Assembly (NCBI GenBank): GCA_947383215.1
Contig: CANDCP010000011.1
Location: forward strand, 1 to 64,000
Length of the DNA stretch: 64,000 bases
Direction: 5' to 3'
From: an uncultured Roseburia sp.
GTDB taxonomy: Bacteria > Bacillota > Clostridia > Lachnospirales > Lachnospiraceae
The position numbers and the translations under genes are program-made. The notes under the pieces are model-generated. The model searched no databases, was not told the origin of the DNA, and worked only from the letters and a program-made list of their open reading frames with translations. Of this stretch, positions 1-64,000 are shown piece after piece (position 1 is the first letter of the stretch; each line of letters opens with the position of its first letter).

Positions 1-53
1 GCATCGCTGATAAAAATAATCGCTTTCTCTGCTCCTAACGCTGTACTACTCAT
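1..53 (-). CDS. Partial unidentified gene (N-terminus only)
   Basis: A minus-strand reading frame enters the window edge. It begins with ATG at 53..51, preceded by a good ribosome binding site (GAGGAAG, about 5 bases before the ATG), and reads MSSTALGAEKAIIFISDA before the window ends. Only about 17 residues are visible, so no family can be named. It lies downstream of lysS beyond a terminator, so it is probably a separate transcription unit. It could belong to an inserted element at the lysS 3' end, but that is speculation. Confidence 0.45.
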   Translation of the reverse strand, partial: MSSTALGAEKAIIFISD

Positions 54-94
54 ACTTTCTTCCTCCATTCTTTGATGATTGACCATAACAAAAA

Positions 95-134
95 AGGACA
101 CTTCTCTAAAATTTTCTTTTAGAAAAATGTCCTT
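95..134 (-). terminator. Rho-independent terminator behind lysS
   Basis: On the minus strand an AAGGACA arm and its TGTCCTT partner enclose an AT-rich stem (TTTTCTAAAA paired with TTTTAGAGAA), followed directly by TTTTTTG. It sits about 140 bases beyond the lysS stop and would end the argF-to-lysS run. The 135-274 segment between lysS and this hairpin has no gene that I can support. Confidence 0.75.
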
Positions 135-274
135 GTTGGTACAAATATTAGAATGTATCCGCACAACGATAAACGTACATGGAAGTATTATTCCGTATTA
201 TTCGTTTAAAATTTGTTGCACTTTTGTTGCAGTAGCGTGACCGTAGGTGCTTCAAACCCGCATAAACACTGGCT

Positions 275-1765
275 TTATTTGTCGAGCGACTTCATCGTCG
301 GGAATAACAGCACATCCCGAATCGCCGGAGAATTTGTCATAATCATAACCATCCGGTCAATTCCAAATCCAATACCACCTGTCGGCGGCATTCCATGTTC
401 AAGCGCATTCAAAAAATCCTCATCCGTATGGTTCGCTTCTTCATCGCCTGCTGCAAGCAATTCCTCCTGCGCGGCAAAGCGTTCGCGCTGATCAATCGGG
501 TCATTTAGCTCGGAATAAGCGTTCGCCATTTCCCAACCGTTAATAAACAATTCAAAGCGCTCTACATACTCCGGATTTTCCGGTTTCTTTTTTGTCAATG
601 GAGAAATCTCTATTGGATGATCCATAATAAAAGTCGGCTGAATCAAATGTTCCTCTACATATTCCTCAAATAAAAGATTTAAGATGTCGCCCTTTTTATG
701 TCTGTCCTCATATTCAATATGAAGCTTGTCCGCCAGAGCTTTCGCCTCCTCCGTCGTCTTCACCTCATTAAAATCGATACCCGCGTATTTATTTACGGCC
801 TCCACCATCGTAAGACGCTCAAATGGCCGGGAAAGATCAATCTCATGCTCACCGTATGTAAGCGTCAGAGTACCGTTAACCTCCTTTGCGACATGACGGT
901 AAAGGTTTTCAGATAAATCCATCATACCGTGATAATCTGTAAAGGCCTGATATAATTCCATGAGGGTAAATTCAGGGTTATGCCTTGTATCCACACCCTC
1001 ATTGCGGAACACGCGTCCGATCTCATAAACGCGCTCCAGACCTCCGACAATCAGCCTCTTTAAATATAATTCCAGAGAAATACGAAGCTTCATGTCCTCA
1101 TTTAAGGCGTTAAAATGCGTCTCAAAAGGTCTCGCCGCCGCACCGCCCGCATTCGAGACAAGCATTGGCGTCTCAACCTCCATAAATCCCTGGCTGTCAA
1201 GATAGTGGCGGATACTGCTGATAATTTTTGAACGCTTCACAAACGTTTCCTTCACATCCTGGTTCATGATCAAATCTACGTAGCGCTGGCGATAGCGCAA
1301 ATCCGTATTGGTTAAACCGTGAAATTTTTCCGGAAGTATATTTAAACTCTTTGATAAAAGCGTGATTTTTGCGACATGAATGGAAATTTCCCCTTTCTGC
1401 GTCCGAAAAACTTCGCCTTCAATACCGATGATGTCGCCTACGTCGTATTTCTTAAAATCTTTATAAGAATCCTCTCCCACACTGTCTCTGGCCACATATG
1501 CCTGGATATCGCCCTTTAAGTCCTGGACATTACAAAAAGACGCTTTTCCCATCACGCGCTTTAACATCATACGCCCGGCAACGCTTACTGTCTGACCCTC
1601 CATCCCGGCAAAGTTATCTTTGATTTCTGCGCTATGGGCCGTAACCTCATACTTTGTTATTTCAAACGGATCTTTCCCGTTTGCCTGCAGATCCGCCAGC
1701 TTCTCACGCCGCACCTTTAACAGCTGATTGATGTCCTGCTCCTGTACCTTCCTCTGTTCTGCCAT
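275..1765 (-). CDS. lysS: Lysyl-tRNA synthetase, class II
   Basis: Charges tRNA-Lys with lysine in the cytoplasm. The 496-residue product has the usual class II layout. An N-terminal OB-fold anticodon-binding domain (about residues 60-165) contains [18 protein letters not shown]. The catalytic domain carries motif 1 around [11 protein letters not shown], motif 2 [15 protein letters not shown] and motif 3 [12 protein letters not shown] near the C-terminus. Length fits bacterial LysRS. The ATG is preceded by AGGAGA. It is the last gene of a same-strand run starting with argF; greA is 46 bases upstream and a terminator follows at 95-134. No T-box leader is visible. Identification is secure. Confidence 0.97.
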
Positions 1766-1811
1766 CTCTGTTCTCCTAACTTTTCGCCCCAGTCACCTGC
1801 GAATAATATCC

Positions 1812-2291
1812 TTAATTTGATCTCTGAATTTCCAACACCTTGTACTTCAAAATATCGGCCTGTGTCTCCACCTCAACTACATCGTCAACCGTCGCACCGA
1901 TTAACGCTTTTCCGACCGGCGATTCATTCGAAATTTTACCTTTTAAGCTGTTCGCCTCAGTAGAACCGACTAATTTATATTCAAGCTCCTCATTATATTC
2001 CATATCTAAAATCCTGACACGGCAGCCAATATTAATCTTATCCAGATCCACCTCTTCTTCAACAACTACCTCGGCATTTTTTAAGATCTTCTCAATTTGC
2101 TCGATTCTCGCCTCTATATCGCGCTGTTCGTCCTTTGCCGCATCGTACTCGGCATTCTCAGACAAATCGCCCTGTTCTCTCGCCTCTTTAATCTTCTGGG
2201 CGACTTCCTTACGTTTCACCACTTTCAAATCCTGCAGTTCATTCTCCAGTTTCTGCAATCCCTCGTAAGTTAAAATGTTTTTCTTATCCAT
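1812..2291 (-). CDS. greA: Transcription elongation factor GreA
   Basis: Rescues backtracked RNA polymerase by stimulating cleavage of the transcript 3' end. The 159-residue product has the expected two parts: an N-terminal antiparallel coiled coil with the conserved tip acidic region (EAREQGDLSENAEYDAAKDE) and a C-terminal FKBP-like domain (ESPVGKALIGATVDDVVEV). Length matches the family. The ATG follows GGAAGGA. Placement directly before lysS is common in Firmicutes and suggests cotranscription. Confidence 0.97.
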   Translation of the reverse strand: MDKKNILTYEGLQKLENELQDLKVVKRKEVAQKIKEAREQGDLSENAEYDAAKDEQRDIEARIEQIEKILKNAEVVVEEEVDLDKINIGCRVRILDMEYNEELEYKLVGSTEANSLKGKISNESPVGKALIGATVDDVVEVETQADILKYKVLEIQRSN

Positions 2292-2333
2292 GATTCCGTT
2301 CCTTCCCTCTGTATATTTATTTCCTAAAACAAA

Positions 2334-3128
2334 TCATAAAACACGTTCCAGATAAAACTCACGCTCAAATCTGTCCTCCGACGAAAAATCATCAACCGCC
2401 GCCGCCCCTTTAACAATCACAGTATTATAACCGATAGGCACCGCAATGTCAAGATTTTGCACAATTTCCCACGGCCTTTGATAGACCGGCAGATAAAAAA
2501 CATCCTCCTGCATTCTGACAGGTACCCCGCCGGCATTCCAACCGAAATCTATGACAAAACTTCCGGGAGGAAATGAAACGGCAGATTTTTCTGACAGTTC
2601 AACAAGAAGCCCGTTTTCCTCATACATTGTTTGAACAAAATCTTCAAAATATTCCATACGGCCGGTATATATCATAAGACGGTTCAATTCCGGCGCAATC
2701 TGGCGCAATACGGAATCAATCTGCCGGTAAATGCGGCGCAGCTCCCGCTCTCTTTCATATTCCTCGATATGGCTCTCCCATTGAAAAACACGATCACTTT
2801 CATCGATTTCCCGTCCACAATCCCCAAAATCACTCGGTTTCTTTAGTTCGCCGGCGTCAAAATCCAAAACCACCGGATAAAATTCGCGATAACTTTTTCC
2901 GCCCCGCTCAAGAAGCGCTTCGATTACCCGGCGCATATACGGAATACACGGATTATCCGGAAACGGCAATGGACGCCTCTCCTTTCTATCCGGTGAAAGA
3001 AATTTCCATCCTTCATCGGAAAGCGGCAATTTTCCTGTATTTTTCAACCATTTCAACAAAACGAACGGTTTCCTTTTTTTCGCAGATTTTACAAAATGTT
3101 TTTTACCTTTCACATGCAACAATTCCAA
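2334..3128 (-). CDS. Hypothetical protein (264 aa), operon member between dusB and greA
   Basis: I do not recognise a family. The product is soluble, has no signal peptide or membrane segment, and opens with a basic stretch (GKKHFVKSAKKRKPFVLLKW). The middle is charged and probably helical (EEYERERELRRIYRQ); the C-terminal part is beta-rich (SFVIDFGWNAGGVPVRM). The first in-frame start is TTG at 3128, six bases after the dusB stop; a GTG five codons later is also possible. Neither has a clear ribosome binding site, so translation may be coupled to dusB. Tight spacing suggests the same operon as dusB and greA. Confidence 0.75.
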   Translation of the reverse strand: MELLHVKGKKHFVKSAKKRKPFVLLKWLKNTGKLPLSDEGWKFLSPDRKERRPLPFPDNPCIPYMRRVIEALLERGGKSYREFYPVVLDFDAGELKKPSDFGDCGREIDESDRVFQWESHIEEYERERELRRIYRQIDSVLRQIAPELNRLMIYTGRMEYFEDFVQTMYEENGLLVELSEKSAVSFPPGSFVIDFGWNAGGVPVRMQEDVFYLPVYQRPWEIVQNLDIAVPIGYNTVIVKGAAAVDDFSSEDRFEREFYLERVL

Positions 3129-3134
3129 TCATTT

Positions 3135-4106
3135 TTAAATATTATCATTATATGCTAAAAATGTGTATAGTAATTCCTCCAATTCCTCATAAGTTTCTAC
3201 TTCATTAATTTTTGTTCTTAATTTTGCGGCATGTTTATAACCGCCGGTATACCACGCGGCATGCTTTCGCATCTCCCGGATACCAAGAAAACTGCCTTTA
3301 AATTCTACCTGCATTCTGGCATGACGCAGTACCATCTCAATCATTTCTCCTAAAGAAGGCGCGGGCAAATGTCTGCCGGTTTTAAAATAATGGTTAATCT
3401 GAGCAAAAATCCAGGGATTTCCCTGCGCGCCCCGTCCTACCATAAACCCGTCGCAGCCCGTCTGTTTTCCCATAGCTATCGCATCCTCCGGAGAAAAGAT
3501 ATCGCCGTTTCCGATAACAGGAATTTTGACAGCTTCCTTCACCTGCCGGATAATCTGCCAGTCGGCCTTTCCCGAATAATACTGTTCTCTCGTGCGCGCA
3601 TGTACCGCAACCGCCGCAGCGCCGGACTCCTGCGCAATTTTTGCCATTTCGACGGCGTTTATATGCGCGTTATCAAACCCTTTTCGAATCTTTACGGTCA
3701 CCGGCTTACGAATCGCTCTCGCGGTGGCTTCGATAATTTTTCCGGCAAGAAGCGGATCTCTCATTAACGCAGACCCGTCCCCATTGTTTACAATCTTAGG
3801 AACTGGACATCCCATGTTGATATCCAAAATATCAAACGGCCGCTCCTCAATTTTCTTTGCCATCTCGCTGATAATCTGGGGATCGGAACCGAAAAGCTGC
3901 AAAGAAACGGGATGTTCGCGCTCGTCAATAGAGAGAAGACTCTCCGTATTTTTATTGTTATAAAAAATTCCCTTAGCGCTGACCATTTCCATGCATAAAA
4001 GCCCCGCTCCCTGCTCCCTGCACAAAATGCGAAACGGCAGGTCGGTTACCCCTGCCATCGGCGCCAGTATTACATTATTTTCTAATTCTACATTTCCTAT
4101 CTTCAT
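3135..4106 (-). CDS. dusB: tRNA-dihydrouridine synthase, DusB type
   Basis: FMN-dependent enzyme that reduces uridines in tRNA to dihydrouridine using NADPH. The 323 residues form a TIM barrel with the family landmarks: [13 protein letters not shown] at the N-terminus, [20 protein letters not shown] (the Cys is the proton donor), [13 protein letters not shown] and [16 protein letters not shown] in the FMN phosphate region, then the helical tRNA-binding C-terminal domain. Its ATG overlaps the coaX stop (ATGA), so the two are translationally coupled. The subfamily is my reading from the GCPVPK context. Confidence 0.94.
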
Positions 4107-4873
4107 CTGTTCTGCTTCTTATAAATCAGGCGCATACCCTGTAACGTCAGCGTCTGGTCATATACGTCAATACAATCCGTTTCATTTGCAATTAATTTTC
4201 CAAGCCCGCCGGTTGCGACTACCTTTACCTGTTTAAAACCGGATTCTTTTATCATATGTTTCACGATATACTCGGTCTGGCCGATCTGTCCGAACACAAG
4301 CCCGGCCTGCATACTGCTGATCGTCTCTCTCGCCAGTATACTTGCGGGCTTTTTGATTTCTATTTCCGGAAGCTTGGCGGCATCCTCCCAAAGAGCCTTT
4401 GCAGAGATACGGATTCCCGGAGAAGTAACGCCTGCGAAGAAATTCCCCTCTCCGTCTACAAAATCATACGTTGTGGCCGTCCCGTAATCAATTACAATCA
4501 CGGGACCTCCGTACAGCTCATAGGCTCCGACTGCATCTACAATTCTATCGGCGCCAATCTGTCTCGGATTTTCAGACGTAATGCGAATTCCCGTCTTTAT
4601 TCCCGGCTCTACGACAAGAGGCTTTATATGAAAATATTTAATCAGTCCGCTGCACAGAGAATGCATCATATTCGGTACGACAGACGAGACAATCACATCC
4701 GTGATATCTACCGGCTTTATCTGATTCATCTTCAGCAGCTCCATCAACACAATCCCGTATTCATCAGAAGTCCGCTGCATTTTTGTGGTCATTCGGAAGG
4801 TAGTAAGAAGCTCCTCCTTATCGAACACGCCAATTGTAAAATTGGTGTTTCCAACATCAATTGCAAGTATCAT
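4103..4873 (-). CDS. coaX: Type III pantothenate kinase
   Basis: First step of coenzyme A synthesis: phosphorylates pantothenate; the type III enzyme is feedback-insensitive and needs a monovalent cation. The 256-residue ASKHA-fold protein shows the phosphate 1 motif [12 protein letters not shown] at the N-terminus, [13 protein letters not shown] in the middle, and [18 protein letters not shown] with GVTSPGI. Its ATG overlaps the stop of the upstream DUF6145-like gene and its stop overlaps the dusB start, so three genes are chained by 4-base overlaps. Confidence 0.96.
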
Positions 4874-5226
4874 TCCACGTTCCCCCTATTCTCATCCTCT
4901 AATTCTCTTCCAAGAAAAAACACCTTATAATACATCTCCAAAGATTCGAGTAATTCCCGACGCTCTCTCTGAATTTGTTTCACCTTTAAAATACTGCCGA
5001 TCTCGTCATACGCAAAATCGCCTTCTTCACACTCCGTCTTTAGTAAAAGCTGTCCTTCCCCGTCAAAAACAATTCGGAATACTCCGCCAATATCCTCCAC
5101 GTATAACACGCAAAGAATTTTCAAATCTTCCTTAATACCTTCCGGAAGCCCACAGAACTGTTCGTTCAAATAAAACTTCTGCGAATACGCGCTGGCTCCG
5201 CACAATACAATTTCTTCCTGCTGCAT
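4870..5226 (-). CDS. DUF6145-like small protein
   Basis: A 118-residue soluble protein. I recall similar proteins, annotated DUF6145, beside birA/coaX in Lachnospiraceae; that name is from memory. Visible features are a beta-rich centre ([19 protein letters not shown]) and a long charged C-terminal helix ([20 protein letters not shown]). An upstream in-frame ATG at 5325 would overlap birA by 77 bases. The ATG at 5226 is better because GGAAGG sits 7 bases ahead of it. No function can be inferred beyond membership of the birA-coaX-dusB operon. Confidence 0.8.
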
Positions 5227-5248
5227 ATGCAATCCTTCCCGACTAAAA

Positions 5249-6226
5249 TCATACATAACCGTAAACCCCGCGCACCGAAACCTCGCCGGAGGAAACAAGA
5301 CGTCTTTTCCCATCCGTATCGACAATCAGTTCCCCGCGATTTGTAACTCCAAGCGCAATCCCTTCATAAGGCTCCCTTGGATCTAAAATCCGTACTTTCT
5401 GATTAAAATTAATAAGAAAATGATTATATTCCTCTACAATCCGTGATAAATCCTGTGTTTCCATATATTTTTCGTAATAACGTTCAAACTCCTCGCACAC
5501 GGCTTCGATCAATGCGGCGCGGTTCGTCTTCCTGCCGCACTCTAAATACAGAGACGTAGCGATCTTATCAATTTCATCCGGAAATTCCCGGTTCTGCACA
5601 TTAATCCCGATACCCACGACAATATGATTTACATAGTCAATCTGCGCGTCCATCTCCGTTAAAATACCACAGACCTTTTTTTTGTTTACCACAATATCAT
5701 TCGGCCATTTTATAAGTGGCTTCAACTGCGTGAGAGCCGCTATCCCCTTTACAACCGCAAGCGCCGCAACCAAAGTCAGCATAGACGCGTTTCCCGGCTC
5801 AATTTCAGGCCTTAAAATAAGCGTCATAAAAACTCCCGTATCGGCCGGGGACTCCCATCCCCGGCCGCGGCGCCCCTTTCCTGCCTCCTGGCGCCCGGCT
5901 ACAACCAACGTTCCATGATCCGCGCCCTCCTGCGCAAGGCGTCCGGCCTGTATGTTTGTAGAATCAAGGACATCATAGTAATAAATCTTCTTTCCGATCC
6001 ATTCTGTCTTTTGAACGCTCATCAATTCGTTTTCATTTAAAAGATCCGGCGCAGAAACAATGCGGTACCCTTTGTTTGTTACCGCCTCAATCTCATATCC
6101 CTGTTTTTTCAATTGGTTGATCGATTTCCAGACGGCAGTCCTGGAAACGCCAAATCTCTCACATAGTTCCTGTCCCGATATATAACCGCTTTCTTCGCGA
6201 AGCGCCGCAAGAATCTCTGCTCTCAT
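5249..6226 (-). CDS. birA: Bifunctional biotin-[acetyl-CoA-carboxylase] ligase / biotin operon repressor
   Basis: Activates biotin to biotinyl-AMP and attaches it to the biotin carrier protein. The 325 residues carry an N-terminal winged helix-turn-helix (about 1-60, SGQELCERFGVSRTAVWKSI), the catalytic domain with the biotinyl-AMP loop GRQEAGKGRRGRGWESP and the KWPNDI motif, and a short SH3-like C-terminus. The HTH marks the class that also represses biotin genes; none of those genes lie in this window. It follows argF by 28 bases, and the downstream gene starts just inside its 3' end. Confidence 0.96.
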   Translation of the reverse strand: MRAEILAALREESGYISGQELCERFGVSRTAVWKSINQLKKQGYEIEAVTNKGYRIVSAPDLLNENELMSVQKTEWIGKKIYYYDVLDSTNIQAGRLAQEGADHGTLVVAGRQEAGKGRRGRGWESPADTGVFMTLILRPEIEPGNASMLTLVAALAVVKGIAALTQLKPLIKWPNDIVVNKKKVCGILTEMDAQIDYVNHIVVGIGINVQNREFPDEIDKIATSLYLECGRKTNRAALIEAVCEEFERYYEKYMETQDLSRIVEEYNHFLINFNQKVRILDPREPYEGIALGVTNRGELIVDTDGKRRLVSSGEVSVRGVYGYV

Positions 6227-6254
6227 TCCTACCTCCGGTCCGCCAGATTATCAC

Positions 6255-7250
6255 TCACTGCATGTCCGCCAGCGTTGCGAGCATAACGGCCTTAATCGTA
6301 TGCATTCTGTTTTCCGCCTCATCAAATACAACCGATTGGCTGCTCTCAAATACTTCGTCTGTCACTTCCATTTCCGTCAATCCGAACTTCTGATGCACAT
6401 CGCGCCCGATTTTTGTTTCCAGATCATGAAACGCCGGCAGACAATGCATAAAAATAGCAGAATCCCTGGCACGTTTCATCACGTCCGCGTTCACCTGATA
6501 CGGAAGCAGCTCGCGAATACGCTCCTCCCAGACGTCGTCCGGCTCGCCCATAGACACCCAGACGTCCGTATACACAACATCTGCTTTATCCAAAGCCTTA
6601 TCCACATCCTCCGACAACGTAATTGTCGCGCCTGTTTTGCTTGCCACTTCCGTGCAGTAATCGACAAGCTTTTGATCCGGAAAATATTTCTTCGACGTAC
6701 AGGCTACAAAATGCATGCCAAGCTTTGCGCAGGCGACCATCAGAGAATTTCCCATATTATAACGGGCGTCTCCCATATAGACAAACTTCACGCCTTCTAA
6801 TTTTCCTAAATGTTCCCGTATCGTCAGCATATCGGCGATCATCTGCGTCGGATGAAACTCATTTGTCAATCCGTTCCAGACCGGAACTTGTGCATACTTT
6901 GCCAGCTCCTCTACAATCTCCTGTCCGTAGCCGCGGTATTCAATACCGTCAAACATCCTTCCGAGAACGCGCGCAGTATCTTTGATACTTTCCTTTTTTC
7001 CGATCTGAGAACCTGACGGATCTAAATATGTAACGTGCATGCCGAGGTCATGAGCCGCAACTTCAAAAGAACATCTCGTCCTTGTACTTGTCTTTTCAAA
7101 TATCAGGGCGATATTCTTTCCCGTCAGGCTATCATGACGGATTCCCCGTCTTTTTTTCTCTTTTAATTCTGCGGCAAGATCTATGAAATATAAAATCTCC
7201 TCTGTTGTAAAATCCATCAATTTTAAAAAACTGCGTCCCTTTAAATTCAT
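6255..7250 (-). CDS. argF: Ornithine carbamoyltransferase
   Basis: Transfers the carbamoyl group of carbamoyl phosphate to ornithine, giving citrulline in arginine synthesis. The 331-residue product has the carbamoyl phosphate motif [11 protein letters not shown], the [12 protein letters not shown] segment, the ornithine-binding region [11 protein letters not shown] and HCLPAF near the C-terminus, so it is an OTCase rather than an aspartate or putrescine enzyme. Start ATG follows AAAGGAG. No other arginine genes are adjacent. It may be the anabolic argF or a catabolic arcB; without arcA/arcC nearby, argF is preferred. Confidence 0.95.
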
Positions 7251-7341
7251 ACCCTTCTCCTTTCACGCGAATGGCGATATCGCCGCGCTTTCTTATATTA
7301 AATTAATACGGCAAAGTCTTTCCTGATGATACAAAATAGAG

Positions 7342-7376
7342 AAATCGGGCTGCCGCAGATTATGGACAGCCCGTTT
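7342..7376 (-). terminator. Terminator behind the SPFH gene
   Basis: CGGGCTG at 7346-7352 pairs with CAGCCCG at 7367-7373, extended by AAA/TTT, with a 14-base loop. On the minus strand it is followed by a T-rich tract (ATTTCTCTATTTTG). It lies between the SPFH gene stop and argF and would isolate argF from upstream transcription. Confidence 0.7.
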
Positions 7377-7393
7377 CTTTTTCCTATATTATC

Positions 7394-8329
7394 TTATTCC
7401 TGTTCAGAAGCAATCTCTGTGACAGATTTCACAAGACCGGCCACACTCTGAATTTCGGATGGAATAATAATCTTCGTCGCTTTTCCGTCTGCCGCTTTCG
7501 CAAAAGCCTCCAGGCTCTTAAGCTGCAGTACCGCGTTGTCCGGAGCCGCTTCCTTCAAAAAGCGAAGCCCGTCTGCATTGGCCTGCTGTATCTTAAGAAT
7601 TGCGTCTGCCTGGCCCTCCGCTTCCCGGATTGTCGCCTCTTTCTTCGCCTCTGCACGCAAAATCTGCGCTCTCTTCTCGGCCTCCGCGTCAAGGATCGCC
7701 GATTCCTTTTTACCCTCGGCGACAAGGATCGTTGATTTTTTCTCTCCTTCGGCCTTCAGAATTGCCTCGCGTCTCTCACGCTCTGCTTTCATCTGCTTTT
7801 CCATTGCGTCTTGAATCGCTTTTGGCGGAATAATATTTTTAAGCTCTACACGGTTTACCTTGATCCCCCAGGGATCCGTCGCAACGTCAAGCGAAGCTCT
7901 CATCTTTGTATTGATTGTCTCCCTCGATGTCAGCGTCTCATCCAGCTCTAAATCTCCAATAATATTTCGAAGCGTTGTCGCCGTAAGATTCTCGATTGCC
8001 ATAAGCGGGCGTTCCACACCATACGCGTAAAGCTTCGGATCCGTAATCTGGAAATAGACAACCGTATCAATCTGCATTGTTACATTATCTTTCGTAATCA
8101 CCGGCTGCGGCGGAAAATCCACTACCTGTTCCTTAAGCAGCACTCTCTTGGCTACACGGTCAATAAACGGAATTTTAAAATGTATTCCTACCCCCCATGT
8201 TGCAAGGTATCCTCCCAGACGCTCTACGACGACCGCGTGGGCCTGAGGAACAATTTTGATACATGATGCCAAAATAATAAGCACCACAACGACTAAAATA
8301 ATGACTGCTAAAATTCCTTCCTGTGGCAT
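7394..8329 (-). CDS. SPFH/Band 7 (stomatin/slipin-like) membrane protein
   Basis: Membrane-anchored scaffolding protein of the SPFH superfamily, which organises membrane microdomains and often pairs with NfeD or proteases. The 311 residues contain one N-terminal transmembrane helix (about 5-26), the Band 7 domain (IVPQAHAVVVERLGGYLATW through RVELKNIIPP) and a long Ala/Glu/Lys coiled coil (AEGEKKSTILVAEGKKESA). The best start is ATG at 8329 with GGAGG 7 bases ahead; an upstream in-frame ATG lacks a site. No NfeD-like gene is adjacent. Confidence 0.9.
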   Translation of the reverse strand: MPQEGILAVIILVVVVLIILASCIKIVPQAHAVVVERLGGYLATWGVGIHFKIPFIDRVAKRVLLKEQVVDFPPQPVITKDNVTMQIDTVVYFQITDPKLYAYGVERPLMAIENLTATTLRNIIGDLELDETLTSRETINTKMRASLDVATDPWGIKVNRVELKNIIPPKAIQDAMEKQMKAERERREAILKAEGEKKSTILVAEGKKESAILDAEAEKRAQILRAEAKKEATIREAEGQADAILKIQQANADGLRFLKEAAPDNAVLQLKSLEAFAKAADGKATKIIIPSEIQSVAGLVKSVTEIASEQE

Positions 8330-8349
8330 ATATTTACCTCCAATCATGA

Positions 8350-8415
8350 ATAGCTTATGCAAAGGCCATTCTGCTTTACATAAGCTATCTTACTATACTT
8401 TATTAAAGATTACAA
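8350..8415 (-). promoter_or_regulatory. Promoter and 10-base inverted repeat ahead of the SPFH gene
   Basis: On the minus strand TTGTAA (8415..8410), a 17-base spacer and TAAGAT (8392..8387) resemble a sigma-A promoter. A 10-base inverted repeat, ATAGCTTATG with CATAAGCTAT (8350-8359 and 8379-8388), overlaps the end of the -10 and the expected transcription start. It could be an operator or a 5' leader hairpin. There is no T-run, so it is not a terminator. Confidence 0.45.
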
Positions 8416-8420
8416 TACTT

Positions 8421-9617
8421 TTAAAAAAACACATGATTTCCTATAACAAGACCGGAAATTCCGGAGCTTGCTCTTCTGAAAGAAACCGCTCCTCCCGTAT
8501 TGTCATAACCGCCGATTGCCTGCTGCGCGGCCTGTAAACAGCTTCCGCTGACGCCTGAAGCGATAACCGAGGCAACCTTTCCGTTTCCTGCCGGAGTAAA
8601 TTGGCCTCCCTGATAAATCACGCCATAAATACTGGACGGATACGCGCCGCTTCTGACACGGTTCATGACAACCGCTCCGACGGCTACCATTCCTTCATAA
8701 GACTCACTGCCGGCTTCACACTGAATTAATGCTCCAAGCAGCGTAACGTCATCAACAGACGCCGCTACGGATGCGTTCTGTGTCACTGACGGAGCCTGCG
8801 CCGCCGCCTGTTTCATCTGAGCCGCTTTTTCTGCAGCCTCTCTTTCTCTGGCCGCCTTAATGATTGCCTGTTCTTCTTCTATTGTAATTCCGGAGCCGTA
8901 TGCAATTCCAACCTGAACATATTCGGCTTTTACATAGGCGCCTGCGCCATTATAATCGACAGCTACCCAGCCGTCCGCATTCTCGGCGTCCATTTTAACA
9001 TTTAATTTGTCACCCTCCGCCGCGGACGCATATACGGCTGCTTCCTCGCTTGGAGTCTGTCTGATACGAAGTCCCGTTGTAAGGACGGTCGCCTTTACGC
9101 CGCATACTTCTCTGGCAAACTCTAAAGCTTCCGCTCCCGTCAGACAATATTCCGACTTTACATATCCGTCAACATTTCCGGAAACAATATGTGTCCAGCC
9201 GTCCAACTGTTCTACAATATCAGCTCTGTCGCCACGATGTAATTTACCTGCCAATTCCGAATTTTCATCCGGCTGTGTACGCACATTCAAAGTTTCGTCT
9301 ACATTTGCCATCAACTTTGTGCTCCACTCCTGCTCCTCTGCCGTAAGCTTTGGCGCCTCTTCTGCCTTAGCCGCTTTCGAAACCGTGATCGTTTTCGTTT
9401 TTTCCCTGCTAACGCTTAAAGCGGAAAAATCTACTCCCGCTGAAGCATGTACGAATGCAAGATCATCAAAAACTCCTGCTACGCTGCTTTCAGACTTGAA
9501 TGCAATGATCTCGCCTGCCGGTATCTGGGCCTGTGGAGATACTGCCGTGATTGCAGTCATTGTTACCAGCATTCCCGCTACAACCGTACTCTCAATCACT
9601 TTTTTGTTGAATCTCAT
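8421..9617 (-). CDS. Secreted cell-wall hydrolase: SH3-type domains plus SleB/CwlJ (Hydrolase_2) domain
   Basis: Likely a spore-cortex-type or vegetative peptidoglycan hydrolase. The 398-residue product starts with a signal peptide (KVIESTVVAGMLVTMTAITA). Two bacterial SH3 modules follow: about 105-155 (LNVRTQPDENSELAGKLHRG) and 175-235 (LRIRQTPSEEAAVYASAAEG). After an Ala/Glu helical linker comes a C-terminal SleB/CwlJ domain, with the catalytic Glu expected in LIQCEAGSESYEGMVAVGAV and later SGSCLQAAQQAIGG. ATG follows CGGAGG. A consensus promoter and a WalR-like box lie upstream, which fits a growth-regulated wall enzyme better than a sporulation-only one. Confidence 0.9.
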   Translation of the reverse strand: MRFNKKVIESTVVAGMLVTMTAITAVSPQAQIPAGEIIAFKSESSVAGVFDDLAFVHASAGVDFSALSVSREKTKTITVSKAAKAEEAPKLTAEEQEWSTKLMANVDETLNVRTQPDENSELAGKLHRGDRADIVEQLDGWTHIVSGNVDGYVKSEYCLTGAEALEFAREVCGVKATVLTTGLRIRQTPSEEAAVYASAAEGDKLNVKMDAENADGWVAVDYNGAGAYVKAEYVQVGIAYGSGITIEEEQAIIKAAREREAAEKAAQMKQAAAQAPSVTQNASVAASVDDVTLLGALIQCEAGSESYEGMVAVGAVVMNRVRSGAYPSSIYGVIYQGGQFTPAGNGKVASVIASGVSGSCLQAAQQAIGGYDNTGGAVSFRRASSGISGLVIGNHVFF

Positions 9618-9720
9618 AGGAAACCTCCGTCTTGTATACTTATTTATAATTTAGCGCTGACTAATTCCGTTTCAGTAAGTATTACACGTATATTCCATTT
9701 TATGCATTTCTATTAAAAAT

Positions 9721-9754
9721 ATTACAGATTTATTACATCGTTTATTACGTTACA
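9721..9754 (-). promoter_or_regulatory. WalR-box-like repeats in the leader of the SleB-type gene
   Basis: On the minus strand TGTAAT (9737..9732), five bases, then TGTAAT (9726..9721) exactly match the published WalR (YycF) consensus of two TGTAAH half-sites with a 5-base spacer. A third half-site TGTAAC lies at 9754..9749 and a fourth TGTAAT at 9686..9681. The paired site is just downstream of the -10, a position where WalR would more likely repress. Regulator identity is inferred; walRK are not in the window. Confidence 0.45.
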
Positions 9755-9755
9755 G

Positions 9756-9784
9756 ATTATAACAAAGTGACCTGATCTTGTCAA
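9756..9784 (-). promoter_or_regulatory. Consensus sigma-A promoter for the SleB-type hydrolase gene
   Basis: TTGACA at 9784..9779, a 17-base spacer and TATAAT at 9761..9756 on the minus strand: both hexamers perfect. Transcription should start near 9749, leaving a leader of about 130 bases before the ATG at 9617. I see no recognisable riboswitch in that AT-rich leader. Confidence 0.85.
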
Positions 9785-9844
9785 GTATATTTATCCAAAT
9801 CCTTGCATTCGCCTATAAATCGCCTTTTTAATGGAAAAACTGCA

Positions 9845-9878
9845 ATAAAAAAGAAGGCGTTTTGGCCTTCTTTTTTAT
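9845..9878 (-). terminator. Terminator behind pgi
   Basis: AAGAAGGC (9851-9858) pairs with GCCTTCTT (9865-9872), flanked by A and T tracts on both sides. On the minus strand it ends in TTTTTTATTG about 10 bases after the pgi stop. The symmetric A/T flanks would also work on the plus strand, but no plus-strand gene feeds it. Confidence 0.85.
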
Positions 9879-9886
9879 TGCATATT

Positions 9887-11233
9887 TTATAATCTTTTTA
9901 ACAATTCTTCTCTCTGCGCCTCGAATCCCGGTTTGCCAAGCAGCGCAAACATGTTCTTCTTATAACTCTCAACACCCGGCTGATTAAACGGATTCACGCC
10001 AAGCAGATATCCGCTGACGCCACAGGCAAATTCAAAGAAATAGAAAAGCTCTCCAAGATAAAATTCATCCTGCTTTGGAATCTTTACCATAAGATTTGGA
10101 ACGCTTCCGTCCGTATGCGCCAATATCGTACCGTTCATGGCGCTCTTATTGATAAAGTCCATATCCTTTCCCGCCAAATAATTCAGACCGTCAAGATCTA
10201 CCGGCTCCTCCTGAATGAAAACCTGCTCGCGAGACTCTTCTACATTTAATACTGTCTCAAACATAATTCTCGCGCCGTCCTGAATAAACTGTCCCAGGGA
10301 GTGTAAATCTGTCGTCAAGTCAACAGAAGCAGGGAAAAGTCCCTTCTGATCCTTACCCTCGCTCTCTCCGTACAGCTGTTTCCACCATTCCGAAACAGAG
10401 TGAAGACTCGGCTCATAATTCGCCAGAACTTCTACCGACTTGCCCTTTCTAAGCAATATGTTTCGAACCGCCGCATACTTCAAAGCGTCGTTATCCTCAA
10501 ACTTCTGTTCCAACGCAAGCTTTCTGCCCTCCGCCGCGCCTTCCATCAGTCTGGAAATATCCGCGCCGCTCACTGCAATCGGGAGAAGGCCTACTGCCGT
10601 GAGAACCGAAAAACGTCCGCCCACATCATCCGGAACGACAAACGTCTCATATCCTTCCTCCGTTGCAAGATTCTTTAATGCGCCCTTCGCCCTGTCAGTC
10701 GTCGCATAGATCCTCTTTGCAGCCTCTTCTTTTCCATACTTCTTTTCCAACATCTCTTTAAAGATACGGAATGCAAGCGCAGGCTCGGTAGTCGTACCGG
10801 ATTTTGAGATAATGTTGACAGAGAAATCTCTGTCGCCGACAACATCCACCAATCCCTTTAAATATGTCCCGCTGATGTTGTTACCCGCATAATAAATTTC
10901 CGGCGTTTTTCTTACATCCTTCGAAACGTTATTGTAAAAACTATGTCTTAAAAACTCAATCGCCGCTCTTGCTCCCAAATAAGAACCGCCGATACCAATT
11001 ACGACCAGAACCTCGGAATCAGACTGAATCTTTTCCGCCGCCTTTTTTATTCTGTCAAACTCCTCTTTATCATAGTCCACCGGAAGGTCTATCCATCCAA
11101 GATAATCATTTCCCGCTCCCGATTTGCTTACAAGCTGCTCCTTTGCATCATCCACCAGCTTACTCATATAAGATACTTCTTCATCACGAATAAACGAAGC
11201 CGCTTTTGAATAATCAAATGTCACCTTTGCCAT
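9887..11233 (-). CDS. pgi: Glucose-6-phosphate isomerase
   Basis: Interconverts glucose 6-phosphate and fructose 6-phosphate in glycolysis. The 448-residue product is the short bacterial form, with the SIS-fold landmarks [16 protein letters not shown] and [15 protein letters not shown], the [12 protein letters not shown] region and the C-terminal [12 protein letters not shown] signature. ATG follows AAAGGAG. It is monocistronic: a terminator lies directly behind it and about 90 bases separate it from the next gene upstream. Confidence 0.97.
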
Positions 11234-11321
11234 TGCTATTCACTCCTTTGTCCTTCTTGATCATAACAAAAATTATGACTCTCTTCATTATTCATCATTG
11301 TAACAAACTAACACCTTTTAA

Positions 11322-11636
11322 TCAAGGAAAAATTTCCTGCAGCACAGCATTAAAAACTTCTTCTTCCTGCTGTCTTTTCCGCTGAGAAATTGTCTCCATC
11401 ATCTGAAGCTCCTGGCCGGACATGACACGCTGCGGCTCGATTTGCTGTTCCGTCTCCACCTCCTCTTCCATGATAACATTGATATAATCCTGTACCGCCT
11501 TATGTATTTTTCTCACGTAACGCGACAACCGGCGCACCATAAAAATGCATACCAGCAGCATTATCATTTGCACCAGAAGCACACCGGTTATTCCGATATC
11601 TTTGTACTTCGACAATGTCTCCAAAACAACTTCCAT
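11322..11636 (-). CDS. Small single-pass membrane protein, unknown
   Basis: I do not recognise this 104-residue protein. It has one transmembrane helix (about residues 15-36, GITGVLLVQMIMLLVCIFMV) followed by a basic patch (RRLSRYVRK) and an acidic/glutamine-rich tail predicted to be helical. An in-frame extension to 11762 exists, but it would run through the terminator hairpin of the preceding gene and lacks a ribosome binding site. The ATG at 11636 has AAAGGGA about 8 bases ahead and is preferred. Confidence 0.65.
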   Translation of the reverse strand: MEVVLETLSKYKDIGITGVLLVQMIMLLVCIFMVRRLSRYVRKIHKAVQDYINVIMEEEVETEQQIEPQRVMSGQELQMMETISQRKRQQEEEVFNAVLQEIFP

Positions 11637-11701
11637 CACATCATCCCTTTCTTTCAAACATTCTGTAACAAAACCACTTTTCTGATTTTCACTTACATTA
11701 T

Positions 11702-11735
11702 AAAAAAGCTCGTCCTCTTTGAAAAGAGGATGAGC
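11702..11735 (-). terminator. Terminator behind the MBL-like gene
   Basis: GCTCGTCCTCTTT and AGAGGATGAGC (11708-11735) form a strong GC-containing stem with a short loop. On the minus strand it is followed by TTTTTTA. It ends the 11786-12973 gene and sits upstream of the next gene's true start. Confidence 0.85.
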
Positions 11736-11785
11736 CTGTTTTTTCGTCGCATGTTGCGACATATTGTATTTGATTTAGACGGCAA

Positions 11786-12973
11786 TCAAAAATATTCATT
11801 TCTATCTACTAAATATCCTGAAAAACAGCTTCCAAATTCTTCATTTACATTAACCAGGCGGTTATAGGAACTGTTTTCCATAATTTCTTTCAGCACCTCT
11901 CCGGAAGAGCTTCTGTTCATAGAGACAAGCCAAAAACGGTAATCGGCTCCGGTAAACATGCTTAAAATACGGGAATTCCACCTTCCGGAGCTGGCCCCGT
12001 CCGGTATCGTTACAACGCGAACGCGGTTTCTTATAAAATGAAAACGCTTCGCAAAGTCCTCCATATACACCCTGAGACTGAGATTTCCCAACAAAAGGAC
12101 GCCAAAACACGATATTCCGCGTTCTCTGTCCGTATGCCGCTTCATCACACTGTGATCCTGAAACCGCATACAGCGCATGTCGCATACATGGTTATCATTC
12201 TTTTTTCCCGGCATGCATTTCAACACTTTTGAAAACGTTTTCTCGGTAAAAGAGCTGTCCACTAACTGAGGAGAATCCCAAACAGGCCCTGCAAACATTA
12301 CAATTGTTGCCTGGATCAGCGGGATTGCTTTACCTTGATGCACACTTCTTATCAAGCGCTGATTTTTCTCCATATCTAAGCCATATGCACCAAAGTAAAA
12401 CATCCAACCGTTTTTTACCATATAACCGGCTTTTTCCACCGGAATATATTTACCTTCTGCGCACTTTATCATCTCTAATATATTTTCATCTGCTTTTTCA
12501 AAATAAGTTCCGTCAGGAATTTCGTTTATATCTTCCGTAATATCCCCGCCGTTTCCATATACAAAATGAATGTTTTCAACTCCCATCTGCATTAGCGTGC
12601 TATACGGGTCGTGCAAAAACTGCATTACGCTTTTTGGAAACGGCATCGTATGCGTAAGCATCCGCCTTCTCTCCGGCATAATATATGGAAGCACAATTGT
12701 GTGAACCGTATGTGTTTTTAACAATTCCATCATACTCATAATATAGAATAAACGAAACTCGCCCAAAACTAAAAGATCAATATCCTCATCCGGCAAACGG
12801 TTAAAGGAATCAAAAACGCTGTTACACACCTGTGAATTTACCTTTTGAAGATTATTTTCAGACATGTACACATAGAATGTTTTTTCATCTATTCGGGTAT
12901 CCTCAATATAACCGCACTGAATGATTCCCCCCGGAACATTTTCAAACAAATATCGAAAATAGCGCGCCTCCAC
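11786..12973 (-). CDS. Probable degenerate metallo-beta-lactamase-fold protein (pseudoenzyme candidate)
   Basis: A 395-residue soluble protein starting at GTG 12973 behind AAGGAGG. Its order of elements resembles clostridial MBL-fold proteins. DIDLLVLGEFRLFYIMSMME (about 64-83), followed by TIVLPYIMPERR, is where a HxHxDH metal motif and the VVLPYL/ER segment would be. GVLLLGNLSLR (about 291-301) matches a GD metal motif, and VVTIPDGASSGRWN (about 320-333) a PHHGS-x-N motif. In each place the metal ligands are absent. The fold assignment is my inference from memory, not a search. It is divergent from murG across 155 bases and has its own terminator. Confidence 0.5.
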   Translation of the reverse strand: MEARYFRYLFENVPGGIIQCGYIEDTRIDEKTFYVYMSENNLQKVNSQVCNSVFDSFNRLPDEDIDLLVLGEFRLFYIMSMMELLKTHTVHTIVLPYIMPERRRMLTHTMPFPKSVMQFLHDPYSTLMQMGVENIHFVYGNGGDITEDINEIPDGTYFEKADENILEMIKCAEGKYIPVEKAGYMVKNGWMFYFGAYGLDMEKNQRLIRSVHQGKAIPLIQATIVMFAGPVWDSPQLVDSSFTEKTFSKVLKCMPGKKNDNHVCDMRCMRFQDHSVMKRHTDRERGISCFGVLLLGNLSLRVYMEDFAKRFHFIRNRVRVVTIPDGASSGRWNSRILSMFTGADYRFWLVSMNRSSSGEVLKEIMENSSYNRLVNVNEEFGSCFSGYLVDRNEYF

Positions 12974-13023
12974 CTTATTATCCTCCTTAAATTTTCATTT
13001 GTTTATTACCTGCAAGTCTTTTC

Positions 13024-13057
13024 TTGACTTTTATTCATAACAGTATAATAGTATAAT
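13024..13057 (+). promoter_or_regulatory. Probable murG promoter
   Basis: The divergent intergenic region holds two overlapping TATAAT hexamers (13044-13049 and 13052-13057) and a TTGACT at 13024-13029. TTGACT is 14 or 22 bases from them, so spacing is not ideal for either. With the second TATAAT a weaker TTTTAT at 17 bases may serve as the -35. A promoter is likely here; the exact elements are uncertain. Confidence 0.4.
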
Positions 13058-13127
13058 ATAAGTAATACATGTAAAAACCGTATTTTTATTCCTCGTAACG
13101 TAAACATTATTTTAGAAAGGATTATTT

Positions 13128-14204
13128 ATGAAAAAAATAGTCATGACAGGCGGCGGTACGGCCGGCCATGTAACACCAAACATTGCATTGCTGCCGAATC
13201 TGAAAAAATCGGGATTCGAAATTTCTTACATCGGCTCTTATCAGGGAATGGAAAAAAATCTGATAGAAGAACAGGGAATTACTTACTATGGTATTTCCTC
13301 AGGCAAATTAAGAAGATATTTTAATTTAAAAAATATAACCGATCCCGCAAGAGTTGTAAAAGGTTTTTTTCAGGCCAAGAAACTGTTAAAAAAACTGCGC
13401 CCTGACGTTGTCTTTTCCAAAGGCGGGTTTGTTTCAGTTCCTGTCGTTCTGGCAGCAAAAACGCTGCGCATTCCGGCTATCATACATGAATCCGATATTA
13501 CGCCGGGCCTGGCCAATAAGCTTGCAATTCCGGCAGCTTATAAAGTTTGTTGTAATTTTCCGGAAACATTAAAATATCTTCCAAAAGAAAAGGCAGTTCT
13601 CACTGGCTCTCCAATCCGCGCGGAATTATTGAGCGGTAGTAGAAATACTGCCCTATCATTCTGCAAGTTTTCTTCCGAAAAACCTATCATTCTGGTTATT
13701 GGCGGAAGCAGCGGATCAAAATTTTTAAATGACACGATCCGCAGTCTGCTTGACATTTTTTTAAAAGATTATCAAATTATTCACCTGTGTGGAAAAGGAA
13801 ATCTTGATAAATCTTTAAATCAAAAAGCCGGATATATCCAATTTGAATATGCCAGCGGGGAACTGCGCGATATGCTCGCCGCTGCAGATCTTGTTATTTC
13901 CCGCGCCGGCGCCAATTCTATATGTGAACTTCTGGCATTGCATAAACCAAATATTCTAATCCCGCTTTCCGCGGCTGCCAGCCGCGGCGATCAGATTTTA
14001 AACGCTAAGTCCTTTCAAAAACAGGGTTTCTCTTATGTATTAGAGGAAGAACAACTGTCCGCAGAAACCCTCTGCGAGGCAGTCAAATATGTCTTCCAAA
14101 ATCGGAATTCCTACATGGATGCCATGAAAAAAAGCAAACAGTTGGACTCCGTCGATACAATTATTAAATTAATTGAATCTGCTGCTAAAAACCGGCGCAA
14201 ATAG
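13128..14204 (+). CDS. murG: UDP-GlcNAc: lipid I N-acetylglucosaminyltransferase MurG
   Basis: Adds GlcNAc to lipid I to form lipid II on the inner face of the membrane. The 358-residue GT28 protein shows the N-terminal G-loop GGGTAGHVTPNIALLP, the VFSKGGFVSVPVVLAAK segment, IPAIIHESDITPGLANK, the second G-loop VIGGSSGSKFLN and the donor-binding ISRAGANSICELLALHKPNI. ATG follows GAAAGGA. It stands alone outside a dcw cluster, as in many clostridia. It is read head-on to the replication fork in this arm, unusual for a probably essential gene. Confidence 0.95.
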   Translation: MKKIVMTGGGTAGHVTPNIALLPNLKKSGFEISYIGSYQGMEKNLIEEQGITYYGISSGKLRRYFNLKNITDPARVVKGFFQAKKLLKKLRPDVVFSKGGFVSVPVVLAAKTLRIPAIIHESDITPGLANKLAIPAAYKVCCNFPETLKYLPKEKAVLTGSPIRAELLSGSRNTALSFCKFSSEKPIILVIGGSSGSKFLNDTIRSLLDIFLKDYQIIHLCGKGNLDKSLNQKAGYIQFEYASGELRDMLAAADLVISRAGANSICELLALHKPNILIPLSAAASRGDQILNAKSFQKQGFSYVLEEEQLSAETLCEAVKYVFQNRNSYMDAMKKSKQLDSVDTIIKLIESAAKNRRK

Positions 14205-14241
14205 TTATAAAAATAATTTTTATTATAATTAACCATACAAT

Positions 14242-14298
14242 AATAAGTCCACTGATTGTGCATATTTTATTCTTATCCACGAACAATGGACTTATTTT
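14242..14298 (+). terminator. Terminator behind murG
   Basis: AATAAGTCCA at about 14242-14251 pairs with TGGACTTATT at 14287-14296, followed by TTTTG. The loop is long (about 35 bases), with TTGT/ACAA near the stem that could extend pairing. Reasonable but not a textbook hairpin. Confidence 0.55.
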
Positions 14299-14378
14299 TG
14301 CAACCGATTTCCTCTTCCAAAATATGAATATACTTACATTTTGGCGACGTAATCTATGTTAAACTTCATAACTCACAT

Positions 14379-14810
14379 TTAATGATAGTAGTAGATAAAA
14401 TCAGCCTTCGCCCATCCCCACGTACCTGTTTTCAGGCGTTTTAAATAATACCATCCGCTCGGACCGCTTGTACTGATCGTTATATTGATGTGAACAGCCT
14501 CGCCTTTATACATCAGCTCTAAGATTGTCGCTGAGGTAGACGGCTCCTTTCTAAGCCTTACACCGTTGTCCATCACTTCTCCGTTCTGCGCTGCAAGAGG
14601 CTGAATCGACGGAATACTTACAATACCATACACAAGCCCGTCGTCACCCGTAACACACTGGCTAAATTCCGCCATTCTCGACAATGCCGCCGCCGGCGCT
14701 ACCATTTCAGCTGCAGGCATCTCTTTTGCACCTACGGACGCACACTCTAAAAAGAGCATACAGAGCGCTGCCATTATGCAGCCGATTCGCTTTAGTTTTC
14801 TTGTTTTCAT
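14379..14810 (-). CDS. Small secreted SH3-domain protein
   Basis: A 143-residue exported protein: signal peptide (RIGCIMAALCMLFLECASVGAKE), a short Ala-rich linker and a C-terminal bacterial SH3 module (GVRLRKEPSTSATILELMYK to TGTWGWAKADFIYYY). SH3 modules bind wall peptides, so a wall-associated role is plausible; there is no catalytic domain. The start at 14810 is chosen because AAGGAGG lies upstream (11 bases) and a signal peptide follows. A 27-residue in-frame extension would have no signal. It follows the anti-sigma-like gene and may be cotranscribed with it. Confidence 0.75.
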   Translation of the reverse strand: MKTRKLKRIGCIMAALCMLFLECASVGAKEMPAAEMVAPAAALSRMAEFSQCVTGDDGLVYGIVSIPSIQPLAAQNGEVMDNGVRLRKEPSTSATILELMYKGEAVHINITISTSGPSGWYYLKRLKTGTWGWAKADFIYYYH

Positions 14811-14896
14811 GTTTTTGAATTCCTCCTTAAATTGTTTTTTGCTATTTTTATAGCTTTTTATATGTACGGAAGAAACTTCCCTCCGGTACAAACGTA

Positions 14897-16072
14897 TTAC
14901 TTGTATAATTGTATTCTTCTCTGTACCAAATTACTTTTGTTAATAAAAAATTCATTTGCCTGTCTTCCCTCCTCATACTTGCCGTATTCGCTCAAATAGT
15001 TAAACTCGGCTATACGATTTGTCTTACAATTGTATTCCACAACATACCCCGCTCCGCTTTTCAGTTCAAACAGATATGTAATCATTCCTTTTTCAACGGT
15101 CCCGATTTTGATATTTTCATAGTATCTGGCATACGCATTCTTTAATTCTTCCCCGCCGTCCAACTGTCTGTTTACCGTTTCTGAGATTGTCTGATATACC
15201 TCTTCCACAAAATCTCTTTCGAACACGCCAATCAACCTGCCGCCGTCGCTCTCCAATAAGTTAGACGCTCCGATAACGGCTCCGTTATTGACATTGATAA
15301 CAACTTCACAGATACATGTCCCCTTTTCCTTAAAACTCAGAATAAACATCGTCTCCTCAAGATCTAATGTCTCTATGGAATAATCCGCTTCGGATACATC
15401 CAAAACAAGTATTTCTTTTGCCGTATCGACCGCTTTCTTAAGCGCTTCCTCCTCCGACATCGCGTTTTTATTATTTTTCAGATTTTTCCTTGTATTATCT
15501 ACAATGTCCTTGTTCAATAAATGAATGCTGTAATCCCTCTTGTAATAGAAATCGATCAACTCGAGTATTTCTTCATCCGTCAATTCGCGCTCCGGTAAAT
15601 AAAAGGCGCCTTCCTTTATTGAAAAAACAATGGTCTCGTATTCTGTAAAAGTATCCCCCGTTTCTATCTGTTGCAAATCTCTTTTTGGATATACGCCTTT
15701 AGACTGGTAAGCAATCCTCAACTCTTCAATCCGTACAGCCTCGCTTTCTGAAAATTTTCTGGAATAGATATCGCGGTCGGCGTCGGAATTTTGCGCGCCG
15801 TCTCGATATCTTTTCATTTCGGTCTGTCCCATAGCTTCCATCCGTGCCTGCACATAATTTACAGTGGCATAGACGCCGACAGAACTAAACAGCAATCCGA
15901 CAGCCAGTAAAACGGCGACGGTCCGCCCGAAAAACGCAGGCCGAACGGGATACTTTTCCGTCTTTTTTATATTATTCAACAATTTGTCAATATTTTGTTC
16001 ATAACCCGCCGGAATATTAATTTGTGACTGCTGTAATCTTTTATAAATTTTCTCATCAATATTCTGTCCCAT
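14897..16072 (-). CDS. Single-pass membrane protein resembling ECF anti-sigma factors
   Basis: A 391-residue protein with a soluble helical N-terminus (about 1-45, IDEKIYKRLQQSQINIPAGYE), one transmembrane helix (about 48-70, TVAVLLAVGLLFSSVGVYAT) and a large extracellular part. That layout is typical of clostridial ECF anti-sigma partners and matches the partner gene at the right end of the window. The extracellular part contains a PepSY-like stretch (MSEEEALKKAVDTAKEILVL). No sigma gene is next to it, so it is an orphan here. The ATG lacks a strong ribosome binding site. Its upstream region carries an ECF-like promoter. Confidence 0.6.
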   Translation of the reverse strand: MGQNIDEKIYKRLQQSQINIPAGYEQNIDKLLNNIKKTEKYPVRPAFFGRTVAVLLAVGLLFSSVGVYATVNYVQARMEAMGQTEMKRYRDGAQNSDADRDIYSRKFSESEAVRIEELRIAYQSKGVYPKRDLQQIETGDTFTEYETIVFSIKEGAFYLPERELTDEEILELIDFYYKRDYSIHLLNKDIVDNTRKNLKNNKNAMSEEEALKKAVDTAKEILVLDVSEADYSIETLDLEETMFILSFKEKGTCICEVVINVNNGAVIGASNLLESDGGRLIGVFERDFVEEVYQTISETVNRQLDGGEELKNAYARYYENIKIGTVEKGMITYLFELKSGAGYVVEYNCKTNRIAEFNYLSEYGKYEEGRQANEFFINKSNLVQRRIQLYK

Positions 16073-16136
16073 AGTCTTTCATACTTAACGCCATTTTTAC
16101 GGCGCCCCCCATTATATTTTTTGTCTGTTAAAAATA

Positions 16137-16176
16137 CCCTATATATATAAGACACATGAGAAGCCCATTTGGTTCC
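16137..16176 (-). promoter_or_regulatory. ECF-sigma-like promoter candidate for the anti-sigma-like gene
   Basis: On the minus strand GGAACC (16176..16171), 17 bases, then GTCTTATATATATAGG. Extracytoplasmic-function promoters in Firmicutes have a GAAC-type -35 and a CGTC/CGTA-type -10 at 16-17 bases. No convincing sigma-A pair precedes the gene: TATAAT at 16116..16111 has no good -35. Inference only. Confidence 0.3.
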
Positions 16177-16211
16177 ATTAAAAATAAATTTTTTTATTTT
16201 TTTTCAAAAAA

Positions 16212-16241
16212 TGACCGCCAAGGACTTTTCCCTAGCGGCCA
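16212..16241 (-). terminator. Terminator behind the LRR protein gene
   Basis: GGCCGCTAGG and CCTTGGCGGTC on the minus strand form an imperfect GC-rich stem (16212-16241), followed by ATTTTTTG and a long A/T tract. It sits directly after the stop at 16248. Confidence 0.75.
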
Positions 16242-16247
16242 TGACTG

Positions 16248-19019
16248 CTATTTTTTGATTTTTTGTCTTTTTCCGGTGATTCCTCTCGCCTTCAAAATTT
16301 TCCTGTAAGATTTCAGTTTTTTCGAAGGAACCTTGATAACCGCCTTCGAATGTATCCCTTTAAACGCCTGCTTGCCTACCTTTTTTCCGGTCAGCTTAGT
16401 TGTCCTAAATATAACGGTTCTCAACTTCTTAGCCTTATAAAATGCTCTCTTTTCTATTTTAGAAACATTTTTTCCTATCGTAACCGCCTTTAATTTTGTA
16501 CACCCTTTAAAAGCATTTTGCCCGATACACGTCACCTTATAGACAACTCCGTCAATTGTCGTCGTATCCGGTATAACGACTGCGACCGCTTTTTTATCGG
16601 CTCTTATGTAGCTAACTGCAGCGCCCTTAGCGTCAGACTTTGTTATCTTATAAGACGCCCCTGTCTCTTTATCCTGGATAATATCTCCGACGGAAGGCTT
16701 TGGATTTGATATCGAATTATTTTCCCCCGTACCGGTCCCCTGCTTATTTCCACATCTGCTGCATATACCGTTTACATAATTATGTCCCAGCGCCGGTTTT
16801 GTTTCCGCCTCTTTCATATCCTCATACCTGCTTCCGTCGTATCTGCAAAACGCGGTATAAACCGTTTTTTCTGCGTTTATGCATGTCGCAATCTGCGTAA
16901 CCGCAGGATAAATTTCACATTCCCGACTTGCAACGGTTTCATTTCCGAAAGAACAGATAAAGTCTGCCGTACATTTTTTATAATCATTTGACCAGCGATA
17001 AACAGGGGAAATATCGTGATTTGACAAGTCCTTTTCCCCGTAAGATTTATGACAGATCTCACAAACAGCTTCTTTTGAACACGTTGCAATTCCTCCCTCA
17101 TGCTCGTCGGCCGTTATTGTAATTTCGACAGGTTCCAGCGTATCTTCACCCGTATACTCCGCAACCGCGGTAATTGTCTCGCCTGCGCTTAAAATCTTAT
17201 CCTTGTCATCGTCGCTCCACTTCCAATTTGCGGGTAAATCAATACGTCCCACCGTTTCAAGACCGTGAGATACGCTCATAACGGATTGCGGCTTCGACGG
17301 CGTTTCTCCGTCTCCCTGTACTTCACATTCATAAGAATATGCAGCCTGAGGATTATACTTCGGACGAAACGTAATCGTTGTTTTTCCAGGACGCAGCATT
17401 GTAAAATATCCCATTGTCCCGGATGCCTCATCCCATCGCATTATTGTAGGATCTTCAACCAGTACCTCTACCTCTTTATTGTCCGCGTCTTCCGGAGTGA
17501 CGCTGTGAATCCAGTAATACAACTTCTCTCCCTGCTTTTTTTGAGGATTAAATCTGGAATAATAGTATCCGTCCCCCAAATCTTCATTCCAAAATATACT
17601 CATTTCCGTCACTACTTTTATCTGCTCTGCCAAATCGCAGTGCCCGCATTTTAATTCTACACTACCGTCTGTCACCTCACCCTGAGCTTCAAACATATGT
17701 CCGTTCTCGAATTGCCTCATCCCATTTTTTGATAAATCTGTTAAATCTATCTCATAAAATGTGATCTTCGCATTTTTCCACGTATACCACACCAGCTTGC
17801 CATTTACCGCAACAGGAACGCAATCGGATAAGTTACCGGCCATCTCATATATTTCATCAACCCGTTCCCCGTTTTGGTTTACTTTCGTATAATATACCGT
17901 ATGATCCCTTGACCAAAGCACTATGTAGCCGTCGTCTCCTGTTTTTACAAGCTGAGGCGTTGAAGTCGTCCCGTCTCCCTCTTCATAATTTGTAAGCCAG
18001 TTCATGGAAATCTCGTTCGTATTCTTGTCTACCGCCGCCACAAAGATATTTCTGGTTGTTCTGGTTAAATTATCATCGTCCTGTATGACAGAATTTCCCG
18101 CAATCAAATAAGAAGAATCCGTGATTTCAAATCCCCCTATCGACGCTCCGGTCGTATTATGTCCGATCTCCCCCGGAAAGGCAAGCACATCTGTCACCGC
18201 ACACGTATTGTTATAATTCGGCATGAACTTTCCGGTCGTTATATCGGTAATATACTTTATCAGCACAACGGATCTCGGATACGCGTCTCCGTGGTCAACG
18301 GTAATTATATGATTGTCTTCCACCTTAATAAACTGATTGAACGAATGGCTGACATATCCGTAAGCGGAATTCATCACTCCGGTGAAAGAATCTGTAATCT
18401 GCATGCTTTCCATATCCAACTGAATCATAACATTGGCCTGATGGTTACGGCCGTCAGAAGCCTGATACATTTCATGGGAAGTATGGATTAACAGATAATT
18501 CCCGGCGACGTCCATGCGCGCGCATCCGGCGTCAAATGGAACCGTCGTATTACAGTTACTTAACCCGGCGGAGGAAATTTTATTCCACTCTTTATCGTAC
18601 TTTGTGATGCGGTATACCTCTACGCTGTCCGACTCGTCGGGATTCTCCTGCCCTGTCAGCAAAAAATAATATCGGTCTGTCTCATAAAATCCTCCAAAAA
18701 TCGGAAGCTCTGTTGAAATCAATTTCGTAGAGAGCAAATGATACGACATATCGTAATATTCTACCAATATGTCGTCCATGGAACAGCTTTGAACGCGCAT
18801 AAGCTTATCGTCCTCACATACAGTTAAATAGGAATTTATCGAATTCGCCCACCTCGCATAATTCTGACTTTCTATGTTTTCTCCTTCATAGACCGTACAG
18901 GTCTGCCATTCCACAGACTGTGTTTCATTCGCATCTGCCGCTTGCGGTGAAAAAATTTCCGCAAACATTGCAACGCTTAAAAAAACGCCCAAAAATTTTT
19001 TTCTGATTCCTTTTTTCAT
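16248..19019 (-). CDS. Large secreted BspA-type leucine-rich-repeat protein
   Basis: A 923-residue exported protein. Signal peptide at 1-30 (KKFLGVFLSVAMFAEIFSPQ). A long beta-rich region (about 30-480) has repeated short strand motifs that look propeller-like. Next come Ig-like/cell-wall style segments. Cys-pair motifs (VCEICHKSYGEK, NGICSRCGNKQG) flank about residues 655-785. A C-terminal LRR_5 block follows (IGQNAFKGCTKLKAVTIGKN, EKRAFYKAKKLRTVIFRT), with a basic tail. No LPXTG or membrane anchor is seen, so it is probably released or bound non-covalently. It lies 33 bases behind the AgrC-like kinase gene with no terminator between, suggesting readthrough from it. Confidence 0.8.
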   Translation of the reverse strand: MKKGIRKKFLGVFLSVAMFAEIFSPQAADANETQSVEWQTCTVYEGENIESQNYARWANSINSYLTVCEDDKLMRVQSCSMDDILVEYYDMSYHLLSTKLISTELPIFGGFYETDRYYFLLTGQENPDESDSVEVYRITKYDKEWNKISSAGLSNCNTTVPFDAGCARMDVAGNYLLIHTSHEMYQASDGRNHQANVMIQLDMESMQITDSFTGVMNSAYGYVSHSFNQFIKVEDNHIITVDHGDAYPRSVVLIKYITDITTGKFMPNYNNTCAVTDVLAFPGEIGHNTTGASIGGFEITDSSYLIAGNSVIQDDDNLTRTTRNIFVAAVDKNTNEISMNWLTNYEEGDGTTSTPQLVKTGDDGYIVLWSRDHTVYYTKVNQNGERVDEIYEMAGNLSDCVPVAVNGKLVWYTWKNAKITFYEIDLTDLSKNGMRQFENGHMFEAQGEVTDGSVELKCGHCDLAEQIKVVTEMSIFWNEDLGDGYYYSRFNPQKKQGEKLYYWIHSVTPEDADNKEVEVLVEDPTIMRWDEASGTMGYFTMLRPGKTTITFRPKYNPQAAYSYECEVQGDGETPSKPQSVMSVSHGLETVGRIDLPANWKWSDDDKDKILSAGETITAVAEYTGEDTLEPVEITITADEHEGGIATCSKEAVCEICHKSYGEKDLSNHDISPVYRWSNDYKKCTADFICSFGNETVASRECEIYPAVTQIATCINAEKTVYTAFCRYDGSRYEDMKEAETKPALGHNYVNGICSRCGNKQGTGTGENNSISNPKPSVGDIIQDKETGASYKITKSDAKGAAVSYIRADKKAVAVVIPDTTTIDGVVYKVTCIGQNAFKGCTKLKAVTIGKNVSKIEKRAFYKAKKLRTVIFRTTKLTGKKVGKQAFKGIHSKAVIKVPSKKLKSYRKILKARGITGKRQKIKK

Positions 19020-19052
19020 ATTCTTGTCTCCTTTTTATAAATAATAAAATGA

Positions 19053-20360
19053 TTACGGACGCTTGTTTACCGGTAAAATTATGTTTACCGTAAACCGTTC
19101 ACCCTCCTCCGAAAAATCAACGCTTCCGCCCTTTTCTTGAATTAATTCCCGTATAATTTCCATTCCGTATCCATGATTTGACTTATCTTCCTTTGTCGTC
19201 ATTCCTTTTCTATGCAGCTTTGAACCGCACTTTATATTTTTCTCTACGGGATTTCGAATTAAAATAACGGTATGATCCTGTACCCTTTTCACTTGTATTT
19301 CTATGATTGCGTCTGTCCCCGTCAACTTATGACACGCTTCCACTGCATTTGATATCAGATTTGAAAACAAGGTACAAATCTCATAATCACTCATGTCAAT
19401 CGACAGACAATCGCACTCTATCTCAAAATCTATCGACTCTTCGCGTAAAATGTACTTTGTCAAAATTGCATCCAGCAGTTCATTTCCGCTCCACGCCTTT
19501 AATCTCCCCAGATTTTCAATTTTTTCACTGAGTTCTGCCAGATACCTTAAAAGCTCCTGATACTTTTTTTGTTCCGTAAAATATCTTATCGAAGTGAGAT
19601 GAGCTTTCATGTCATGACGGATTTTCCTGATTTCCTTCTCATTGTCCAGAATTTCTCTGGTATATGCCCTGGAAGCCTGGAGCAGCTCCTCTTTTAATTC
19701 GCTTTCTTTTTTATAATGCAGCCGCCGCTGATTTGCCGTAAAAAAAGCAACCAAAACAAGATAAAACAGTAAAATCGACATTGTGATTCCAAGTACTACT
19801 ATATTTTGAACGATTCGGTTTGAATACTGCGTCCCTAATTTCAGCGTCGGCATAAGAATAAAATACAGGCACATCCCGCCTGCCGCCGCCGCTCTATAAA
19901 AAGATTCTGGAATTGTCCGAAAAAAATTTTTATTTATCCGATATCCAAAATAACCAAGAGACAGAATCACAATTACGCTAAGCGAATTTTGGAAAATAAC
20001 CTCCGGGTATTTGGCAAAAAATACGTAACAGATCCGACCGCTGATAAAAGAGAGAATAACGGAGCAAAAACAGTTTATATAGCCCAAAAACCAGACTACC
20101 GTCAAAAAAACAAGAAAACGATGTCTTATTTTTCCTTCTAATAAAATTAAAAACAAGACGCACGTTCCCGCTATATGAATCGGTACAGCATTTTCTATGT
20201 AAAAGGCAGAACCGACAAGACATCCCAAAACGAGGAAAACAGACAAAATATATCGAAAAACATTTTTACAAAAGCTCTGGCGAAGGACCGCTAATGCCAA
20301 TAGAAACAACTGTACCAACTCCATCATCCATATTACGGTCGACTCAAATATTTCACCCAT
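19053..20360 (-). CDS. AgrC/VirS-type sensor histidine kinase (GHKL)
   Basis: Membrane sensor kinase of the family that partners LytTR regulators and often senses peptides. The 435 residues start with about six hydrophobic helices (1-210), then a coiled linker, the phosphoacceptor block EIRKIRHDMKAHLTSIRYF (His about 249), and a GHKL ATPase with N-box NLISNAVEAC and G-box HGYGMEIIRELI. The probable partner is the response regulator at 21919-22629, separated by two lipoprotein genes. A terminator at 20441-20475 suggests it has its own promoter, which I could not identify. No AgrD/AgrB genes are visible. Confidence 0.85.
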   Translation of the reverse strand: MGEIFESTVIWMMELVQLFLLALAVLRQSFCKNVFRYILSVFLVLGCLVGSAFYIENAVPIHIAGTCVLFLILLEGKIRHRFLVFLTVVWFLGYINCFCSVILSFISGRICYVFFAKYPEVIFQNSLSVIVILSLGYFGYRINKNFFRTIPESFYRAAAAGGMCLYFILMPTLKLGTQYSNRIVQNIVVLGITMSILLFYLVLVAFFTANQRRLHYKKESELKEELLQASRAYTREILDNEKEIRKIRHDMKAHLTSIRYFTEQKKYQELLRYLAELSEKIENLGRLKAWSGNELLDAILTKYILREESIDFEIECDCLSIDMSDYEICTLFSNLISNAVEACHKLTGTDAIIEIQVKRVQDHTVILIRNPVEKNIKCGSKLHRKGMTTKEDKSNHGYGMEIIRELIQEKGGSVDFSEEGERFTVNIILPVNKRP

Positions 20361-20440
20361 ACATACTCTTCCCCGTTTTCAAAATTTTTCTGCCATTCGG
20401 CGTTACCGGCTGCTAACTTCTATATTTTTTCAAATATAAA

Positions 20441-20475
20441 AACCATCTATGATTTCTATTTTATCACAGATGGTT
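20441..20475 (-). terminator. Terminator between the small lipoprotein and the kinase gene
   Basis: On the minus strand AACCATCTGTGAT and ATCATAGATGGTT form a 13-base stem with one mismatch, followed by TTTATATTT. The T-run is interrupted, so partial readthrough into the kinase gene is possible. Confidence 0.7.
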
Positions 20476-20491
20476 CCCTTTGCAACTGATT

Positions 20492-20719
20492 TTATTCTGT
20501 TTTGTCCGGAACAACTTGAATTTTATCAGCTTCTTCAATCATTTTTTGAGTGATTTCTTCATCCGATAATCCCTCGTATCCCTCTAACTGTTCCATAGTA
20601 TTGAGTTCTTCTGCCGTATTATTTTTTGATGGTTTATTCTCAGAGACATTATCCTTTTCCTTACAACCGCAGAGCGCAAACATAAATATCATCAATCCTA
20701 TTACAACTAATCTTTTCAT
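20492..20719 (-). CDS. Small lipoprotein, unknown
   Basis: A 75-residue lipoprotein precursor: charged start, hydrophobic stretch (LVVIGLMIFMFAL) and lipobox with Cys in CGCKE. The mature part is acidic and Thr/Asn-rich (AEELNTMEQLEGYEGLSDEE). Lgt, encoded elsewhere in this window, would lipidate the Cys. AAGGAT precedes the ATG. It follows the larger lipoprotein gene by 14 bases and ends at a terminator, so the pair forms one unit behind the LytTR operator. Confidence 0.75.
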   Translation of the reverse strand: MKRLVVIGLMIFMFALCGCKEKDNVSENKPSKNNTAEELNTMEQLEGYEGLSDEEITQKMIEEADKIQVVPDKTE

Positions 20720-20733
20720 TTTTCTATCCTTTT

Positions 20734-21765
20734 CTAATTATTTTCCGTTTCATTTAAAAAGAACCCGCCCACAAAATAATCGCCGCTGCTCTGTAAATGA
20801 ATCTTGTTTACCATCTTCTCTACTTCTCCTGAAATATCATATTCCATCAAATTTTCATAATCCATTAAATAGATGATATCAGGATTCGTTTTAGAAACTT
20901 CAAGCTGTAAAATACTTCCGTTATATTCCATACTCTTCACAATCTCTTTTTCCGGCAAATGCATGACCTCAATATAGCTTTTCTTTTCTTCAAATAGATC
21001 CGTATACGCAATATATAAGTCATCGCCAACTACCGTTAAATTAAATGCATTATTGTGCGGCAAAGTAATATTTGACATAGAATCATTTGTAGTATCATAT
21101 TCATATAAAATATTGTTGTATGCAAAATAAAGCTTATCCTTATATACTTCTAAAAAACATGGGGAATCATCCACATTCATTTCAAGTAATATGTTATATT
21201 CCTGAGCGGAAATGTTAAACTCACAAAAAGAATATTTATCATCATCTAAATGTGAAATAAATCCGAATATTCTTCCGTCTAATACAGCTATTGTATCCAA
21301 CAAACAGTTTTGTATTTCCATCGTTTCTATATTTTTGTTGTTATACTGTTCCAGATAACTGATTCCATTCAAATTACTACAGATATAAATTTCTTCATTA
21401 TCATAAAAGAAATCTGTTATATTCGTTCGATTAAAATCATACTCGTTGATTTTTCCGTCACTTAAATGAAGTGCGATTACTTTTCCGAAATCTAATTTCT
21501 TGGCCTTTCCCTTTGGAAGTAAAAACAACTTATTATCTTTCACGCATGAATTACAAAAACCGTCATATGATATATTTGGATAATTATATGAAAGCGTATT
21601 TTTTTCCTTCATACCGTCGTCTAAAAAACATATCTTCGTCTTGTCTTTATATTCTGTCGTATAAATTAAGCCAATATGATAATCTTTGGAATAATGGCTG
21701 CCACAGCCTGCCAGTGATAATGTCATCACGAATAATAAACAAATACTAATTACTTTCTTTAACAT
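20734..21765 (-). CDS. Lipoprotein with propeller-like repeats, candidate LytTR target
   Basis: A 343-residue lipoprotein: signal (VISICLLFVMTLSLAGC) with lipobox LAGC, then a beta-rich body. Short strand repeats (DGKINEYDF, NLNGISYLEQYN, YKDKLYFAYNNILYEYD, VGDDLYIAYTDL) suggest a beta-propeller fold. No catalytic motif is seen. AGGAGA precedes the ATG. It is the first gene after the tandem repeats at 21881-21920 and a plausible promoter, so it is the likely direct target of the regulator encoded upstream. Confidence 0.75.
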   Translation of the reverse strand: MLKKVISICLLFVMTLSLAGCGSHYSKDYHIGLIYTTEYKDKTKICFLDDGMKEKNTLSYNYPNISYDGFCNSCVKDNKLFLLPKGKAKKLDFGKVIALHLSDGKINEYDFNRTNITDFFYDNEEIYICSNLNGISYLEQYNNKNIETMEIQNCLLDTIAVLDGRIFGFISHLDDDKYSFCEFNISAQEYNILLEMNVDDSPCFLEVYKDKLYFAYNNILYEYDTTNDSMSNITLPHNNAFNLTVVGDDLYIAYTDLFEEKKSYIEVMHLPEKEIVKSMEYNGSILQLEVSKTNPDIIYLMDYENLMEYDISGEVEKMVNKIHLQSSGDYFVGGFFLNETENN

Positions 21766-21844
21766 GTTTTCTCCTGTGCTTTAGATTAAAATATCCCATC
21801 TACAATATATCAACAAATATTTTGTAAATTTTTCTGCACGCATC

Positions 21845-21873
21845 ACATTATCAGTCCTGTCCGTATAAATCAA
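21845..21873 (-). promoter_or_regulatory. Promoter for the lipoprotein pair
   Basis: On the minus strand TTGATT (21873..21868), a 17-base spacer and TAATGT (21850..21845). Both hexamers are imperfect, as expected for an activator-dependent promoter. The tandem LytTR-like sites begin 11 bases upstream of the -35. Confidence 0.5.
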
Positions 21874-21880
21874 GAACTTT

Positions 21881-21920
21881 CTGACGAACGGTCGTTTTTT
21901 CTGTTAAACGGTCGTTTTTT
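21881..21920 (-). promoter_or_regulatory. Tandem 20-base direct repeat containing two LytTR-type operator sites
   Basis: Two copies of a 20-base unit (17 of 20 identical) lie head to tail: on the plus strand each reads CTG, three variable bases, then AACGGTCGTTTTTT. On the minus strand they give ACCGTTTAA (21912..21904) and ACCGTTCGT (21892..21884). The published LytTR consensus is [TA][AC][CA]GTTN[AG][TG], in pairs separated by about 12-13 bases; the sites match 8/9 and 9/9 with an 11-base spacer. They overlap the regulator's stop codon and precede the lipoprotein promoter. Confidence 0.6.
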
Positions 21921-22629
21921 AGACCTGGTCAATCAAATATTGCTTATATGCCTCCTTCAGCTCTTTCTTCCGCCGTCTTGCAATGACAAGCTGTTCCCCG
22001 TTGTCAAGATCAGCCTTTTCTCCCACACGCAGCACATGCTTTAAATTTACAAGGCAGCTTTTATGGATGCGAAAAAATCTTGCGCCCTCCAATTCCTTTT
22101 CCCACTCCAAAAGGCCTTTATCACAAAATGCTTCCTTTTCTTTCGTAACCACACAGGAATAAGAACCGTCTGATTTTATAAACAAAATATCCTGCAGTTT
22201 TACGGTATGTATTTCTTTTTCTTTTCCAACCAGGACAATCTTCCTCTGATTTTCAAAATCACACATCCTGTCGAGATAATAAAACAGCTTTTCCTCCGAT
22301 ACAGGCTTTGTCAAAAATCCGCATACATTCTCGCCAAAGGCTTCCTGCATTGCTTCCATATGACTTGTAGTAAAAAGGATTTTCGTGCAGCTCCCCTGTT
22401 CACGCAAATACTCCTTTAATAAAATGCCGTCCGCCTGCCGCCCTATCTCAATATCCAGCAAAAGTATATCCGGCTCCTCATTCTGCCGGCAATTCTCCCT
22501 GTATACTTCGGCATTTTCAAAGAATAAAATTTCAAAATCAATTGCGTTGATATTTTTATATTTATTTAATATATCCGCCAACATATCGCGATAAATTTTT
22601 TCGTCGTCGCAAACTGCAATTTTTAACAC
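21919..22629 (-). CDS. LytTR-family response regulator (AgrA/VirR-like)
   Basis: Two-component transcription factor. The 236-residue form starts at GTG 22629, five bases after AAGGAGG; a longer ATG frame would overlap rsmI and has no site. The receiver domain (about 1-120) has the acidic pair CDD, phosphoacceptor Asp in DILLLDIEIG (about 59), Thr/Ser in LFTTSH and Lys in GFLTKPVSEEKL. The LytTR DNA-binding domain (about 140-236) shows DILFIKSDGSYSCVVT, FFRIHKSCLVNLKHV and the ARRRKKELKEAY tail. Likely activated by the AgrC-like kinase at 19053-20360. It lies 10 bases behind rsmI. Confidence 0.9.
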   Translation of the reverse strand: MLKIAVCDDEKIYRDMLADILNKYKNINAIDFEILFFENAEVYRENCRQNEEPDILLLDIEIGRQADGILLKEYLREQGSCTKILFTTSHMEAMQEAFGENVCGFLTKPVSEEKLFYYLDRMCDFENQRKIVLVGKEKEIHTVKLQDILFIKSDGSYSCVVTKEKEAFCDKGLLEWEKELEGARFFRIHKSCLVNLKHVLRVGEKADLDNGEQLVIARRRKKELKEAYKQYLIDQV

Positions 22630-22639
22630 AAACTCCTCC

Positions 22640-23479
22640 TTACTGCAATAGCATCCGATACACATCCCTCTTACTTATCCCTCTGTCCCCCGCAACCCTC
22701 TTCATAGCCTCTTTGCGTTCAATGCCCTGATTCTCATAATAGGCCATATGCTCCTCTAAAGACAGTCCTTCCCAGGACTCCCTTCGTTCTCTGTCGATCT
22801 CCTCCCTCGATTTTCCTGCGAGTATCAAGACATACTCTCCGCGCGGATTGTGATCTTTATAGTAATCTAAAGCATGTTCCAGAGTTGTTTTTACCGTCTC
22901 CTCGTAGCGTTTCGTCAGCTCTCTGCAAATACTGATTTCCCGGTCCCCAAGCGCTTCATGCAATTCCTTTAGCGTTTTGACCAGATGGTGAGGCGCCTCA
23001 TAAATAATCATCGTTCGCGTTTCCTTTTTTAATTCTTCTAAAATGAACGACCGCTCTTTTCTGTCGCCTGGAAGAAACGCTTCAAACGCAAATCTTCTCG
23101 TAGCCTGACCCGACATTGTGAGGGCCGTAATACATGCGGCAGGTCCGGGGAGAGAAGTCACCTCAATCCCCTGTTCCTGACAAACACGTACAAGCTCTTC
23201 TCCCGGATCCGATATTCCCGGCGTTCCGGCATCCGTAATCAACGCGACATTTTTTCCATTCTTTATTTTCTCCGCAAGCTGATACGCCTTGTCAAATTTA
23301 TTGTACTCATGGTAACTTGTCATCGGAGTTTTGATTTCAAAATGGTTTAACAGCTTAATGGAATTTCTCGTGTCCTCCGCCGCAATCAAATCCACCTCTT
23401 TTAAAGTGCGCAGTACCCGAAACGTTATATCCTCCAGATTCCCGATCGGAGTTGCGCAAAGAAATAATTTTCCGGCCAT
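22640..23479 (-). CDS. rsmI: 16S rRNA (cytidine-1402-2'-O)-methyltransferase
   Basis: Methylates the ribose of C1402 in the decoding centre of 16S rRNA using SAM. The 279-residue tetrapyrrole-methylase-fold protein has the family signatures LFLCATPIGNLEDITFR, LIAAEDTRNSIKLLNHF, LITDAGTPGISDPGEELV, SLPGPAACITAL and the FEAFLPGDRKER segment. AGGAGA precedes the ATG. The position after a YabB-type methyltransferase matches Bacillus yabB-yazA-yabC, but the small yazA (GIY-YIG) gene is missing here. Confidence 0.96.
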   Translation of the reverse strand: MAGKLFLCATPIGNLEDITFRVLRTLKEVDLIAAEDTRNSIKLLNHFEIKTPMTSYHEYNKFDKAYQLAEKIKNGKNVALITDAGTPGISDPGEELVRVCQEQGIEVTSLPGPAACITALTMSGQATRRFAFEAFLPGDRKERSFILEELKKETRTMIIYEAPHHLVKTLKELHEALGDREISICRELTKRYEETVKTTLEHALDYYKDHNPRGEYVLILAGKSREEIDRERRESWEGLSLEEHMAYYENQGIERKEAMKRVAGDRGISKRDVYRMLLQ

Positions 23480-23490
23480 ATTCTCTCCTC

Positions 23491-24228
23491 TTAATATCCG
23501 TATATATCATAGATTTCATCTGTGTATACGCCCTGTTCCTTATACACAATCAAAGGTTTTTCCACCGTCATTCTGGGATTGCCGCCGCGCATTCCCTCAA
23601 TCAGAACCATATTCGGCTCTTTGTCAATAAAAGGGTATACAAGCTTCATGCGCTTCGGCTCTATGCCGTAACGCGTCATACAGCAAAAAATTTCCGACAA
23701 TCGAAACGGTCTGTGAACCATAAAAAATCTGCCTCTCGGCTTTAAAATGCACGCAGTTTCCCTTATCACATCCTCAAGCGTACATAAAATTTCATGCCTT
23801 GCGATCGCTTTTGCCTCGTCCGGATTCTTCAAACCGTGCTGTCCTATCATATAGGGAGGGTTTGTTGTGATAACATCAAAAGAAGATGCTCCAAATATTT
23901 TTGAAGCATCCTTGATATCTCCTGTCACAATCTCAATTTTTTCCTCCAAATAATTCAACGCTACGCTGCGCCTCGCCATATCTGCGCTGTCCTCCTGTAT
24001 CTCAAGTCCGCAGAAATATTTTCCTTCTGACTTAGCCTCAAGAAGGATCGGAATAATTCCGGTTCCCGTGCCAAGATCCAACACGCTTTCCCCGCTCTTC
24101 ACATGGGCGAAACCGGATAACAAAACGGCGTCCATCCCAAAACAAAAACGGCCCTTATCCTGAATAATCCGATAACCGTTGCGCTGCAGCTCGTCAATAC
24201 GTTCCCCGTCTTTTAAGTTATTTTGCAT
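23491..24228 (-). CDS. YabB/TrmN6-type tRNA (adenine-N6)-methyltransferase
   Basis: SAM-dependent methyltransferase, by homology acting on adenine 37 of tRNA-Val. The protein has Rossmann motif I VLDLGTGTGIIPILL, motif VTGDIKD and the N6-adenine catalytic signature TTNPPYM. I place the start at ATG 24228 (245 residues, MQNNLKDGERIDEL), which overlaps the ricT stop by 11 bases. A 14-residue upstream extension (MRRWRIEEANQ) is possible; neither start has a strong site, so coupling to ricT is likely. It belongs to the conserved holB-ricT-yabB-rsmI block. Confidence 0.9.
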   Translation of the reverse strand: MQNNLKDGERIDELQRNGYRIIQDKGRFCFGMDAVLLSGFAHVKSGESVLDLGTGTGIIPILLEAKSEGKYFCGLEIQEDSADMARRSVALNYLEEKIEIVTGDIKDASKIFGASSFDVITTNPPYMIGQHGLKNPDEAKAIARHEILCTLEDVIRETACILKPRGRFFMVHRPFRLSEIFCCMTRYGIEPKRMKLVYPFIDKEPNMVLIEGMRGGNPRMTVEKPLIVYKEQGVYTDEIYDIYGY

Positions 24229-25135
24229 CGTCAAGTTTTGATTTGCCTCCTCGATCCTCCAGCGCCGCAAGCTCCTTTAATTCCTCCGCTGAAAGCTTCA
24301 TGTTTTCTCTTCTTCTCCTCGGCCTGAACTTTAACTGATCCACCTTATATTCCCGAAGCTCTTTTTCATCATCGATAACAAGCAATACTTTTACACGCTG
24401 ACGAAGCACGCTGACGCTCTGTACCTCTCCTTTTAATCCGTCGTCCGTCGTCACGGTATCCCCGACATTCGGCAGGCGGCTGTTCAAATACTCATACGTC
24501 TCCTGTTCATTTTTCAGACAGCACATCAGTCTTCCGCAGACGCCGGATATCTTCGTCGGATTTAAAGAAAGATTCTGCTCTTTTGCCATCTTAATAGAAA
24601 CCGGTGCAAACTCCGACAAATAAGATTTACAGCAAAGCTCCCTGCCGCAGATTCCGATTCCCCCTAATATCTTCGTCTCATCGCGCACTCCAATCTGACG
24701 GAGCTCAATCCGCGTGCGGAATACCGCCGCCAAATCCTTTACCAGCTCACGGAAATCAATTCTTCCGTCCGCGGTAAAATAAAACAAAAGCTTGTTATTA
24801 TCAAACGTATATTCCGCCTCGACCAGTTTCATTTCCAGCTTATGCTTTGCAATCTTTTCCTGACAGATGCGGTACGCCTCTTTTTCTTTTACTTTATTCT
24901 TCTCTTCTATCTTATCGTCTTCAAACGTCGCGATGCGAATTACCGGCTTTAACGGCTGAATGATACTCTCGTCGCTCACCTCTCTCGGCGCAATCAATAC
25001 GGTTCCGTATTCCACGCCCCGCGCTGTCTCCACAATCACATGCGTACCGACCTCCATCTTTGCCTCCTGTTTTCCGGGTGCAAAATAATAGATTTTACCG
25101 GCGCTGCGGAATCTGATACCTACCACTTTTATCAT
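24218..25135 (-). CDS. ricT: PSP1-domain regulator RicT (YaaT)
   Basis: In Bacillus, RicT (YaaT) acts with RicA and RicF in a complex that promotes RNase Y cleavage and affects Spo0A phosphorelay, biofilm and competence. The 305-residue protein has the PSP1 C-terminal domain with the Cys-rich block LGGIGICGRELCCKSYLSEF and KISGVCGRLMCCLKNEQETY, which carries Fe-S ligands in Bacillus. The basic tail contains RPRRRRENMK. AAAGGAGA precedes the ATG, two bases after holB. Neither partner gene (ymcA, ylbF) is in the window. Confidence 0.93.
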   Translation of the reverse strand: MIKVVGIRFRSAGKIYYFAPGKQEAKMEVGTHVIVETARGVEYGTVLIAPREVSDESIIQPLKPVIRIATFEDDKIEEKNKVKEKEAYRICQEKIAKHKLEMKLVEAEYTFDNNKLLFYFTADGRIDFRELVKDLAAVFRTRIELRQIGVRDETKILGGIGICGRELCCKSYLSEFAPVSIKMAKEQNLSLNPTKISGVCGRLMCCLKNEQETYEYLNSRLPNVGDTVTTDDGLKGEVQSVSVLRQRVKVLLVIDDEKELREYKVDQLKFRPRRRRENMKLSAEELKELAALEDRGGKSKLDDAK

Positions 25136-25136
25136 G

Positions 25137-26126
25137 TCAATTCTCCTTTATTGTTAACAGCAGTAATTCCATTACCAATTCAAAATTTACATTGGCGTTT
25201 AAACGCTGTTTCGCTTTTTCCAAAGCCTCCAAAATAATCTCTATCCCGTTATAAGAACTCTTGCTGGCCTGCTTCTTGATATCATAAACCTCATCTTTAA
25301 AAATAAGAGCGTTTACATCCATTGTCGCCTTATACACAAGCATGTCCCGATACCAGATCATCATAATATCAAGATAATCGTTAATCTGCAGTTTATATTC
25401 GTTTATCTGCTTCACGGCCTCCCCAAGCTCATAGAGTTCAATATCCTTAATTCGTTTCATCAGCTGTACGGCCGCCGCCTTTAACTCATTAAAATTTTCG
25501 GAAGAAGCGAGCGCAATCGCTTTTCCGACGTTTCCTTGGGCAAACGCGACACAAACCTTCGCCTGGTAATCCGGCACCCCGCGATTCTCCATCAGATACT
25601 TCAAAATAACGTTATCTGGAACCGCTTTCAGGTTCAGTGTTACGCACCTTGAACGAATCGTCGGCAAAAACGCGTCGGCATTCGTAGTAAGCAGAAGAAT
25701 CACCGCATACTTCGGCGGTTCCTCTATGGTTTTCAAAATTGCGTTCTGCGCCTGTATATTCATCTTTTCCGCCTCGTCCACAATATAAATCTTATAGGGA
25801 CTGCCGTACGGTTTCACGTCGATATCGTGATTTATCTGCTTTCTGACATCATCTACGGACAGCGTATTCGGTTTTTCATGTTTTACATATATAATGTCCG
25901 GCTGATTATGATTTAATGCCTGTTTACAGGAACGACATGTAAGACAGGGCGTATTCCCGCTGCGTTCGCATTGAAGCGCCATGGCAAATGCTTCCGCCAA
26001 CATATTTTTTCCCGATTTATCCTGCCCGTTTAAAATATACGCGTGTGAAACCTTACCCGTAGAAATCGCGTTCGTGAAGTGTTCAATAATCTGTTCATGT
26101 CCCACAATGTCTGCAAATCCCGCCAT
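25137..26126 (-). CDS. holB: DNA polymerase III delta' subunit
   Basis: Clamp-loader subunit that helps open the beta clamp. The 329-residue AAA+ protein has GHEQIIEHFTNAI at the N-terminus, a zinc-binding Cys set (QCERSGNTPCLTCRSCKQAL), YIVDEAEKMNIQAQNAILKT in the Walker B region and the sensor/SRC motif (LLTTNADAFLPTIRSRC). The ATP-binding loop reads NGQDKSGKNMLAEAFA, altered from a strict Walker A, as is normal for delta'. AAAGGAG precedes the ATG. Placement between yaaR and ricT matches Bacillus. Confidence 0.95.
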   Translation of the reverse strand: MAGFADIVGHEQIIEHFTNAISTGKVSHAYILNGQDKSGKNMLAEAFAMALQCERSGNTPCLTCRSCKQALNHNQPDIIYVKHEKPNTLSVDDVRKQINHDIDVKPYGSPYKIYIVDEAEKMNIQAQNAILKTIEEPPKYAVILLLTTNADAFLPTIRSRCVTLNLKAVPDNVILKYLMENRGVPDYQAKVCVAFAQGNVGKAIALASSENFNELKAAAVQLMKRIKDIELYELGEAVKQINEYKLQINDYLDIMMIWYRDMLVYKATMDVNALIFKDEVYDIKKQASKSSYNGIEIILEALEKAKQRLNANVNFELVMELLLLTIKEN

Positions 26127-26167
26127 ATTCCTTCGCTCCTTTGTATTCTCAAAATCCCAAGCTTATT

Positions 26168-26608
26168 TTAAGTAAATATATCCAGCAACAATCCCCGGAT
26201 CTCTCCGATCTTATTTAAAATACTGATATGGTCCTTTTCATCTTTTACCAGCTCCGATGCCAGCTCATCCAAAGTCGCATCGACAAGCCGAATAATTCCA
26301 TATACACGGTGACGCCCTTTTCTGTCAAGAAAATTCTCCCTCGAAAACTTATGGGAACGATTCACTACTTCGTTCATAAAATCTTTTATCATCCCCCTGT
26401 ATTTTTTCATATCCCGGATATCCATATGCTGCGCAATCAAATTTCCCTGCGTAGTGATATCGTTCAGCATCATATTTAATTTTTCCTGAAGTCCCGCCTC
26501 TTCCACAGCGCTCGTCAACGTAAACTTAAAGCTTCCGTCTCCCGTCTCAACCGGAGCCGTCGGCGCCGCCTGGTTTACCGGCATGCTCTGATTCACCTTT
26601 ATATCCAT
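26168..26608 (-). CDS. YaaR family protein (DUF327)
   Basis: A 146-residue soluble, mostly helical protein. Recognisable YaaR features are the [20 protein letters not shown] segment, the [20 protein letters not shown] stretch and the C-terminal [17 protein letters not shown] helix. Function is not established in any organism I know of. Gene order with holB and ricT is the same as in Bacillus, where yaaQ (the c-di-AMP receptor DarA) normally precedes it; no yaaQ is present here. The ATG follows GGTGATG. Confidence 0.88.
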
Positions 26609-26626
26609 AATTCATCACCTTCACAG

Positions 26627-27214
26627 CTAAATCTGCGCCTTCATATACTGCAATATATGATCGACCGTCTCTCTCAAATCCTGATTTTCAAATCTCTTTT
26701 CAATACCCAGCCGCATAATGTTTTCTTCGGAAAAATCATTCTCATCGGCCAAAAATCTGCGGCACATTTCCGCATATTTCGGAATATCCTGCATCCGCTC
26801 CCGATCCAAAGCCCTCTGGAGGCGCGCTCCGTCATCTACCTGTATATATATCGGCAAAACATGTTCCCTGCCATAGTATTCAAGCAGCTTCTCATACGAT
26901 TGAAGCGTGCCGATCACAAGATAATTTCCGGACTGAAAATCTACCTGCCCGTCGTCTACCGTAAAATATTTCCAAACTCCATGTACCGTATGATATATAC
27001 GAAGCTCAATCACGCGTCCCTGGCTTTCTAAGTTTTTAAGACCCTCCTCATCGGTAAAATGGTAGGTAATTCCCTCCTCTTCGCCGGTACGGATCGGCCT
27101 TGTAGTATATAGTACAATTTTTTGGAGAAGAAAATCCCTGTTTTCCAGAAGCATTTTATAGATTGTGTCTTTACCGGATGAACTCTTTCCCATCAGACAA
27201 AATATCTTCCCCAT
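26627..27214 (-). CDS. Guanylate kinase-like P-loop protein
   Basis: A 195-residue nucleotide kinase homologue. It has a P-loop GKSSSGKDT (residues 9-17), the GMP-binding segment YTTRPIRTGEEEGITYHF and a LID-like RALDRERMQ region. Residues resemble guanylate kinase rather than thymidylate kinase, which occupies the matching slot (tmk) in the Bacillus cluster. The site GxSSSGKDT rather than GPSGxGK and the divergent C-terminus suggest a paralogue, perhaps not the housekeeping Gmk. GGAG precedes the ATG, and the next gene begins 18 bases after its stop. Confidence 0.8.
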   Translation of the reverse strand: MGKIFCLMGKSSSGKDTIYKMLLENRDFLLQKIVLYTTRPIRTGEEEGITYHFTDEEGLKNLESQGRVIELRIYHTVHGVWKYFTVDDGQVDFQSGNYLVIGTLQSYEKLLEYYGREHVLPIYIQVDDGARLQRALDRERMQDIPKYAEMCRRFLADENDFSEENIMRLGIEKRFENQDLRETVDHILQYMKAQI

Positions 27215-27248
27215 ATCCGCTCCTTTATTCGATCGCTAATTTCTCTTC

Positions 27249-28709
27249 TTATTTAGTATAATGTATTACAGACGAATTGACAACTTGAATCCGCATCTTC
27301 CCATCGATCCCCTGAACGTTTAAACCCATTTGAACGCACTTTGTAAGCTGCCCTATCATATCGGAAGAAATTTCTTCCCCCGGGACAAGTACTGGAATTC
27401 CCGGAGGATATAAACAAATAAAATCTGCTGCGATAAATCCGCAGGCGTCAGAAAGGGCTATCGATTTTTTTTCTTTTTCCCACGCGTCTGAAATCTCTAA
27501 ACGCTTCTCTGTCTTTCCGTAGATATCTTCGATAAAATCCGGCTGTATCAGATTACAATTTTCTTTCTCAATCTGCCTGTCTGTTTCGTATAACGCATTC
27601 AAAAGCCTTTCAAATCCCCCGTCGGTATCCATGACAGAAGTCATTGCAAGCACATAGGAAGCGCTGTACATTTCCATCTGCAGACGATATCGTTCTAACA
27701 ATAAATCATAAAGTTTCTTTCCGCCAACGCCGCATTCCTTTCCGCTGATCCTGATTTTTGACGGATCAATACAAAAACAATTCTCATCCTTACTTTCCAA
27801 AGGAGCGCTTACCTTTAAACAATTTAATTTTCCTGCTCTGCAGTAAAAATCAGAAAGTTTGGCCGCATAATTTTGAAATAATATTTTCCCTCTCTGCTCC
27901 ATCAGCCGAACACAGCGATCCATACCTGCCATAAGGACGTAAGAAGGAGAGCTTGTCTCATAAATTCCCAAAAAACGACTCACCTTTTCTTCGTCTACCC
28001 TGTCTGTGCAGATGTGAAGTAACGCTGTCTGCGTCAAACTCGGGAGAGTCTTATGCATACTCTGAATTACAAGATCTGCTCCAAGGCTTGCGGAGCTTTT
28101 TGGAAAATAAGAATGAAAACCAAAATGAGCGCCGTGCGCTTCATCTACGATAAGCGGAATATTTCTCCGATGGACTGCCTCGGCTATGGATTTTATATCG
28201 GAAACAACGCCGTCGTAAGTAGGGGAAGAAATAATAACCGCCTCAATGTCAGGATCCCTTTTTAAGGCCTTCTCTACGGACCTTGGCGTAATACTTCCCT
28301 GAATTCCTTCCGATGTAACGGGGGGATAGAGGTAAAACGTCTTCAACCGGCGCAGATAAGCTGCATGATATACGGCTTTATGACAATTTCTTGCCATTAA
28401 AATTTTTCCGCCCGGCTTTGTCACAGAACTGACCGCAGCCAAAATACCGCATGTGCTTCCGTTAATCAGATAAAAGCTTCTTTTTGCGCCATACAGCAAA
28501 GAAGCGCGCCGCATCGCCGATTTTAAAATTTCTTCCGGTTTATGTAGATTATCAAAACCGTCTATTTCTGTTATATCGATCTCATAGGGATTCAACGAAA
28601 AATCCAGGCGGCGTTTATGCCCCGGCATATGGAATGGATAATAGTCGTTTTTTGCATAATTCTCCAGTCTTTTATCAAGATATATTTCTTCCGTATATTT
28701 TTTCCACAT
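27249..28709 (-). CDS. Orn/Lys/Arg decarboxylase family protein (YaaO type)
   Basis: PLP-dependent decarboxylase of fold type I acting on a basic amino acid; polyamine or pH-related roles are typical. The 486 residues include the substrate-facing N-terminus (FHMPGHKRRLDF), STCGILAAVSSV, VDEAHGAHFGFHSYFP with the PLP-ring Asp/His, and the Schiff-base Lys in VIQSMHKTLPSLTQ. The C-terminal domain has YPPGIPVLVPGE. Length fits the short Gram-positive branch (YaaO) rather than the 700-residue enterobacterial enzymes. The substrate cannot be decided. Two consensus DnaA boxes lie immediately upstream. Confidence 0.92.
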   Translation of the reverse strand: MWKKYTEEIYLDKRLENYAKNDYYPFHMPGHKRRLDFSLNPYEIDITEIDGFDNLHKPEEILKSAMRRASLLYGAKRSFYLINGSTCGILAAVSSVTKPGGKILMARNCHKAVYHAAYLRRLKTFYLYPPVTSEGIQGSITPRSVEKALKRDPDIEAVIISSPTYDGVVSDIKSIAEAVHRRNIPLIVDEAHGAHFGFHSYFPKSSASLGADLVIQSMHKTLPSLTQTALLHICTDRVDEEKVSRFLGIYETSSPSYVLMAGMDRCVRLMEQRGKILFQNYAAKLSDFYCRAGKLNCLKVSAPLESKDENCFCIDPSKIRISGKECGVGGKKLYDLLLERYRLQMEMYSASYVLAMTSVMDTDGGFERLLNALYETDRQIEKENCNLIQPDFIEDIYGKTEKRLEISDAWEKEKKSIALSDACGFIAADFICLYPPGIPVLVPGEEISSDMIGQLTKCVQMGLNVQGIDGKMRIQVVNSSVIHYTK

Positions 28710-28751
28710 TTCTCTTTCTCGTTTTCACAAATAATTACAATAATCAACAAA

Positions 28752-28780
28752 TTATCCACAATATGAACAACTTATCCACA
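28752..28780 (+). promoter_or_regulatory. Pair of consensus DnaA boxes upstream of the decarboxylase gene
   Basis: Perfect TTATCCACA at 28752-28760 and 28772-28780, same orientation, start-to-start 20 bases, in the 94-base gap between the AbiEii-like and decarboxylase genes. A third perfect copy lies at 28901-28909 inside the AbiEii-like coding sequence. This is about 20 kb from oriC, so they are more likely regulatory or DnaA-titrating sites than part of the origin. Confidence 0.6.
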
Positions 28781-28803
28781 TAAAATCATTTTTCATCAAC
28801 AAA

Positions 28804-29700
28804 TTAATCAAGAAAACGACCGACCTCCGGCATCCAATCTCCTATAAAAATCAAATCTTTGCACATCATGTCCCAAATAGGAGACAAAAAGAGCACTACT
28901 TTATCCACAATCTCTTCCCAATCCGGAGAAGATTTTTTTTCGGATTTTAAATAACGCCTCCATTTCTTTTTCATATAAGAATAGCTGCGATAATTTTTTA
29001 TCATCTCCAAACGATTTTTCTCAATGGAAAGTTTTTTTGCCTGACATTCCAGTGCCAGCTGCTTTTGTACTTTTCTTCCGTCTAAAACCTCTTTCTCTAA
29101 AATATTATAAAAACGCAGATAGATACCCATATCGTTAATCAGTTCCATTTTTTCTAAAATTTCAAATAAGTATTTTGCCAGGACAAGCTCTGTTGGATAA
29201 GAAATTAATTCAATCTGCTCATCATTTCTCAGGCTTGAACGAAGTTTTATTTTTGCGGGTTCTACTTTTTCGTCATCCAGATTTTTCACTTTAACTCGAA
29301 ACGGAATCTGCATCTGATTTAAATCCGCCTCGATCTCTAATCTGTAATCCTCATCATTTGGAAAAATCTGATAGTTCCAGACAATATCCTTATTATTCTC
29401 TTTTTCTATCAGCGTCTTCATAATTTCTTCTAAAACTTCAGCGTTTAAGCATTGTTCATTTGTTTTTCCGTCCTGTAACCCTTTATAATAAAAGTCCAGG
29501 CAATTCACAGGTTTTTTTCGATAGTTTTTGATATGAAGGTTTCTGTAATTTTTAATCCAAAAATTTCCGGCATAATTAGATTGTGACAAAAGAATCAAAA
29601 ATTCTTCCATCAAAAAAGCGAGAGACGCGTTGGCATAAGGAATGGAAAGCGTCTCACTTTTTATCTTTATAGCCGTTTCATTGAAATTACCGTGCGCCAT
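28804..29700 (-). CDS. AbiEii-like nucleotidyltransferase toxin homologue, catalytic motifs degenerate
   Basis: Second gene of an AbiE-type (type IV) pair; AbiEii toxins are nucleotidyltransferases. The 298-residue product follows the order of clostridial AbiEii: KNYRKKPVNCLDFYYKG (where a DxD-IKG motif belongs), NQMQIPFRVKVKNLDD (where K-x-DVTTGD belongs), and ELISYPTELVLAKYLFEIL (where AYNxETxLAEKYETI belongs). Of the catalytic acids only one Asp of the DxD survives, and the third acid is Lys. The start ATG overlaps the AbiEi stop as TAATG, with GGGGTG upstream; a GTG three codons earlier is possible. The family call is from memory of motifs. Confidence 0.65.
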   Translation of the reverse strand: MAHGNFNETAIKIKSETLSIPYANASLAFLMEEFLILLSQSNYAGNFWIKNYRNLHIKNYRKKPVNCLDFYYKGLQDGKTNEQCLNAEVLEEIMKTLIEKENNKDIVWNYQIFPNDEDYRLEIEADLNQMQIPFRVKVKNLDDEKVEPAKIKLRSSLRNDEQIELISYPTELVLAKYLFEILEKMELINDMGIYLRFYNILEKEVLDGRKVQKQLALECQAKKLSIEKNRLEMIKNYRSYSYMKKKWRRYLKSEKKSSPDWEEIVDKVVLFLSPIWDMMCKDLIFIGDWMPEVGRFLD

Positions 29701-30314
29701 TACAACCACACCCCAATTCTGTTCTGCACCTTTAAAACTACCTTGCGCTCCCTCGCATACATCATTAATTTCGCAATATCCTTCTCCGGTTCCCTGATAT
29801 ACTTCATTAACGCAGCCTTCATCGTATCGTGTTCCAGCCGTTCTTCATATTTTAAACATTCGCAAATCAAACGCTCTTTCTCATAAATGTGAATTACTTC
29901 TCCGTTAAACGGTATTTCCGTTACCCCAATCTTTAAAACATCAGGCTCTGTGTAATAGGGATGAATTAACGGATATTCTATTTTGAATCTGGACTTTGAA
30001 GTGTTTTTGCTGACCGCAAAACTCCACGCAAAAGGGCGCTGGCTGATATATCCGTAATAGTAAAGCGCTGTATCCATTGTAAGAATTGCATCCGGAAACA
30101 ATCCGTAAATGATTTCCTCTTCCGTTTTTTCTTTGTAATTCATGCTGTAATAACCGCTTTTTACATGGTCCAAAGTACCTTCCGCGACAAGCCCCTGAAT
30201 CCCACGGTATGTCAATCCCAGGGGATAGAGCTGCGACGCCTTTATGATTCCTCCGTTTTCTTCCATTAACTTTTCAATCTTTGGTAAAATCTGTTCTTTT
30301 TTTGTACGATTCAC
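29700..30314 (-). CDS. AbiEi-type antitoxin / transcriptional regulator
   Basis: Antitoxin half of the AbiE pair; such proteins repress their own operon and counter the toxin. The 204 residues have an N-terminal winged-helix region (GIIKASQLYPLGLTYRGIQG, then LVAEGTLDHVKSGYYSM) and the AbiEi_4-type C-terminal region: ILTMDTALYYYGYISQRPF, VIHIYEKERLICECLKY, and a KDIAKLMMYARERKVVLKV tail. Translation starts at GTG 30314 behind GGGAGGA. The protein looks intact, in contrast to its partner. Upstream 30315-30591 holds both promoters with the divergent gene but no operator that I could define. Confidence 0.82.
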   Translation of the reverse strand: MNRTKKEQILPKIEKLMEENGGIIKASQLYPLGLTYRGIQGLVAEGTLDHVKSGYYSMNYKEKTEEEIIYGLFPDAILTMDTALYYYGYISQRPFAWSFAVSKNTSKSRFKIEYPLIHPYYTEPDVLKIGVTEIPFNGEVIHIYEKERLICECLKYEERLEHDTMKAALMKYIREPEKDIAKLMMYARERKVVLKVQNRIGVWL

Positions 30315-30591
30315 GTTTCATCCTCCCACAGAAAAAGTTTTTCATGATATACCATGTTTACAACCAGTATAAAACTATTTTTTGCCACTTGTCAATTTTA
30401 ATATATGCTAATTTAGACAATAATACCCAATACCGGCAGCTTGTTGACATCTTTCTTATTGCAGCGACAAAATATGTGACTTATAATATGACATAGAATG
30501 ATTTTAAATGTCTTTTTTTACTATAATGATTCGGGTATTAAGAATAACCTGACATTCTGGTTCAACGACAAATATATGGAGAAAACTGCGT

Positions 30592-31095
30592 ATGGAACGG
30601 AAAATTAGAAAAAACCCTTCACGTGAAGAATGCGAAAAAATTATTAGAAGAATCCTTGTGACAGAAGCTTCAGAAAGAGGATGCAACAGACATTTCAGGC
30701 ATCCTTCTGATTTTATGTCCTTTTTTCAATCTCTTTATCCACCCTCAGACGCCCTGACAAAACAAGTCCAGCGCGCCATTAAAGCGATGGATATGCCAAA
30801 GGATGAGAATGGATATTACATTGTCAATAAAACTTCAAAACAACTCGAACAGGAAACGGAAATTAAACATTTTTTTGAAATCGGAAATGTCTCCGTAACA
30901 GATTTATCGCTCTCACAACCCGTATTTTTAAAAGCGGATCCTTCGATTCAATCGTATTTAATGCATATATTAACCACTTCTGTTACTTTTGAGCGGTATA
31001 TTGATACAATTATGGAAGCAAACGGCGGACTTATCATTTATACGCAGTCTAAAACAGAATTGTTATCCGCTTTAAGCGCCTTGATGCCCTCTTAA
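30592..31095 (+). CDS. Hypothetical protein (167 aa), head-on orientation
   Basis: I do not recognise this protein. It has no signal or membrane segment. The N-terminus is basic (KIRKNPSREECEKIIRRILV) with one Cys and two His (CNRHFRHPSDF), the middle is mixed, and the C-terminus could form an alpha/beta fold (YIDTIMEANGGLIIYTQSKT). GGAG lies 10 bases before the ATG. It is divergent from the AbiEi gene and opposed to most genes of this arm. It ends at a strong shared terminator. Confidence 0.65.
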   Translation: MERKIRKNPSREECEKIIRRILVTEASERGCNRHFRHPSDFMSFFQSLYPPSDALTKQVQRAIKAMDMPKDENGYYIVNKTSKQLEQETEIKHFFEIGNVSVTDLSLSQPVFLKADPSIQSYLMHILTTSVTFERYIDTIMEANGGLIIYTQSKTELLSALSALMPS

Positions 31096-31163
31096 TTTCA
31101 GTTTTTTTTTATATTCAATAATATTTTTCAGAAAATTATGTGTTCGAATTTTAATGTCCTAAA

Positions 31164-31209
31164 CAACAGAAAACGACAATATTTTAATAAAATATTGTCG
31201 TTTTCTGTT
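31164..31209. terminator. Perfect bidirectional terminator between convergent genes
   Basis: AACAGAAAACGACAATATTTT and its exact complement (21 bases each, counting the A/T ends) enclose a four-base loop AATA. Both strands end in a T-rich tract (CGTTTTCTGTT). It serves the plus-strand unknown gene and the minus-strand carboxypeptidase gene. Confidence 0.85.
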
Positions 31210-31216
31210 TGTCATA

Positions 31217-32620
31217 TTAACGCCGCCGAAACCATCTTTTTCGTCTGTGTTTTCTGGTATCTTTAATGGTACGGTATCTTCTTTTATTTTCCCTGTTTCC
31301 GAAAAGCCTGTGTTTTATAATATAAAAATTATCTGCAAGTACTTTTATCAGATAAACAAGCGCCGCAAAAGCCAAAAGACCAATTATTACCAAGATTACT
31401 TTTACTACATTTATATGAAATCCCTTGCCCCCGGCGTTGAGAGAATTCTCGGTCTCATTCTCACTTAAATTCGTGCGAAACAGAAAACTTTCTATTTTCG
31501 CCCCCGTAGTTATAATATTTGCCTCTCCGACTTCACGTCCGGCAAACGTATATTTTAAAGAGGCAATTACATTATCCTCTTTATTTTCATAACTGATCTC
31601 CGGCGTCGCCTCCGAAAATTCCGCCGTCTTCGGAAGCACGATCACGCCCTCTTTGTCAAGCTCCGCAAACGGTTCGTTTACATTTAAGCTATCTACGTCT
31701 TTATTTTCGTCTGAAAAACGTTCTTCGTGATCCGATACATTCAATATTTGAAAATTATCAAAACAATAATTATATAAATTAATAGAATCTTTCCACTGTG
31801 ACGGCGAGACTGTGTTCATTACCACACAAATCAAGGTCATTCCGTCTTTTTCTGCAAATGTGACGAGCGTACTGTTTGCCGCCTGCGTATATCCTGTCTT
31901 TCCACCGGTACAATACTCATATTTATACTCGCCAAGCGTCCGAAACGGATAGAGCATTTCATTATGATTCTGTAAATAAGTCTCCTCATCATGCTTATTT
32001 GTAGGCGGAATCGTATATCTCGCAGTCCCTATAATCATACGAAACTTCGCGCTCTTATAAGCTTCTCTGGCGATCAGTGCCATATCGTAACACGTCGTGT
32101 AATGCTCCGGATCCGTCAAGCCATGAGGATTTGCAAAGTGCGTATCCGTACACCCTAATTCCTTCGCTTTTTCATTCATCTGTCCGACAAATCCTTCCAT
32201 GCTGCCGGAAACATGTTCGGCCACCGCATATGCGCAGTCATTTGAAGAAGCGAGCATCAATGCATACAGGCATTCTTCCATCGTCATCTGCTCTCCCACA
32301 TCACGATAAATACTCGAACCTTCCGTTTTGTATATCGCATCTTCCGAGAAAGTTACGACGTCGTCCATATTTGTTTGATCAAGCGCCAGCATAGACGTCA
32401 TAATTTTTGTAATGCTGGCAGGATAATGCTGCTCATGAGAATTTTTTTCATACAAAACCGTGCCCGTCTTTTGTTCGATCACAACGATGCACGGAGATTC
32501 CGTATCGGGTCCGTTTGGCCAGTATTCCGCAGCAGATACATCCATTTTATTCATAAAAATCGAACTGACGGCGCAGAGAGCCGCCAAAATCAATCCCTTA
32601 TATTTTATCCTGTTCCTCAT
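31217..32620 (-). CDS. D-alanyl-D-alanine carboxypeptidase (DacF/PBP5-like)
   Basis: Penicillin-binding enzyme that trims the terminal D-Ala of peptidoglycan stems. The 467-residue form starts at ATG 32620 behind AGGAG. Signal peptide (GLILAALCAVSSIFM), then the S11 peptidase domain with SxxK in PASITKIMTSML, SxN in ASSNDCAYAVAEH and KTG in GGKTGYTQAANSTL. A second domain (about 300-400) follows, and a C-terminal transmembrane helix (VILVIIGLLAFAALVYLIKV) ends in a highly basic tail (RKHRRKRWFRRR). It is anchored by this helix rather than the amphipathic helix of E. coli PBP5. Confidence 0.94.
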   Translation of the reverse strand: MRNRIKYKGLILAALCAVSSIFMNKMDVSAAEYWPNGPDTESPCIVVIEQKTGTVLYEKNSHEQHYPASITKIMTSMLALDQTNMDDVVTFSEDAIYKTEGSSIYRDVGEQMTMEECLYALMLASSNDCAYAVAEHVSGSMEGFVGQMNEKAKELGCTDTHFANPHGLTDPEHYTTCYDMALIAREAYKSAKFRMIIGTARYTIPPTNKHDEETYLQNHNEMLYPFRTLGEYKYEYCTGGKTGYTQAANSTLVTFAEKDGMTLICVVMNTVSPSQWKDSINLYNYCFDNFQILNVSDHEERFSDENKDVDSLNVNEPFAELDKEGVIVLPKTAEFSEATPEISYENKEDNVIASLKYTFAGREVGEANIITTGAKIESFLFRTNLSENETENSLNAGGKGFHINVVKVILVIIGLLAFAALVYLIKVLADNFYIIKHRLFGNRENKRRYRTIKDTRKHRRKRWFRRR

Positions 32621-32770
32621 ACTTTTCTCCTGTATTCTAAAGCGAATCATACGCACTCTAATACCTCTAGTATAGACTTTAGATAGTTATGATGCAACAC
32701 TTTTCAAAAGAAAACTTTTCAATCTCGTTGTTTTATTGTAAAATATATGAAAACAATTTTGGAGGTTCTT

Positions 32771-33409
32771 ATGAGACTTAGAAATATACCTGCGGCCGCA
32801 AATGCGATTGCAGAAAGCGAATATTGCATTTTAGATTACACGGAACACAAAGGAGAATGGAAAAAACTGTTTGGCAACAATCATCCGCTCGTAATGGAAA
32901 TCGGAATGGGAAAAGGAAGATTTCTGATGGAACACGCGGCTTTACATCCAGATATAAATTATCTTGGCGTCGAACGCTACGGAAGCGTTCTCTACCGCGC
33001 TTTACAGAAAATGGAGGAACACCCTCTTTCAAATATTCGTTTTCTCTGTATCGATGCAGAAATCATACCTGAAATTTTTGAGCGGGAGGAACTCGACTAT
33101 ATTTATCTGAATTTCTCCGATCCCTGGCCGAAAGACCGCCATGCAAAACGAAGACTGACCTCCAGAGAATATCTGAGACGCTACGATAATGTACTCAAAA
33201 AAGAGGGACGCATTGAATTTAAAACTGACAATCGTCCTCTGTTTGATTTCTCCTTAGAAGAAGCGAGAGCTGCCGGATGGAAGATAGACGCCTGCACCTA
33301 CGATCTGCACAATGATGAAAAAATGAGGAAAGGAAATATCATGACAGAATACGAGGAAAAATTTTCTTCCAACGGAAACCCCATTTGTAAAATGATTCTT
33401 TCACGATAG
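32771..33409 (+). CDS. trmB: tRNA (guanine-46-N7)-methyltransferase
   Basis: Forms m7G46 in the variable loop of tRNA using SAM. The 212-residue protein has MEIGMGKGRFLMEHA (SAM motif), YLGVERYGSVLYRAL, LCIDAEIIPEIF and the signature YLNFSDPWPKDRHAKRR with the catalytic Asp and tRNA-contacting basic residues; TDNRPLFDFSLEEA follows. The ATG at 32771 has TTGGAGG 5 bases ahead; an earlier in-frame ATG at 32747 lacks a site. It is plus-strand, head-on to the fork, and converges on the DUF1638 gene with only 7 bases between stops and no terminator. Confidence 0.95.
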   Translation: MRLRNIPAAANAIAESEYCILDYTEHKGEWKKLFGNNHPLVMEIGMGKGRFLMEHAALHPDINYLGVERYGSVLYRALQKMEEHPLSNIRFLCIDAEIIPEIFEREELDYIYLNFSDPWPKDRHAKRRLTSREYLRRYDNVLKKEGRIEFKTDNRPLFDFSLEEARAAGWKIDACTYDLHNDEKMRKGNIMTEYEEKFSSNGNPICKMILSR

Positions 33410-33416
33410 TATCAGA

Positions 33417-34112
33417 TCAGTATTTTTCGTCAAAATGATTTCTGGTCAACGTTTCTCTCGGCTGCAACACAATAAAATCTTTGTCCCAGTTCCCGGTAAT
33501 CAACTTTTCCAAAATTACCGTGGAGCCGGGAATGATCTTTACATCTTTTTTTAAAAGATCGCCGCATTTTTTTGCATACTCCGACACCGTTTTTAAAGGG
33601 TAGGCGCCCGTATCGATCACATCGATCCCGCTATAACCGCCATACAGGTCTTTTAACATTTCCTCTCCCATATTTTCTCCATATTTCTTCAAAATAAACT
33701 GTGCCTGTTGATAAATTCCTTCTCTGTCTAAGATCCATCCCCTTGTCAGATAATAATGCCCGACAGTTACTCTATCCTTATTTGGAAAATGGTCCCAACC
33801 ACCGTAATTGTCAAGTAAAAGCTGATGAATGCAATCATGAAAACGCGGGATCACAAGCTTTGTATTATCACTGACAATTCCGGACGTACTGTTTCCGCAT
33901 AAGCCAAAGGTAAGCAAAATCGCTTTTTTATCCTGATTTTCGTTTATCAACCGCTGAAGAGTCTGTTTTAAATTTTCCGGAGAATTGTGCATTCCCCTCT
34001 GAATCCAGATAACGGGAAGTTTTGAATTCGTTTTTCTGTAAACGCTTTTTAACTCATCCATAAGCATTGCACAGGAAATAACAATACTCTCCTTCTTATC
34101 CACATCGCTCAA
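33417..34112 (-). CDS. DUF1638-like protein
   Basis: A 231-residue soluble protein of a family recalled as DUF1638. Visible landmarks are ISCAMLMDELKSV with a Cys at the N-terminus, ILLTFGLCGNSTSGI, LVIPRFHDCIHQLLLD and a C-terminal KIIPGSTVILEKLITGNWD. Conserved Cys/His residues suggest metal binding, as proposed for corrinoid-metabolism neighbours elsewhere, but no such genes are near. It starts at TTG 34112, with GGAG at the end of lgt as its ribosome binding site, so the two are coupled. Confidence 0.75.
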   Translation of the reverse strand: MSDVDKKESIVISCAMLMDELKSVYRKTNSKLPVIWIQRGMHNSPENLKQTLQRLINENQDKKAILLTFGLCGNSTSGIVSDNTKLVIPRFHDCIHQLLLDNYGGWDHFPNKDRVTVGHYYLTRGWILDREGIYQQAQFILKKYGENMGEEMLKDLYGGYSGIDVIDTGAYPLKTVSEYAKKCGDLLKKDVKIIPGSTVILEKLITGNWDKDFIVLQPRETLTRNHFDEKY

Positions 34113-34117
34113 CGATA

Positions 34118-34885
34118 TTACTCCTCATAAACCTTTTTGGCAAATTTTCCTTTTTCACTGAGCACAAAGATACATACGCCAAGCAAAAAGATAAAGACAG
34201 AAATAATCTGCGAAGTTGACAAAAATCCAATACTTCCCCGGTAATCGTCTCTCAGAAATTCTATAAAAAATCTTCCAAAACTATATAGGAGCAAATACAT
34301 TGCGGCAATTTTTCCGTCTTTTCGTTTTTTCTTTGCATATGCCATCATAAGGAATGCAAACAGAAAATCGCCCGCGCTTGACAAAAGCTGAGTCGGCATC
34401 AGTCTTACGCCGTTTGGAGCTATTTTAGAATTTTTAAAAATAATACCTATCGGAAGCTCTGTCTCTCTTCCGTAGCAGCACCCTGCAAAAAAACACCCGA
34501 TCCGGCCAAACCCTTGCGCCAACGCGACCTGAGGCATAACCAAGTCAAAATATTCCATAAAATGCACTTTCTTTTTTCTGCAATAGACATAGCTGGCCGA
34601 TACGCCTCCAATAATTCCCCCGTATACAACATATCCAAATCCAAAATCCCATAAAATAGACGGATCGTTTACTATATTTGGAAGTTCAACAATATAATAG
34701 AGAACTCTGGCTCCAATTAATCCTCCAAGAACCGAACACCAGAAAATTCCAAACAATATATCCGTATTAAGCCCTTTTTTCTTTGCACGGTAATCGCTTA
34801 CAAAATAAGCGCTGATAAATCCGATTCCCATCATCAGCCCATATAAATAGATTGTCACCGGTCCAATCTGAATCTCATTTAACAT
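34118..34885 (-). CDS. lgt: Prolipoprotein diacylglyceryl transferase
   Basis: Transfers diacylglycerol from phosphatidylglycerol to the lipobox Cys of prolipoproteins; several lipoprotein genes lie in this window. The membrane protein has about seven helices, the family motif around GGVSASYVYCRKKK, AQGFGRIGCFFAGCCYGRET (Lgt signature) and PTQLLSSAGDFLFAFL, then RDDYRG. Two starts have been considered. ATG 34885 (255 aa) gives the usual short N-terminus (MLNEIQIGPVTIYLYG) but has no ribosome binding site. ATG 34945 also has none. A GGAGG at 34922..34918 is ideally placed for an in-frame ATT at 34909. Confidence 0.93.
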   Translation of the reverse strand: MLNEIQIGPVTIYLYGLMMGIGFISAYFVSDYRAKKKGLNTDILFGIFWCSVLGGLIGARVLYYIVELPNIVNDPSILWDFGFGYVVYGGIIGGVSASYVYCRKKKVHFMEYFDLVMPQVALAQGFGRIGCFFAGCCYGRETELPIGIIFKNSKIAPNGVRLMPTQLLSSAGDFLFAFLMMAYAKKKRKDGKIAAMYLLLYSFGRFFIEFLRDDYRGSIGFLSTSQIISVFIFLLGVCIFVLSEKGKFAKKVYEE

Positions 34886-34986
34886 AAATGTGTCGAAGCA
34901 ATTAACAATTGCTTCTTCCTCCTTTTTTATAAAAAAACTTATCATTAATACTATAATAGAAAATTCTAATATTGTAAACTTGCTTC

Positions 34987-35026
34987 TCAGTCAAAAATAT
35001 AAATGTTATGTCATATTTTTGACTGA
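34987..35026. repeat. 14-base perfect inverted repeat upstream of lgt
   Basis: TCAGTCAAAAATAT (34987-35000) and ATATTTTTGACTGA (35013-35026) with a 12-base loop. There is no T-run on either side, so it is not an ordinary terminator. It lies about 100 bases before the lgt coding region and could be an operator or a leader hairpin. The rest of 34946-35190 shows no gene that I can support. Confidence 0.6.
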
Positions 35027-35190
35027 AATGAATAAAATGAAAAGAGAATAAAAATGAGTTTGCCTATAATGAACATGAGTCAAAAGCTTCTTCTTATTTT
35101 ATATAAAAAACCAAAGCTGCACCGAAAACTATGCAATCTCGGAAATTCATTCAGAGAAATAAGCAAATGTTTAAAAATGAAATAAAAAAA

Positions 35191-35226
35191 CACCGCCCCC
35201 ATGACCTAATGTCATAAAAACAGTGC
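35191..35226 (-). terminator. Terminator behind tRNA-Lys
   Basis: On the minus strand CACTG, spacer, ATGACATTAGGTCAT hairpin, spacer and CGGTG form a two-part stem followed by TTTTTTT at 35190..35184. It starts about 8 bases after the tRNA 3' end. Confidence 0.7.
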
Positions 35227-35233
35227 TTTAGAA

Positions 35234-35306
35234 TGCGCCGCCAGGGGTTCGAACCCTGGACACCCTGATTAAGAGTCAGGTGCTCTGCCAGCTGAGCTAG
35301 CGGCGC
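35234..35306 (-). tRNA. tRNA-Lys (anticodon CTT)
   Basis: On the minus strand the acceptor arms are GCGCCGC and GCGGCGC, the D arm GCTCAGCTGGCAGAGC, the anticodon arm CCTGA-CTCTTAA-TCAGG with anticodon CTT, and the T arm CCAGG-GTTCGAA-CCCTGG-like pairing. The discriminator is A and CCA is not encoded. It reads the minor Lys codon AAG. Confidence 0.95.
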
Positions 35307-35400
35307 TTTTTCTTTAACGCAAGAATTATTATAATATATATATTCATAAATTGCAAGCATTTTTTATGATTTTTTTATTTTTTTGATTAATATCTTAAAT

Positions 35401-36558
35401 TTACATACTTGCAAGTAAAGCTGCAATCTCGTCCGGCGACATTACTTTATTTGGATTCGACAGATCTAATTCCGGCGCTTTTATCTCCTTAGGAGCTTCT
35501 TTTTCTTCCTCTGTCTCGTCCGGTTTTTCCGCTTCTTCTACTTCCTGTGCTTCTTCCGGTTGTATCTCTTCCGGCTCCTGTATCTCTTCTGTTTTCTCCG
35601 CTGCCTGTTCCTGTATCTCAGCCGGTTCCATCGATACGTCATCATTGTCTGTAAACGAATCACTCAGCAATTCTTCAACCGGCTCTTCCTCCAGACCGGC
35701 AAACAAATCATTTTCCGAATCTAAGACAAAGTCATCCTCTGAATCTATAACCGGCTCCTCGTCTTCAAACACTCCAATCTCCGGTTCAGTCTCTTCTATA
35801 TGCTCCGGTTCCTCATTGACGTCAATCATAACCTCGTCGTTAAAATCCGAAGATACGTCCAGATTTTCAATATCGTTCAATTCTCCAATTGACGGTTCTT
35901 CTTCGTTAAAATTTGATACCGGCTCAAAATTGTTTCCGGATTGACGCGGCAGACTGACAGACTGAAGAATCTGATTCTTAACGGACAATTCCAATTCTCT
36001 CATTTTTGCCGTTATTTCTTTATTGGCCTGATCTATCATGAGACGCTGCTGCTGCAAAAGCCTATCATTATTTGAAACGATCATGTCTTCAAAAGAAGAA
36101 ATCTTATCAATCATTTTCTCATTCGAATTCATCAGGGCATCCGTATTTTCTTTATTCCGGCTGATATTAACTTTTGCGATCGCTTTCTGCGCCGCGATAA
36201 TTTCTTCTGTCGGCGTCTTTGTATTATCCTCTAAGAACGCAAGGCGGTCGTTGAACTCTTCAAAATTTTTTTTCAGGAGTATATAAGTCGCTTTTTCCGA
36301 ATTAAAAATATTGTCAAGCTCGTCCAACAGATTTTGTTCTTTTTCATAATTTACCTGAATAACCGAAATGACAAGAATATAAATTACCGCAATCAACAAA
36401 ACCGTTACAGCTACAAGGCCTTCAAAGTATTCATAAGAATTGATCATCATGTATATTTCTGCCAAAAACAGAACGAATGCAATCATTGCTGAAAAGGCAA
36501 TTCGAATCTTCCCCGTATTCTTTTTGCCATGCGCCTTGTTAGAATCTTTTTTTTCCAT
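35401..36558 (-). CDS. Two-TM coiled-coil membrane protein with acidic tail and FliM-like C-terminal peptide
   Basis: A 385-residue protein of unknown function. It has two transmembrane helices (about 19-41 and 46-68), a cytoplasmic coiled coil (70-200), then an extremely acidic low-complexity region rich in Glu/Asp/Pro (215-360). It ends in SNPNKVMSPDEIAALLASM. The last 14 residues resemble the LSQxEIDALL peptide at the N-terminus of FliM/FliY, which binds CheY-P. I recall similar tails on other Lachnospiraceae proteins. AAGGAGG precedes the ATG. It lies between two tRNA genes with no flagellar or chemotaxis gene nearby. Confidence 0.75.
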   Translation of the reverse strand: MEKKDSNKAHGKKNTGKIRIAFSAMIAFVLFLAEIYMMINSYEYFEGLVAVTVLLIAVIYILVISVIQVNYEKEQNLLDELDNIFNSEKATYILLKKNFEEFNDRLAFLEDNTKTPTEEIIAAQKAIAKVNISRNKENTDALMNSNEKMIDKISSFEDMIVSNNDRLLQQQRLMIDQANKEITAKMRELELSVKNQILQSVSLPRQSGNNFEPVSNFNEEEPSIGELNDIENLDVSSDFNDEVMIDVNEEPEHIEETEPEIGVFEDEEPVIDSEDDFVLDSENDLFAGLEEEPVEELLSDSFTDNDDVSMEPAEIQEQAAEKTEEIQEPEEIQPEEAQEVEEAEKPDETEEEKEAPKEIKAPELDLSNPNKVMSPDEIAALLASM

Positions 36559-36594
36559 TGTAACATCCTCCTTGATTTCGGTATATCCATATAA

Positions 36595-36668
36595 TGCATC
36601 TAACTGGATTCGAACCAGCGGCCTACCGCTTAGGAGGCGGTCGCTCTATCCTGCTGAGCTATAGATGC
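36595..36668 (-). tRNA. tRNA-Arg (anticodon CCT)
   Basis: On the minus strand GCATCTA pairs with TAGATGC; the D arm is GCTCAGCAGGATAGAGC, the anticodon arm ACCGC-CTCCTAA-GCGGT with anticodon CCT, and the T arm contains GGTTCGAATCC. Discriminator A, no encoded CCA. It sits 6 bases behind the DUF3881 gene and 37 bases ahead of the next gene, so it is probably processed from an mRNA-tRNA transcript. Confidence 0.95.
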
Positions 36669-36674
36669 AAAAAA

Positions 36675-37550
36675 TTACTCCTTAAAATTCAGATATCCCT
36701 GCATCCAAATATTTCCTTTGAATCGTCTTCCCACAGAAGGCTCCCCTAAAAGATCTTCGGAATTAATACAGATATCATAAACCAGGTCGTTGCAGTCAAT
36801 CGTCATAATATAGACTTTTTGACCGGTCAATCTATTTATAACAGTATCGCAGTCCAGGATAATTCCCAAAATAGAATACTGATCGCTTTCAACGCCATAT
36901 GGCATAAAATACGTATCTACAATGCTGAGAACATCTTCACGCTCTACTCTCTTTGTAATCATAGAATACAGATCAATATCTTCAAGCGTAAGATTTTCAA
37001 TCGCGTCTTCATCCCCCTCTCTCGCCGCAGCAATTAAATAATTTCTGTTCTGACTGTTTTTCTCTGTCTTGCGCACCTGCCTCTCATCTTTGCTGATTGG
37101 AAGAAGAATTTTTCCATTTAAAGAGAGAGCGGACAATGTTGTAGAAATGCCGTACATTTGATTCTTCAATTTCTTTTCCAAAAGAAATTCTGAAATGTTC
37201 TGAAGATAAAAGATCAGGGTAACGCCCAGTTTTAACTCATCACATATTCCGGCATATGATTCTTTTTCAATATGTTTCTCAATATCTACATTCTCATATG
37301 TGGTGACTTCTCTTCCGATAAAGTAAGGGACGTAGTATTCTGCCCGGAAAGATTCATTTTTGTGATATTCCCCGCACACATAAATTCCAAATGAATCGCT
37401 GAAAGATTTTGTGTAAATTGCAAAATCCTGATTCTTTGAATCCTTTGCGATATCAAATTGATCCGGATGATTTACAATGTCACTTACTAACTTATCTATT
37501 TCTTTCTTATTCATATCGTGGAATCCGATTGCCCTTAAATAACTGTGCAT
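36675..37550 (-). CDS. DUF3881 family protein
   Basis: A 291-residue soluble protein I recognise as DUF3881, known mainly from Lachnospiraceae and without assigned function. Landmarks are the N-terminus MHSYLRAIGFHDMNKKEIDK, the FAIYTKSFSDSFGIYVCGEY strand region and a C-terminal EPSVGRRFKGNIWMQGYLNF. GGGGAGG precedes the ATG. Position beside tRNA-Arg and between the acidic membrane protein and DUF4446 supports a conserved origin-proximal family cluster. Confidence 0.82.
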   Translation of the reverse strand: MHSYLRAIGFHDMNKKEIDKLVSDIVNHPDQFDIAKDSKNQDFAIYTKSFSDSFGIYVCGEYHKNESFRAEYYVPYFIGREVTTYENVDIEKHIEKESYAGICDELKLGVTLIFYLQNISEFLLEKKLKNQMYGISTTLSALSLNGKILLPISKDERQVRKTEKNSQNRNYLIAAAREGDEDAIENLTLEDIDLYSMITKRVEREDVLSIVDTYFMPYGVESDQYSILGIILDCDTVINRLTGQKVYIMTIDCNDLVYDICINSEDLLGEPSVGRRFKGNIWMQGYLNFKE

Positions 37551-37648
37551 TTTACTACCTCCCCTCTGCTTAGAATTTCTCTCTGTCCTCTATTATATAA
37601 TAGGTGAATTATTTTTGCAATTTTATATTTAAAATTTCTATAAAAAAC

Positions 37649-38152
37649 TTACACATCCGCAGATCCTTTTGCCATTTCAAGCGCTTCCTTTTCTTCGTCG
37701 GCAAGAGCGATTATAGAATTGCCGTCAATGATCTCTTTTATATAAGTATAACATCCCTCTCTGCTGTGCATGGCGTTGATAATAAATCCGTCATTTTTTT
37801 CATTCAGCATGGCAATAGAAAAACTTAATTTTCCTCCCATTTCATGAAACGCGTCGTATTTTATAATTCCCATCTTCTGATATGTAAACTGCATCGTTTT
37901 AAATATCTTTTCAATATTTCTTTGATTTCTGCTGTTTGATTCAATCAATGAATCAATTTGATCAAGGCGCTTTGACAATATCTCTTCCAATGACTTTGCA
38001 TTCTTTCCGTCCATAAAAACAATATATCTTTTCTTTAATTTCTTCATCTGGACAATATTTATAATTGTAAGTATCATCAAAAGAAAAACAAGCGCTGCCA
38101 GTCCGATTACGATATAGTCTAATTCTATTCCAAAATACTCTGATATACTCAT
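37649..38152 (-). CDS. DUF4446 family membrane protein
   Basis: A 167-residue protein with one N-terminal transmembrane helix (about 13-34, IVIGLAALVFLLMILTIINI), a helical stretch (40-95), and a conserved C-terminal beta domain (GIIKYDAFHEMGGKLSFSIA, then NGFIINAMHSREGCYTYIKE-like strands). It is the DUF4446 family, commonly found just behind parB in clostridia, without known function. Start ATG follows GAGGAAA, 33 bases after parB. Confidence 0.88.
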   Translation of the reverse strand: MSISEYFGIELDYIVIGLAALVFLLMILTIINIVQMKKLKKRYIVFMDGKNAKSLEEILSKRLDQIDSLIESNSRNQRNIEKIFKTMQFTYQKMGIIKYDAFHEMGGKLSFSIAMLNEKNDGFIINAMHSREGCYTYIKEIIDGNSIIALADEEKEALEMAKGSADV

Positions 38153-38185
38153 TTTATTTCCTCTTTCATTTTAAGAACGAATGTT

Positions 38186-39079
38186 CTATTTTTTGATTGT
38201 CTGTAAAAGTTCATAAATCCGATTCAGTTCCTGTGGAGAATAGTATTCTATTTCTATTTTTCCTTTTTTAGAATCTTTCTGATGAATAACTACTTTTGTG
38301 CCAAGAATCGCCTTCATATTTTCCTCTGCTTCCTGATAAACCGCATCTAACTTTATTTTTTCCGCATCATCTTCTTTTGCCGCAGATTCCTTCCCATTTT
38401 GCATTTTCTTCATAAGTTTCTCGGTCTCTCGCACAGACAATTTTTCATCAAAAATTTTCTGGGCAACGGCATATTGTTTTTCTGCATCGTCAATTGAGAG
38501 GAGAGCCCTGGCATGTCCGGTTGTAATCATATCGTCAATTACCATCTGCTGAACTTTATCGGTTAATTTTAAAAGACGCATAGAATTTGTAACTGCAGTC
38601 CGACTCTTTGATACGCGCTCCGCAATTTCATCTTGCTTTAAATGAAACTCATTTAACAATCGTTTATATGCAACCGCCTCTTCAATCGGATTTAAATTTT
38701 CTCTCTGAATATTTTCAATCAGAGATATTTCTACAATTTCCTGCTCTGTTAAATTTTTAATGATAACGGGAACCTTTTTCAATCCGGCCAGTTTTGCAGC
38801 GCGCCATCTTCTCTCTCCCGCAATAATCTCATAATATTCTTTTTTATCCTGAACAATAAGCGGTTGCAAGACGCCAAATTGTTTTATTGATTCTGATAAT
38901 TCCAATAATGCGTCTTCATCAAATGTCTTTCTTGGCTGTTCCTTGTTTGGTTCCACTTTTAAAATAGGAACTAAAACCTCATTTTTTTCAGCGCCTGAGT
39001 TTTCGGATGAAGTCTCCGCATCTCTATTTGGAATTAAAGAATCAAGTCCCTTTCCCAATCCACCTTTCTTTACCGCCAT
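38186..39079 (-). CDS. parB: Chromosome-partitioning protein ParB (Spo0J)
   Basis: CTP-dependent DNA clamp that loads at parS and recruits SMC for origin segregation. The 297 residues show box I IVQDKKEYYEIIAGERRWRA, the GERRWRAAKLAG CTP-binding motif with ENIQRENLNPIEEA after it, a central helix-turn-helix (DEIAERVSKSRTAVTNSMR) and a C-terminal dimerisation domain (KGKIEIEYYSPQELNRIY). GGGAGGATG precedes the ATG, which directly follows the parA stop. Two parS sites lie about 1 kb upstream at 40003 and 40048. Confidence 0.97.
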   Translation of the reverse strand: MAVKKGGLGKGLDSLIPNRDAETSSENSGAEKNEVLVPILKVEPNKEQPRKTFDEDALLELSESIKQFGVLQPLIVQDKKEYYEIIAGERRWRAAKLAGLKKVPVIIKNLTEQEIVEISLIENIQRENLNPIEEAVAYKRLLNEFHLKQDEIAERVSKSRTAVTNSMRLLKLTDKVQQMVIDDMITTGHARALLSIDDAEKQYAVAQKIFDEKLSVRETEKLMKKMQNGKESAAKEDDAEKIKLDAVYQEAEENMKAILGTKVVIHQKDSKKGKIEIEYYSPQELNRIYELLQTIKK

Positions 39080-39847
39080 TTATACATCCTCCCTGCCGAC
39101 TACTTCTTTTGCTAACAAACGATAACTCTCTGCTCCGGCTGATCTGCTGTCGTATAAATTAATCGGAAGTCCATGACTTGGCGCTTCGGCTAAACGAACA
39201 TTTCTTGGAATAATTGTTTTATAAATTGTTGTATTTAAATTATTTTTAACGTTGTCAACAACCTCATTTGATAAATTTGTTCTCGAGTCATACATCGTAA
39301 AGACAACGCCCTCCATCTTCAGATTCGGATTCAGTCTCTCCTGAACCAGGTCAATTGTATGGATCAACTGACTGATTCCCTCCAAAGCATAATACTCACA
39401 TTGAATCGGAACAAGAATCGTATCTGCCGTCGTCATTGCGTTGACCGTCAGCATATTAAGCGACGGAGGACAATCAATAATAACATATTCAAAATCATCA
39501 CGAATATAGTCAATCGCATTTTTCAGTATATACTCTTTATTATTAATTCCAAGCAATTCTATCTCCGCACCCGCAAGATTGACATTAGAAGGAATTAATT
39601 GCAAATTCTCAATTTCTGTTTTATGTATGCTCTGTTTTACAGTACACTCGTCCAACATCAATTCATAAACGGTATTATCCATTTCACTCTTATCCATCCC
39701 TAATCCACTCGTTGTATTTCCCTGTGGATCTAAGTCAATTACAAGTACTTTTTTTCCTAATTCTGCAAGACATGATGATAAATTAATTGAAGTGGTAGTT
39801 TTTCCGACTCCGCCTTTCTGGTTTGCTATCGCGATAATTCTTCCCAT
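39080..39847 (-). CDS. parA: Chromosome-partitioning ATPase ParA (Soj)
   Basis: Deviant Walker ATPase that drives ParB-origin positioning and in Bacillus controls DnaA. The 255 residues begin with the deviant Walker A motif ANQKGGVGKTTTSINLSSCL, then VIDLDPQGNTTSGLG (Walker A'), VIIDCPPSLNMLTVNAM (Walker B) and the DNA-binding basic C-terminal region. It has no N-terminal HTH, so it is of the chromosomal Soj type. AAAGGAA precedes the ATG; a 190-base gap holding a parS site precedes it. Confidence 0.97.
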   Translation of the reverse strand: MGRIIAIANQKGGVGKTTTSINLSSCLAELGKKVLVIDLDPQGNTTSGLGMDKSEMDNTVYELMLDECTVKQSIHKTEIENLQLIPSNVNLAGAEIELLGINNKEYILKNAIDYIRDDFEYVIIDCPPSLNMLTVNAMTTADTILVPIQCEYYALEGISQLIHTIDLVQERLNPNLKMEGVVFTMYDSRTNLSNEVVDNVKNNLNTTIYKTIIPRNVRLAEAPSHGLPINLYDSRSAGAESYRLLAKEVVGREDV

Positions 39848-40002
39848 TATTTTTTCCTTTCTGGTAAAACAAAATCTATTTCAGATTTCTTTTTATAACT
39901 TGCATATCAATTATTATAACACAATATTCATCTTAAAAACATAGTAAAATTTACAATTTCACTCCTCATAATTATATTTTTATAGCAAATAATCAGCAAC
40001 AA

Positions 40003-40018
40003 TGTTTCACGTGAAACA
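40003..40018. promoter_or_regulatory. parS site 1
   Basis: TGTTTCACGTGAAACA is the exact ParB/Spo0J target palindrome. Here it is extended to a 26-base palindrome by AACAA/TTGTT. It lies between parA and the coiled-coil gene. Confidence 0.95.
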
Positions 40019-40041
40019 TTGTTATTTTTTCAGATAAATTT

Positions 40042-40605
40042 TTATAATGTTTCACGTGAAACATCCCTGTTTTTTTCATTCAAAGACATTTTCATTCTTT
40101 CTATTCCATCTTTTAATTGAGGAAGATAATTTTCCATTTCAATTTTTGAACGATTTCTATCTATTTCCATATAAGAAACAGCCGACTCTATTTTGACGAT
40201 TATCTCTTCCATTTTCTCTACTTCATCACTGAAATACTTATTTTTCTCAGCAATATATAATTCCTTTTCTCTTTCCATTTCAATTTTTTTCCTTTGAATG
40301 TAGTCGACAATCTCATCAATTTCTTTTTGTCTGTTTGCATTTATTTGAAAATCATTTCTATTCTTACTGATTTTAATATCTATTTCTCTCTTCTCTTCCT
40401 TTAGTTCCCGTAACTTATTGACATTTTCCATATAATTTGTTCTTGGCGTAAATGTATTATAATTTGAATCCGACTCTCCTTCCAATATCTCTGCAAATCT
40501 ATCAATCTCCAATATACGATTTTGCAATTTTAAAAACTCTCTCTCTAACATATCTCTTTCATCAAACAATTCCTTTTTTACTTTTTCTAAATAAGATTTT
40601 ATCAT
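40042..40605 (-). CDS. Coiled-coil protein upstream of parA, with parS in its 3' end
   Basis: A 187-residue protein that is almost entirely helical and charged (KELFDERDMLEREFLKLQNR, EIVDYIQRKKIEMEREKELY), with heptad-like spacing and no membrane segment. I recognise no family. The start at ATG 40605 has GAGG 6 bases ahead; a 12-residue extension has no site. Its last codons read DVSRETL and stop, and the DNA coding VSRET is the second parS site. A structural or segregation-linked role would suit its place next to parAB but is only inference. Confidence 0.72.
   Translation of the reverse strand: MIKSYLEKVKKELFDERDMLEREFLKLQNRILEIDRFAEILEGESDSNYNTFTPRTNYMENVNKLRELKEEKREIDIKISKNRNDFQINANRQKEIDEIVDYIQRKKIEMEREKELYIAEKNKYFSDEVEKMEEIIVKIESAVSYMEIDRNRSKIEMENYLPQLKDGIERMKMSLNEKNRDVSRETL
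40048..40063. promoter_or_regulatory. parS site 2 (inside coding sequence)
   Basis: A second exact TGTTTCACGTGAAACA, 45 bases start-to-start from site 1. It forms the last sense codons before the stop of the coiled-coil gene. In many Firmicutes parS sites fall inside coding sequences. Confidence 0.95.
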
Positions 40606-40725
40606 TATTTTCCTCATTTCTTTTTGTCGAATATCAACCACAGCAATTATTTCTTTGATTATATCATATATTAATCACTTTTATAAAATATAAATCAAAA
40701 TTCAGATAAAAATTTTATTTTTTAT

Positions 40726-40754
40726 TTGTAAAGAGATGTAGAATTGTTTATAAT
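40726..40754 (+). promoter_or_regulatory. Promoter of the alpha/beta-hydrolase-like gene
   Basis: TTGTAA (40726-40731), a 17-base spacer and TATAAT (40749-40754) on the plus strand. Transcription would start near 40761, about 50 bases before the ATG at 40813. Confidence 0.75.
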
Positions 40755-40812
40755 AAAAATAGTAAATACTTTTCAGAGATATTCATCATCTTCATATTAC
40801 GGAGGAAATCAT

Positions 40813-41760
40813 ATGAATAAAAAAGCAAAAAAATTGATAGTATGTTCAACATGCGCCACACTTGGAATCTATTGTGCAAATAAAATTTTAAATTATACTG
40901 CAACAGTTAGAAATCTTTTATACAATCCAAACGGTGAATATTATAATTGGAAAAACGGAAAAATATTTTATACGGTAAGCGGAGCAGGATCGCCGGTTCT
41001 TCTCATTCACGATCTTCACCCGGCAAGCTCATCCGTAGAATGGACAAAAGTATTAAAGAAATTAGAAAAAAAATATACGGTTTATACCATTGACCTGTTA
41101 GGCTGCGGACGATCAGAAAAACCTAACATCACATACACAAATTATCTGTTTGTTCAACTATTAAATGATTTTGTAAAAGACATTATAAAAGAAAAGACAG
41201 TCGTGGTATCCACAGGAAAATCTTCTTCTTTCTCCATCATGGCTGATATTATGGACGCAGACAACTATAAAAAAGTTATCGTAATCAACCCGGAAGATTT
41301 TTCTTCTCTCACAAAACAACCGACGAAAAAAGAACTTTCTTATAAACATATATTAGATTTACCAATTTTTGGAACTCTTCTGTACAATATAGAAATGAGT
41401 AAAAATCATATTTCAAAATTATTCCGCAACGAATATTATTTCAATAAATCATCAATATCCATAAAAACAGAGGACATGTATTTCGAATCCGCACATATCG
41501 GTGAGGAAAAAGGGCGTCATCTCCTGTCGAGCATACGCAGTAATTATACAAACGTTAACATCAGACATGCTATTCCAAAAATAAAAAACCTCTGCATGAT
41601 AACAAGCAAAGGCAGAGCAGATCATATAAAATCGACAGACGAATATACGAGATTAAATGACAGTATTGAAGCGGCATCTATATCAAAATCAAAGTACCTT
41701 CCTCAGTTAGAGGTTCCGGATAAGTTCTTTGAAGTTCTAAATATGCTTATAGAAAAATAA
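40813..41760 (+). CDS. Membrane-anchored alpha/beta-hydrolase-fold protein, active site incomplete
   Basis: A 315-residue protein, ATG at 40813 behind GGAGG. It has an N-terminal hydrophobic anchor (KLIVCSTCATLGIYCANKIL). The fold is shown by GAGSPVLLIHDLHPAS (oxyanion strand), TIDLLGCGRSEKP, and a nucleophile-elbow position VVSTGKSSSFSIM, where GxSxG is GKSSS. At the C-terminus, where GHxPHxExPexF would supply the catalytic His, the sequence is KSKYLPQLEVPDKFF with no His. It is head-on to the fork with its own promoter and terminator. Enzyme activity is doubtful. Confidence 0.72.
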   Translation: MNKKAKKLIVCSTCATLGIYCANKILNYTATVRNLLYNPNGEYYNWKNGKIFYTVSGAGSPVLLIHDLHPASSSVEWTKVLKKLEKKYTVYTIDLLGCGRSEKPNITYTNYLFVQLLNDFVKDIIKEKTVVVSTGKSSSFSIMADIMDADNYKKVIVINPEDFSSLTKQPTKKELSYKHILDLPIFGTLLYNIEMSKNHISKLFRNEYYFNKSSISIKTEDMYFESAHIGEEKGRHLLSSIRSNYTNVNIRHAIPKIKNLCMITSKGRADHIKSTDEYTRLNDSIEAASISKSKYLPQLEVPDKFFEVLNMLIEK

Positions 41761-41797
41761 TAATTTTTGCCGCTTGTATTTTTATAAAAAGGTATTT

Positions 41798-41840
41798 TTA
41801 TTGTCAAAAGGAGAATCAAAAAAACTCCTTTTGACAATAA
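41798..41840. terminator. Terminator between convergent genes
   Basis: TTATTGTCAAAAGGAG (41798-41813) and CTCCTTTTGACAATAA (41825-41840) form a perfect 16-base stem with an 11-base A-rich loop. The downstream T-run is short on both strands. Position between the convergent hydrolase-like gene and rsmG fits a shared terminator. Confidence 0.75.
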
Positions 41841-41843
41841 CTT

Positions 41844-42563
41844 TTACAATGGATGTTTTGACGGAGTTCCCGCTTTTCTCGGATATATCTTTGGCGTTTT
41901 CTTTTTCTTACTAATAATCACAAACGATCTGTGTAGATCATGATTTCCAAACTGAAACTTATATACCTCTTCTATCTTTCCCCCCAGAAGGAACAAAGCG
42001 TTTCTTGCATCCTCTACTTCTTTACTGATTTCCCCTGACTTATAAGACACAAATTTGCCGCCTAACGAAACAAACGGAAGACAATACTCACACAATGTTG
42101 AAAGATTTGCAACTGCACGGGACACACAAAAATGATACTGCTCTCTATATTCTTCTTTTCTCCCAAGGTCTTCCGCCCTCCCGTGTACCGCCTCGATTCC
42201 TTTTAACTGAAGTTCGCCGATCACATCATTTAAAAACTGAACCCTTTTATTCAAAGAATCCGCTAAAGTAATCTTTAAATCCGGATAAATAATTTTAAGA
42301 GGAATACCCGGGAAACCTGCTCCCGTTCCCATATCAATCAAATTATCATTTTTATTGAAATCTATAACCGTTCCAAGAGAAACGCTATCCAGAAAATGTT
42401 TTTCAACCGCCTCATTAAAATCCGTAATTGCAGTCAAATTCATTACTCTATTTTTCTCGACAAGCATTTGATAAAATGTAATAAATTGCCGCTCCTGAAC
42501 TTGTGACAATGTAATATTCCACTTTTTTAAAACAGACTTAAAATAATCCAAATTATACTCCAT
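41844..42563 (-). CDS. rsmG: 16S rRNA (guanine-527-N7)-methyltransferase
   Basis: Methylates G527 of 16S rRNA; its loss gives low-level streptomycin resistance in other bacteria. The 239-residue GidB protein has motif [42 protein letters not shown] and [15 protein letters not shown] with [10 protein letters not shown]. The start at ATG 42563 overlaps the mnmG stop (ATGGAGTATAA), with GGAAGG 8 bases ahead. A longer in-frame form would run 105 bases into mnmG. Gene order mnmE-mnmG-rsmG is the classic origin arrangement; parA follows here after two genes. Confidence 0.96.
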
Positions 42564-44463
42564 GATTTTTTCCTTCCACTTTGCCTTTTCTCTTTTGCTG
42601 CTCCATATAAACAAGAAGCATTGAAATATCAGCCGGAGAAACTCCTGAAATTCTTGAAGCCTGACCAATCGAAATCGGTCGGTATTGTTTTAATTTTTGT
42701 CTGGCTTCAATTCGAAGGCTGTCCACCTCGTCATAGTCAAAATTTTCCGGTATCTTTTTTTCCTCAAGCTTTTTAAAATGTTCAACCTGTTTAATCTGAC
42801 GTTTAATATATCCGTCATATTTTATATGAATCCCTACCTGCTCGCAAACTTCAGCCGGCAGCTTCGGACGATCAGGATCTATTTTCCCGAGATTCTCATA
42901 CGACAACTCCGGTCTTCTTATCAGCTCCGCAAGCGTCGTACCCGTATTTAAGGGAACGCTCCCAAAACTCTCCAATACTTCCTGAACATCCTTATTTGCA
43001 CCGACCGTCACAGAATTTACTCTTAAAATTTCATCCTGAATTAACTTTTCTTTTTTTAATATCCATTCATATCGTTCTCTCGAAATCAAACCGACTTGAT
43101 ATCCGTATTTTGTCAGACGCAAATCTGCATTGTCCTGTCTCAGCAAAAGGCGATACTCTGCCCTCGAAGTCATCATGCGGTATGGCTCATGATTCTCTTT
43201 TGTGACTAAGTCGTCAATTAACACCCCTATATAGGCTTCCGAGCGGTCTAAAACAAGTTGACTTTTACCTAAAATACTCATCGACGCATTAATCCCGGCA
43301 ATGATTCCCTGGGCCGCAGCCTCCTCATAACCGGAACTGCCGTTAAACTGTCCGGCGCTAAACAAACCTTTCAAATTCTTAAATTCAAGTGTCGGAAGAA
43401 GTTGATTCGGATTTATACAGTCATACTCAATCGCATAGGCGTTTCTTACAATTTCGGCATTCTCAAGACCGGGAACACTCCGATACATCTTATATTGTAC
43501 GTCTTCCGGAAGAGAACTCGACATCCCTCCGATATACATCTCATTTGTATGAATGCCCTCCGGCTCTATAAAGACCTGATGTCTGTCTTTATCCGAAAAT
43601 TTTACCACTTTATCTTCTATGGAGGGGCAATATCTTGGTCCCGTCCCCTCAATGATTCCGGCGTAAATCGGCGAGCGATCTAAATTTTCCCGGATAATCT
43701 CATGCGTTTTCTCATTCGTATAGGTAAGCCAGCATGACGCCTGTTCTATCTGAACATCGTCAGGATTTGTCGTAAAAGAAAAGGGAACAATTTTCTCATC
43801 TCCAAGCTGTTCCTGCATTTTTGTAAAGTCAATAGAGCGTTTGTCAATTCTTGCAGGTGTTCCAGTTTTAAAGCGGAATATTTCTACATTATTATCTCTC
43901 AGAGAATCTGTCAGGTAATTCGCAGGCTGCAGTCCGTTCGGACCTGTATAATTAATCACTTCGCCATAAAGACATCTTGCCCCCAGATATGTCCCGGTAC
44001 AAAGAATTACCGCTTTCGCAAAATACTTTGCGCCCGAAAATGTCTTCACACCGATAACCATTTGACGGTCTGTCATAATTTCAGATACCTCCGCCTGACG
44101 AATTGTCAGATGATCCGTACTCTGAAGAGTTTTTCTCATTTCCATACTATAAGCGACTTTATCTGCCTGGGCACGGAGAGAATGAACGGCAGGTCCCTTC
44201 GATTTATTGAGCATCTTAGACTGAATAAATGTTTTATCAATATTTTTTCCCATTTCTCCGCCAAGCGCGTCGATCTCTCTCACCAGATGACCTTTTGAAC
44301 TTCCTCCGATATTCGGATTGCAGGGCATCATTGCAATACTATCTACGCTGACCGTAAAAATAATTGTATCAAGACCCAATCTGGCACAGGCAAGCGCCGC
44401 CTCGCACCCGGCATGTCCGGCCCCCACCACACAGACATCATATTTTTCTTCTATCACAGACAT
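42553..44463 (-). CDS. mnmG: tRNA uridine-34 cmnm5U-modifying enzyme MnmG (GidA)
   Basis: FAD-dependent partner of MnmE that adds carboxymethylaminomethyl to U34 of several tRNAs. The 636-residue product has the dinucleotide motif [20 protein letters not shown], the GidA signatures [20 protein letters not shown] and [38 protein letters not shown] and a C-terminal helical MnmE-binding domain. The start at ATG 44463 has AAGGA upstream; an in-frame extension of six codons is not supported. It follows mnmE by 39 bases. Confidence 0.97.
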
Positions 44464-44502
44464 TATAATCCTTCTTTCCAAAATAAAAATTAATTTTAAA
44501 TT

Positions 44503-45879
44503 TTATTTTCCAATACAAAACTTGCTAAATATCTCATGAACTAAATCATCGTCAACCGATTCCCCGATAATGCCGCCAAGCTCCTCATAAGCGCTCATTA
44601 AATCAATTGAATAAAAATCTTCGGGCATTTTATCTAAAATACTTTGCATCACCATTTCAAGACTGTTCTTAGCGCATAGCAATGCATTCTTATGGCGAAT
44701 ATTCGTAATAAACACTTCGTCATTAAATTTCAGCTCTCCCTGAAAAAACATCTCTTTCACTGTCTCTTCCAATTCCTCAATTCCGGTACGGTCCTTTGCA
44801 GATACCGAAATAATTTTGTTTGAAAAATAATTTCTAATTTCCTTCTCGGTTGTTCTCTTAGGCAAATCAGATTTATTCAAAAGAATAATAACATTTCTTT
44901 GCTCTAACATTTCTATAATATTCATATCATTTATATCAAGATTTGTAGAAGAATCCACAACGTATATAATAAGATCTGCCTTATCCACGCAGGCTTTCGC
45001 TTTATCCACACCTATTTTTTCAACGACATCATCCGTATCCCGAATCCCGGCTGTATCGACAATGTTAAGAGTTATCCCATTCAAATTAATCTGTTCCTCA
45101 AGGATATCTCTCGTTGTCCCTGCAATATCGGTAACAATCGCGCGCTCCTGTCCGACAAGCACATTCAAAAGAGAAGACTTTCCGGCATTTGGTTTTCCGA
45201 CAATTACAGTAGAAATACCTTCTTTTAAAATACATCCGTTTTCTGAAGAAACAATTAATTTCTCAATTTCATCTAAAATATCCTCTATCTCATCCTTTAA
45301 CCTCTTATCATACCCGTCGATACTGATATGCTCCGGATCATCCAAAGCCGATTCTATAAAAGCCAGCTCATGAATTATTTTCGCTCTTATATTTTTGATT
45401 TTTTCCTTTAAAGCGCCCCGAAGCTGATCTATTGAGCTTTTTAAGGCAAAATCATTTTTCGACTGAATAATATCAATTACGGATTCCGCCTGAGACAAAT
45501 CGATTCTTCCGTTTAAAAAAGCCCGCTTTGTAAATTCTCCCGGTTCCGCCGGTCTTGCCCCATTCTTTAAAACCGTTTCCAAAATTCTTTTCATAACGAG
45601 AACGCCGCCATGACAATCAATTTCTATTGTGTCTTCCCGCGTATAAGTGTTCGGCGCCCTCATTATAAGAACCATAACTTCATCAATAATTTCATCGCCG
45701 TCATACAAAAAGCCATAGTGAACCGTATGACTGCCTTGGTCAGATAATACCTTTTTTCCATTCTTGGCGCGGTATATCTTATCAATTACAGAAAAAGCTT
45801 CCTCTCCGCTAATCCTGATAATACCGATTCCCGAAGGGCTCATCGCTGTCGCAATTGCGGCAATTGTATCCGTATTCAT
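44503..45879 (-). CDS. mnmE: tRNA modification GTPase MnmE (TrmE)
   Basis: GTPase partner of MnmG. The 458 residues comprise an N-terminal tetrahydrofolate-binding domain (SGIGIIRISGEEAFSV to the FTKRAFLNGRIDLSQAE signature) and a helical domain. A G domain is inserted in it with P-loop GKPNAGKSSLLN, TTRDILEEQI, DTAGIRDT and LNKSD. The C-terminal FCIGK carries the catalytic Cys motif. GAGGAATTTGAG precedes the ATG. About 100 bases separate it from khpB; no clear terminator is visible there. Confidence 0.97.
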   Translation of the reverse strand: MNTDTIAAIATAMSPSGIGIIRISGEEAFSVIDKIYRAKNGKKVLSDQGSHTVHYGFLYDGDEIIDEVMVLIMRAPNTYTREDTIEIDCHGGVLVMKRILETVLKNGARPAEPGEFTKRAFLNGRIDLSQAESVIDIIQSKNDFALKSSIDQLRGALKEKIKNIRAKIIHELAFIESALDDPEHISIDGYDKRLKDEIEDILDEIEKLIVSSENGCILKEGISTVIVGKPNAGKSSLLNVLVGQERAIVTDIAGTTRDILEEQINLNGITLNIVDTAGIRDTDDVVEKIGVDKAKACVDKADLIIYVVDSSTNLDINDMNIIEMLEQRNVIILLNKSDLPKRTTEKEIRNYFSNKIISVSAKDRTGIEELEETVKEMFFQGELKFNDEVFITNIRHKNALLCAKNSLEMVMQSILDKMPEDFYSIDLMSAYEELGGIIGESVDDDLVHEIFSKFCIGK

Positions 45880-45977
45880 CTCAAATTCCTCCCAAAAATA
45901 AATATGGGAATGGCAAAATAATAATTATGTACTATTTTACCAATCCCATAAATGATAGCGGCATTCTTCGCCTTTTC

Positions 45978-46601
45978 CTATTTTTTCAAAGTAACGACTA
46001 CGTGACGGTACGGCTCATCACCTTCGCTGTGAGTTGCTACATATTTATCATTTTGCAGTGCCGAATGAATTACTCTTCTCTCAAACGGATTCATAGGCTC
46101 TAAAGAAACAGGACGTTTCGTCCTCTTTACTTTATAAGCAATATTTCTTGCAAGATTTTCCAGCGTATCTCTTCTTCTTTTGCGGTAATCTTCCGTGTCA
46201 AGCTTTACCTTTACATAATTATCGGACTGTTTATTTACCGCAAGATTTGCAAGATACTGAAGAGAATCTAAAGTCTGGCCTCTCTTCCCGATAAGAATTC
46301 CCATATCGTCGCCCTTCAGTTCTACCTCGAGAACATGACTCTCTTCATTATGGTTTACGATAATTTCAACCTGCATGTCCATCGCATGAAAAACCTTTTC
46401 CAAAAATTCAACTGCATAATCTTCAACAGTAAACTTTTTACGCGCTTTTATAACAGCCGGTTTGCTGTTAAACCCCAAAAAACCGGATGAACCTTTTTCA
46501 ATTACTTCATAATCAATCTGATCGCTCGTCGTTCCGAATTTGATCAGCGCTTCGGTAATCGCATCATCCACAGTTTTTGCCGAAAATTCTACAAACTCCA
46601 T
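45978..46601 (-). CDS. khpB: RNA-binding protein KhpB/Jag (EloR)
   Basis: RNA-binding protein that in streptococci works with KhpA in cell elongation control. The 207-residue product has all three parts: the Jag-N domain (EFSAKTVDDAITEALIKFG, about 1-50), a KH domain with the GxxG loop in GILIGKRGQTLDSLQYL (about 110-150), and an R3H domain (VHSALQNDKYVATHSEG with EPYRHVVV). AGGAGG precedes the ATG. It follows yidC by 12 bases, the usual order rnpA-yidD-yidC-jag. Confidence 0.95.
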   Translation of the reverse strand: MEFVEFSAKTVDDAITEALIKFGTTSDQIDYEVIEKGSSGFLGFNSKPAVIKARKKFTVEDYAVEFLEKVFHAMDMQVEIIVNHNEESHVLEVELKGDDMGILIGKRGQTLDSLQYLANLAVNKQSDNYVKVKLDTEDYRKRRRDTLENLARNIAYKVKRTKRPVSLEPMNPFERRVIHSALQNDKYVATHSEGDEPYRHVVVTLKK

Positions 46602-46612
46602 AAGAATACCTC

Positions 46613-47872
46613 CTATTTGTTATTTCTCTCATTAAACTCACGTACCATATTTACCTTTGCAGTCATGCTTCCCGGCTTAGCTTTTTTTGCATAAGATTCC
46701 GCCTGCAAAATTTTTTCTTCATTAGAATGATCAGAATTATGTGTATTAACTTTTGTGCTCATCTTCGCAGCACTCGAAATCTGATTATCGGATATCCCCA
46801 TTTTTTCACGTTTCTTTTTCTTTTTCTCTTTATTCTCGGCAATTATATCATCGAGGCTGATATTTTCCATATGTTTATTTAATATAAACTGCTGGATACT
46901 CCGGAATAAGGCGCCCGCTATCCAGTAAAGTCCAAGACCGACCGGAACCGTAAAACACATTACAAAAGAAAAAATCGGCATTACTCTGTTCATCGTTTTC
47001 ATAGACTGCGCCATCTGATCATTTCCACCGGAAGCGGAAGGCATCAATTTCATATTTAAAACCTGCGTAAGCCATGAAATAATCGGAATTAAGAGTGCTC
47101 CTATCACCAAAAGCCATGCGCCTGCTTCAAAAGAAGTCGTCATAATATGCCACGGGGACTCGCCGATATTCAAACCAATAAAATTATTTACGTGATCCAG
47201 CTCGCTTTGAGTTGTGGTAAAGACATCAGATAGAGAAGGAAATACTTCTTTAATGGCAGTCCACCCGTTATTTCCCATCTTATATAGGGTATCAACAATA
47301 AAATTTGAAACAGCGCCGTCATCCTTTGCCGCAAAATCGACAGACTGTGTCAATACAATACGGTTGTCCTCCATAAATTTCGTTAATTTATCAGCAAAAC
47401 CGGAAACGCCCATAATACCTGTAACGGCATTATCAAAAATTCCCTTTACGCTTCCTATATATGCCGGAACATTATAAATCACACGGTAAAGAGCAAACAA
47501 AATCGGCATCGAAATCAACATATACATACAGCTTCCGGTTGGAGATACGCCATATTTTTCATAAATACTCTGCGTTTCCTCCTGCATCTTCTGTACAGAC
47601 AGCTGATCTCTTTTTCCCTGATATTTTTTTTGCACTGCCTGAAGCTCCGGCTGCATCTTTTGAGATAACTTTGAAAATTTCTGCTGTTTATATGTTACCG
47701 GGAACATACATAGATAAATCACAAATGTTAAAATAATAATTGCAAGACCAATATTTTGAATTCCAAAAACATGATCCATCACATAATAAATTCCACTCAT
47801 GACCCATCCCAAAAGCTTTGCAATCGGTCCTAAAATGGCGCCGTCATACTGCGTTAATATAATTTCTGCCAC
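46613..47872 (-). CDS. yidC: Membrane protein insertase YidC (Oxa1 family)
   Basis: Inserts membrane proteins, alone or with Sec. The 419 residues start at GTG 47872 behind AGGAGG. There is no lipobox, unlike Bacillus SpoIIIJ/YidC2. The core has about five helices: VFGIQNIGLAIIILTFVIYL, the cytoplasmic coiled-coil hairpin QKMQPELQAVQKKYQGKRDQ, CMYMLISMPILFALYRVIYN, and WLLVIGALLIPIISWLTQVL. A long insertion (about 150-230) lies before the later helices. The basic C-terminal tail (EKKKKKREKMG) probably contacts the ribosome. Confidence 0.95.
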   Translation of the reverse strand: MAEIILTQYDGAILGPIAKLLGWVMSGIYYVMDHVFGIQNIGLAIIILTFVIYLCMFPVTYKQQKFSKLSQKMQPELQAVQKKYQGKRDQLSVQKMQEETQSIYEKYGVSPTGSCMYMLISMPILFALYRVIYNVPAYIGSVKGIFDNAVTGIMGVSGFADKLTKFMEDNRIVLTQSVDFAAKDDGAVSNFIVDTLYKMGNNGWTAIKEVFPSLSDVFTTTQSELDHVNNFIGLNIGESPWHIMTTSFEAGAWLLVIGALLIPIISWLTQVLNMKLMPSASGGNDQMAQSMKTMNRVMPIFSFVMCFTVPVGLGLYWIAGALFRSIQQFILNKHMENISLDDIIAENKEKKKKKREKMGISDNQISSAAKMSTKVNTHNSDHSNEEKILQAESYAKKAKPGSMTAKVNMVREFNERNNK

Positions 47873-47929
47873 ACAAATTTACCTCCTAAGTTTTCTGCCT
47901 CACAAACCGCAGGCGCTCTTTAAAACAAT

Positions 47930-48145
47930 TTAAGGAACAGGATCATAGCCGCCCTTCGAAAAAGGATTGCATCTTAAAATTCTAAAAACGGCAAGCGCTC
48001 CCCCTTTTACAGCGCCGTATTTTTCCACAGCCTCTAACCCATAAGCAGAACAAGTCGGATAATACGGGCACTTCGTAGTTTTCATCGGTGAGATATATTT
48101 TCTATAAAATTTAATCAAAGTAATTAAAATTTTTTTCAAAATCAT
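47930..48145 (-). CDS. yidD: Membrane protein insertion efficiency factor YidD
   Basis: Small 71-residue protein that assists YidC-dependent insertion. It has the amphipathic N-terminus and the family signature [20 protein letters not shown] with the paired Cys, then [20 protein letters not shown]. The ATG overlaps the rnpA stop (ATGA). Placement between rnpA and yidC is the standard arrangement. Confidence 0.95.
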
Positions 48146-48483
48146 TCTACCTTCTGTTCATTATAGATTTTGTGAAGACCTCCAAGATGCAGCAGCGCAC
48201 TCTCGATTTCACAATAAGAAGCAGATTTCGCCGCCGCCCTCGCAAGAACTACAATGTCTAAACCACTATTAAACATGTCTTCGTGTAGTCTGTAACTTTC
48301 TCTCAATAAACGCGTAACGCGATGTCTTATCACGCTGTTTCCAACTTTTTTGCTAACTGATATACCGATTCGATTTTTTTCGCACTCATTTTTCAAAACA
48401 TACATAACGAGATATCTGTTTGCAAAAGACTTTCCGAATCTATATACATTTTGAAAATCATAATACTTCTTCAATGATTCCAT
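48142..48483 (-). CDS. rnpA: Ribonuclease P protein component
   Basis: Protein subunit of RNase P, which matures the 5' ends of tRNAs. The 113-residue basic protein has the N-terminal [20 protein letters not shown] region and the RNR signature [20 protein letters not shown] followed by RLLRESYR. The start at ATG 48483 has GGAAGG about 13 bases ahead, a rather long spacing; an in-frame TTG at 48504 lacks a site. It follows rpmH by about 60 bases in the conserved rpmH-rnpA operon. Confidence 0.95.
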
Positions 48484-48546
48484 TTCGTCAAAAGGCCCTT
48501 CCAAAAATCAGCATAAAATAAGAAGAAAGACCACAAATGATGTGGC

Positions 48547-48681
48547 CTAAGCTGATAATTTTTTTCTTCCTTTTAATCTTCTTGCAGCCAATACCTTTCT
48601 TCCGCCTGCCGTACTCATTCTTTTACGGAAGCCATGAACTTTCTTTCTCTGTCTGTTTTTCGGCTGAAACGTCATCTTCAT
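48547..48681 (-). CDS. rpmH: Ribosomal protein bL34
   Basis: Large-subunit ribosomal protein. The 44-residue product translates as [20 protein letters not shown], then [20 protein letters not shown], then KLSA, the typical highly basic L34 sequence (one or two residues longer than most because of MKM). GGAGGTGGGCAAAA precedes the ATG. It is divergent from dnaA and heads the rpmH-rnpA-yidD-yidC-khpB-mnmE-mnmG-rsmG run. Confidence 0.97.
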
Positions 48682-48719
48682 TTTTGCCCACCTCCTCTAT
48701 ATTAAAAAATATCATTTCA

Positions 48720-48747
48720 ATTATAACAAAAAAAAGTTCTAAGTCAA
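48720..48747 (-). promoter_or_regulatory. rpmH promoter
   Basis: TTGACT (48747..48742), a 16-base spacer and TATAAT (48725..48720) on the minus strand. The start of transcription would be near 48713, about 30 bases before the rpmH ATG. The divergent dnaA promoter must lie between about 48770 and 48850; TTGATA and TATAAA-like hexamers are present but poorly spaced. Confidence 0.8.
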
Positions 48748-48860
48748 GTAAATCCTGTATTTTTTCAGATACAAATTAAACATTGATAAATTGACGTTTT
48801 TCGTTTATTATAAAGAGAGTAGTATCTTAGGAATAGTATACATAGAAACTGGAGATTTTC

Positions 48861-50210
48861 ATGGACGAGATCATAGCAAAGTGGGAACAAATTTTACAGA
48901 CCGTAAAGGACGAGCATGAATTGGCGGATATTTCCTTTAATACATGGTTAAAACCGCTGGACGTATTTGCCGTAAAAGAGAATACATTATATATCCTGGT
49001 TCCTGACGAACAGATGGCTCTCAGCTACATTAAAAAGAAATTTACGCTTCCTATTAAAGTAGCTGTCGCCGAAATAACCGGAATGGATCTTGATATTGAA
49101 TTTGTTATGCCGGAGCAGGCAAAAAAAATGAAAGTTTCAAAACCAAAGAACCTGAATTTTATAGAAAGCTCCGACAAGTCAGGATTAAATCCCAATTATA
49201 CCTTCGATACCTTTGTCGTCGGAAATAATAACAGACTTGCTCACGCAGCTTCCCTCGCCGTAGCGGAATCGCCAGGTGAAGTATATAACCCTCTGTTTCT
49301 ATATGGAGGCGTCGGACTTGGAAAGACACACTTAATGCATTCTATCGCTCACTTTATCCAGTCCGGCGAACAGGAACTCAAAATCCTTTACGTTTCGTCT
49401 GAAACGTTTACAAATGAACTGATCGAGGCAATCCGTAACGGAAACAATACGGCGATGACGAAATTCCGGGAAAAATACCGAAACATCGACGTACTCTTAA
49501 TTGACGATATTCAATTTATCATCGGAAAAGAGAGTACGCAGGAAGAGTTTTTCCACACCTTTAACGAGCTGTATCTTGCAAAAAAACAGATTGTAATCTC
49601 CTCGGACAAGCCGCCTAAGGATATGGAGACGCTGGAAGAACGAATCCGGTCGCGTTTTGAATGCGGGCTTATCGCCGACATCGGTTCTCCCGATTATGAA
49701 ACGAGAATGGCAATCCTGCGCAGAAAAGAGGAAACGGACAATTTTCACCTTGACGATGAAATTCTCAATTATATTGCCTCAAACATTAAATCAAATATTC
49801 GTGAGCTTGAGGGAGCGTTGAACAAACTTCTGGCATATTCAAATTTGGAAAATACAGATATTACAATGGATGTCGCGGTAAAAGAGCTTCAGAATATCAT
49901 TGCGCCGGACAAGCCAAGAGAAATTACTCCTCAGCTTATTTTAGATGTGGTATCGGAACATTTCCATATTACTACCGAACAAATCATATCAAAAAGCCGA
50001 AGTAAAGCGCTTATTAAACCGCGTCATATTATCATGTACCTGTGTAAAAACATGACGGGCTCTTCCTTAGAAGTGATCGGCTCCCTTTTAGGAGGCCGCG
50101 ATCATTCTACGATTATTCACGGAATCCGTAAAATTGACAGCGAATATGAAAGCGACGAAAATATAAAGAACGTTATCAACACTATAAAAAAGAAAATAAA
50201 CCCTAATTAA
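48861..50210 (+). CDS. dnaA: Chromosomal replication initiator DnaA
   Basis: Binds DnaA boxes and opens oriC. The 449 residues show domain I (about 1-85, SFNTWLKPLDVFAVKENTLY), a short domain II, the AAA+ domain III starting FDTFVVGNNNRLAHAASLAV with Walker A GGVGLGKTHLMH and Walker B VLLIDDIQF, the arginine-finger region RIRSRFECGL, and domain IV with the DnaA signature GGRDHSTIIHGIRKI. GGAGA precedes the ATG. It heads the right arm and is divergent from rpmH. Confidence 0.98.
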   Translation: MDEIIAKWEQILQTVKDEHELADISFNTWLKPLDVFAVKENTLYILVPDEQMALSYIKKKFTLPIKVAVAEITGMDLDIEFVMPEQAKKMKVSKPKNLNFIESSDKSGLNPNYTFDTFVVGNNNRLAHAASLAVAESPGEVYNPLFLYGGVGLGKTHLMHSIAHFIQSGEQELKILYVSSETFTNELIEAIRNGNNTAMTKFREKYRNIDVLLIDDIQFIIGKESTQEEFFHTFNELYLAKKQIVISSDKPPKDMETLEERIRSRFECGLIADIGSPDYETRMAILRRKEETDNFHLDDEILNYIASNIKSNIRELEGALNKLLAYSNLENTDITMDVAVKELQNIIAPDKPREITPQLILDVVSEHFHITTEQIISKSRSKALIKPRHIIMYLCKNMTGSSLEVIGSLLGGRDHSTIIHGIRKIDSEYESDENIKNVINTIKKKINPN

Positions 50211-50539
50211 CCGGCCTTAAAACCTGATCTGTTCATGCTTCAAGGCACTTATAAACATGTTGTTGTGAATAAAGCATAAAGACCATGTGAATTTCTCTGG
50301 ACAAAGGTTCAACCTGCGTCATCGCAAATGAGCCCGAATGATTTCCACCATTTTTATTCACCCTTTTTCCAGAAAAAATCCTCCGCGGTTTTCACAGCTT
50401 ATACCTTATTTAAAATTCAGACAACCCGCTTAACTTAAGGCCTGTAAAAGTTATTCACTTATAAACAGCCTCTAAGATTAAGACTTTGAATTTATTATTT
50501 AATTATTTATTCTCAATCCCGAAAGGAGTTATACACAAA
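50211..50539. other. Origin of replication (oriC), dnaA-dnaN intergenic region
   Basis: This 329-base non-coding stretch holds DnaA-box-like nonamers. TTATTCACA lies on the minus strand at 50264-50272; TTATTCACC at 50354-50362, TTATTCACT at 50451-50459 and TTATACACA at 50529-50537 are on the plus strand. An AT-rich stretch (about 50487-50512, TTGAATTTATTATTTAATTA) between the third and fourth boxes could be the unwinding element. No TTATCCACA is present and no iteron array is seen. Gene-orientation switch and two parS sites 10 kb away support oriC here. Confidence 0.75.
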
Positions 50540-51652
50540 ATGAAAATTATCTGTCCGAAATCAAATTTGCTTTACGGAGTAAATATCGTGTCAAAAGCCG
50601 TTCCGACAAGAACCACAATGGCAATCTTAGAATGTATTTTAATTGACGCCTCTTCCGACGAAATCAAACTGACGGCGAATGACATGGAACTTGGAATTGA
50701 AACAAAAATAGAAGGAGAGATAGAAGAAAGAGGAATCATTGCGTTAGACGCCAAGATTTTTTCTGAGATCGTCCGAAAGCTTCCGGATAATGACGTTGTC
50801 ATAGAGACGGACCAGAGCTTTAAAACGATTATTACGTGTGAAAAGGCAAAATTCAACATTGTAGGAAAATCAGGGGAAGATTTCTCTTATATTCCGTATA
50901 TTGAGAGAAACGAAGCGATCACAATGTCGCAGTTTACATTAAAAGAAGTGATTCGTCAGACAATCTTTTCAATTGCGGACAATGATAACAATAAGCTCAT
51001 GACGGGAGAATTGTTTGAGATTAACGAGAACAGCTTAAAAGTCGTTTCTCTGGACGGTCATCGCATATCTATTCGAAATATTGAATTAAAAAATAATTAT
51101 CAATCCAAAAAAGTAGTTGTCCCTGGAAAAACTCTGTTGGAAGTGAGCAAGATTCTGCCGGGCTCTTCGGAGGACGACGTAAATATTTTTATCACAGGAA
51201 AACATATTTTATTTGAATTTGAAAATACAATTGTAGTGTCGCGCCTGATAGAAGGCGAATATTTTAAGATTGAACAGATGCTCTCTTCCGATTATGAGAC
51301 AAAAGTCAGGATCAATAAAAGAGAGCTGTTAAGCTGTATCGACCGTGCGACGCTTCTTGTAAAAGAAGGCGATAAAAAACCGATTATTATGAATATTTCT
51401 GATGAGACGATGGAACTTAAAATCAATTCGTTTATCGGTTCCATGAATGAAGAGATTGATATCGCAAAAGAGGGAAAAGATATTTTAATCGGGTTTAACC
51501 CGAAATTCTTTATCGACGCTCTTCGTGTGATCGATGAGGAAGAGGTTACGTTATATATGGTGAATCCGAAAGCGCCTTGTTTTATCAAAGACGAAAACGA
51601 GACATTTATTTATCTGATTTTACCGGTAAACTTTAATTCGTCTGCAAATTAG
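50540..51652 (+). CDS. dnaN: DNA polymerase III beta sliding clamp
   Basis: Ring-shaped processivity factor. The 370 residues form three repeated clamp domains. Seen are MKIICPKSNLLYGVNIVSKA at the N-terminus, DGHRISIRNIELK, VPGKTLLEVSKIL and the C-terminal YLILPVNFN, which ends close to the usual PMR-like tail of the peptide-binding pocket. The start at ATG 50540 is preceded by AAAGGAG (11 bases). A DnaA-box-like TTATACACA lies between the ribosome binding site and the ATG. Confidence 0.97.
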   Translation: MKIICPKSNLLYGVNIVSKAVPTRTTMAILECILIDASSDEIKLTANDMELGIETKIEGEIEERGIIALDAKIFSEIVRKLPDNDVVIETDQSFKTIITCEKAKFNIVGKSGEDFSYIPYIERNEAITMSQFTLKEVIRQTIFSIADNDNNKLMTGELFEINENSLKVVSLDGHRISIRNIELKNNYQSKKVVVPGKTLLEVSKILPGSSEDDVNIFITGKHILFEFENTIVVSRLIEGEYFKIEQMLSSDYETKVRINKRELLSCIDRATLLVKEGDKKPIIMNISDETMELKINSFIGSMNEEIDIAKEGKDILIGFNPKFFIDALRVIDEEEVTLYMVNPKAPCFIKDENETFIYLILPVNFNSSAN

Positions 51653-51677
51653 AGAAAACTATTATCGTGAGGAATTT

Positions 51678-51887
51678 ATGGAAGTTATTAAGTTAAGAGA
51701 AGAGTATATTAAGCTGGGACAGGCATTAAAGGCGGCCGGAATCGTGGATTCCGGCGTAATCGCCAAGCTTGTGATACAGGATGGGGCAGTAACGGTAAAC
51801 GGTGAAGTGGAATACCAGAGAGGGAAAAAACTTCATGACGGAGATATTGTCACCGTAAACGGCGAGACAATTAAAATCGAAAAATGA
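51678..51887 (+). CDS. yaaA: S4-domain RNA-binding protein YaaA (RlbA type)
   Basis: A 69-residue single S4 domain: LREEYIKLGQALKAAGIVDS, GVIAKLVIQDGAVTVNGEVE and RGKKLHDGDIVTVNG. Such proteins between dnaN and recF are linked to 50S ribosome assembly in Bacillus. GAGGAATT precedes the ATG. Its stop overlaps the recF start (ATGA), the standard coupling. Confidence 0.95.
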   Translation: MEVIKLREEYIKLGQALKAAGIVDSGVIAKLVIQDGAVTVNGEVEYQRGKKLHDGDIVTVNGETIKIEK

Positions 51888-52969
51888 TTATAAAAACCAT
51901 AGAATTGCATAATTTCCGAAATTATGAAACCTTAAGGATTGATTTTGACTGCGGTACAAATATTTTATTCGGGGATAATGCGCAGGGAAAGACAAATATT
52001 TTGGAATCCGCGTATGTCAGCGGGACGACAAAGTCGCATAAGGGAAGCCGCGACAAGGAAATGATCCGATTTGGGGAAGACGAATCCCATATACGAAGTA
52101 TCGTAGAAAAAAACGGCGCGGTTTATCAGATCGACATGCATTTGAAAAAGAACCGTTCAAAGGGAATTGCCATTAATCGTGTTCCGATCAAAAAGGCGAG
52201 CGAATTGTTCGGCGTTTTAAACATTGTATTTTTTTCGCCGGAAGATTTGAATATTATAAAAAACGGACCTGCGGAGCGCCGCCGTTTTCTGGACGCGGAG
52301 ATCTGTCAGCTGGATAAAATTTATTTGTCTGATTTAACAAAATATAATAAGACGTTAAATCAGAGAAATAAGCTTTTGAAAGATATTTCTTTTCATCCTG
52401 AACTGGAAAATACGCTTCCGGTGTGGGATATGCAGCTTATTTCTTACGGAAAACGTATCATTAAGCGAAGAAAAAAATTTGTAGAAGAATTAAATGAAAT
52501 AATTTATGGAATACATAAGAAAATTTCCGGAGGAAGGGAAGAGCTTTTTCTGAAATATGAGCCAAGTGTAAAAGAGTCGCTTTTTGAGGAAGAGGTAAAT
52601 CGTTTTAAACCCCGGGATTTAAAATACAGCCAAACTTCCGTCGGGCCTCACAGAGACGATATTTCTTTTTTTATCGGTGATATTGATATCCGCAGGTTCG
52701 GTTCACAGGGACAGCAGAGGACATCGGCGCTGTCGTTGAAATTATCTGAAATTGAATTGGTAAAAAAGTCCATCGGCGATACGCCGGTTCTGTTATTGGA
52801 CGATGTTTTGTCTGAACTCGATTCAAATCGTCAAAACTATCTGTTAAACAGTATTCACGATATTCAGACAGTAATTACGTGTACCGGGTTAGACGAGTTT
52901 GTGAAAAACCGGTTTCAGATTGATAAGGTGTATGAAGTGATTGGCGGAGAAATATTTGAGAGAGCATAG
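51884..52969 (+). CDS. recF: DNA recombination and repair protein RecF
   Basis: SMC-like ATPase that loads RecA at gapped DNA. The 361 residues carry Walker A FGDNAQGKTNILESAY, the ABC signature FGSQGQQRTSALSLKLSE and Walker B PVLLLDDVLSELD; the N-terminal MIIKTIELHNFRNYETL is typical. The ATG overlaps the yaaA stop. It is followed after 45 bases by gyrB with no terminator, so dnaN-yaaA-recF-gyrBA may be cotranscribed. Confidence 0.97.
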   Translation: MIIKTIELHNFRNYETLRIDFDCGTNILFGDNAQGKTNILESAYVSGTTKSHKGSRDKEMIRFGEDESHIRSIVEKNGAVYQIDMHLKKNRSKGIAINRVPIKKASELFGVLNIVFFSPEDLNIIKNGPAERRRFLDAEICQLDKIYLSDLTKYNKTLNQRNKLLKDISFHPELENTLPVWDMQLISYGKRIIKRRKKFVEELNEIIYGIHKKISGGREELFLKYEPSVKESLFEEEVNRFKPRDLKYSQTSVGPHRDDISFFIGDIDIRRFGSQGQQRTSALSLKLSEIELVKKSIGDTPVLLLDDVLSELDSNRQNYLLNSIHDIQTVITCTGLDEFVKNRFQIDKVYEVIGGEIFERA

Positions 52970-53014
52970 GATGCAGGGGTTAGAAAATCGATGTCAAAAA
53001 TAGGAGGAAGTTGA

Positions 53015-54931
<1,917 letters not shown>

Positions 54932-54944
54932 GAGGGATGGATAA

Positions 54945-57458
54945 ATGGATGACAATATATTTGACCAGGTGCATGACGTTGACCTGAGAAAAACAATGGA
55001 GACCTCCTATATAGATTATGCGATGAGCGTAATTGCGTCGAGGGCGCTGCCGGATGTGAGGGACGGATTAAAGCCGGTGCAAAGAAGAGTGCTCTTTTCC
55101 ATGATAGAGCTCAATAACGGACCGGACAAGCCGCATAGAAAATGCGCGCGTATCGTCGGAGATACAATGGGTAAATACCACCCTCACGGAGACAGCTCTA
55201 TTTACGGGGCGTTAGTCAACATGGCGCAGGAGTGGTCAACCCGTTATCCGCTTGTAGACGGCCATGGAAATTTCGGTTCCGTGGACGGGGACGGGGCCGC
55301 GGCAATGCGATATACAGAGGCAAGACTTTCAAAAATATCGATGGAGATGCTTGCCGATATCAATAAAAATACCGTAGATTTCATGCCGAACTTTGATGAG
55401 ACGGAGAAGGAGCCGGTTGTTTTGCCGTCGAGATATCCGAATCTTTTGGTGAACGGTACGACTGGGATAGCCGTGGGAATGGCGACGAATATTCCGCCTC
55501 ATAATCTTCGGGAGGTGATCGGAGCGGTTGTCAGAATTATTGATAATCAGATAGAAGAAGATCGCGGGACGGATATTGAAGAATTGCTTGAAATCGTTAA
55601 AGGGCCGGATTTTCCGACAGGCGGAACAATTCTTGGTACAGGCGGAATCAACGAGGCGTACCGCACGGGGCGAGGCAAAATCAGAGTGCGGGCGGTTACC
55701 GATATTGAGCCGATGCAGAACGGAAAAAACCGGATTGTTGTTACGGAGCTTCCGTATATGGTAAACAAAGCGCGCCTGATTGAAAAAATCGCGGAGCTTG
55801 TGCGGGACAAAAAAATTGACGGGATCACGGATCTGCGCGATGAGTCCGACCGTCAGGGTATGCGTATCTGCATCGAGCTGCGACGTGACGTAAATCCGAA
55901 CGTTGTATTAAACTTGCTATATAAACATACGCAGCTTCAGGATACGTTTGGCGTGATTATGTTAGCGCTTGTAAACAACGAACCGAAGGTGTTAAATCTC
56001 TGTGAGATGTTAAATTATTATCTGATGCACCAGAAGGATGTTGTGACAAGAAGGACAAAATATGAGCTGAATAAAGCAAGAGAGCGCGCTCATATTTTAG
56101 AGGGCTTATTGATTGCGCTCGACAATATTGACGAAGTAATCAGCATTATAAGGAGCAGCCGGACAACCCAGGAGGCAAAAGAGCGGTTAATCGAACGTTT
56201 CGGTTTAAGCGACGTACAGGCGCAGGCAATTGTCGACATGCGTCTTCGCGCGTTAACCGGTCTGGAACGGGAAAAAATTGAAGCGGAATATAGAGAGCTG
56301 ATGCAAAAAATTGCGGAACTGGAAGCAATTTTGGCAGATGAGAAAAAGCTTCTCGGCGTGATCCGTGAGGAAATTTTAATTATTTCCGAAAAATACGGGG
56401 ATGACAGGAGGACTTCTATCGGATTTGACGAGTACGATATTTCTATGGAAGATTTGATCCCTGTGACAAATACGGTTGTGACAATGACGAAGCTCGGATA
56501 TATCAAACGAATGAGCGTTGATAATTTCAGAAGCCAGCACAGAGGCGGAAAAGGAATCAAGGGAATGGAAACAATAGATGATGATTATATAGAAGACTTG
56601 TTTATGACAACTTCTCATCATTTTCTGATGTTTTTTACCAATATGGGAAAAGTGTACCGAATGAAATGTTATGAAATTCCGGAGGCCGGAAGGACTGCGA
56701 GGGGAACGGCAATCATCAATCTCTTGCAGCTTTCGCCGGGAGAGAAAATAACCGCTGTGATTCCGATCAAAAGATATAAAGAAGGCGAATATCTGTTTAT
56801 GGCGACCAGGAGGGGAATCGTCAAAAAAACTCCGATTATCGAATATTCCAATGTCCGAAAGACGGGACTTGCCGCTATCAACCTTAAGGAAGACGATGAA
56901 CTGATCGAGGTAAAGAGAACGAATAATAAAAAAGATATCATTATTGTTACAAAATACGGCCAGTGCATCCGGTTCCATGAGACAGACGTCAGAAGCACGG
57001 GACGCGTGTCTATGGGCGTGATCGGAATGAGTCTGGCCCACGGCGACGAAGTAGTCGGAATGCAGTTAAACAGCCAGGGCGACGCGCTTATGATCGTATC
57101 TGAGAGAGGTCTTGGAAAGTGTACGTTAATGTCAGAATTTTCACCGCAAAACCGCGGCGGCAAAGGCGTAAAGTGTTATAAAATCACAGAAAAGACAGGA
57201 AATATTGTGGGAATAAAAGCCGTTAATCAGGAAAATGAAATTATGCTGATCACCACGGAGGGAATCATTATAAGAATTCCGGTAAAAGGAACAACATTGC
57301 TTGGAAGAGTCACCTCGGGCGTAAAGCTGATTAATCTTGATGAAGGCGTAAAGGTAGCAAGTATTGCAAAGGTGCGCGAGGATAAAACGATAATCGAGAA
57401 TAGCGCTTCGGAACAGGAACAGATAAAACATGAACCGGAAGGTTCAGAAGAAACATAA
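54945..57458 (+). CDS. gyrA: DNA gyrase subunit A
   Basis: Breakage-reunion subunit of gyrase. The 837 residues have the N-terminal [20 protein letters not shown], catalytic Tyr in [12 protein letters not shown], a coiled-coil domain and the six-blade C-terminal wrapping domain with the GyrA box form [11 protein letters not shown]. The quinolone-resistance region reads [17 protein letters not shown]: Ser at the Ser83 position but Gly (residue 88) where E. coli has Asp87. The acidic C-terminal tail ends EPEGSEET. It starts 13 bases after gyrB and ends at a terminator. Confidence 0.98.
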
Positions 57459-57468
57459 AAATAAGAAA

Positions 57469-57511
57469 TAGTATCTTAAGCTCAAAAAAGTTTAAGATGC
57501 TATTTTTTTTT
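57469..57511 (+). terminator. Terminator behind gyrA
   Basis: TAGTATCTTAA (57469-57479) pairs with TTAAGATGCTA (57492-57502) with one mismatch, followed by nine T. It separates the gyrase genes from the downstream operon. Confidence 0.9.
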
Positions 57512-57512
57512 G

Positions 57513-57540
57513 AAAAATATCTGTTTCCTGAATCGTATTC
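57513..57540 (+). promoter_or_regulatory. ECF-sigma-like promoter candidate for the ABC-sigma operon
   Basis: Between the gyrA terminator and the first lipoprotein gene, TGAAAA, 17 bases, then CGTATTCTATATAAAGG. TGAAAC-N16/17-CGTA is the SigW-type pattern. The -10 region resembles the ECF-like candidate at 16137-16176: 13 of 16 bases from GT onward are the same. The ribosome binding site follows almost immediately, so the leader would be very short. No good sigma-A promoter fits this gap. Confidence 0.3.
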
Positions 57541-57560
57541 TATATAAAGGAGGAAACAGT

Positions 57561-59561
57561 ATGAAAATATGGAAATGTTTTGCCTGCTTGACAGTTTTCG
57601 TTTTGTGTCTAAGCGGATGTAATGAAAATAGAGAAACCGATAAAAAACAAAAAACGGAGGAAACATTCTCTTACGATCTAAAGGACGTATCGTCGTTTAC
57701 GGTATCCGGGGGAGATTTGTATGTGTCTTACATCGGAAAAAATAAGATAGAAAAGTTAGGGAAAGACGGAGAGAAAAAAGAGAGCTATGATTTTAGCGAC
57801 GGGGATCATAAATATCTGATGCATTGTGAGAATGAGCTCCTGTCCTTAAATTTTCAAAACGATCATTTATTGCTGGAAGAGATGAATCTTGAGACGAAAG
57901 AACTGAGAAGCAGGAATCTGCAGGATCTGAGAAGACAATTTACGGATATAAAATCGACTGCCGTTACAAAAGAAAATATTTATCTGGTTTATCTGGCAGA
58001 AGTATATGACGGCAGTCAGGAGACGGTTCGTTTTTGCGAGACAGATAGCTATTCCTATATGGGTGAAAAGGCTGTAAAACTCAATCGAAAAACTTTAGAG
58101 ACAGAAGAGATGCCGATTGACAATGTGATTTTTATGTACCAAATATCGGAGAAAGAGCTGATGTTTTACGCGTATGATGAGATCGGGGGGTATTATTTTA
58201 CAATTTATCAGACTGACAGCGAAAAGTTTGGAGAAAAAAATTACAATAACCAATTTGATTTTATAAATGGGTTTGCCGTAAAAGAGGATAAAAAGACAAT
58301 TATTTCCTGTCAAAACGGCAGACTTGTCACAGCCCGGATAGATGACGAAGAAACGCAAGCGGAATTTGCGGAAAATGTTTTTATATGGTATGGGAATAAC
58401 CTGAAGTGTCAGGGAGATGAGGTTTATGTTTTAGACAGTAATCAGGATAAAAATAACATCTTAAGGATGGATTATGAAATGGCAAATCGTGGTAATAAAG
58501 AGATTCGCTTTTATCAGACGCAAATTTTTGAAGAACCTTACGGATGCGGATATAAAATGCATCCGATCGTGTTGGAAGAAGAAGAGTTTGCTCTCTCTGT
58601 TCTTGCAGGGGATATGGATTATGATATGTGTATGATGGATTCTTCTTCTTCTGTTTCCCGGGAAATACGCGATCAGGGAGCTTTTTATCCGTTAAACGAA
58701 GTAAAAAACGTAATGGAGTATTTAGATTCCTGCCACCCGTATATCAAAGAAGCGGCAGTCAATGAAAATGGAGAGGTTTGGATGTTGCCGATTTCTGTGA
58801 GTATTCCGTTTCTTTTATATGGAGAGGAAGGCTGTGAAAAAAACGGAATTGATATGGAAAATATAGAGGATTACGAGTCATTAATTGATAAAGCGGAAAA
58901 AATATGCCAAAATCAGAATTTACAGGAGTGGTATAGTATCAACGGGTTTCAAATACAGAGCGATCTGATGACGCAATATAATTCTGAGTATGCGAAAAAA
59001 GGAGAAAGAGCTTCGTATCAGAATAAAGAGTTTGAAAAAATATGCCGCTTATTAAAGGAAAAAAGCGTTTGGAAGAATCCTGCGCTGCATACATTTATGA
59101 TTTCAAAACAGAGCGTGGAAAAAGAGATATATTATAGTCAGTTTTTATTTGAGCTTAGGACAGATATGCTTAGTCTCGGAGAAGAAGATTTTCAAAATCT
59201 GTCGGCCAGAGAGACGCCGAAAATTGACAGGAAAATGAAAAATAAAGGAAGCTGCGTCTATTTTTGCGTAAATCAAAATTCAAAAAATCTTGAGAGCGCT
59301 CTTTCTTATATCAGCGATTACTGTGAATATATGAAAACGAGAAACGACACTTATATGTTTCAGGATAAGACAACTTATCCGTTTTCCGATTCTTCCCTCA
59401 CAGAGGATTGTTATGAAATATATTCCAATGGAGAAATCTGTTTTGAACTTCCGGAAGAAATATTTTGGAATCAATACCTGGATTTTATGAACGGTAAAAT
59501 AGATTTTGAAGAATTTTCAAAAGAAATCGAACGGAAGACAAATATGTATAACAATGAATAG
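57561..59561 (+). CDS. Lipoprotein: N-terminal propeller-like region fused to ABC solute-binding domain
   Basis: A 666-residue lipoprotein, ATG behind AAAGGAGG, signal ACLTVFVLCLSGC with the lipid Cys in SGCNEN. Residues about 40-290 are short repeated strands (FTVSGGDLYVSYIGKNKIEK, VTKENIYLVYLAEVYDG) of propeller type. From about 300 on it resembles an extracellular solute-binding protein of the sugar class: VLAGDMDYDMCMMDSSSSVS, DQGAFYPLNEV, VNENGEVWMLPISVSIPFLL, EDYESLIDKAEK. The order and the two permease genes downstream support a transport or sensing role. The ligand is unknown. Confidence 0.75.
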   Translation: MKIWKCFACLTVFVLCLSGCNENRETDKKQKTEETFSYDLKDVSSFTVSGGDLYVSYIGKNKIEKLGKDGEKKESYDFSDGDHKYLMHCENELLSLNFQNDHLLLEEMNLETKELRSRNLQDLRRQFTDIKSTAVTKENIYLVYLAEVYDGSQETVRFCETDSYSYMGEKAVKLNRKTLETEEMPIDNVIFMYQISEKELMFYAYDEIGGYYFTIYQTDSEKFGEKNYNNQFDFINGFAVKEDKKTIISCQNGRLVTARIDDEETQAEFAENVFIWYGNNLKCQGDEVYVLDSNQDKNNILRMDYEMANRGNKEIRFYQTQIFEEPYGCGYKMHPIVLEEEEFALSVLAGDMDYDMCMMDSSSSVSREIRDQGAFYPLNEVKNVMEYLDSCHPYIKEAAVNENGEVWMLPISVSIPFLLYGEEGCEKNGIDMENIEDYESLIDKAEKICQNQNLQEWYSINGFQIQSDLMTQYNSEYAKKGERASYQNKEFEKICRLLKEKSVWKNPALHTFMISKQSVEKEIYYSQFLFELRTDMLSLGEEDFQNLSARETPKIDRKMKNKGSCVYFCVNQNSKNLESALSYISDYCEYMKTRNDTYMFQDKTTYPFSDSSLTEDCYEIYSNGEICFELPEEIFWNQYLDFMNGKIDFEEFSKEIERKTNMYNNE

Positions 59562-59571
59562 GAGTCAAATT

Positions 59572-60570
59572 ATGAAAATAAAAAAAACAATTGTATGCGA
59601 AATTATAATCGGATGTAGTCTGTTAATCGGATGCAGTCGTCCGGAAAAAGAAAAAAATGTGGATAATAACAGCGAAATCGTCATTGACGTTGGATTAACG
59701 GAACATACGGAGACAGAAGCATGTTCGGGAATTGAAAAAGGGAGTATGGAGATTGGAAATAAGTCGGAAATTTTGTTGAAGAACGGAAGATATTATCAAT
59801 CAGAAGATAAGAATTTTTTTGTAAATGCGAAAGACGAATTAATTGCAGAGACAGGAGACGGCAACGGCAAGCTGTATGACGGTTTTGTCTTTGGCGGTCT
59901 GAATTATTATAAAGACAGGCTTTATTTTATAGAAAAAAATACTTATAAAGTGTATTCAGTGAAAGAGGACGGAACCGATCTAAAAAATGAGGTAGAGGAG
60001 GAAGTTTATTATCTTCTGATGTGCGAGGACGGGATGGTTTATGTAGATAAAAATAGTAGTCTTTTCCACAAGGAGAACAGCGGAGAAGTGAAATTGATAA
60101 AAGAGGGTCCTGCGATTTGGGAAAATGTATATGGAGAATGGATTATATATGTAGATTTATCCGGGGAGGAACACCCTGTCATCGCCTATAATTTAAAGAC
60201 AGAAGAAGAACATAAAATTTTGGACTACGGTTTTTTTACTGTTTTGTATGACGACGAGCTCTTCTATCAGGGAGAAGATTCTTTTATCTATCAATTAAAT
60301 CTTTTAAACGGAGAAAGAAAAAAGATAGCCGAGGTATGGGGACAAAATTTCGTAAAAATAAAGGACAGGTTATATTTTTGCGGCGGAAATAAAATCAGTT
60401 ATGTAAATTTGACGAATGCCGTTATTACAGATATTTATGATATTGGGAAAAAAACAATCCAGGAAATGTGGGAACAGGATGGAATGTTATATTTTAAAGA
60501 GACTTTTGAGGAGAACGAAACTTATAAAATATATGAACAAGAGACGGGAAATGTGATCGATTATGAATAA
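59572..60570 (+). CDS. Propeller-type lipoprotein (DUF5050-like)
   Basis: A 332-residue lipoprotein: signal CEIIIGCSLLIGC with lipobox LIGC, a spacer rich in Glu/Asn, then repeated strands such as FGGLNYYKDRLYFIEKNTYK, YYLLMCEDGMVYVDKNSS and LFYQGEDSFIYQLNLLNGER, typical of DUF5050-type beta-propellers. AGGAG precedes the ATG, ten bases behind the previous gene; its stop overlaps the first permease start by 8 bases. It probably works outside the membrane with the fused solute-binding lipoprotein. Confidence 0.75.
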   Translation: MKIKKTIVCEIIIGCSLLIGCSRPEKEKNVDNNSEIVIDVGLTEHTETEACSGIEKGSMEIGNKSEILLKNGRYYQSEDKNFFVNAKDELIAETGDGNGKLYDGFVFGGLNYYKDRLYFIEKNTYKVYSVKEDGTDLKNEVEEEVYYLLMCEDGMVYVDKNSSLFHKENSGEVKLIKEGPAIWENVYGEWIIYVDLSGEEHPVIAYNLKTEEEHKILDYGFFTVLYDDELFYQGEDSFIYQLNLLNGERKKIAEVWGQNFVKIKDRLYFCGGNKISYVNLTNAVITDIYDIGKKTIQEMWEQDGMLYFKETFEENETYKIYEQETGNVIDYE

Positions 60571-61372
60571 AAAAAGAAAAAAAATACGGCTGTCCTGGAA
60601 TAAAAAATGTTGTATCTGCATGTTTCCGGCAATTATCGGAACGCTTGTTTTTTCACTTATTCCATTTATCAGAGTCGTCTATTATTCCGGTATAAAAAAT
60701 CAGTTTGATACAAGCTTCGCTCTTTTTTCAAACTATGAGAGAGTATGGAAAAATGAATACTTTAGAATTGCGTTTAAAAACAGCGTGCAGTTAATTTTAA
60801 TCTGTGTTCCCATTCTCGTTGTCATTGCAATTTTAATTTCATTGATTCTTGTCTTTGGTAAAATGCAAAAAAGAAGAATACAGATTGCGTTTATTTTACC
60901 TATGGTAATACCGACAGCCGGCATTGCGGTGATATGGAGACAGTTTTTCTCGGAGATAGACAATATAATTCCCGTGTATCTTTTATTTATCTGGAAAAAT
61001 GTGGGGATTTGTATTATTCTTTTAACTGCCGCCTTTGCGTCGATTCAGAAGGATGTGTATGAAGCGGCCTATCTGGAGGGCGCAAATTCCGTACGACGGC
61101 ATATTTATATGACGCTGCCGATAAGCGCGCCGACGATATTTTTTACAACGCTGCTTTCCATTGTAAATTCTTTTCGGATTTTTAAAGAGAGTTACCTGTA
61201 TTACGGTACGAATTATCCGCCGGACTACGGATATACGCTTCAATATTATATGAATAACCATTTTTTGAAATTAAATTATCAAAATCTGTCCGCTTCTGCA
61301 GTTTTTAGCACCTTATTTGCGGGGATAGTGATTGCAGCCGGAATGAGTTTTATAAGGAGGTTTCAAAATTGA
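60563..61372 (+). CDS. Sugar-type ABC transporter permease (MalF/UgpA-like)
   Basis: Integral membrane permease of 269 residues with six predicted helices (e.g. CMFPAIIGTLVFSLIPFIRV, LILICVPILVVIAILISLIL). It has the EAA loop that contacts the ATPase: VYEAAYLEGANSVRRHIYMT followed by LP, matching EAA-x3-G-x9-I-x-LP. The N-terminal basic stretch and PxxIG motif fit the carbohydrate class. It overlaps both neighbours (8 and 4 bases). No ATPase is encoded nearby; this class often shares an MsmX-type ATPase. Confidence 0.9.
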   Translation: MNKKRKKIRLSWNKKCCICMFPAIIGTLVFSLIPFIRVVYYSGIKNQFDTSFALFSNYERVWKNEYFRIAFKNSVQLILICVPILVVIAILISLILVFGKMQKRRIQIAFILPMVIPTAGIAVIWRQFFSEIDNIIPVYLLFIWKNVGICIILLTAAFASIQKDVYEAAYLEGANSVRRHIYMTLPISAPTIFFTTLLSIVNSFRIFKESYLYYGTNYPPDYGYTLQYYMNNHFLKLNYQNLSASAVFSTLFAGIVIAAGMSFIRRFQN

Positions 61373-62118
61373 AAAAATATTTGTTAAAATTTCTTTTTTT
61401 GATGTCGGCCCTCTTATTTATTCTTCCGATTTTATCGACGATCGGAATGTCTTTCTGGCAGGAAAAGTTATCCTTACAGCCATGGATAGATTTGCTGCTC
61501 GATACGCCCGTATTTTATAAGATGTTTTGGAATTCGATGTTTTATGCGTCTGTAATTACCATTTTAGAACTCTGTGTTGCGACGCCGTGTGCGTTTGGCC
61601 TGGTAACTTCTAAAATACGCGGAAAAAAAATAATTTTCATGATTTATCTTATATTAATGATGATGCCTTTGCAGGTGACGCTCCTTCCAAATTATATCGG
61701 ATTGCGCGAAATGGGACTGCTTAATACAAGGGCGGGAATTATTTTTCCAATGATTTTTTCCGCTTTTGGAATTGTAGTTTTACATCAATATATGTTAAAT
61801 CTCGATGAAGCCCAAATAGAGGCTGCGCGCCTGGAGACAGATTCTGTTATTAAAATATTAATGTATGTGGTAGCGCCGCAGATGAAAGCGTGTATCATTG
61901 CCACGTCTGTCTTTCTATTTGCGGAATGTTTTAATATGTTAGAGCAGCCGATGCTTTTTTTGAAGGAAGAAAGGCTTCAAAATCTGACTGTTTTTATGAT
62001 GAATGCGTCCGGTTATGAGGGAAATGTTTTATTTCCTGCTTCGGTAATCTTTTTGATACCTGTATCAATTTTGTACCTCTATTTTAATGACGCTCTGGAA
62101 AAAGGAATAAAATTATGA
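61369..62118 (+). CDS. Sugar-type ABC transporter permease (MalG/UgpE-like)
   Basis: Second permease, 249 residues with about six helices. It starts at TTG 61369 behind AAGGAGG, overlapping the previous stop. The EAA loop reads IEAARLETDSVIKILMYVVA followed by PQMK; the Gly usually found after EAA is replaced (LETDS for IDGAS), a mild deviation. LPNYIGLREMGLLNTRAGII matches the carbohydrate class. It should pair with the preceding permease. Confidence 0.88.
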   Translation: MKKYLLKFLFLMSALLFILPILSTIGMSFWQEKLSLQPWIDLLLDTPVFYKMFWNSMFYASVITILELCVATPCAFGLVTSKIRGKKIIFMIYLILMMMPLQVTLLPNYIGLREMGLLNTRAGIIFPMIFSAFGIVVLHQYMLNLDEAQIEAARLETDSVIKILMYVVAPQMKACIIATSVFLFAECFNMLEQPMLFLKEERLQNLTVFMMNASGYEGNVLFPASVIFLIPVSILYLYFNDALEKGIKL

Positions 62119-62522
62119 GAGAAAAAAAGGGTCTTCTGTTTTTTACATTGTTTTTCTGGCTTTTTATGATTTTTTTTACTTTATTTTCAAATAATCTGCA
62201 CAACTGTATGCTGACAAAGGCAGAGATTTATTATCCTAAAATGCGGATGTTTTATCTGAAAGACGGAACAGACAATGAAGTAAGACAAAAATGTTATGCG
62301 ATTCCCGCCTGGATGGAGGATTGTGATTTGTTTATTGCACAGACAGAAGAAAAAAACGGGCAAGAGCGAATTTTTGCAAGAAATATTCAAGTTAAGCTTG
62401 GCGAGAAAGAAGGTTTATTTTGTCCGATAATAAGCAATGATTATTTTGGAGAACCTTTAATTTTGCGATCAGAAAACGTACTGTCGGACGGAGAAGAAAT
62501 TTATGTGAAAAATTGGAGATAA
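62115..62522 (+). CDS. Small one-TM protein with HlyD-like C-terminal domain
   Basis: A 135-residue protein: basic start, one transmembrane helix (about 7-26, LLFFTLFFWLFMIFFTLFSN) and an extracellular beta-rich part. The order ERIFARNIQVKLGEKEGLFC, then GEPLILRSENVLSDGEEIYV, resembles the last beta domain of HlyD/RND adaptors (V-x-L-G-x-x-x-G ... L-x-x-G-x-x-V-x-V). The coiled-coil and lipoyl parts of an adaptor are missing. It overlaps the permease stop by 4 bases and ends 2 bases before the sigma gene. The family resemblance is my inference. Confidence 0.6.
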   Translation: MREKKGLLFFTLFFWLFMIFFTLFSNNLHNCMLTKAEIYYPKMRMFYLKDGTDNEVRQKCYAIPAWMEDCDLFIAQTEEKNGQERIFARNIQVKLGEKEGLFCPIISNDYFGEPLILRSENVLSDGEEIYVKNWR

Positions 62523-62524
62523 AT

Positions 62525-63028
62525 ATGGGAAAACAAGAGGAAGATTTTGATGAAATAAAAGAGGCCGTATTTCTGTATAGTAAAATGCTTTTAAGAATCG
62601 CTTTTACTTATTTAAAAAGTATGCATGATGCGGAAGATGTAGTGCAGGATGTATTTCTTGTATATCTGACAAAGAATATAAAGTTTGACAGTGAGAATTA
62701 TAGAAGAAACTGGCTGGTGAGATGTACCGTCAATAAATGCAAGGATTTGCTCAAAGCTTCCTGGTATAAAAGCTGGATTCCGGTTCCGGAAGAAATTGAG
62801 GATTCGATTCCGGAAGAGTCGGAGGTTATCCAGATGGTACTGAAACTGGAAAGAAAATACAGAATACCAATGTATCTTCATTATTGCGAGGGATATTCTT
62901 TAAAAGAAATTGCGGAATTATTAAATAAAAAAGTATCATCCGTCGGAACGTTACTTTCAAGGGGAAGGAATAAACTTAAAGTAATGATAGAGGAAGAAAA
63001 GACGGACGGGAAAGGAGAAAAGAGATGA
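62525..63028 (+). CDS. ECF-type RNA polymerase sigma factor
   Basis: A 167-residue group IV sigma factor. Region 2 (about 15-80) has FLYSKMLLRIAFTYLKSMHD followed by AEDVVQDVFLVYL, the standard region 2.2. Region 4 (about 105-160) has YRIPMYLHYCEGYSLKEIAE followed by a helix-turn-helix (LLNKKVSSVGTLLSRGRNKL). ATG 62525 has GGAG six bases ahead; a TTG four codons earlier is possible. The stop overlaps the downstream start (ATGA). Probably held inactive by the next gene's membrane product and released by an envelope signal. Confidence 0.9.
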   Translation: MGKQEEDFDEIKEAVFLYSKMLLRIAFTYLKSMHDAEDVVQDVFLVYLTKNIKFDSENYRRNWLVRCTVNKCKDLLKASWYKSWIPVPEEIEDSIPEESEVIQMVLKLERKYRIPMYLHYCEGYSLKEIAELLNKKVSSVGTLLSRGRNKLKVMIEEEKTDGKGEKR

Positions 63029-64000
63029 GAGATTTCATGCAAAAATATAAAAAAGAATTAGATGATTTGAAAATCCGGGATTCTTTTGAGGACGAAATAT
63101 TTAATATGATTACAGATTCCCAAAAAAAACGGCTGATAAAAAAGAAATTTTATTTTGCAAAAATAAGCCGTGTTGCAGCTATGCTTTTGTTCTTTATCGT
63201 TATCGGCGGCAGCGGATATGTAATGGCAAAAAGCTGGAATATAGACGATATTTTGCGCGAAAGATTTTTTGATAAGGTGTCGGCCGATAAAATTAAAAAA
63301 GGAGAGTATGATGAACTGGCGGCAAGCGGCGAAAACGGGGAGATCACGGCAAAATGTATAAATACGATGGGAGACGAGCGGACATATATTATGCTGCTTG
63401 AGGTGTCAATAAAGAAGGAAAAAGTGAGAGATAACAGGGATCTTGGATTTGGAATCAAGGCATATTGCAGGGGAGATAATCCAAGCGATTACAAGGTGAC
63501 ATCCTGTCCGGCCGAAGTGACGGAGGAGGACGATGAGACGGTTCGATGTCTTGTAAAATACGAGATGCCTTTGTATTTTGCAAATTATTCTTCGGGAAAA
63601 GATGAGGAGATCATAATCGATATATGTAATTTTATTTTGGATTATAAAGAGAACCCGGAAATTCATTCTGTTTACGAGTTGGAAATTCCGGTAACCTTGT
63701 CTATGGATTCGATACAGAAGGCAGAAAAGATTGAAGTTAATCAAAGTATGATGATAAAAAATCGAAAGGTTTTTATAGAAAATATTTGCCTGTCAGAATA
63801 CAAGACAGAAATTGAGATTAAATTTTATGCAAAGAATTACAACGATGCAAATAAATTCTGGAAAATCATGGCGATGGATTATATTATAGACGATAATTTG
63901 GAATATAAGGATCAGAAAGTATATCTGAAGCTGTATCATAACGGAAATCCGGTTGATTTTGCGGATGATTACAGAGATTATGCAGCAGTTAATTCTTCAG
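63025..64000 (+). CDS. Putative membrane anti-sigma factor (DUF4179-like), partial
   Basis: The frame opens at ATG 63025 (overlapping the sigma stop) and continues to the window end, about 325 codons with no stop. The N-terminal soluble part (about 1-47, KKELDDLKIRDSFEDEIFNM) is followed by a transmembrane helix (about 50-70, RVAAMLLFFIVIGGSGYVMA). The extracellular part is beta-rich (YIMLLEVSIKKEKVRDNRDL). The layout and coupling to an ECF gene fit clostridial anti-sigma factors with a DUF4179-type domain; the family name is from memory. AAAGGAG precedes the ATG. Confidence 0.8.
   Translation, partial: MRDFMQKYKKELDDLKIRDSFEDEIFNMITDSQKKRLIKKKFYFAKISRVAAMLLFFIVIGGSGYVMAKSWNIDDILRERFFDKVSADKIKKGEYDELAASGENGEITAKCINTMGDERTYIMLLEVSIKKEKVRDNRDLGFGIKAYCRGDNPSDYKVTSCPAEVTEEDDETVRCLVKYEMPLYFANYSSGKDEEIIIDICNFILDYKENPEIHSVYELEIPVTLSMDSIQKAEKIEVNQSMMIKNRKVFIENICLSEYKTEIEIKFYAKNYNDANKFWKIMAMDYIIDDNLEYKDQKVYLKLYHNGNPVDFADDYRDYAAVNSS

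Follow-up and report, generated by a model that had tools for sequence, protein, structure and literature searches.

Seven tightly spaced genes at one end of a stretch of Roseburia DNA (the window, 64,000 nucleotides in all) may encode a small, self-regulated ABC transporter of a hybrid group, in which MalFG-type permeases are combined with an efflux-type adaptor, a shared ATPase, and their own ECF sigma factor. We put the probability of this reading at about 0.5. Sequence comparison places the operon in a reduced branch of a family of permease-adaptor hybrids that is common in the sampled members of the gut-dwelling Lachnospiraceae, because a full-length adaptor occupies the same place, in the order permease-permease-adaptor, in 54 of 61 sampled Lachnospiraceae relatives and in none of 40 ordinary CUT1 sugar-permease loci that served as a control. 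Our literature search found no published description of such a family, and it is apparently undescribed in print. Its hybrid nature is easily overlooked because each of the pieces is named separately.

Gene content and possible energy supply

The operon spans positions 57561-64137 and lies entirely on the plus strand. A preliminary description of the window had noted seven genes packed with overlaps or small gaps, and the list of open reading frames agrees with its positions; the junctions from g1/g2 to g6/g7 are, in order, +10, -8, -4, -4, +2, and -4 bases. The first gene, g1 (57561..59561), encodes a lipoprotein that joins an N-terminal propeller-like part (about 35-304) to a solute-binding domain of the CUT1 type (311-666), much as had been proposed from the letters alone. 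This domain has the CUT1 oligosaccharide-type fold of a family-1 type solute-binding protein, although a single-sequence search of g1 against the PDB gave only weak, unrelated matches. The second gene, g2 (59572..60570), encodes a DUF5050 lipoprotein (PF16472, 2.1e-9, above the cut-off), and lipobox-like motifs are present in both lipoproteins.

Two permeases follow, and both match BPD_transp_1 (PF00528) and carry EAA loops, as expected of a type I ABC importer of the CUT1 kind. Permease A, encoded by g3 (60563..61372; 8.9e-13), is MalF/UgpA-type, as an alignment of 31 relatives also indicates, and has the canonical loop EAAYLEGA. Permease B, encoded by g4 (61369..62118; 4.2e-8), is MalG/UgpE-type and has the loop EAARLETDS, in which the glycine is replaced. 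The remaining genes encode a one-TM adaptor fragment (g5), an ECF sigma factor (g6), and its putative membrane partner (g7). In single-sequence scans, no Pfam family scored above the cut-off for g1, g5, or g7.

The operon was described as lacking an ATPase, and this holds: there is no Walker A motif in any of the seven proteins, and no dedicated ATP-binding subunit was found in the operon. An ATPase lying directly past the end of the window, which would have spoken against that description, can be ruled out as well. The contig runs beyond position 64000, g7 stops at window coordinate 64137 (L003:6025-7137, 370 aa; L003 is the window's own locus), and the next gene is convergent, on the minus strand, and codes for a 571-aa chemotaxis receptor (MCPsignal, 4.2e-30). 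Sections of one published study indicate that several known CUT1 systems likewise have no operon-encoded ATPase (PMC7658222). In the host genome, there is exactly one OB_MalK match, an orphan of the UgpC/MsmX type by NCBIfam, and its contig has no BPD_transp_1 match. Read from its sequence, this ATPase carries K74 and N84, residues that the same sections connect with multitask ATPases (PMC7658222). Among 37 host genomes that were searched, OB_MalK turned up in 34, and the three in which it was not found (those of L006, L009, and L010) are metagenome-assembled genomes. The orphan MsmX-like ATPase, with its multitask markers, could therefore power the g3-g4 pair, so the "ATPase-less" state is probably ordinary. 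Sharing an MsmX-type ATPase had been offered as the simple alternative, and these results favor it.

A permease family with efflux-type adaptors

Identification of g5 (62115..62522, 135 aa) required more than single-sequence searches, which gave nothing convincing in Pfam or NCBIfam; its identity emerged only by profile, structure, and family comparison. These comparisons indicate a TM anchor together with the membrane-proximal domain of HlyD/MacA/RND-type adaptors, and the label "HlyD-like" was thus right in substance. The fold assignment comes from VIA-align and profile comparisons, and a Foldseek search of g5 returned no match with an E value below 0.001 (best, 0.2). When g5 is aligned by hhalign to the full-length adaptor profile, columns 69-460 are skipped, and the lipoyl, beta-barrel, and helical hairpin domains are missing. 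Given its short length and these skipped columns, g5 is a reduced derivative of HlyD/MacA/RND adaptors, not a complete member. The permeases adjoining it are of the MalFG type, not export permeases.

In the reduced branch, a short adaptor is present at 39 of 42 loci; these counts, like those for the full-length family, are based on gene order. The adaptor appears to have changed from full-length to short, a direction that is suggested by the pattern of internal deletion and not by a tree root, as the permease tree is unrooted and was built without an outgroup. A MacB-core-like protein without an ATPase is present in 48 of the 61 sampled relatives, and at one locus (L091), both this protein and the full-length adaptor score above Pfam cut-offs.

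The EAA loops also set the branch apart. The glycine of permease B is gone in 42 of 42 reduced-branch members (replaced by T in 41 and by S in 1 of the aligned sequences), and that of permease A is retained in 39 of 40. Loss of the permease B glycine may weaken coupling to the ATPase. Canonical loops in both permeases of the full-length family were ruled out by a regex check and by alignment, in which the glycine of permease A is present in just 35 of 61.

Neighboring genes give a further contrast with ordinary permeases. Among the matches listed for 73 proteins flanking ordinary CUT1 permeases (best 25 of 77 families), there are GH3 (6), GH31 (4), melibiase (2), GH127 (2), GH2 (2), and GH88 (2). 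At adaptor-family loci, GH1 is the sole glycoside hydrolase, in 1 of 80 proteins (among the matches listed, best 25 of 127 families), and the reduced branch has no glycoside hydrolase and one l-fucose isomerase (among the matches listed, best 25 of 43 families). Some flanking genes were omitted by hand from these Pfam scans (16 of 96 for the broad family and 14 of 63 for the branch), namely short or ATPase-labelled ones, fragments, those of the window's own locus and of one close relative (L004), and a few others. Sugar-catabolic neighbors are thus scarce in the adaptor family and in the branch, unlike at ordinary permease loci, so the ligand may not be a sugar despite the oligosaccharide-binding fold. 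Some relatives adjoin two-component genes and others adjoin AgrB/GHKL-kinase genes. Also, long ABC ATPase proteins, an AraC-type gene, and Agr genes lie near some loci.

These observations bear on the possibility that the operon encodes an ordinary CUT1 importer of nutritional oligosaccharides, powered by a borrowed MsmX-like ATPase. In that case g5 would play a minor, accessory part, and the ECF pair would be a lineage-specific regulator. The solute-binding fold and permeases are CUT1-like and the genome holds an orphan ATPase of the multitask type, but the glycoside hydrolases common at ordinary loci are scarce here among the matches listed, and none of the 40 ordinary loci has an adaptor. 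We consider this explanation possible though unlikely.

Sigma factor, putative membrane partner, and candidate promoter

The link to an ECF sigma factor that had been read from the window is real. The g6 gene (62525..63028) starts 2 bases after g5, and its product carries both sigma-70 region 2 (PF04542, 8.1e-11) and region 4 (PF08281, 6.2e-14), with TIGR02937 also above the cut-off. It is followed by g7 (63025..64137, of which 63025..64000 lies within the window). Its location and a hydrophobic segment, identified by eye, make the g7 product a putative membrane anti-sigma partner of g6; no family, anti-sigma families included, matches it above the cut-off (DUF5643, 0.012, and DUF4179, 0.31, are both below).

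How far the sigma genes travel with the transporter depends on the scale of comparison. Within the genus, they go together: of eight genomes, the same two carry both the transporter and the g7 gene, with a g7 homolog 75% identical in one of them (G007). Across the branch, linkage is sparse, with an ECF gene next to the transporter at just 5 of 42 loci, as counted by a profile of five sigma sequences over the collected loci. One of 40 control CUT1 loci has an ECF gene nearby. The five loci are spread over two lineages whose anti-sigma candidates are unrelated to each other, and most simply, the ECF pair would have joined branch loci twice.

A candidate ECF-type promoter had been proposed directly upstream of g1, and it exists as an exact match to TGAAAA-N17-CGTATT at 57511..57539 on the plus strand. 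Between the window's locus and L004, the blocks that bear the elements agree at 10 of 10 and 16 of 16 bases, compared with 2 of 8 between the blocks, and the spacing of the elements is fixed between these two species. The pattern has 8 exact matches in the genome versus 1 in a reversed control, and no sigma-70-type promoter match is listed on the plus strand at 57460-57560. A terminator-like hairpin with a T-run belonging to gyrA, read directly from the sequence at 57470..57515 on the plus strand, overlaps the -35 element with its end; a similar hairpin is present in L004. It is absent from the list of a terminator scan whose rule requires three G-C pairs. No common promoter stood out before the sigma genes of three other loci (L028, L030, and L032). 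A self-regulating ECF promoter at 57511-57539 is plausible.

Could the transporter itself be a sensor? In such a scheme, the permease complex with g1/g5 would mainly read an external ligand and signal to g7, following the logic of FecA-FecR-FecI in a Gram-positive cell. The sigma-pair genes overlap or closely adjoin the transporter genes, but 36 of 42 branch loci have no ECF match in the DNA examined, with some loci ending at contig ends. That ECF pairs most simply joined twice, and that relatives sit next to two-component or AgrB/GHKL-kinase genes, would suit a sensor, but such different kinds of regulator could simply control expression. The altered EAA loop of permease B runs across the whole branch, but the change is equally strong in loci without an ECF gene. 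Catabolic neighbors are few; contact between g7 and the permeases, however, is purely hypothetical. We regard this reading as improbable. The same doubt attaches to a broader version, in which importer-type permeases, efflux adaptors, and MacB-core proteins would form a signal-reading envelope machine across the Lachnospiraceae. In the window's lineage, the adaptor would have shrunk to its membrane-proximal domain and ligand capture would be reported directly to the ECF anti-sigma factor, as a Gram-positive transporter-to-sigma relay.

Proposed mechanism and comparison with known systems

For the self-regulated hybrid transporter that we favor, we infer the formation of the complex, the energizing ATPase, the direction, the ligand, and the sigma/anti-sigma action as follows. 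The g1 protein, assisted by g2, would catch an extracellular ligand and dock on the g3-g4 pair. Held by its one TM helix, g5 would lie on the outer permease face and serve in docking or gating. Power for the cycle would come from the shared orphan ATPase, chiefly via permease A, whose EAA loop is intact. The sigma factor g6 would transcribe the operon from its upstream promoter, and g7 would restrain g6 until an envelope or ligand signal frees it. The direction of transport is unsure, because it is exporters that are known to have adaptors and MacB-core domains. A MacAB-like machine for export or self-protection, extruding or capturing an antimicrobial or peptide with its importer-type permeases reversed or serving as a scaffold, is the least probable reading: the full-length adaptors and MacB-core-like proteins of relatives, above Pfam cut-offs in L091, and the long ABC ATPase, AraC-type, and Agr genes near some loci would fit it, but there is no MacB ATPase, the window operon has no MacB-core protein, and the EAA-type permeases that have been characterized together with a solute-binding protein are known as importers. 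The preliminary description had suggested a sensing device and not a plain importer. The scarce sugar-catabolic neighbors and the lost EAA glycine do count against a plain nutritional importer; sensing itself is hypothetical, and importer, exporter, and sensor are all possible roles.

Four known arrangements share parts with the operon. First, CUT1 importers that use MsmX/MsmK, such as AraNPQ-MsmX of Bacillus subtilis, likewise combine a solute-binding lipoprotein and two permeases with an orphan UgpC/MsmX-type ATPase encoded elsewhere. The window operon differs from them in its propeller-like fusion, g5, the glycine loss in permease B, the ECF pair, and its few catabolic neighbors. Second, MacAB-like Gram-positive pumps (Spr0693-0695 and YknWXYZ) also have a membrane-anchored HlyD/MacA-type adaptor, and the operon's relatives share a MacB-core-like protein with them. 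In contrast, the window operon lacks a MacB permease/ATPase, in which an N-terminal ATPase is joined to a periplasmic core, its g5 is stripped of the hairpin, lipoyl, and barrel domains, and its permeases are MalFG-type. HlyD/MacA adaptors usually serve exporters, and importer-type permeases with efflux-type adaptors depart from this rule.

Third, operons of ECF sigma factors and membrane anti-sigma factors resemble the window operon in the two sigma regions, the overlapping downstream membrane gene, and the promoter-like site before the operon; here, however, the target operon encodes importer-type permeases, and g7 matches no anti-sigma family above the cut-off. Fourth, FecA-FecR-FecI also unites a transporter with an ECF sigma/anti-sigma pair, but the window operon has no outer membrane or TonB part, and transporter-anti-sigma contact is hypothetical. 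With seven genes, one candidate promoter, and one candidate ATPase, the window version is small and tractable. It is well suited to testing whether an importer-type permease can work with just the membrane-proximal domain of an adaptor, why the EAA glycine was lost, and whether, in Gram-positive cells, a transporter can signal to an anti-sigma factor.

Anatomy of the operon and its reduced adaptor

The anatomy of the operon (57561-64137) is solid. Its seven packed genes are open reading frames at the positions proposed in the preliminary description; neighbors overlap by up to 8 bases or lie up to 10 bases apart. A Walker A motif is, as claimed there, absent from all seven proteins. The source contig extends past the window end, to 70525. 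Gene g7, which encodes the putative membrane anti-sigma partner, reaches its 3' end at 64137 in window numbering. The gene that follows, examined in the search for an ATPase past 64000, encodes a 571-aa chemotaxis receptor on the opposite strand (MCPsignal, 4.2e-30). Directly upstream of the operon lie gyrB and gyrA, read by eye. We propose, at about even odds, that the operon specifies an importer-type complex that is powered, regulates its own expression, and includes a docking adaptor; the rivals of this reading are a nutritional importer, a sensor relay, and an export machine.

Judged from profile matches and common gene position, g5 is a reduced form of a full-length adaptor. A profile-profile comparison of 22 short with 50 full-length adaptors gave two collinear local matches, with approximately 390 columns missing between them. 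The first pairs columns 8-57 with 19-68 (E, 5.9e-12, which may be inflated because the match spans the transmembrane helix), and the second, which contains no such helix, pairs columns 58-142 with 461-549 (E, 1.6e-10). When adaptor types are mapped on a quick unrooted tree built from 101 sequences of permease A, 2 changes suffice, versus a shuffled mean of about 31, a count that leaves out six unlabelled rows.

The adaptor family in Lachnospiraceae

The same genome holds a second related cluster (L088:2550-8642) on another contig, C29. Besides two permeases, it encodes a 775-aa solute-binding lipoprotein and proteins of 491 and 196 aa, and a response regulator and kinase lie beside it on the opposite strand. 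Matches below the cut-offs connect the 491-aa protein with RND_mfp (TIGR01730; 1.5e-11) and Biotin_lipoyl_2 (1.7e-4); for the 196-aa protein, the MacB_PCD match (2.7e-5) falls two bits short. Counterparts of both proteins in L091, another full-length-adaptor locus, exceed the Pfam cut-offs (HlyD_3, 4.5e-9; Biotin_lipoyl_2, 1e-8; MacB_PCD, 7.6e-10).

The permease A profile is matched in 116 of 397 same-family genomes, and 60 loci hand-picked among these matches (one per genome) form, with L088, a broad-family sample of 61. The full-length adaptor lies downstream of permease A in 54 loci; three carry a short adaptor (220, 225, and 370 aa), and four have none, two of them ending within 1.3 kb. 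A MacB-core-like protein is present in 48/61 and a solute-binding protein in 54/61. The short-adaptor branch, made up of the window's own locus, 38 found in one search, and 3 found in others, totals 42 loci, of which 39 have the short adaptor, 32 after the permeases and 7 before, and 3 lack it. Since the profiles behind these figures, made for the broad family from a few of its loci, derive partly from counted loci, the figures are counts rather than blind tests. Full adaptor, short adaptor, and MacB-core-like protein are all absent from 40 control CUT1 loci of the same family, hand-picked, one per genome, among matches to another permease of the window genome.

Several loci show further variation. 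Short adaptors of 210 to 243 aa with a longer C-terminal part occur at L021:9580-10299, at L022:8050-8769, and in L023-L026; by eye, the ends in L021-L025 (GEWIP..LIDW.GW) resemble those of MacB-core-like proteins, and the C-terminal part is perhaps a fused remnant of such a protein. At L084:12962-18028, three consecutive lipoproteins (440, 443, and 434 aa) resemble one another and precede a reduced cluster. Small secreted Cys/His-rich proteins, recognized by eye between lipoprotein genes (L040:2905-3294 and L084:14494-14832), might be ligands or metal binders.

A candidate ATPase and the EAA loops

The window genome has 69 ABC_tran matches and a single OB_MalK match, to a protein of the UgpC/MsmX type (NF008653, 494.6 bits, over the cut-off). 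This candidate ATPase is encoded on a contig with no BPD_transp_1 matches and has K74 and N84, positions discussed as multitask ATPase features in PMC7658222. OB_MalK was found in 34 of the 37 host genomes tested, the exceptions being the hosts of loci L006, L009, and L010. An ABC ATPase lies on the same strand around permease A in 2/61 broad-family and 4/42 branch loci; length and 22 to 33% identity to the MsmX-like protein rule these neighbors out as MalK-type. The control figure is 5/40. Further off, upstream of a full-length-adaptor cluster, an MsmX-like gene (L146:11342-12478; 57% identical to that of the window genome) hints at the ATPase serving the family, and L132 encodes a 354-aa protein 37% identical to the MsmX-like ATPase.

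Branch members keep the EAA glycine in permease A (39/40) and have lost it from permease B in 42/42 (T in 41, S in 1), including g4 at 61800-61880. In the full-length family, permease B keeps it (59/59), and permease A keeps it in 35/61 and has lost it in 26/61. The opposite permease is thus affected in each group, so that no subgroup is generally without both glycines, and one is often given up. Such loss would be expected if the two permeases gripped a shared ATPase asymmetrically, or if coupling were weakened.

Regulatory linkage and neighboring genes

An ECF sigma gene adjoins the transporter in five branch loci: after it in the window's own locus and a close relative (L004), and before it, with a DUF4367 protein, in L028, L030, and L032. 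In L012, the ECF gene is about 6 kb off. At 5/42 versus 0/61 in the broad family and 1/40 in the control, ECF enrichment in the branch is modest. The check for conserved sigma-transporter linkage called for in the preliminary description gave a mixed result: the same two of eight genus genomes hold both transporter and g7, but few branch loci have an adjacent ECF gene. A single clade uniting the two ECF-linked lineages is rejected (AU P = 6.6e-6; minimum of 2 changes on an unrooted tree), their sigmas are 29% identical, and their anti-sigma candidates are unalignable, so separate recruitment of the pairs is the simplest reading. The terms DUF4179, DUF4367, and DUF3379 are absent from an ECF paper (PMC7406223). 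Upstream of the operon, TGAAAA-N17-CGTATT falls in two blocks identical between two species (10/10 and 16/16 bases), separated by a stretch with 2/8 bases alike; no sigma-70-type match is listed at this candidate ECF promoter on the plus strand. In the interval 57470-57539, its -35 element overlaps the T-run of the putative gyrA terminator.

In other loci, the neighboring genes encode either kinases and regulators or AgrB and GHKL kinases. At L022:702-2918, AgrB (1.5e-39) and a GHKL-type kinase adjoin a reduced cluster, as they do, by similarity clustering, in L023 and L025; a link to peptide quorum sensing is possible.

Among open-licence papers, no title or abstract opening matched an HlyD-type adaptor combined with an importer permease or solute-binding protein, nor an importer combined with an ECF/anti-sigma pair; this is weak evidence of novelty.

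The flanking genes bear on the rival of a nutritional importer. The nearest unlabelled same-strand genes were Pfam scanned (80/96 for the broad family, 49/63 for the branch, and 73/73 for the control). Branch flanks have no glycoside hydrolase among the 25 of 43 families listed; DUF5050 is the commonest of these (5 members), and L-fucose isomerase appears once. Broad-family flanks have one GH1 member as the sole glycoside hydrolase among 25 of 127 families listed. Unlisted singletons could add some to either group. Beside ordinary permeases, 14/73 flanking proteins match SBP_bac_1, and six glycoside hydrolase groups with at least two members appear among 25 of 77 families listed (GH3, 6; GH31, 4; melibiase, GH127, GH2, and GH88, 2 each). 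Compared with these ordinary permeases, the scarcity of glycoside hydrolase neighbors speaks against a plain nutritional role for the adaptor-bearing permeases.
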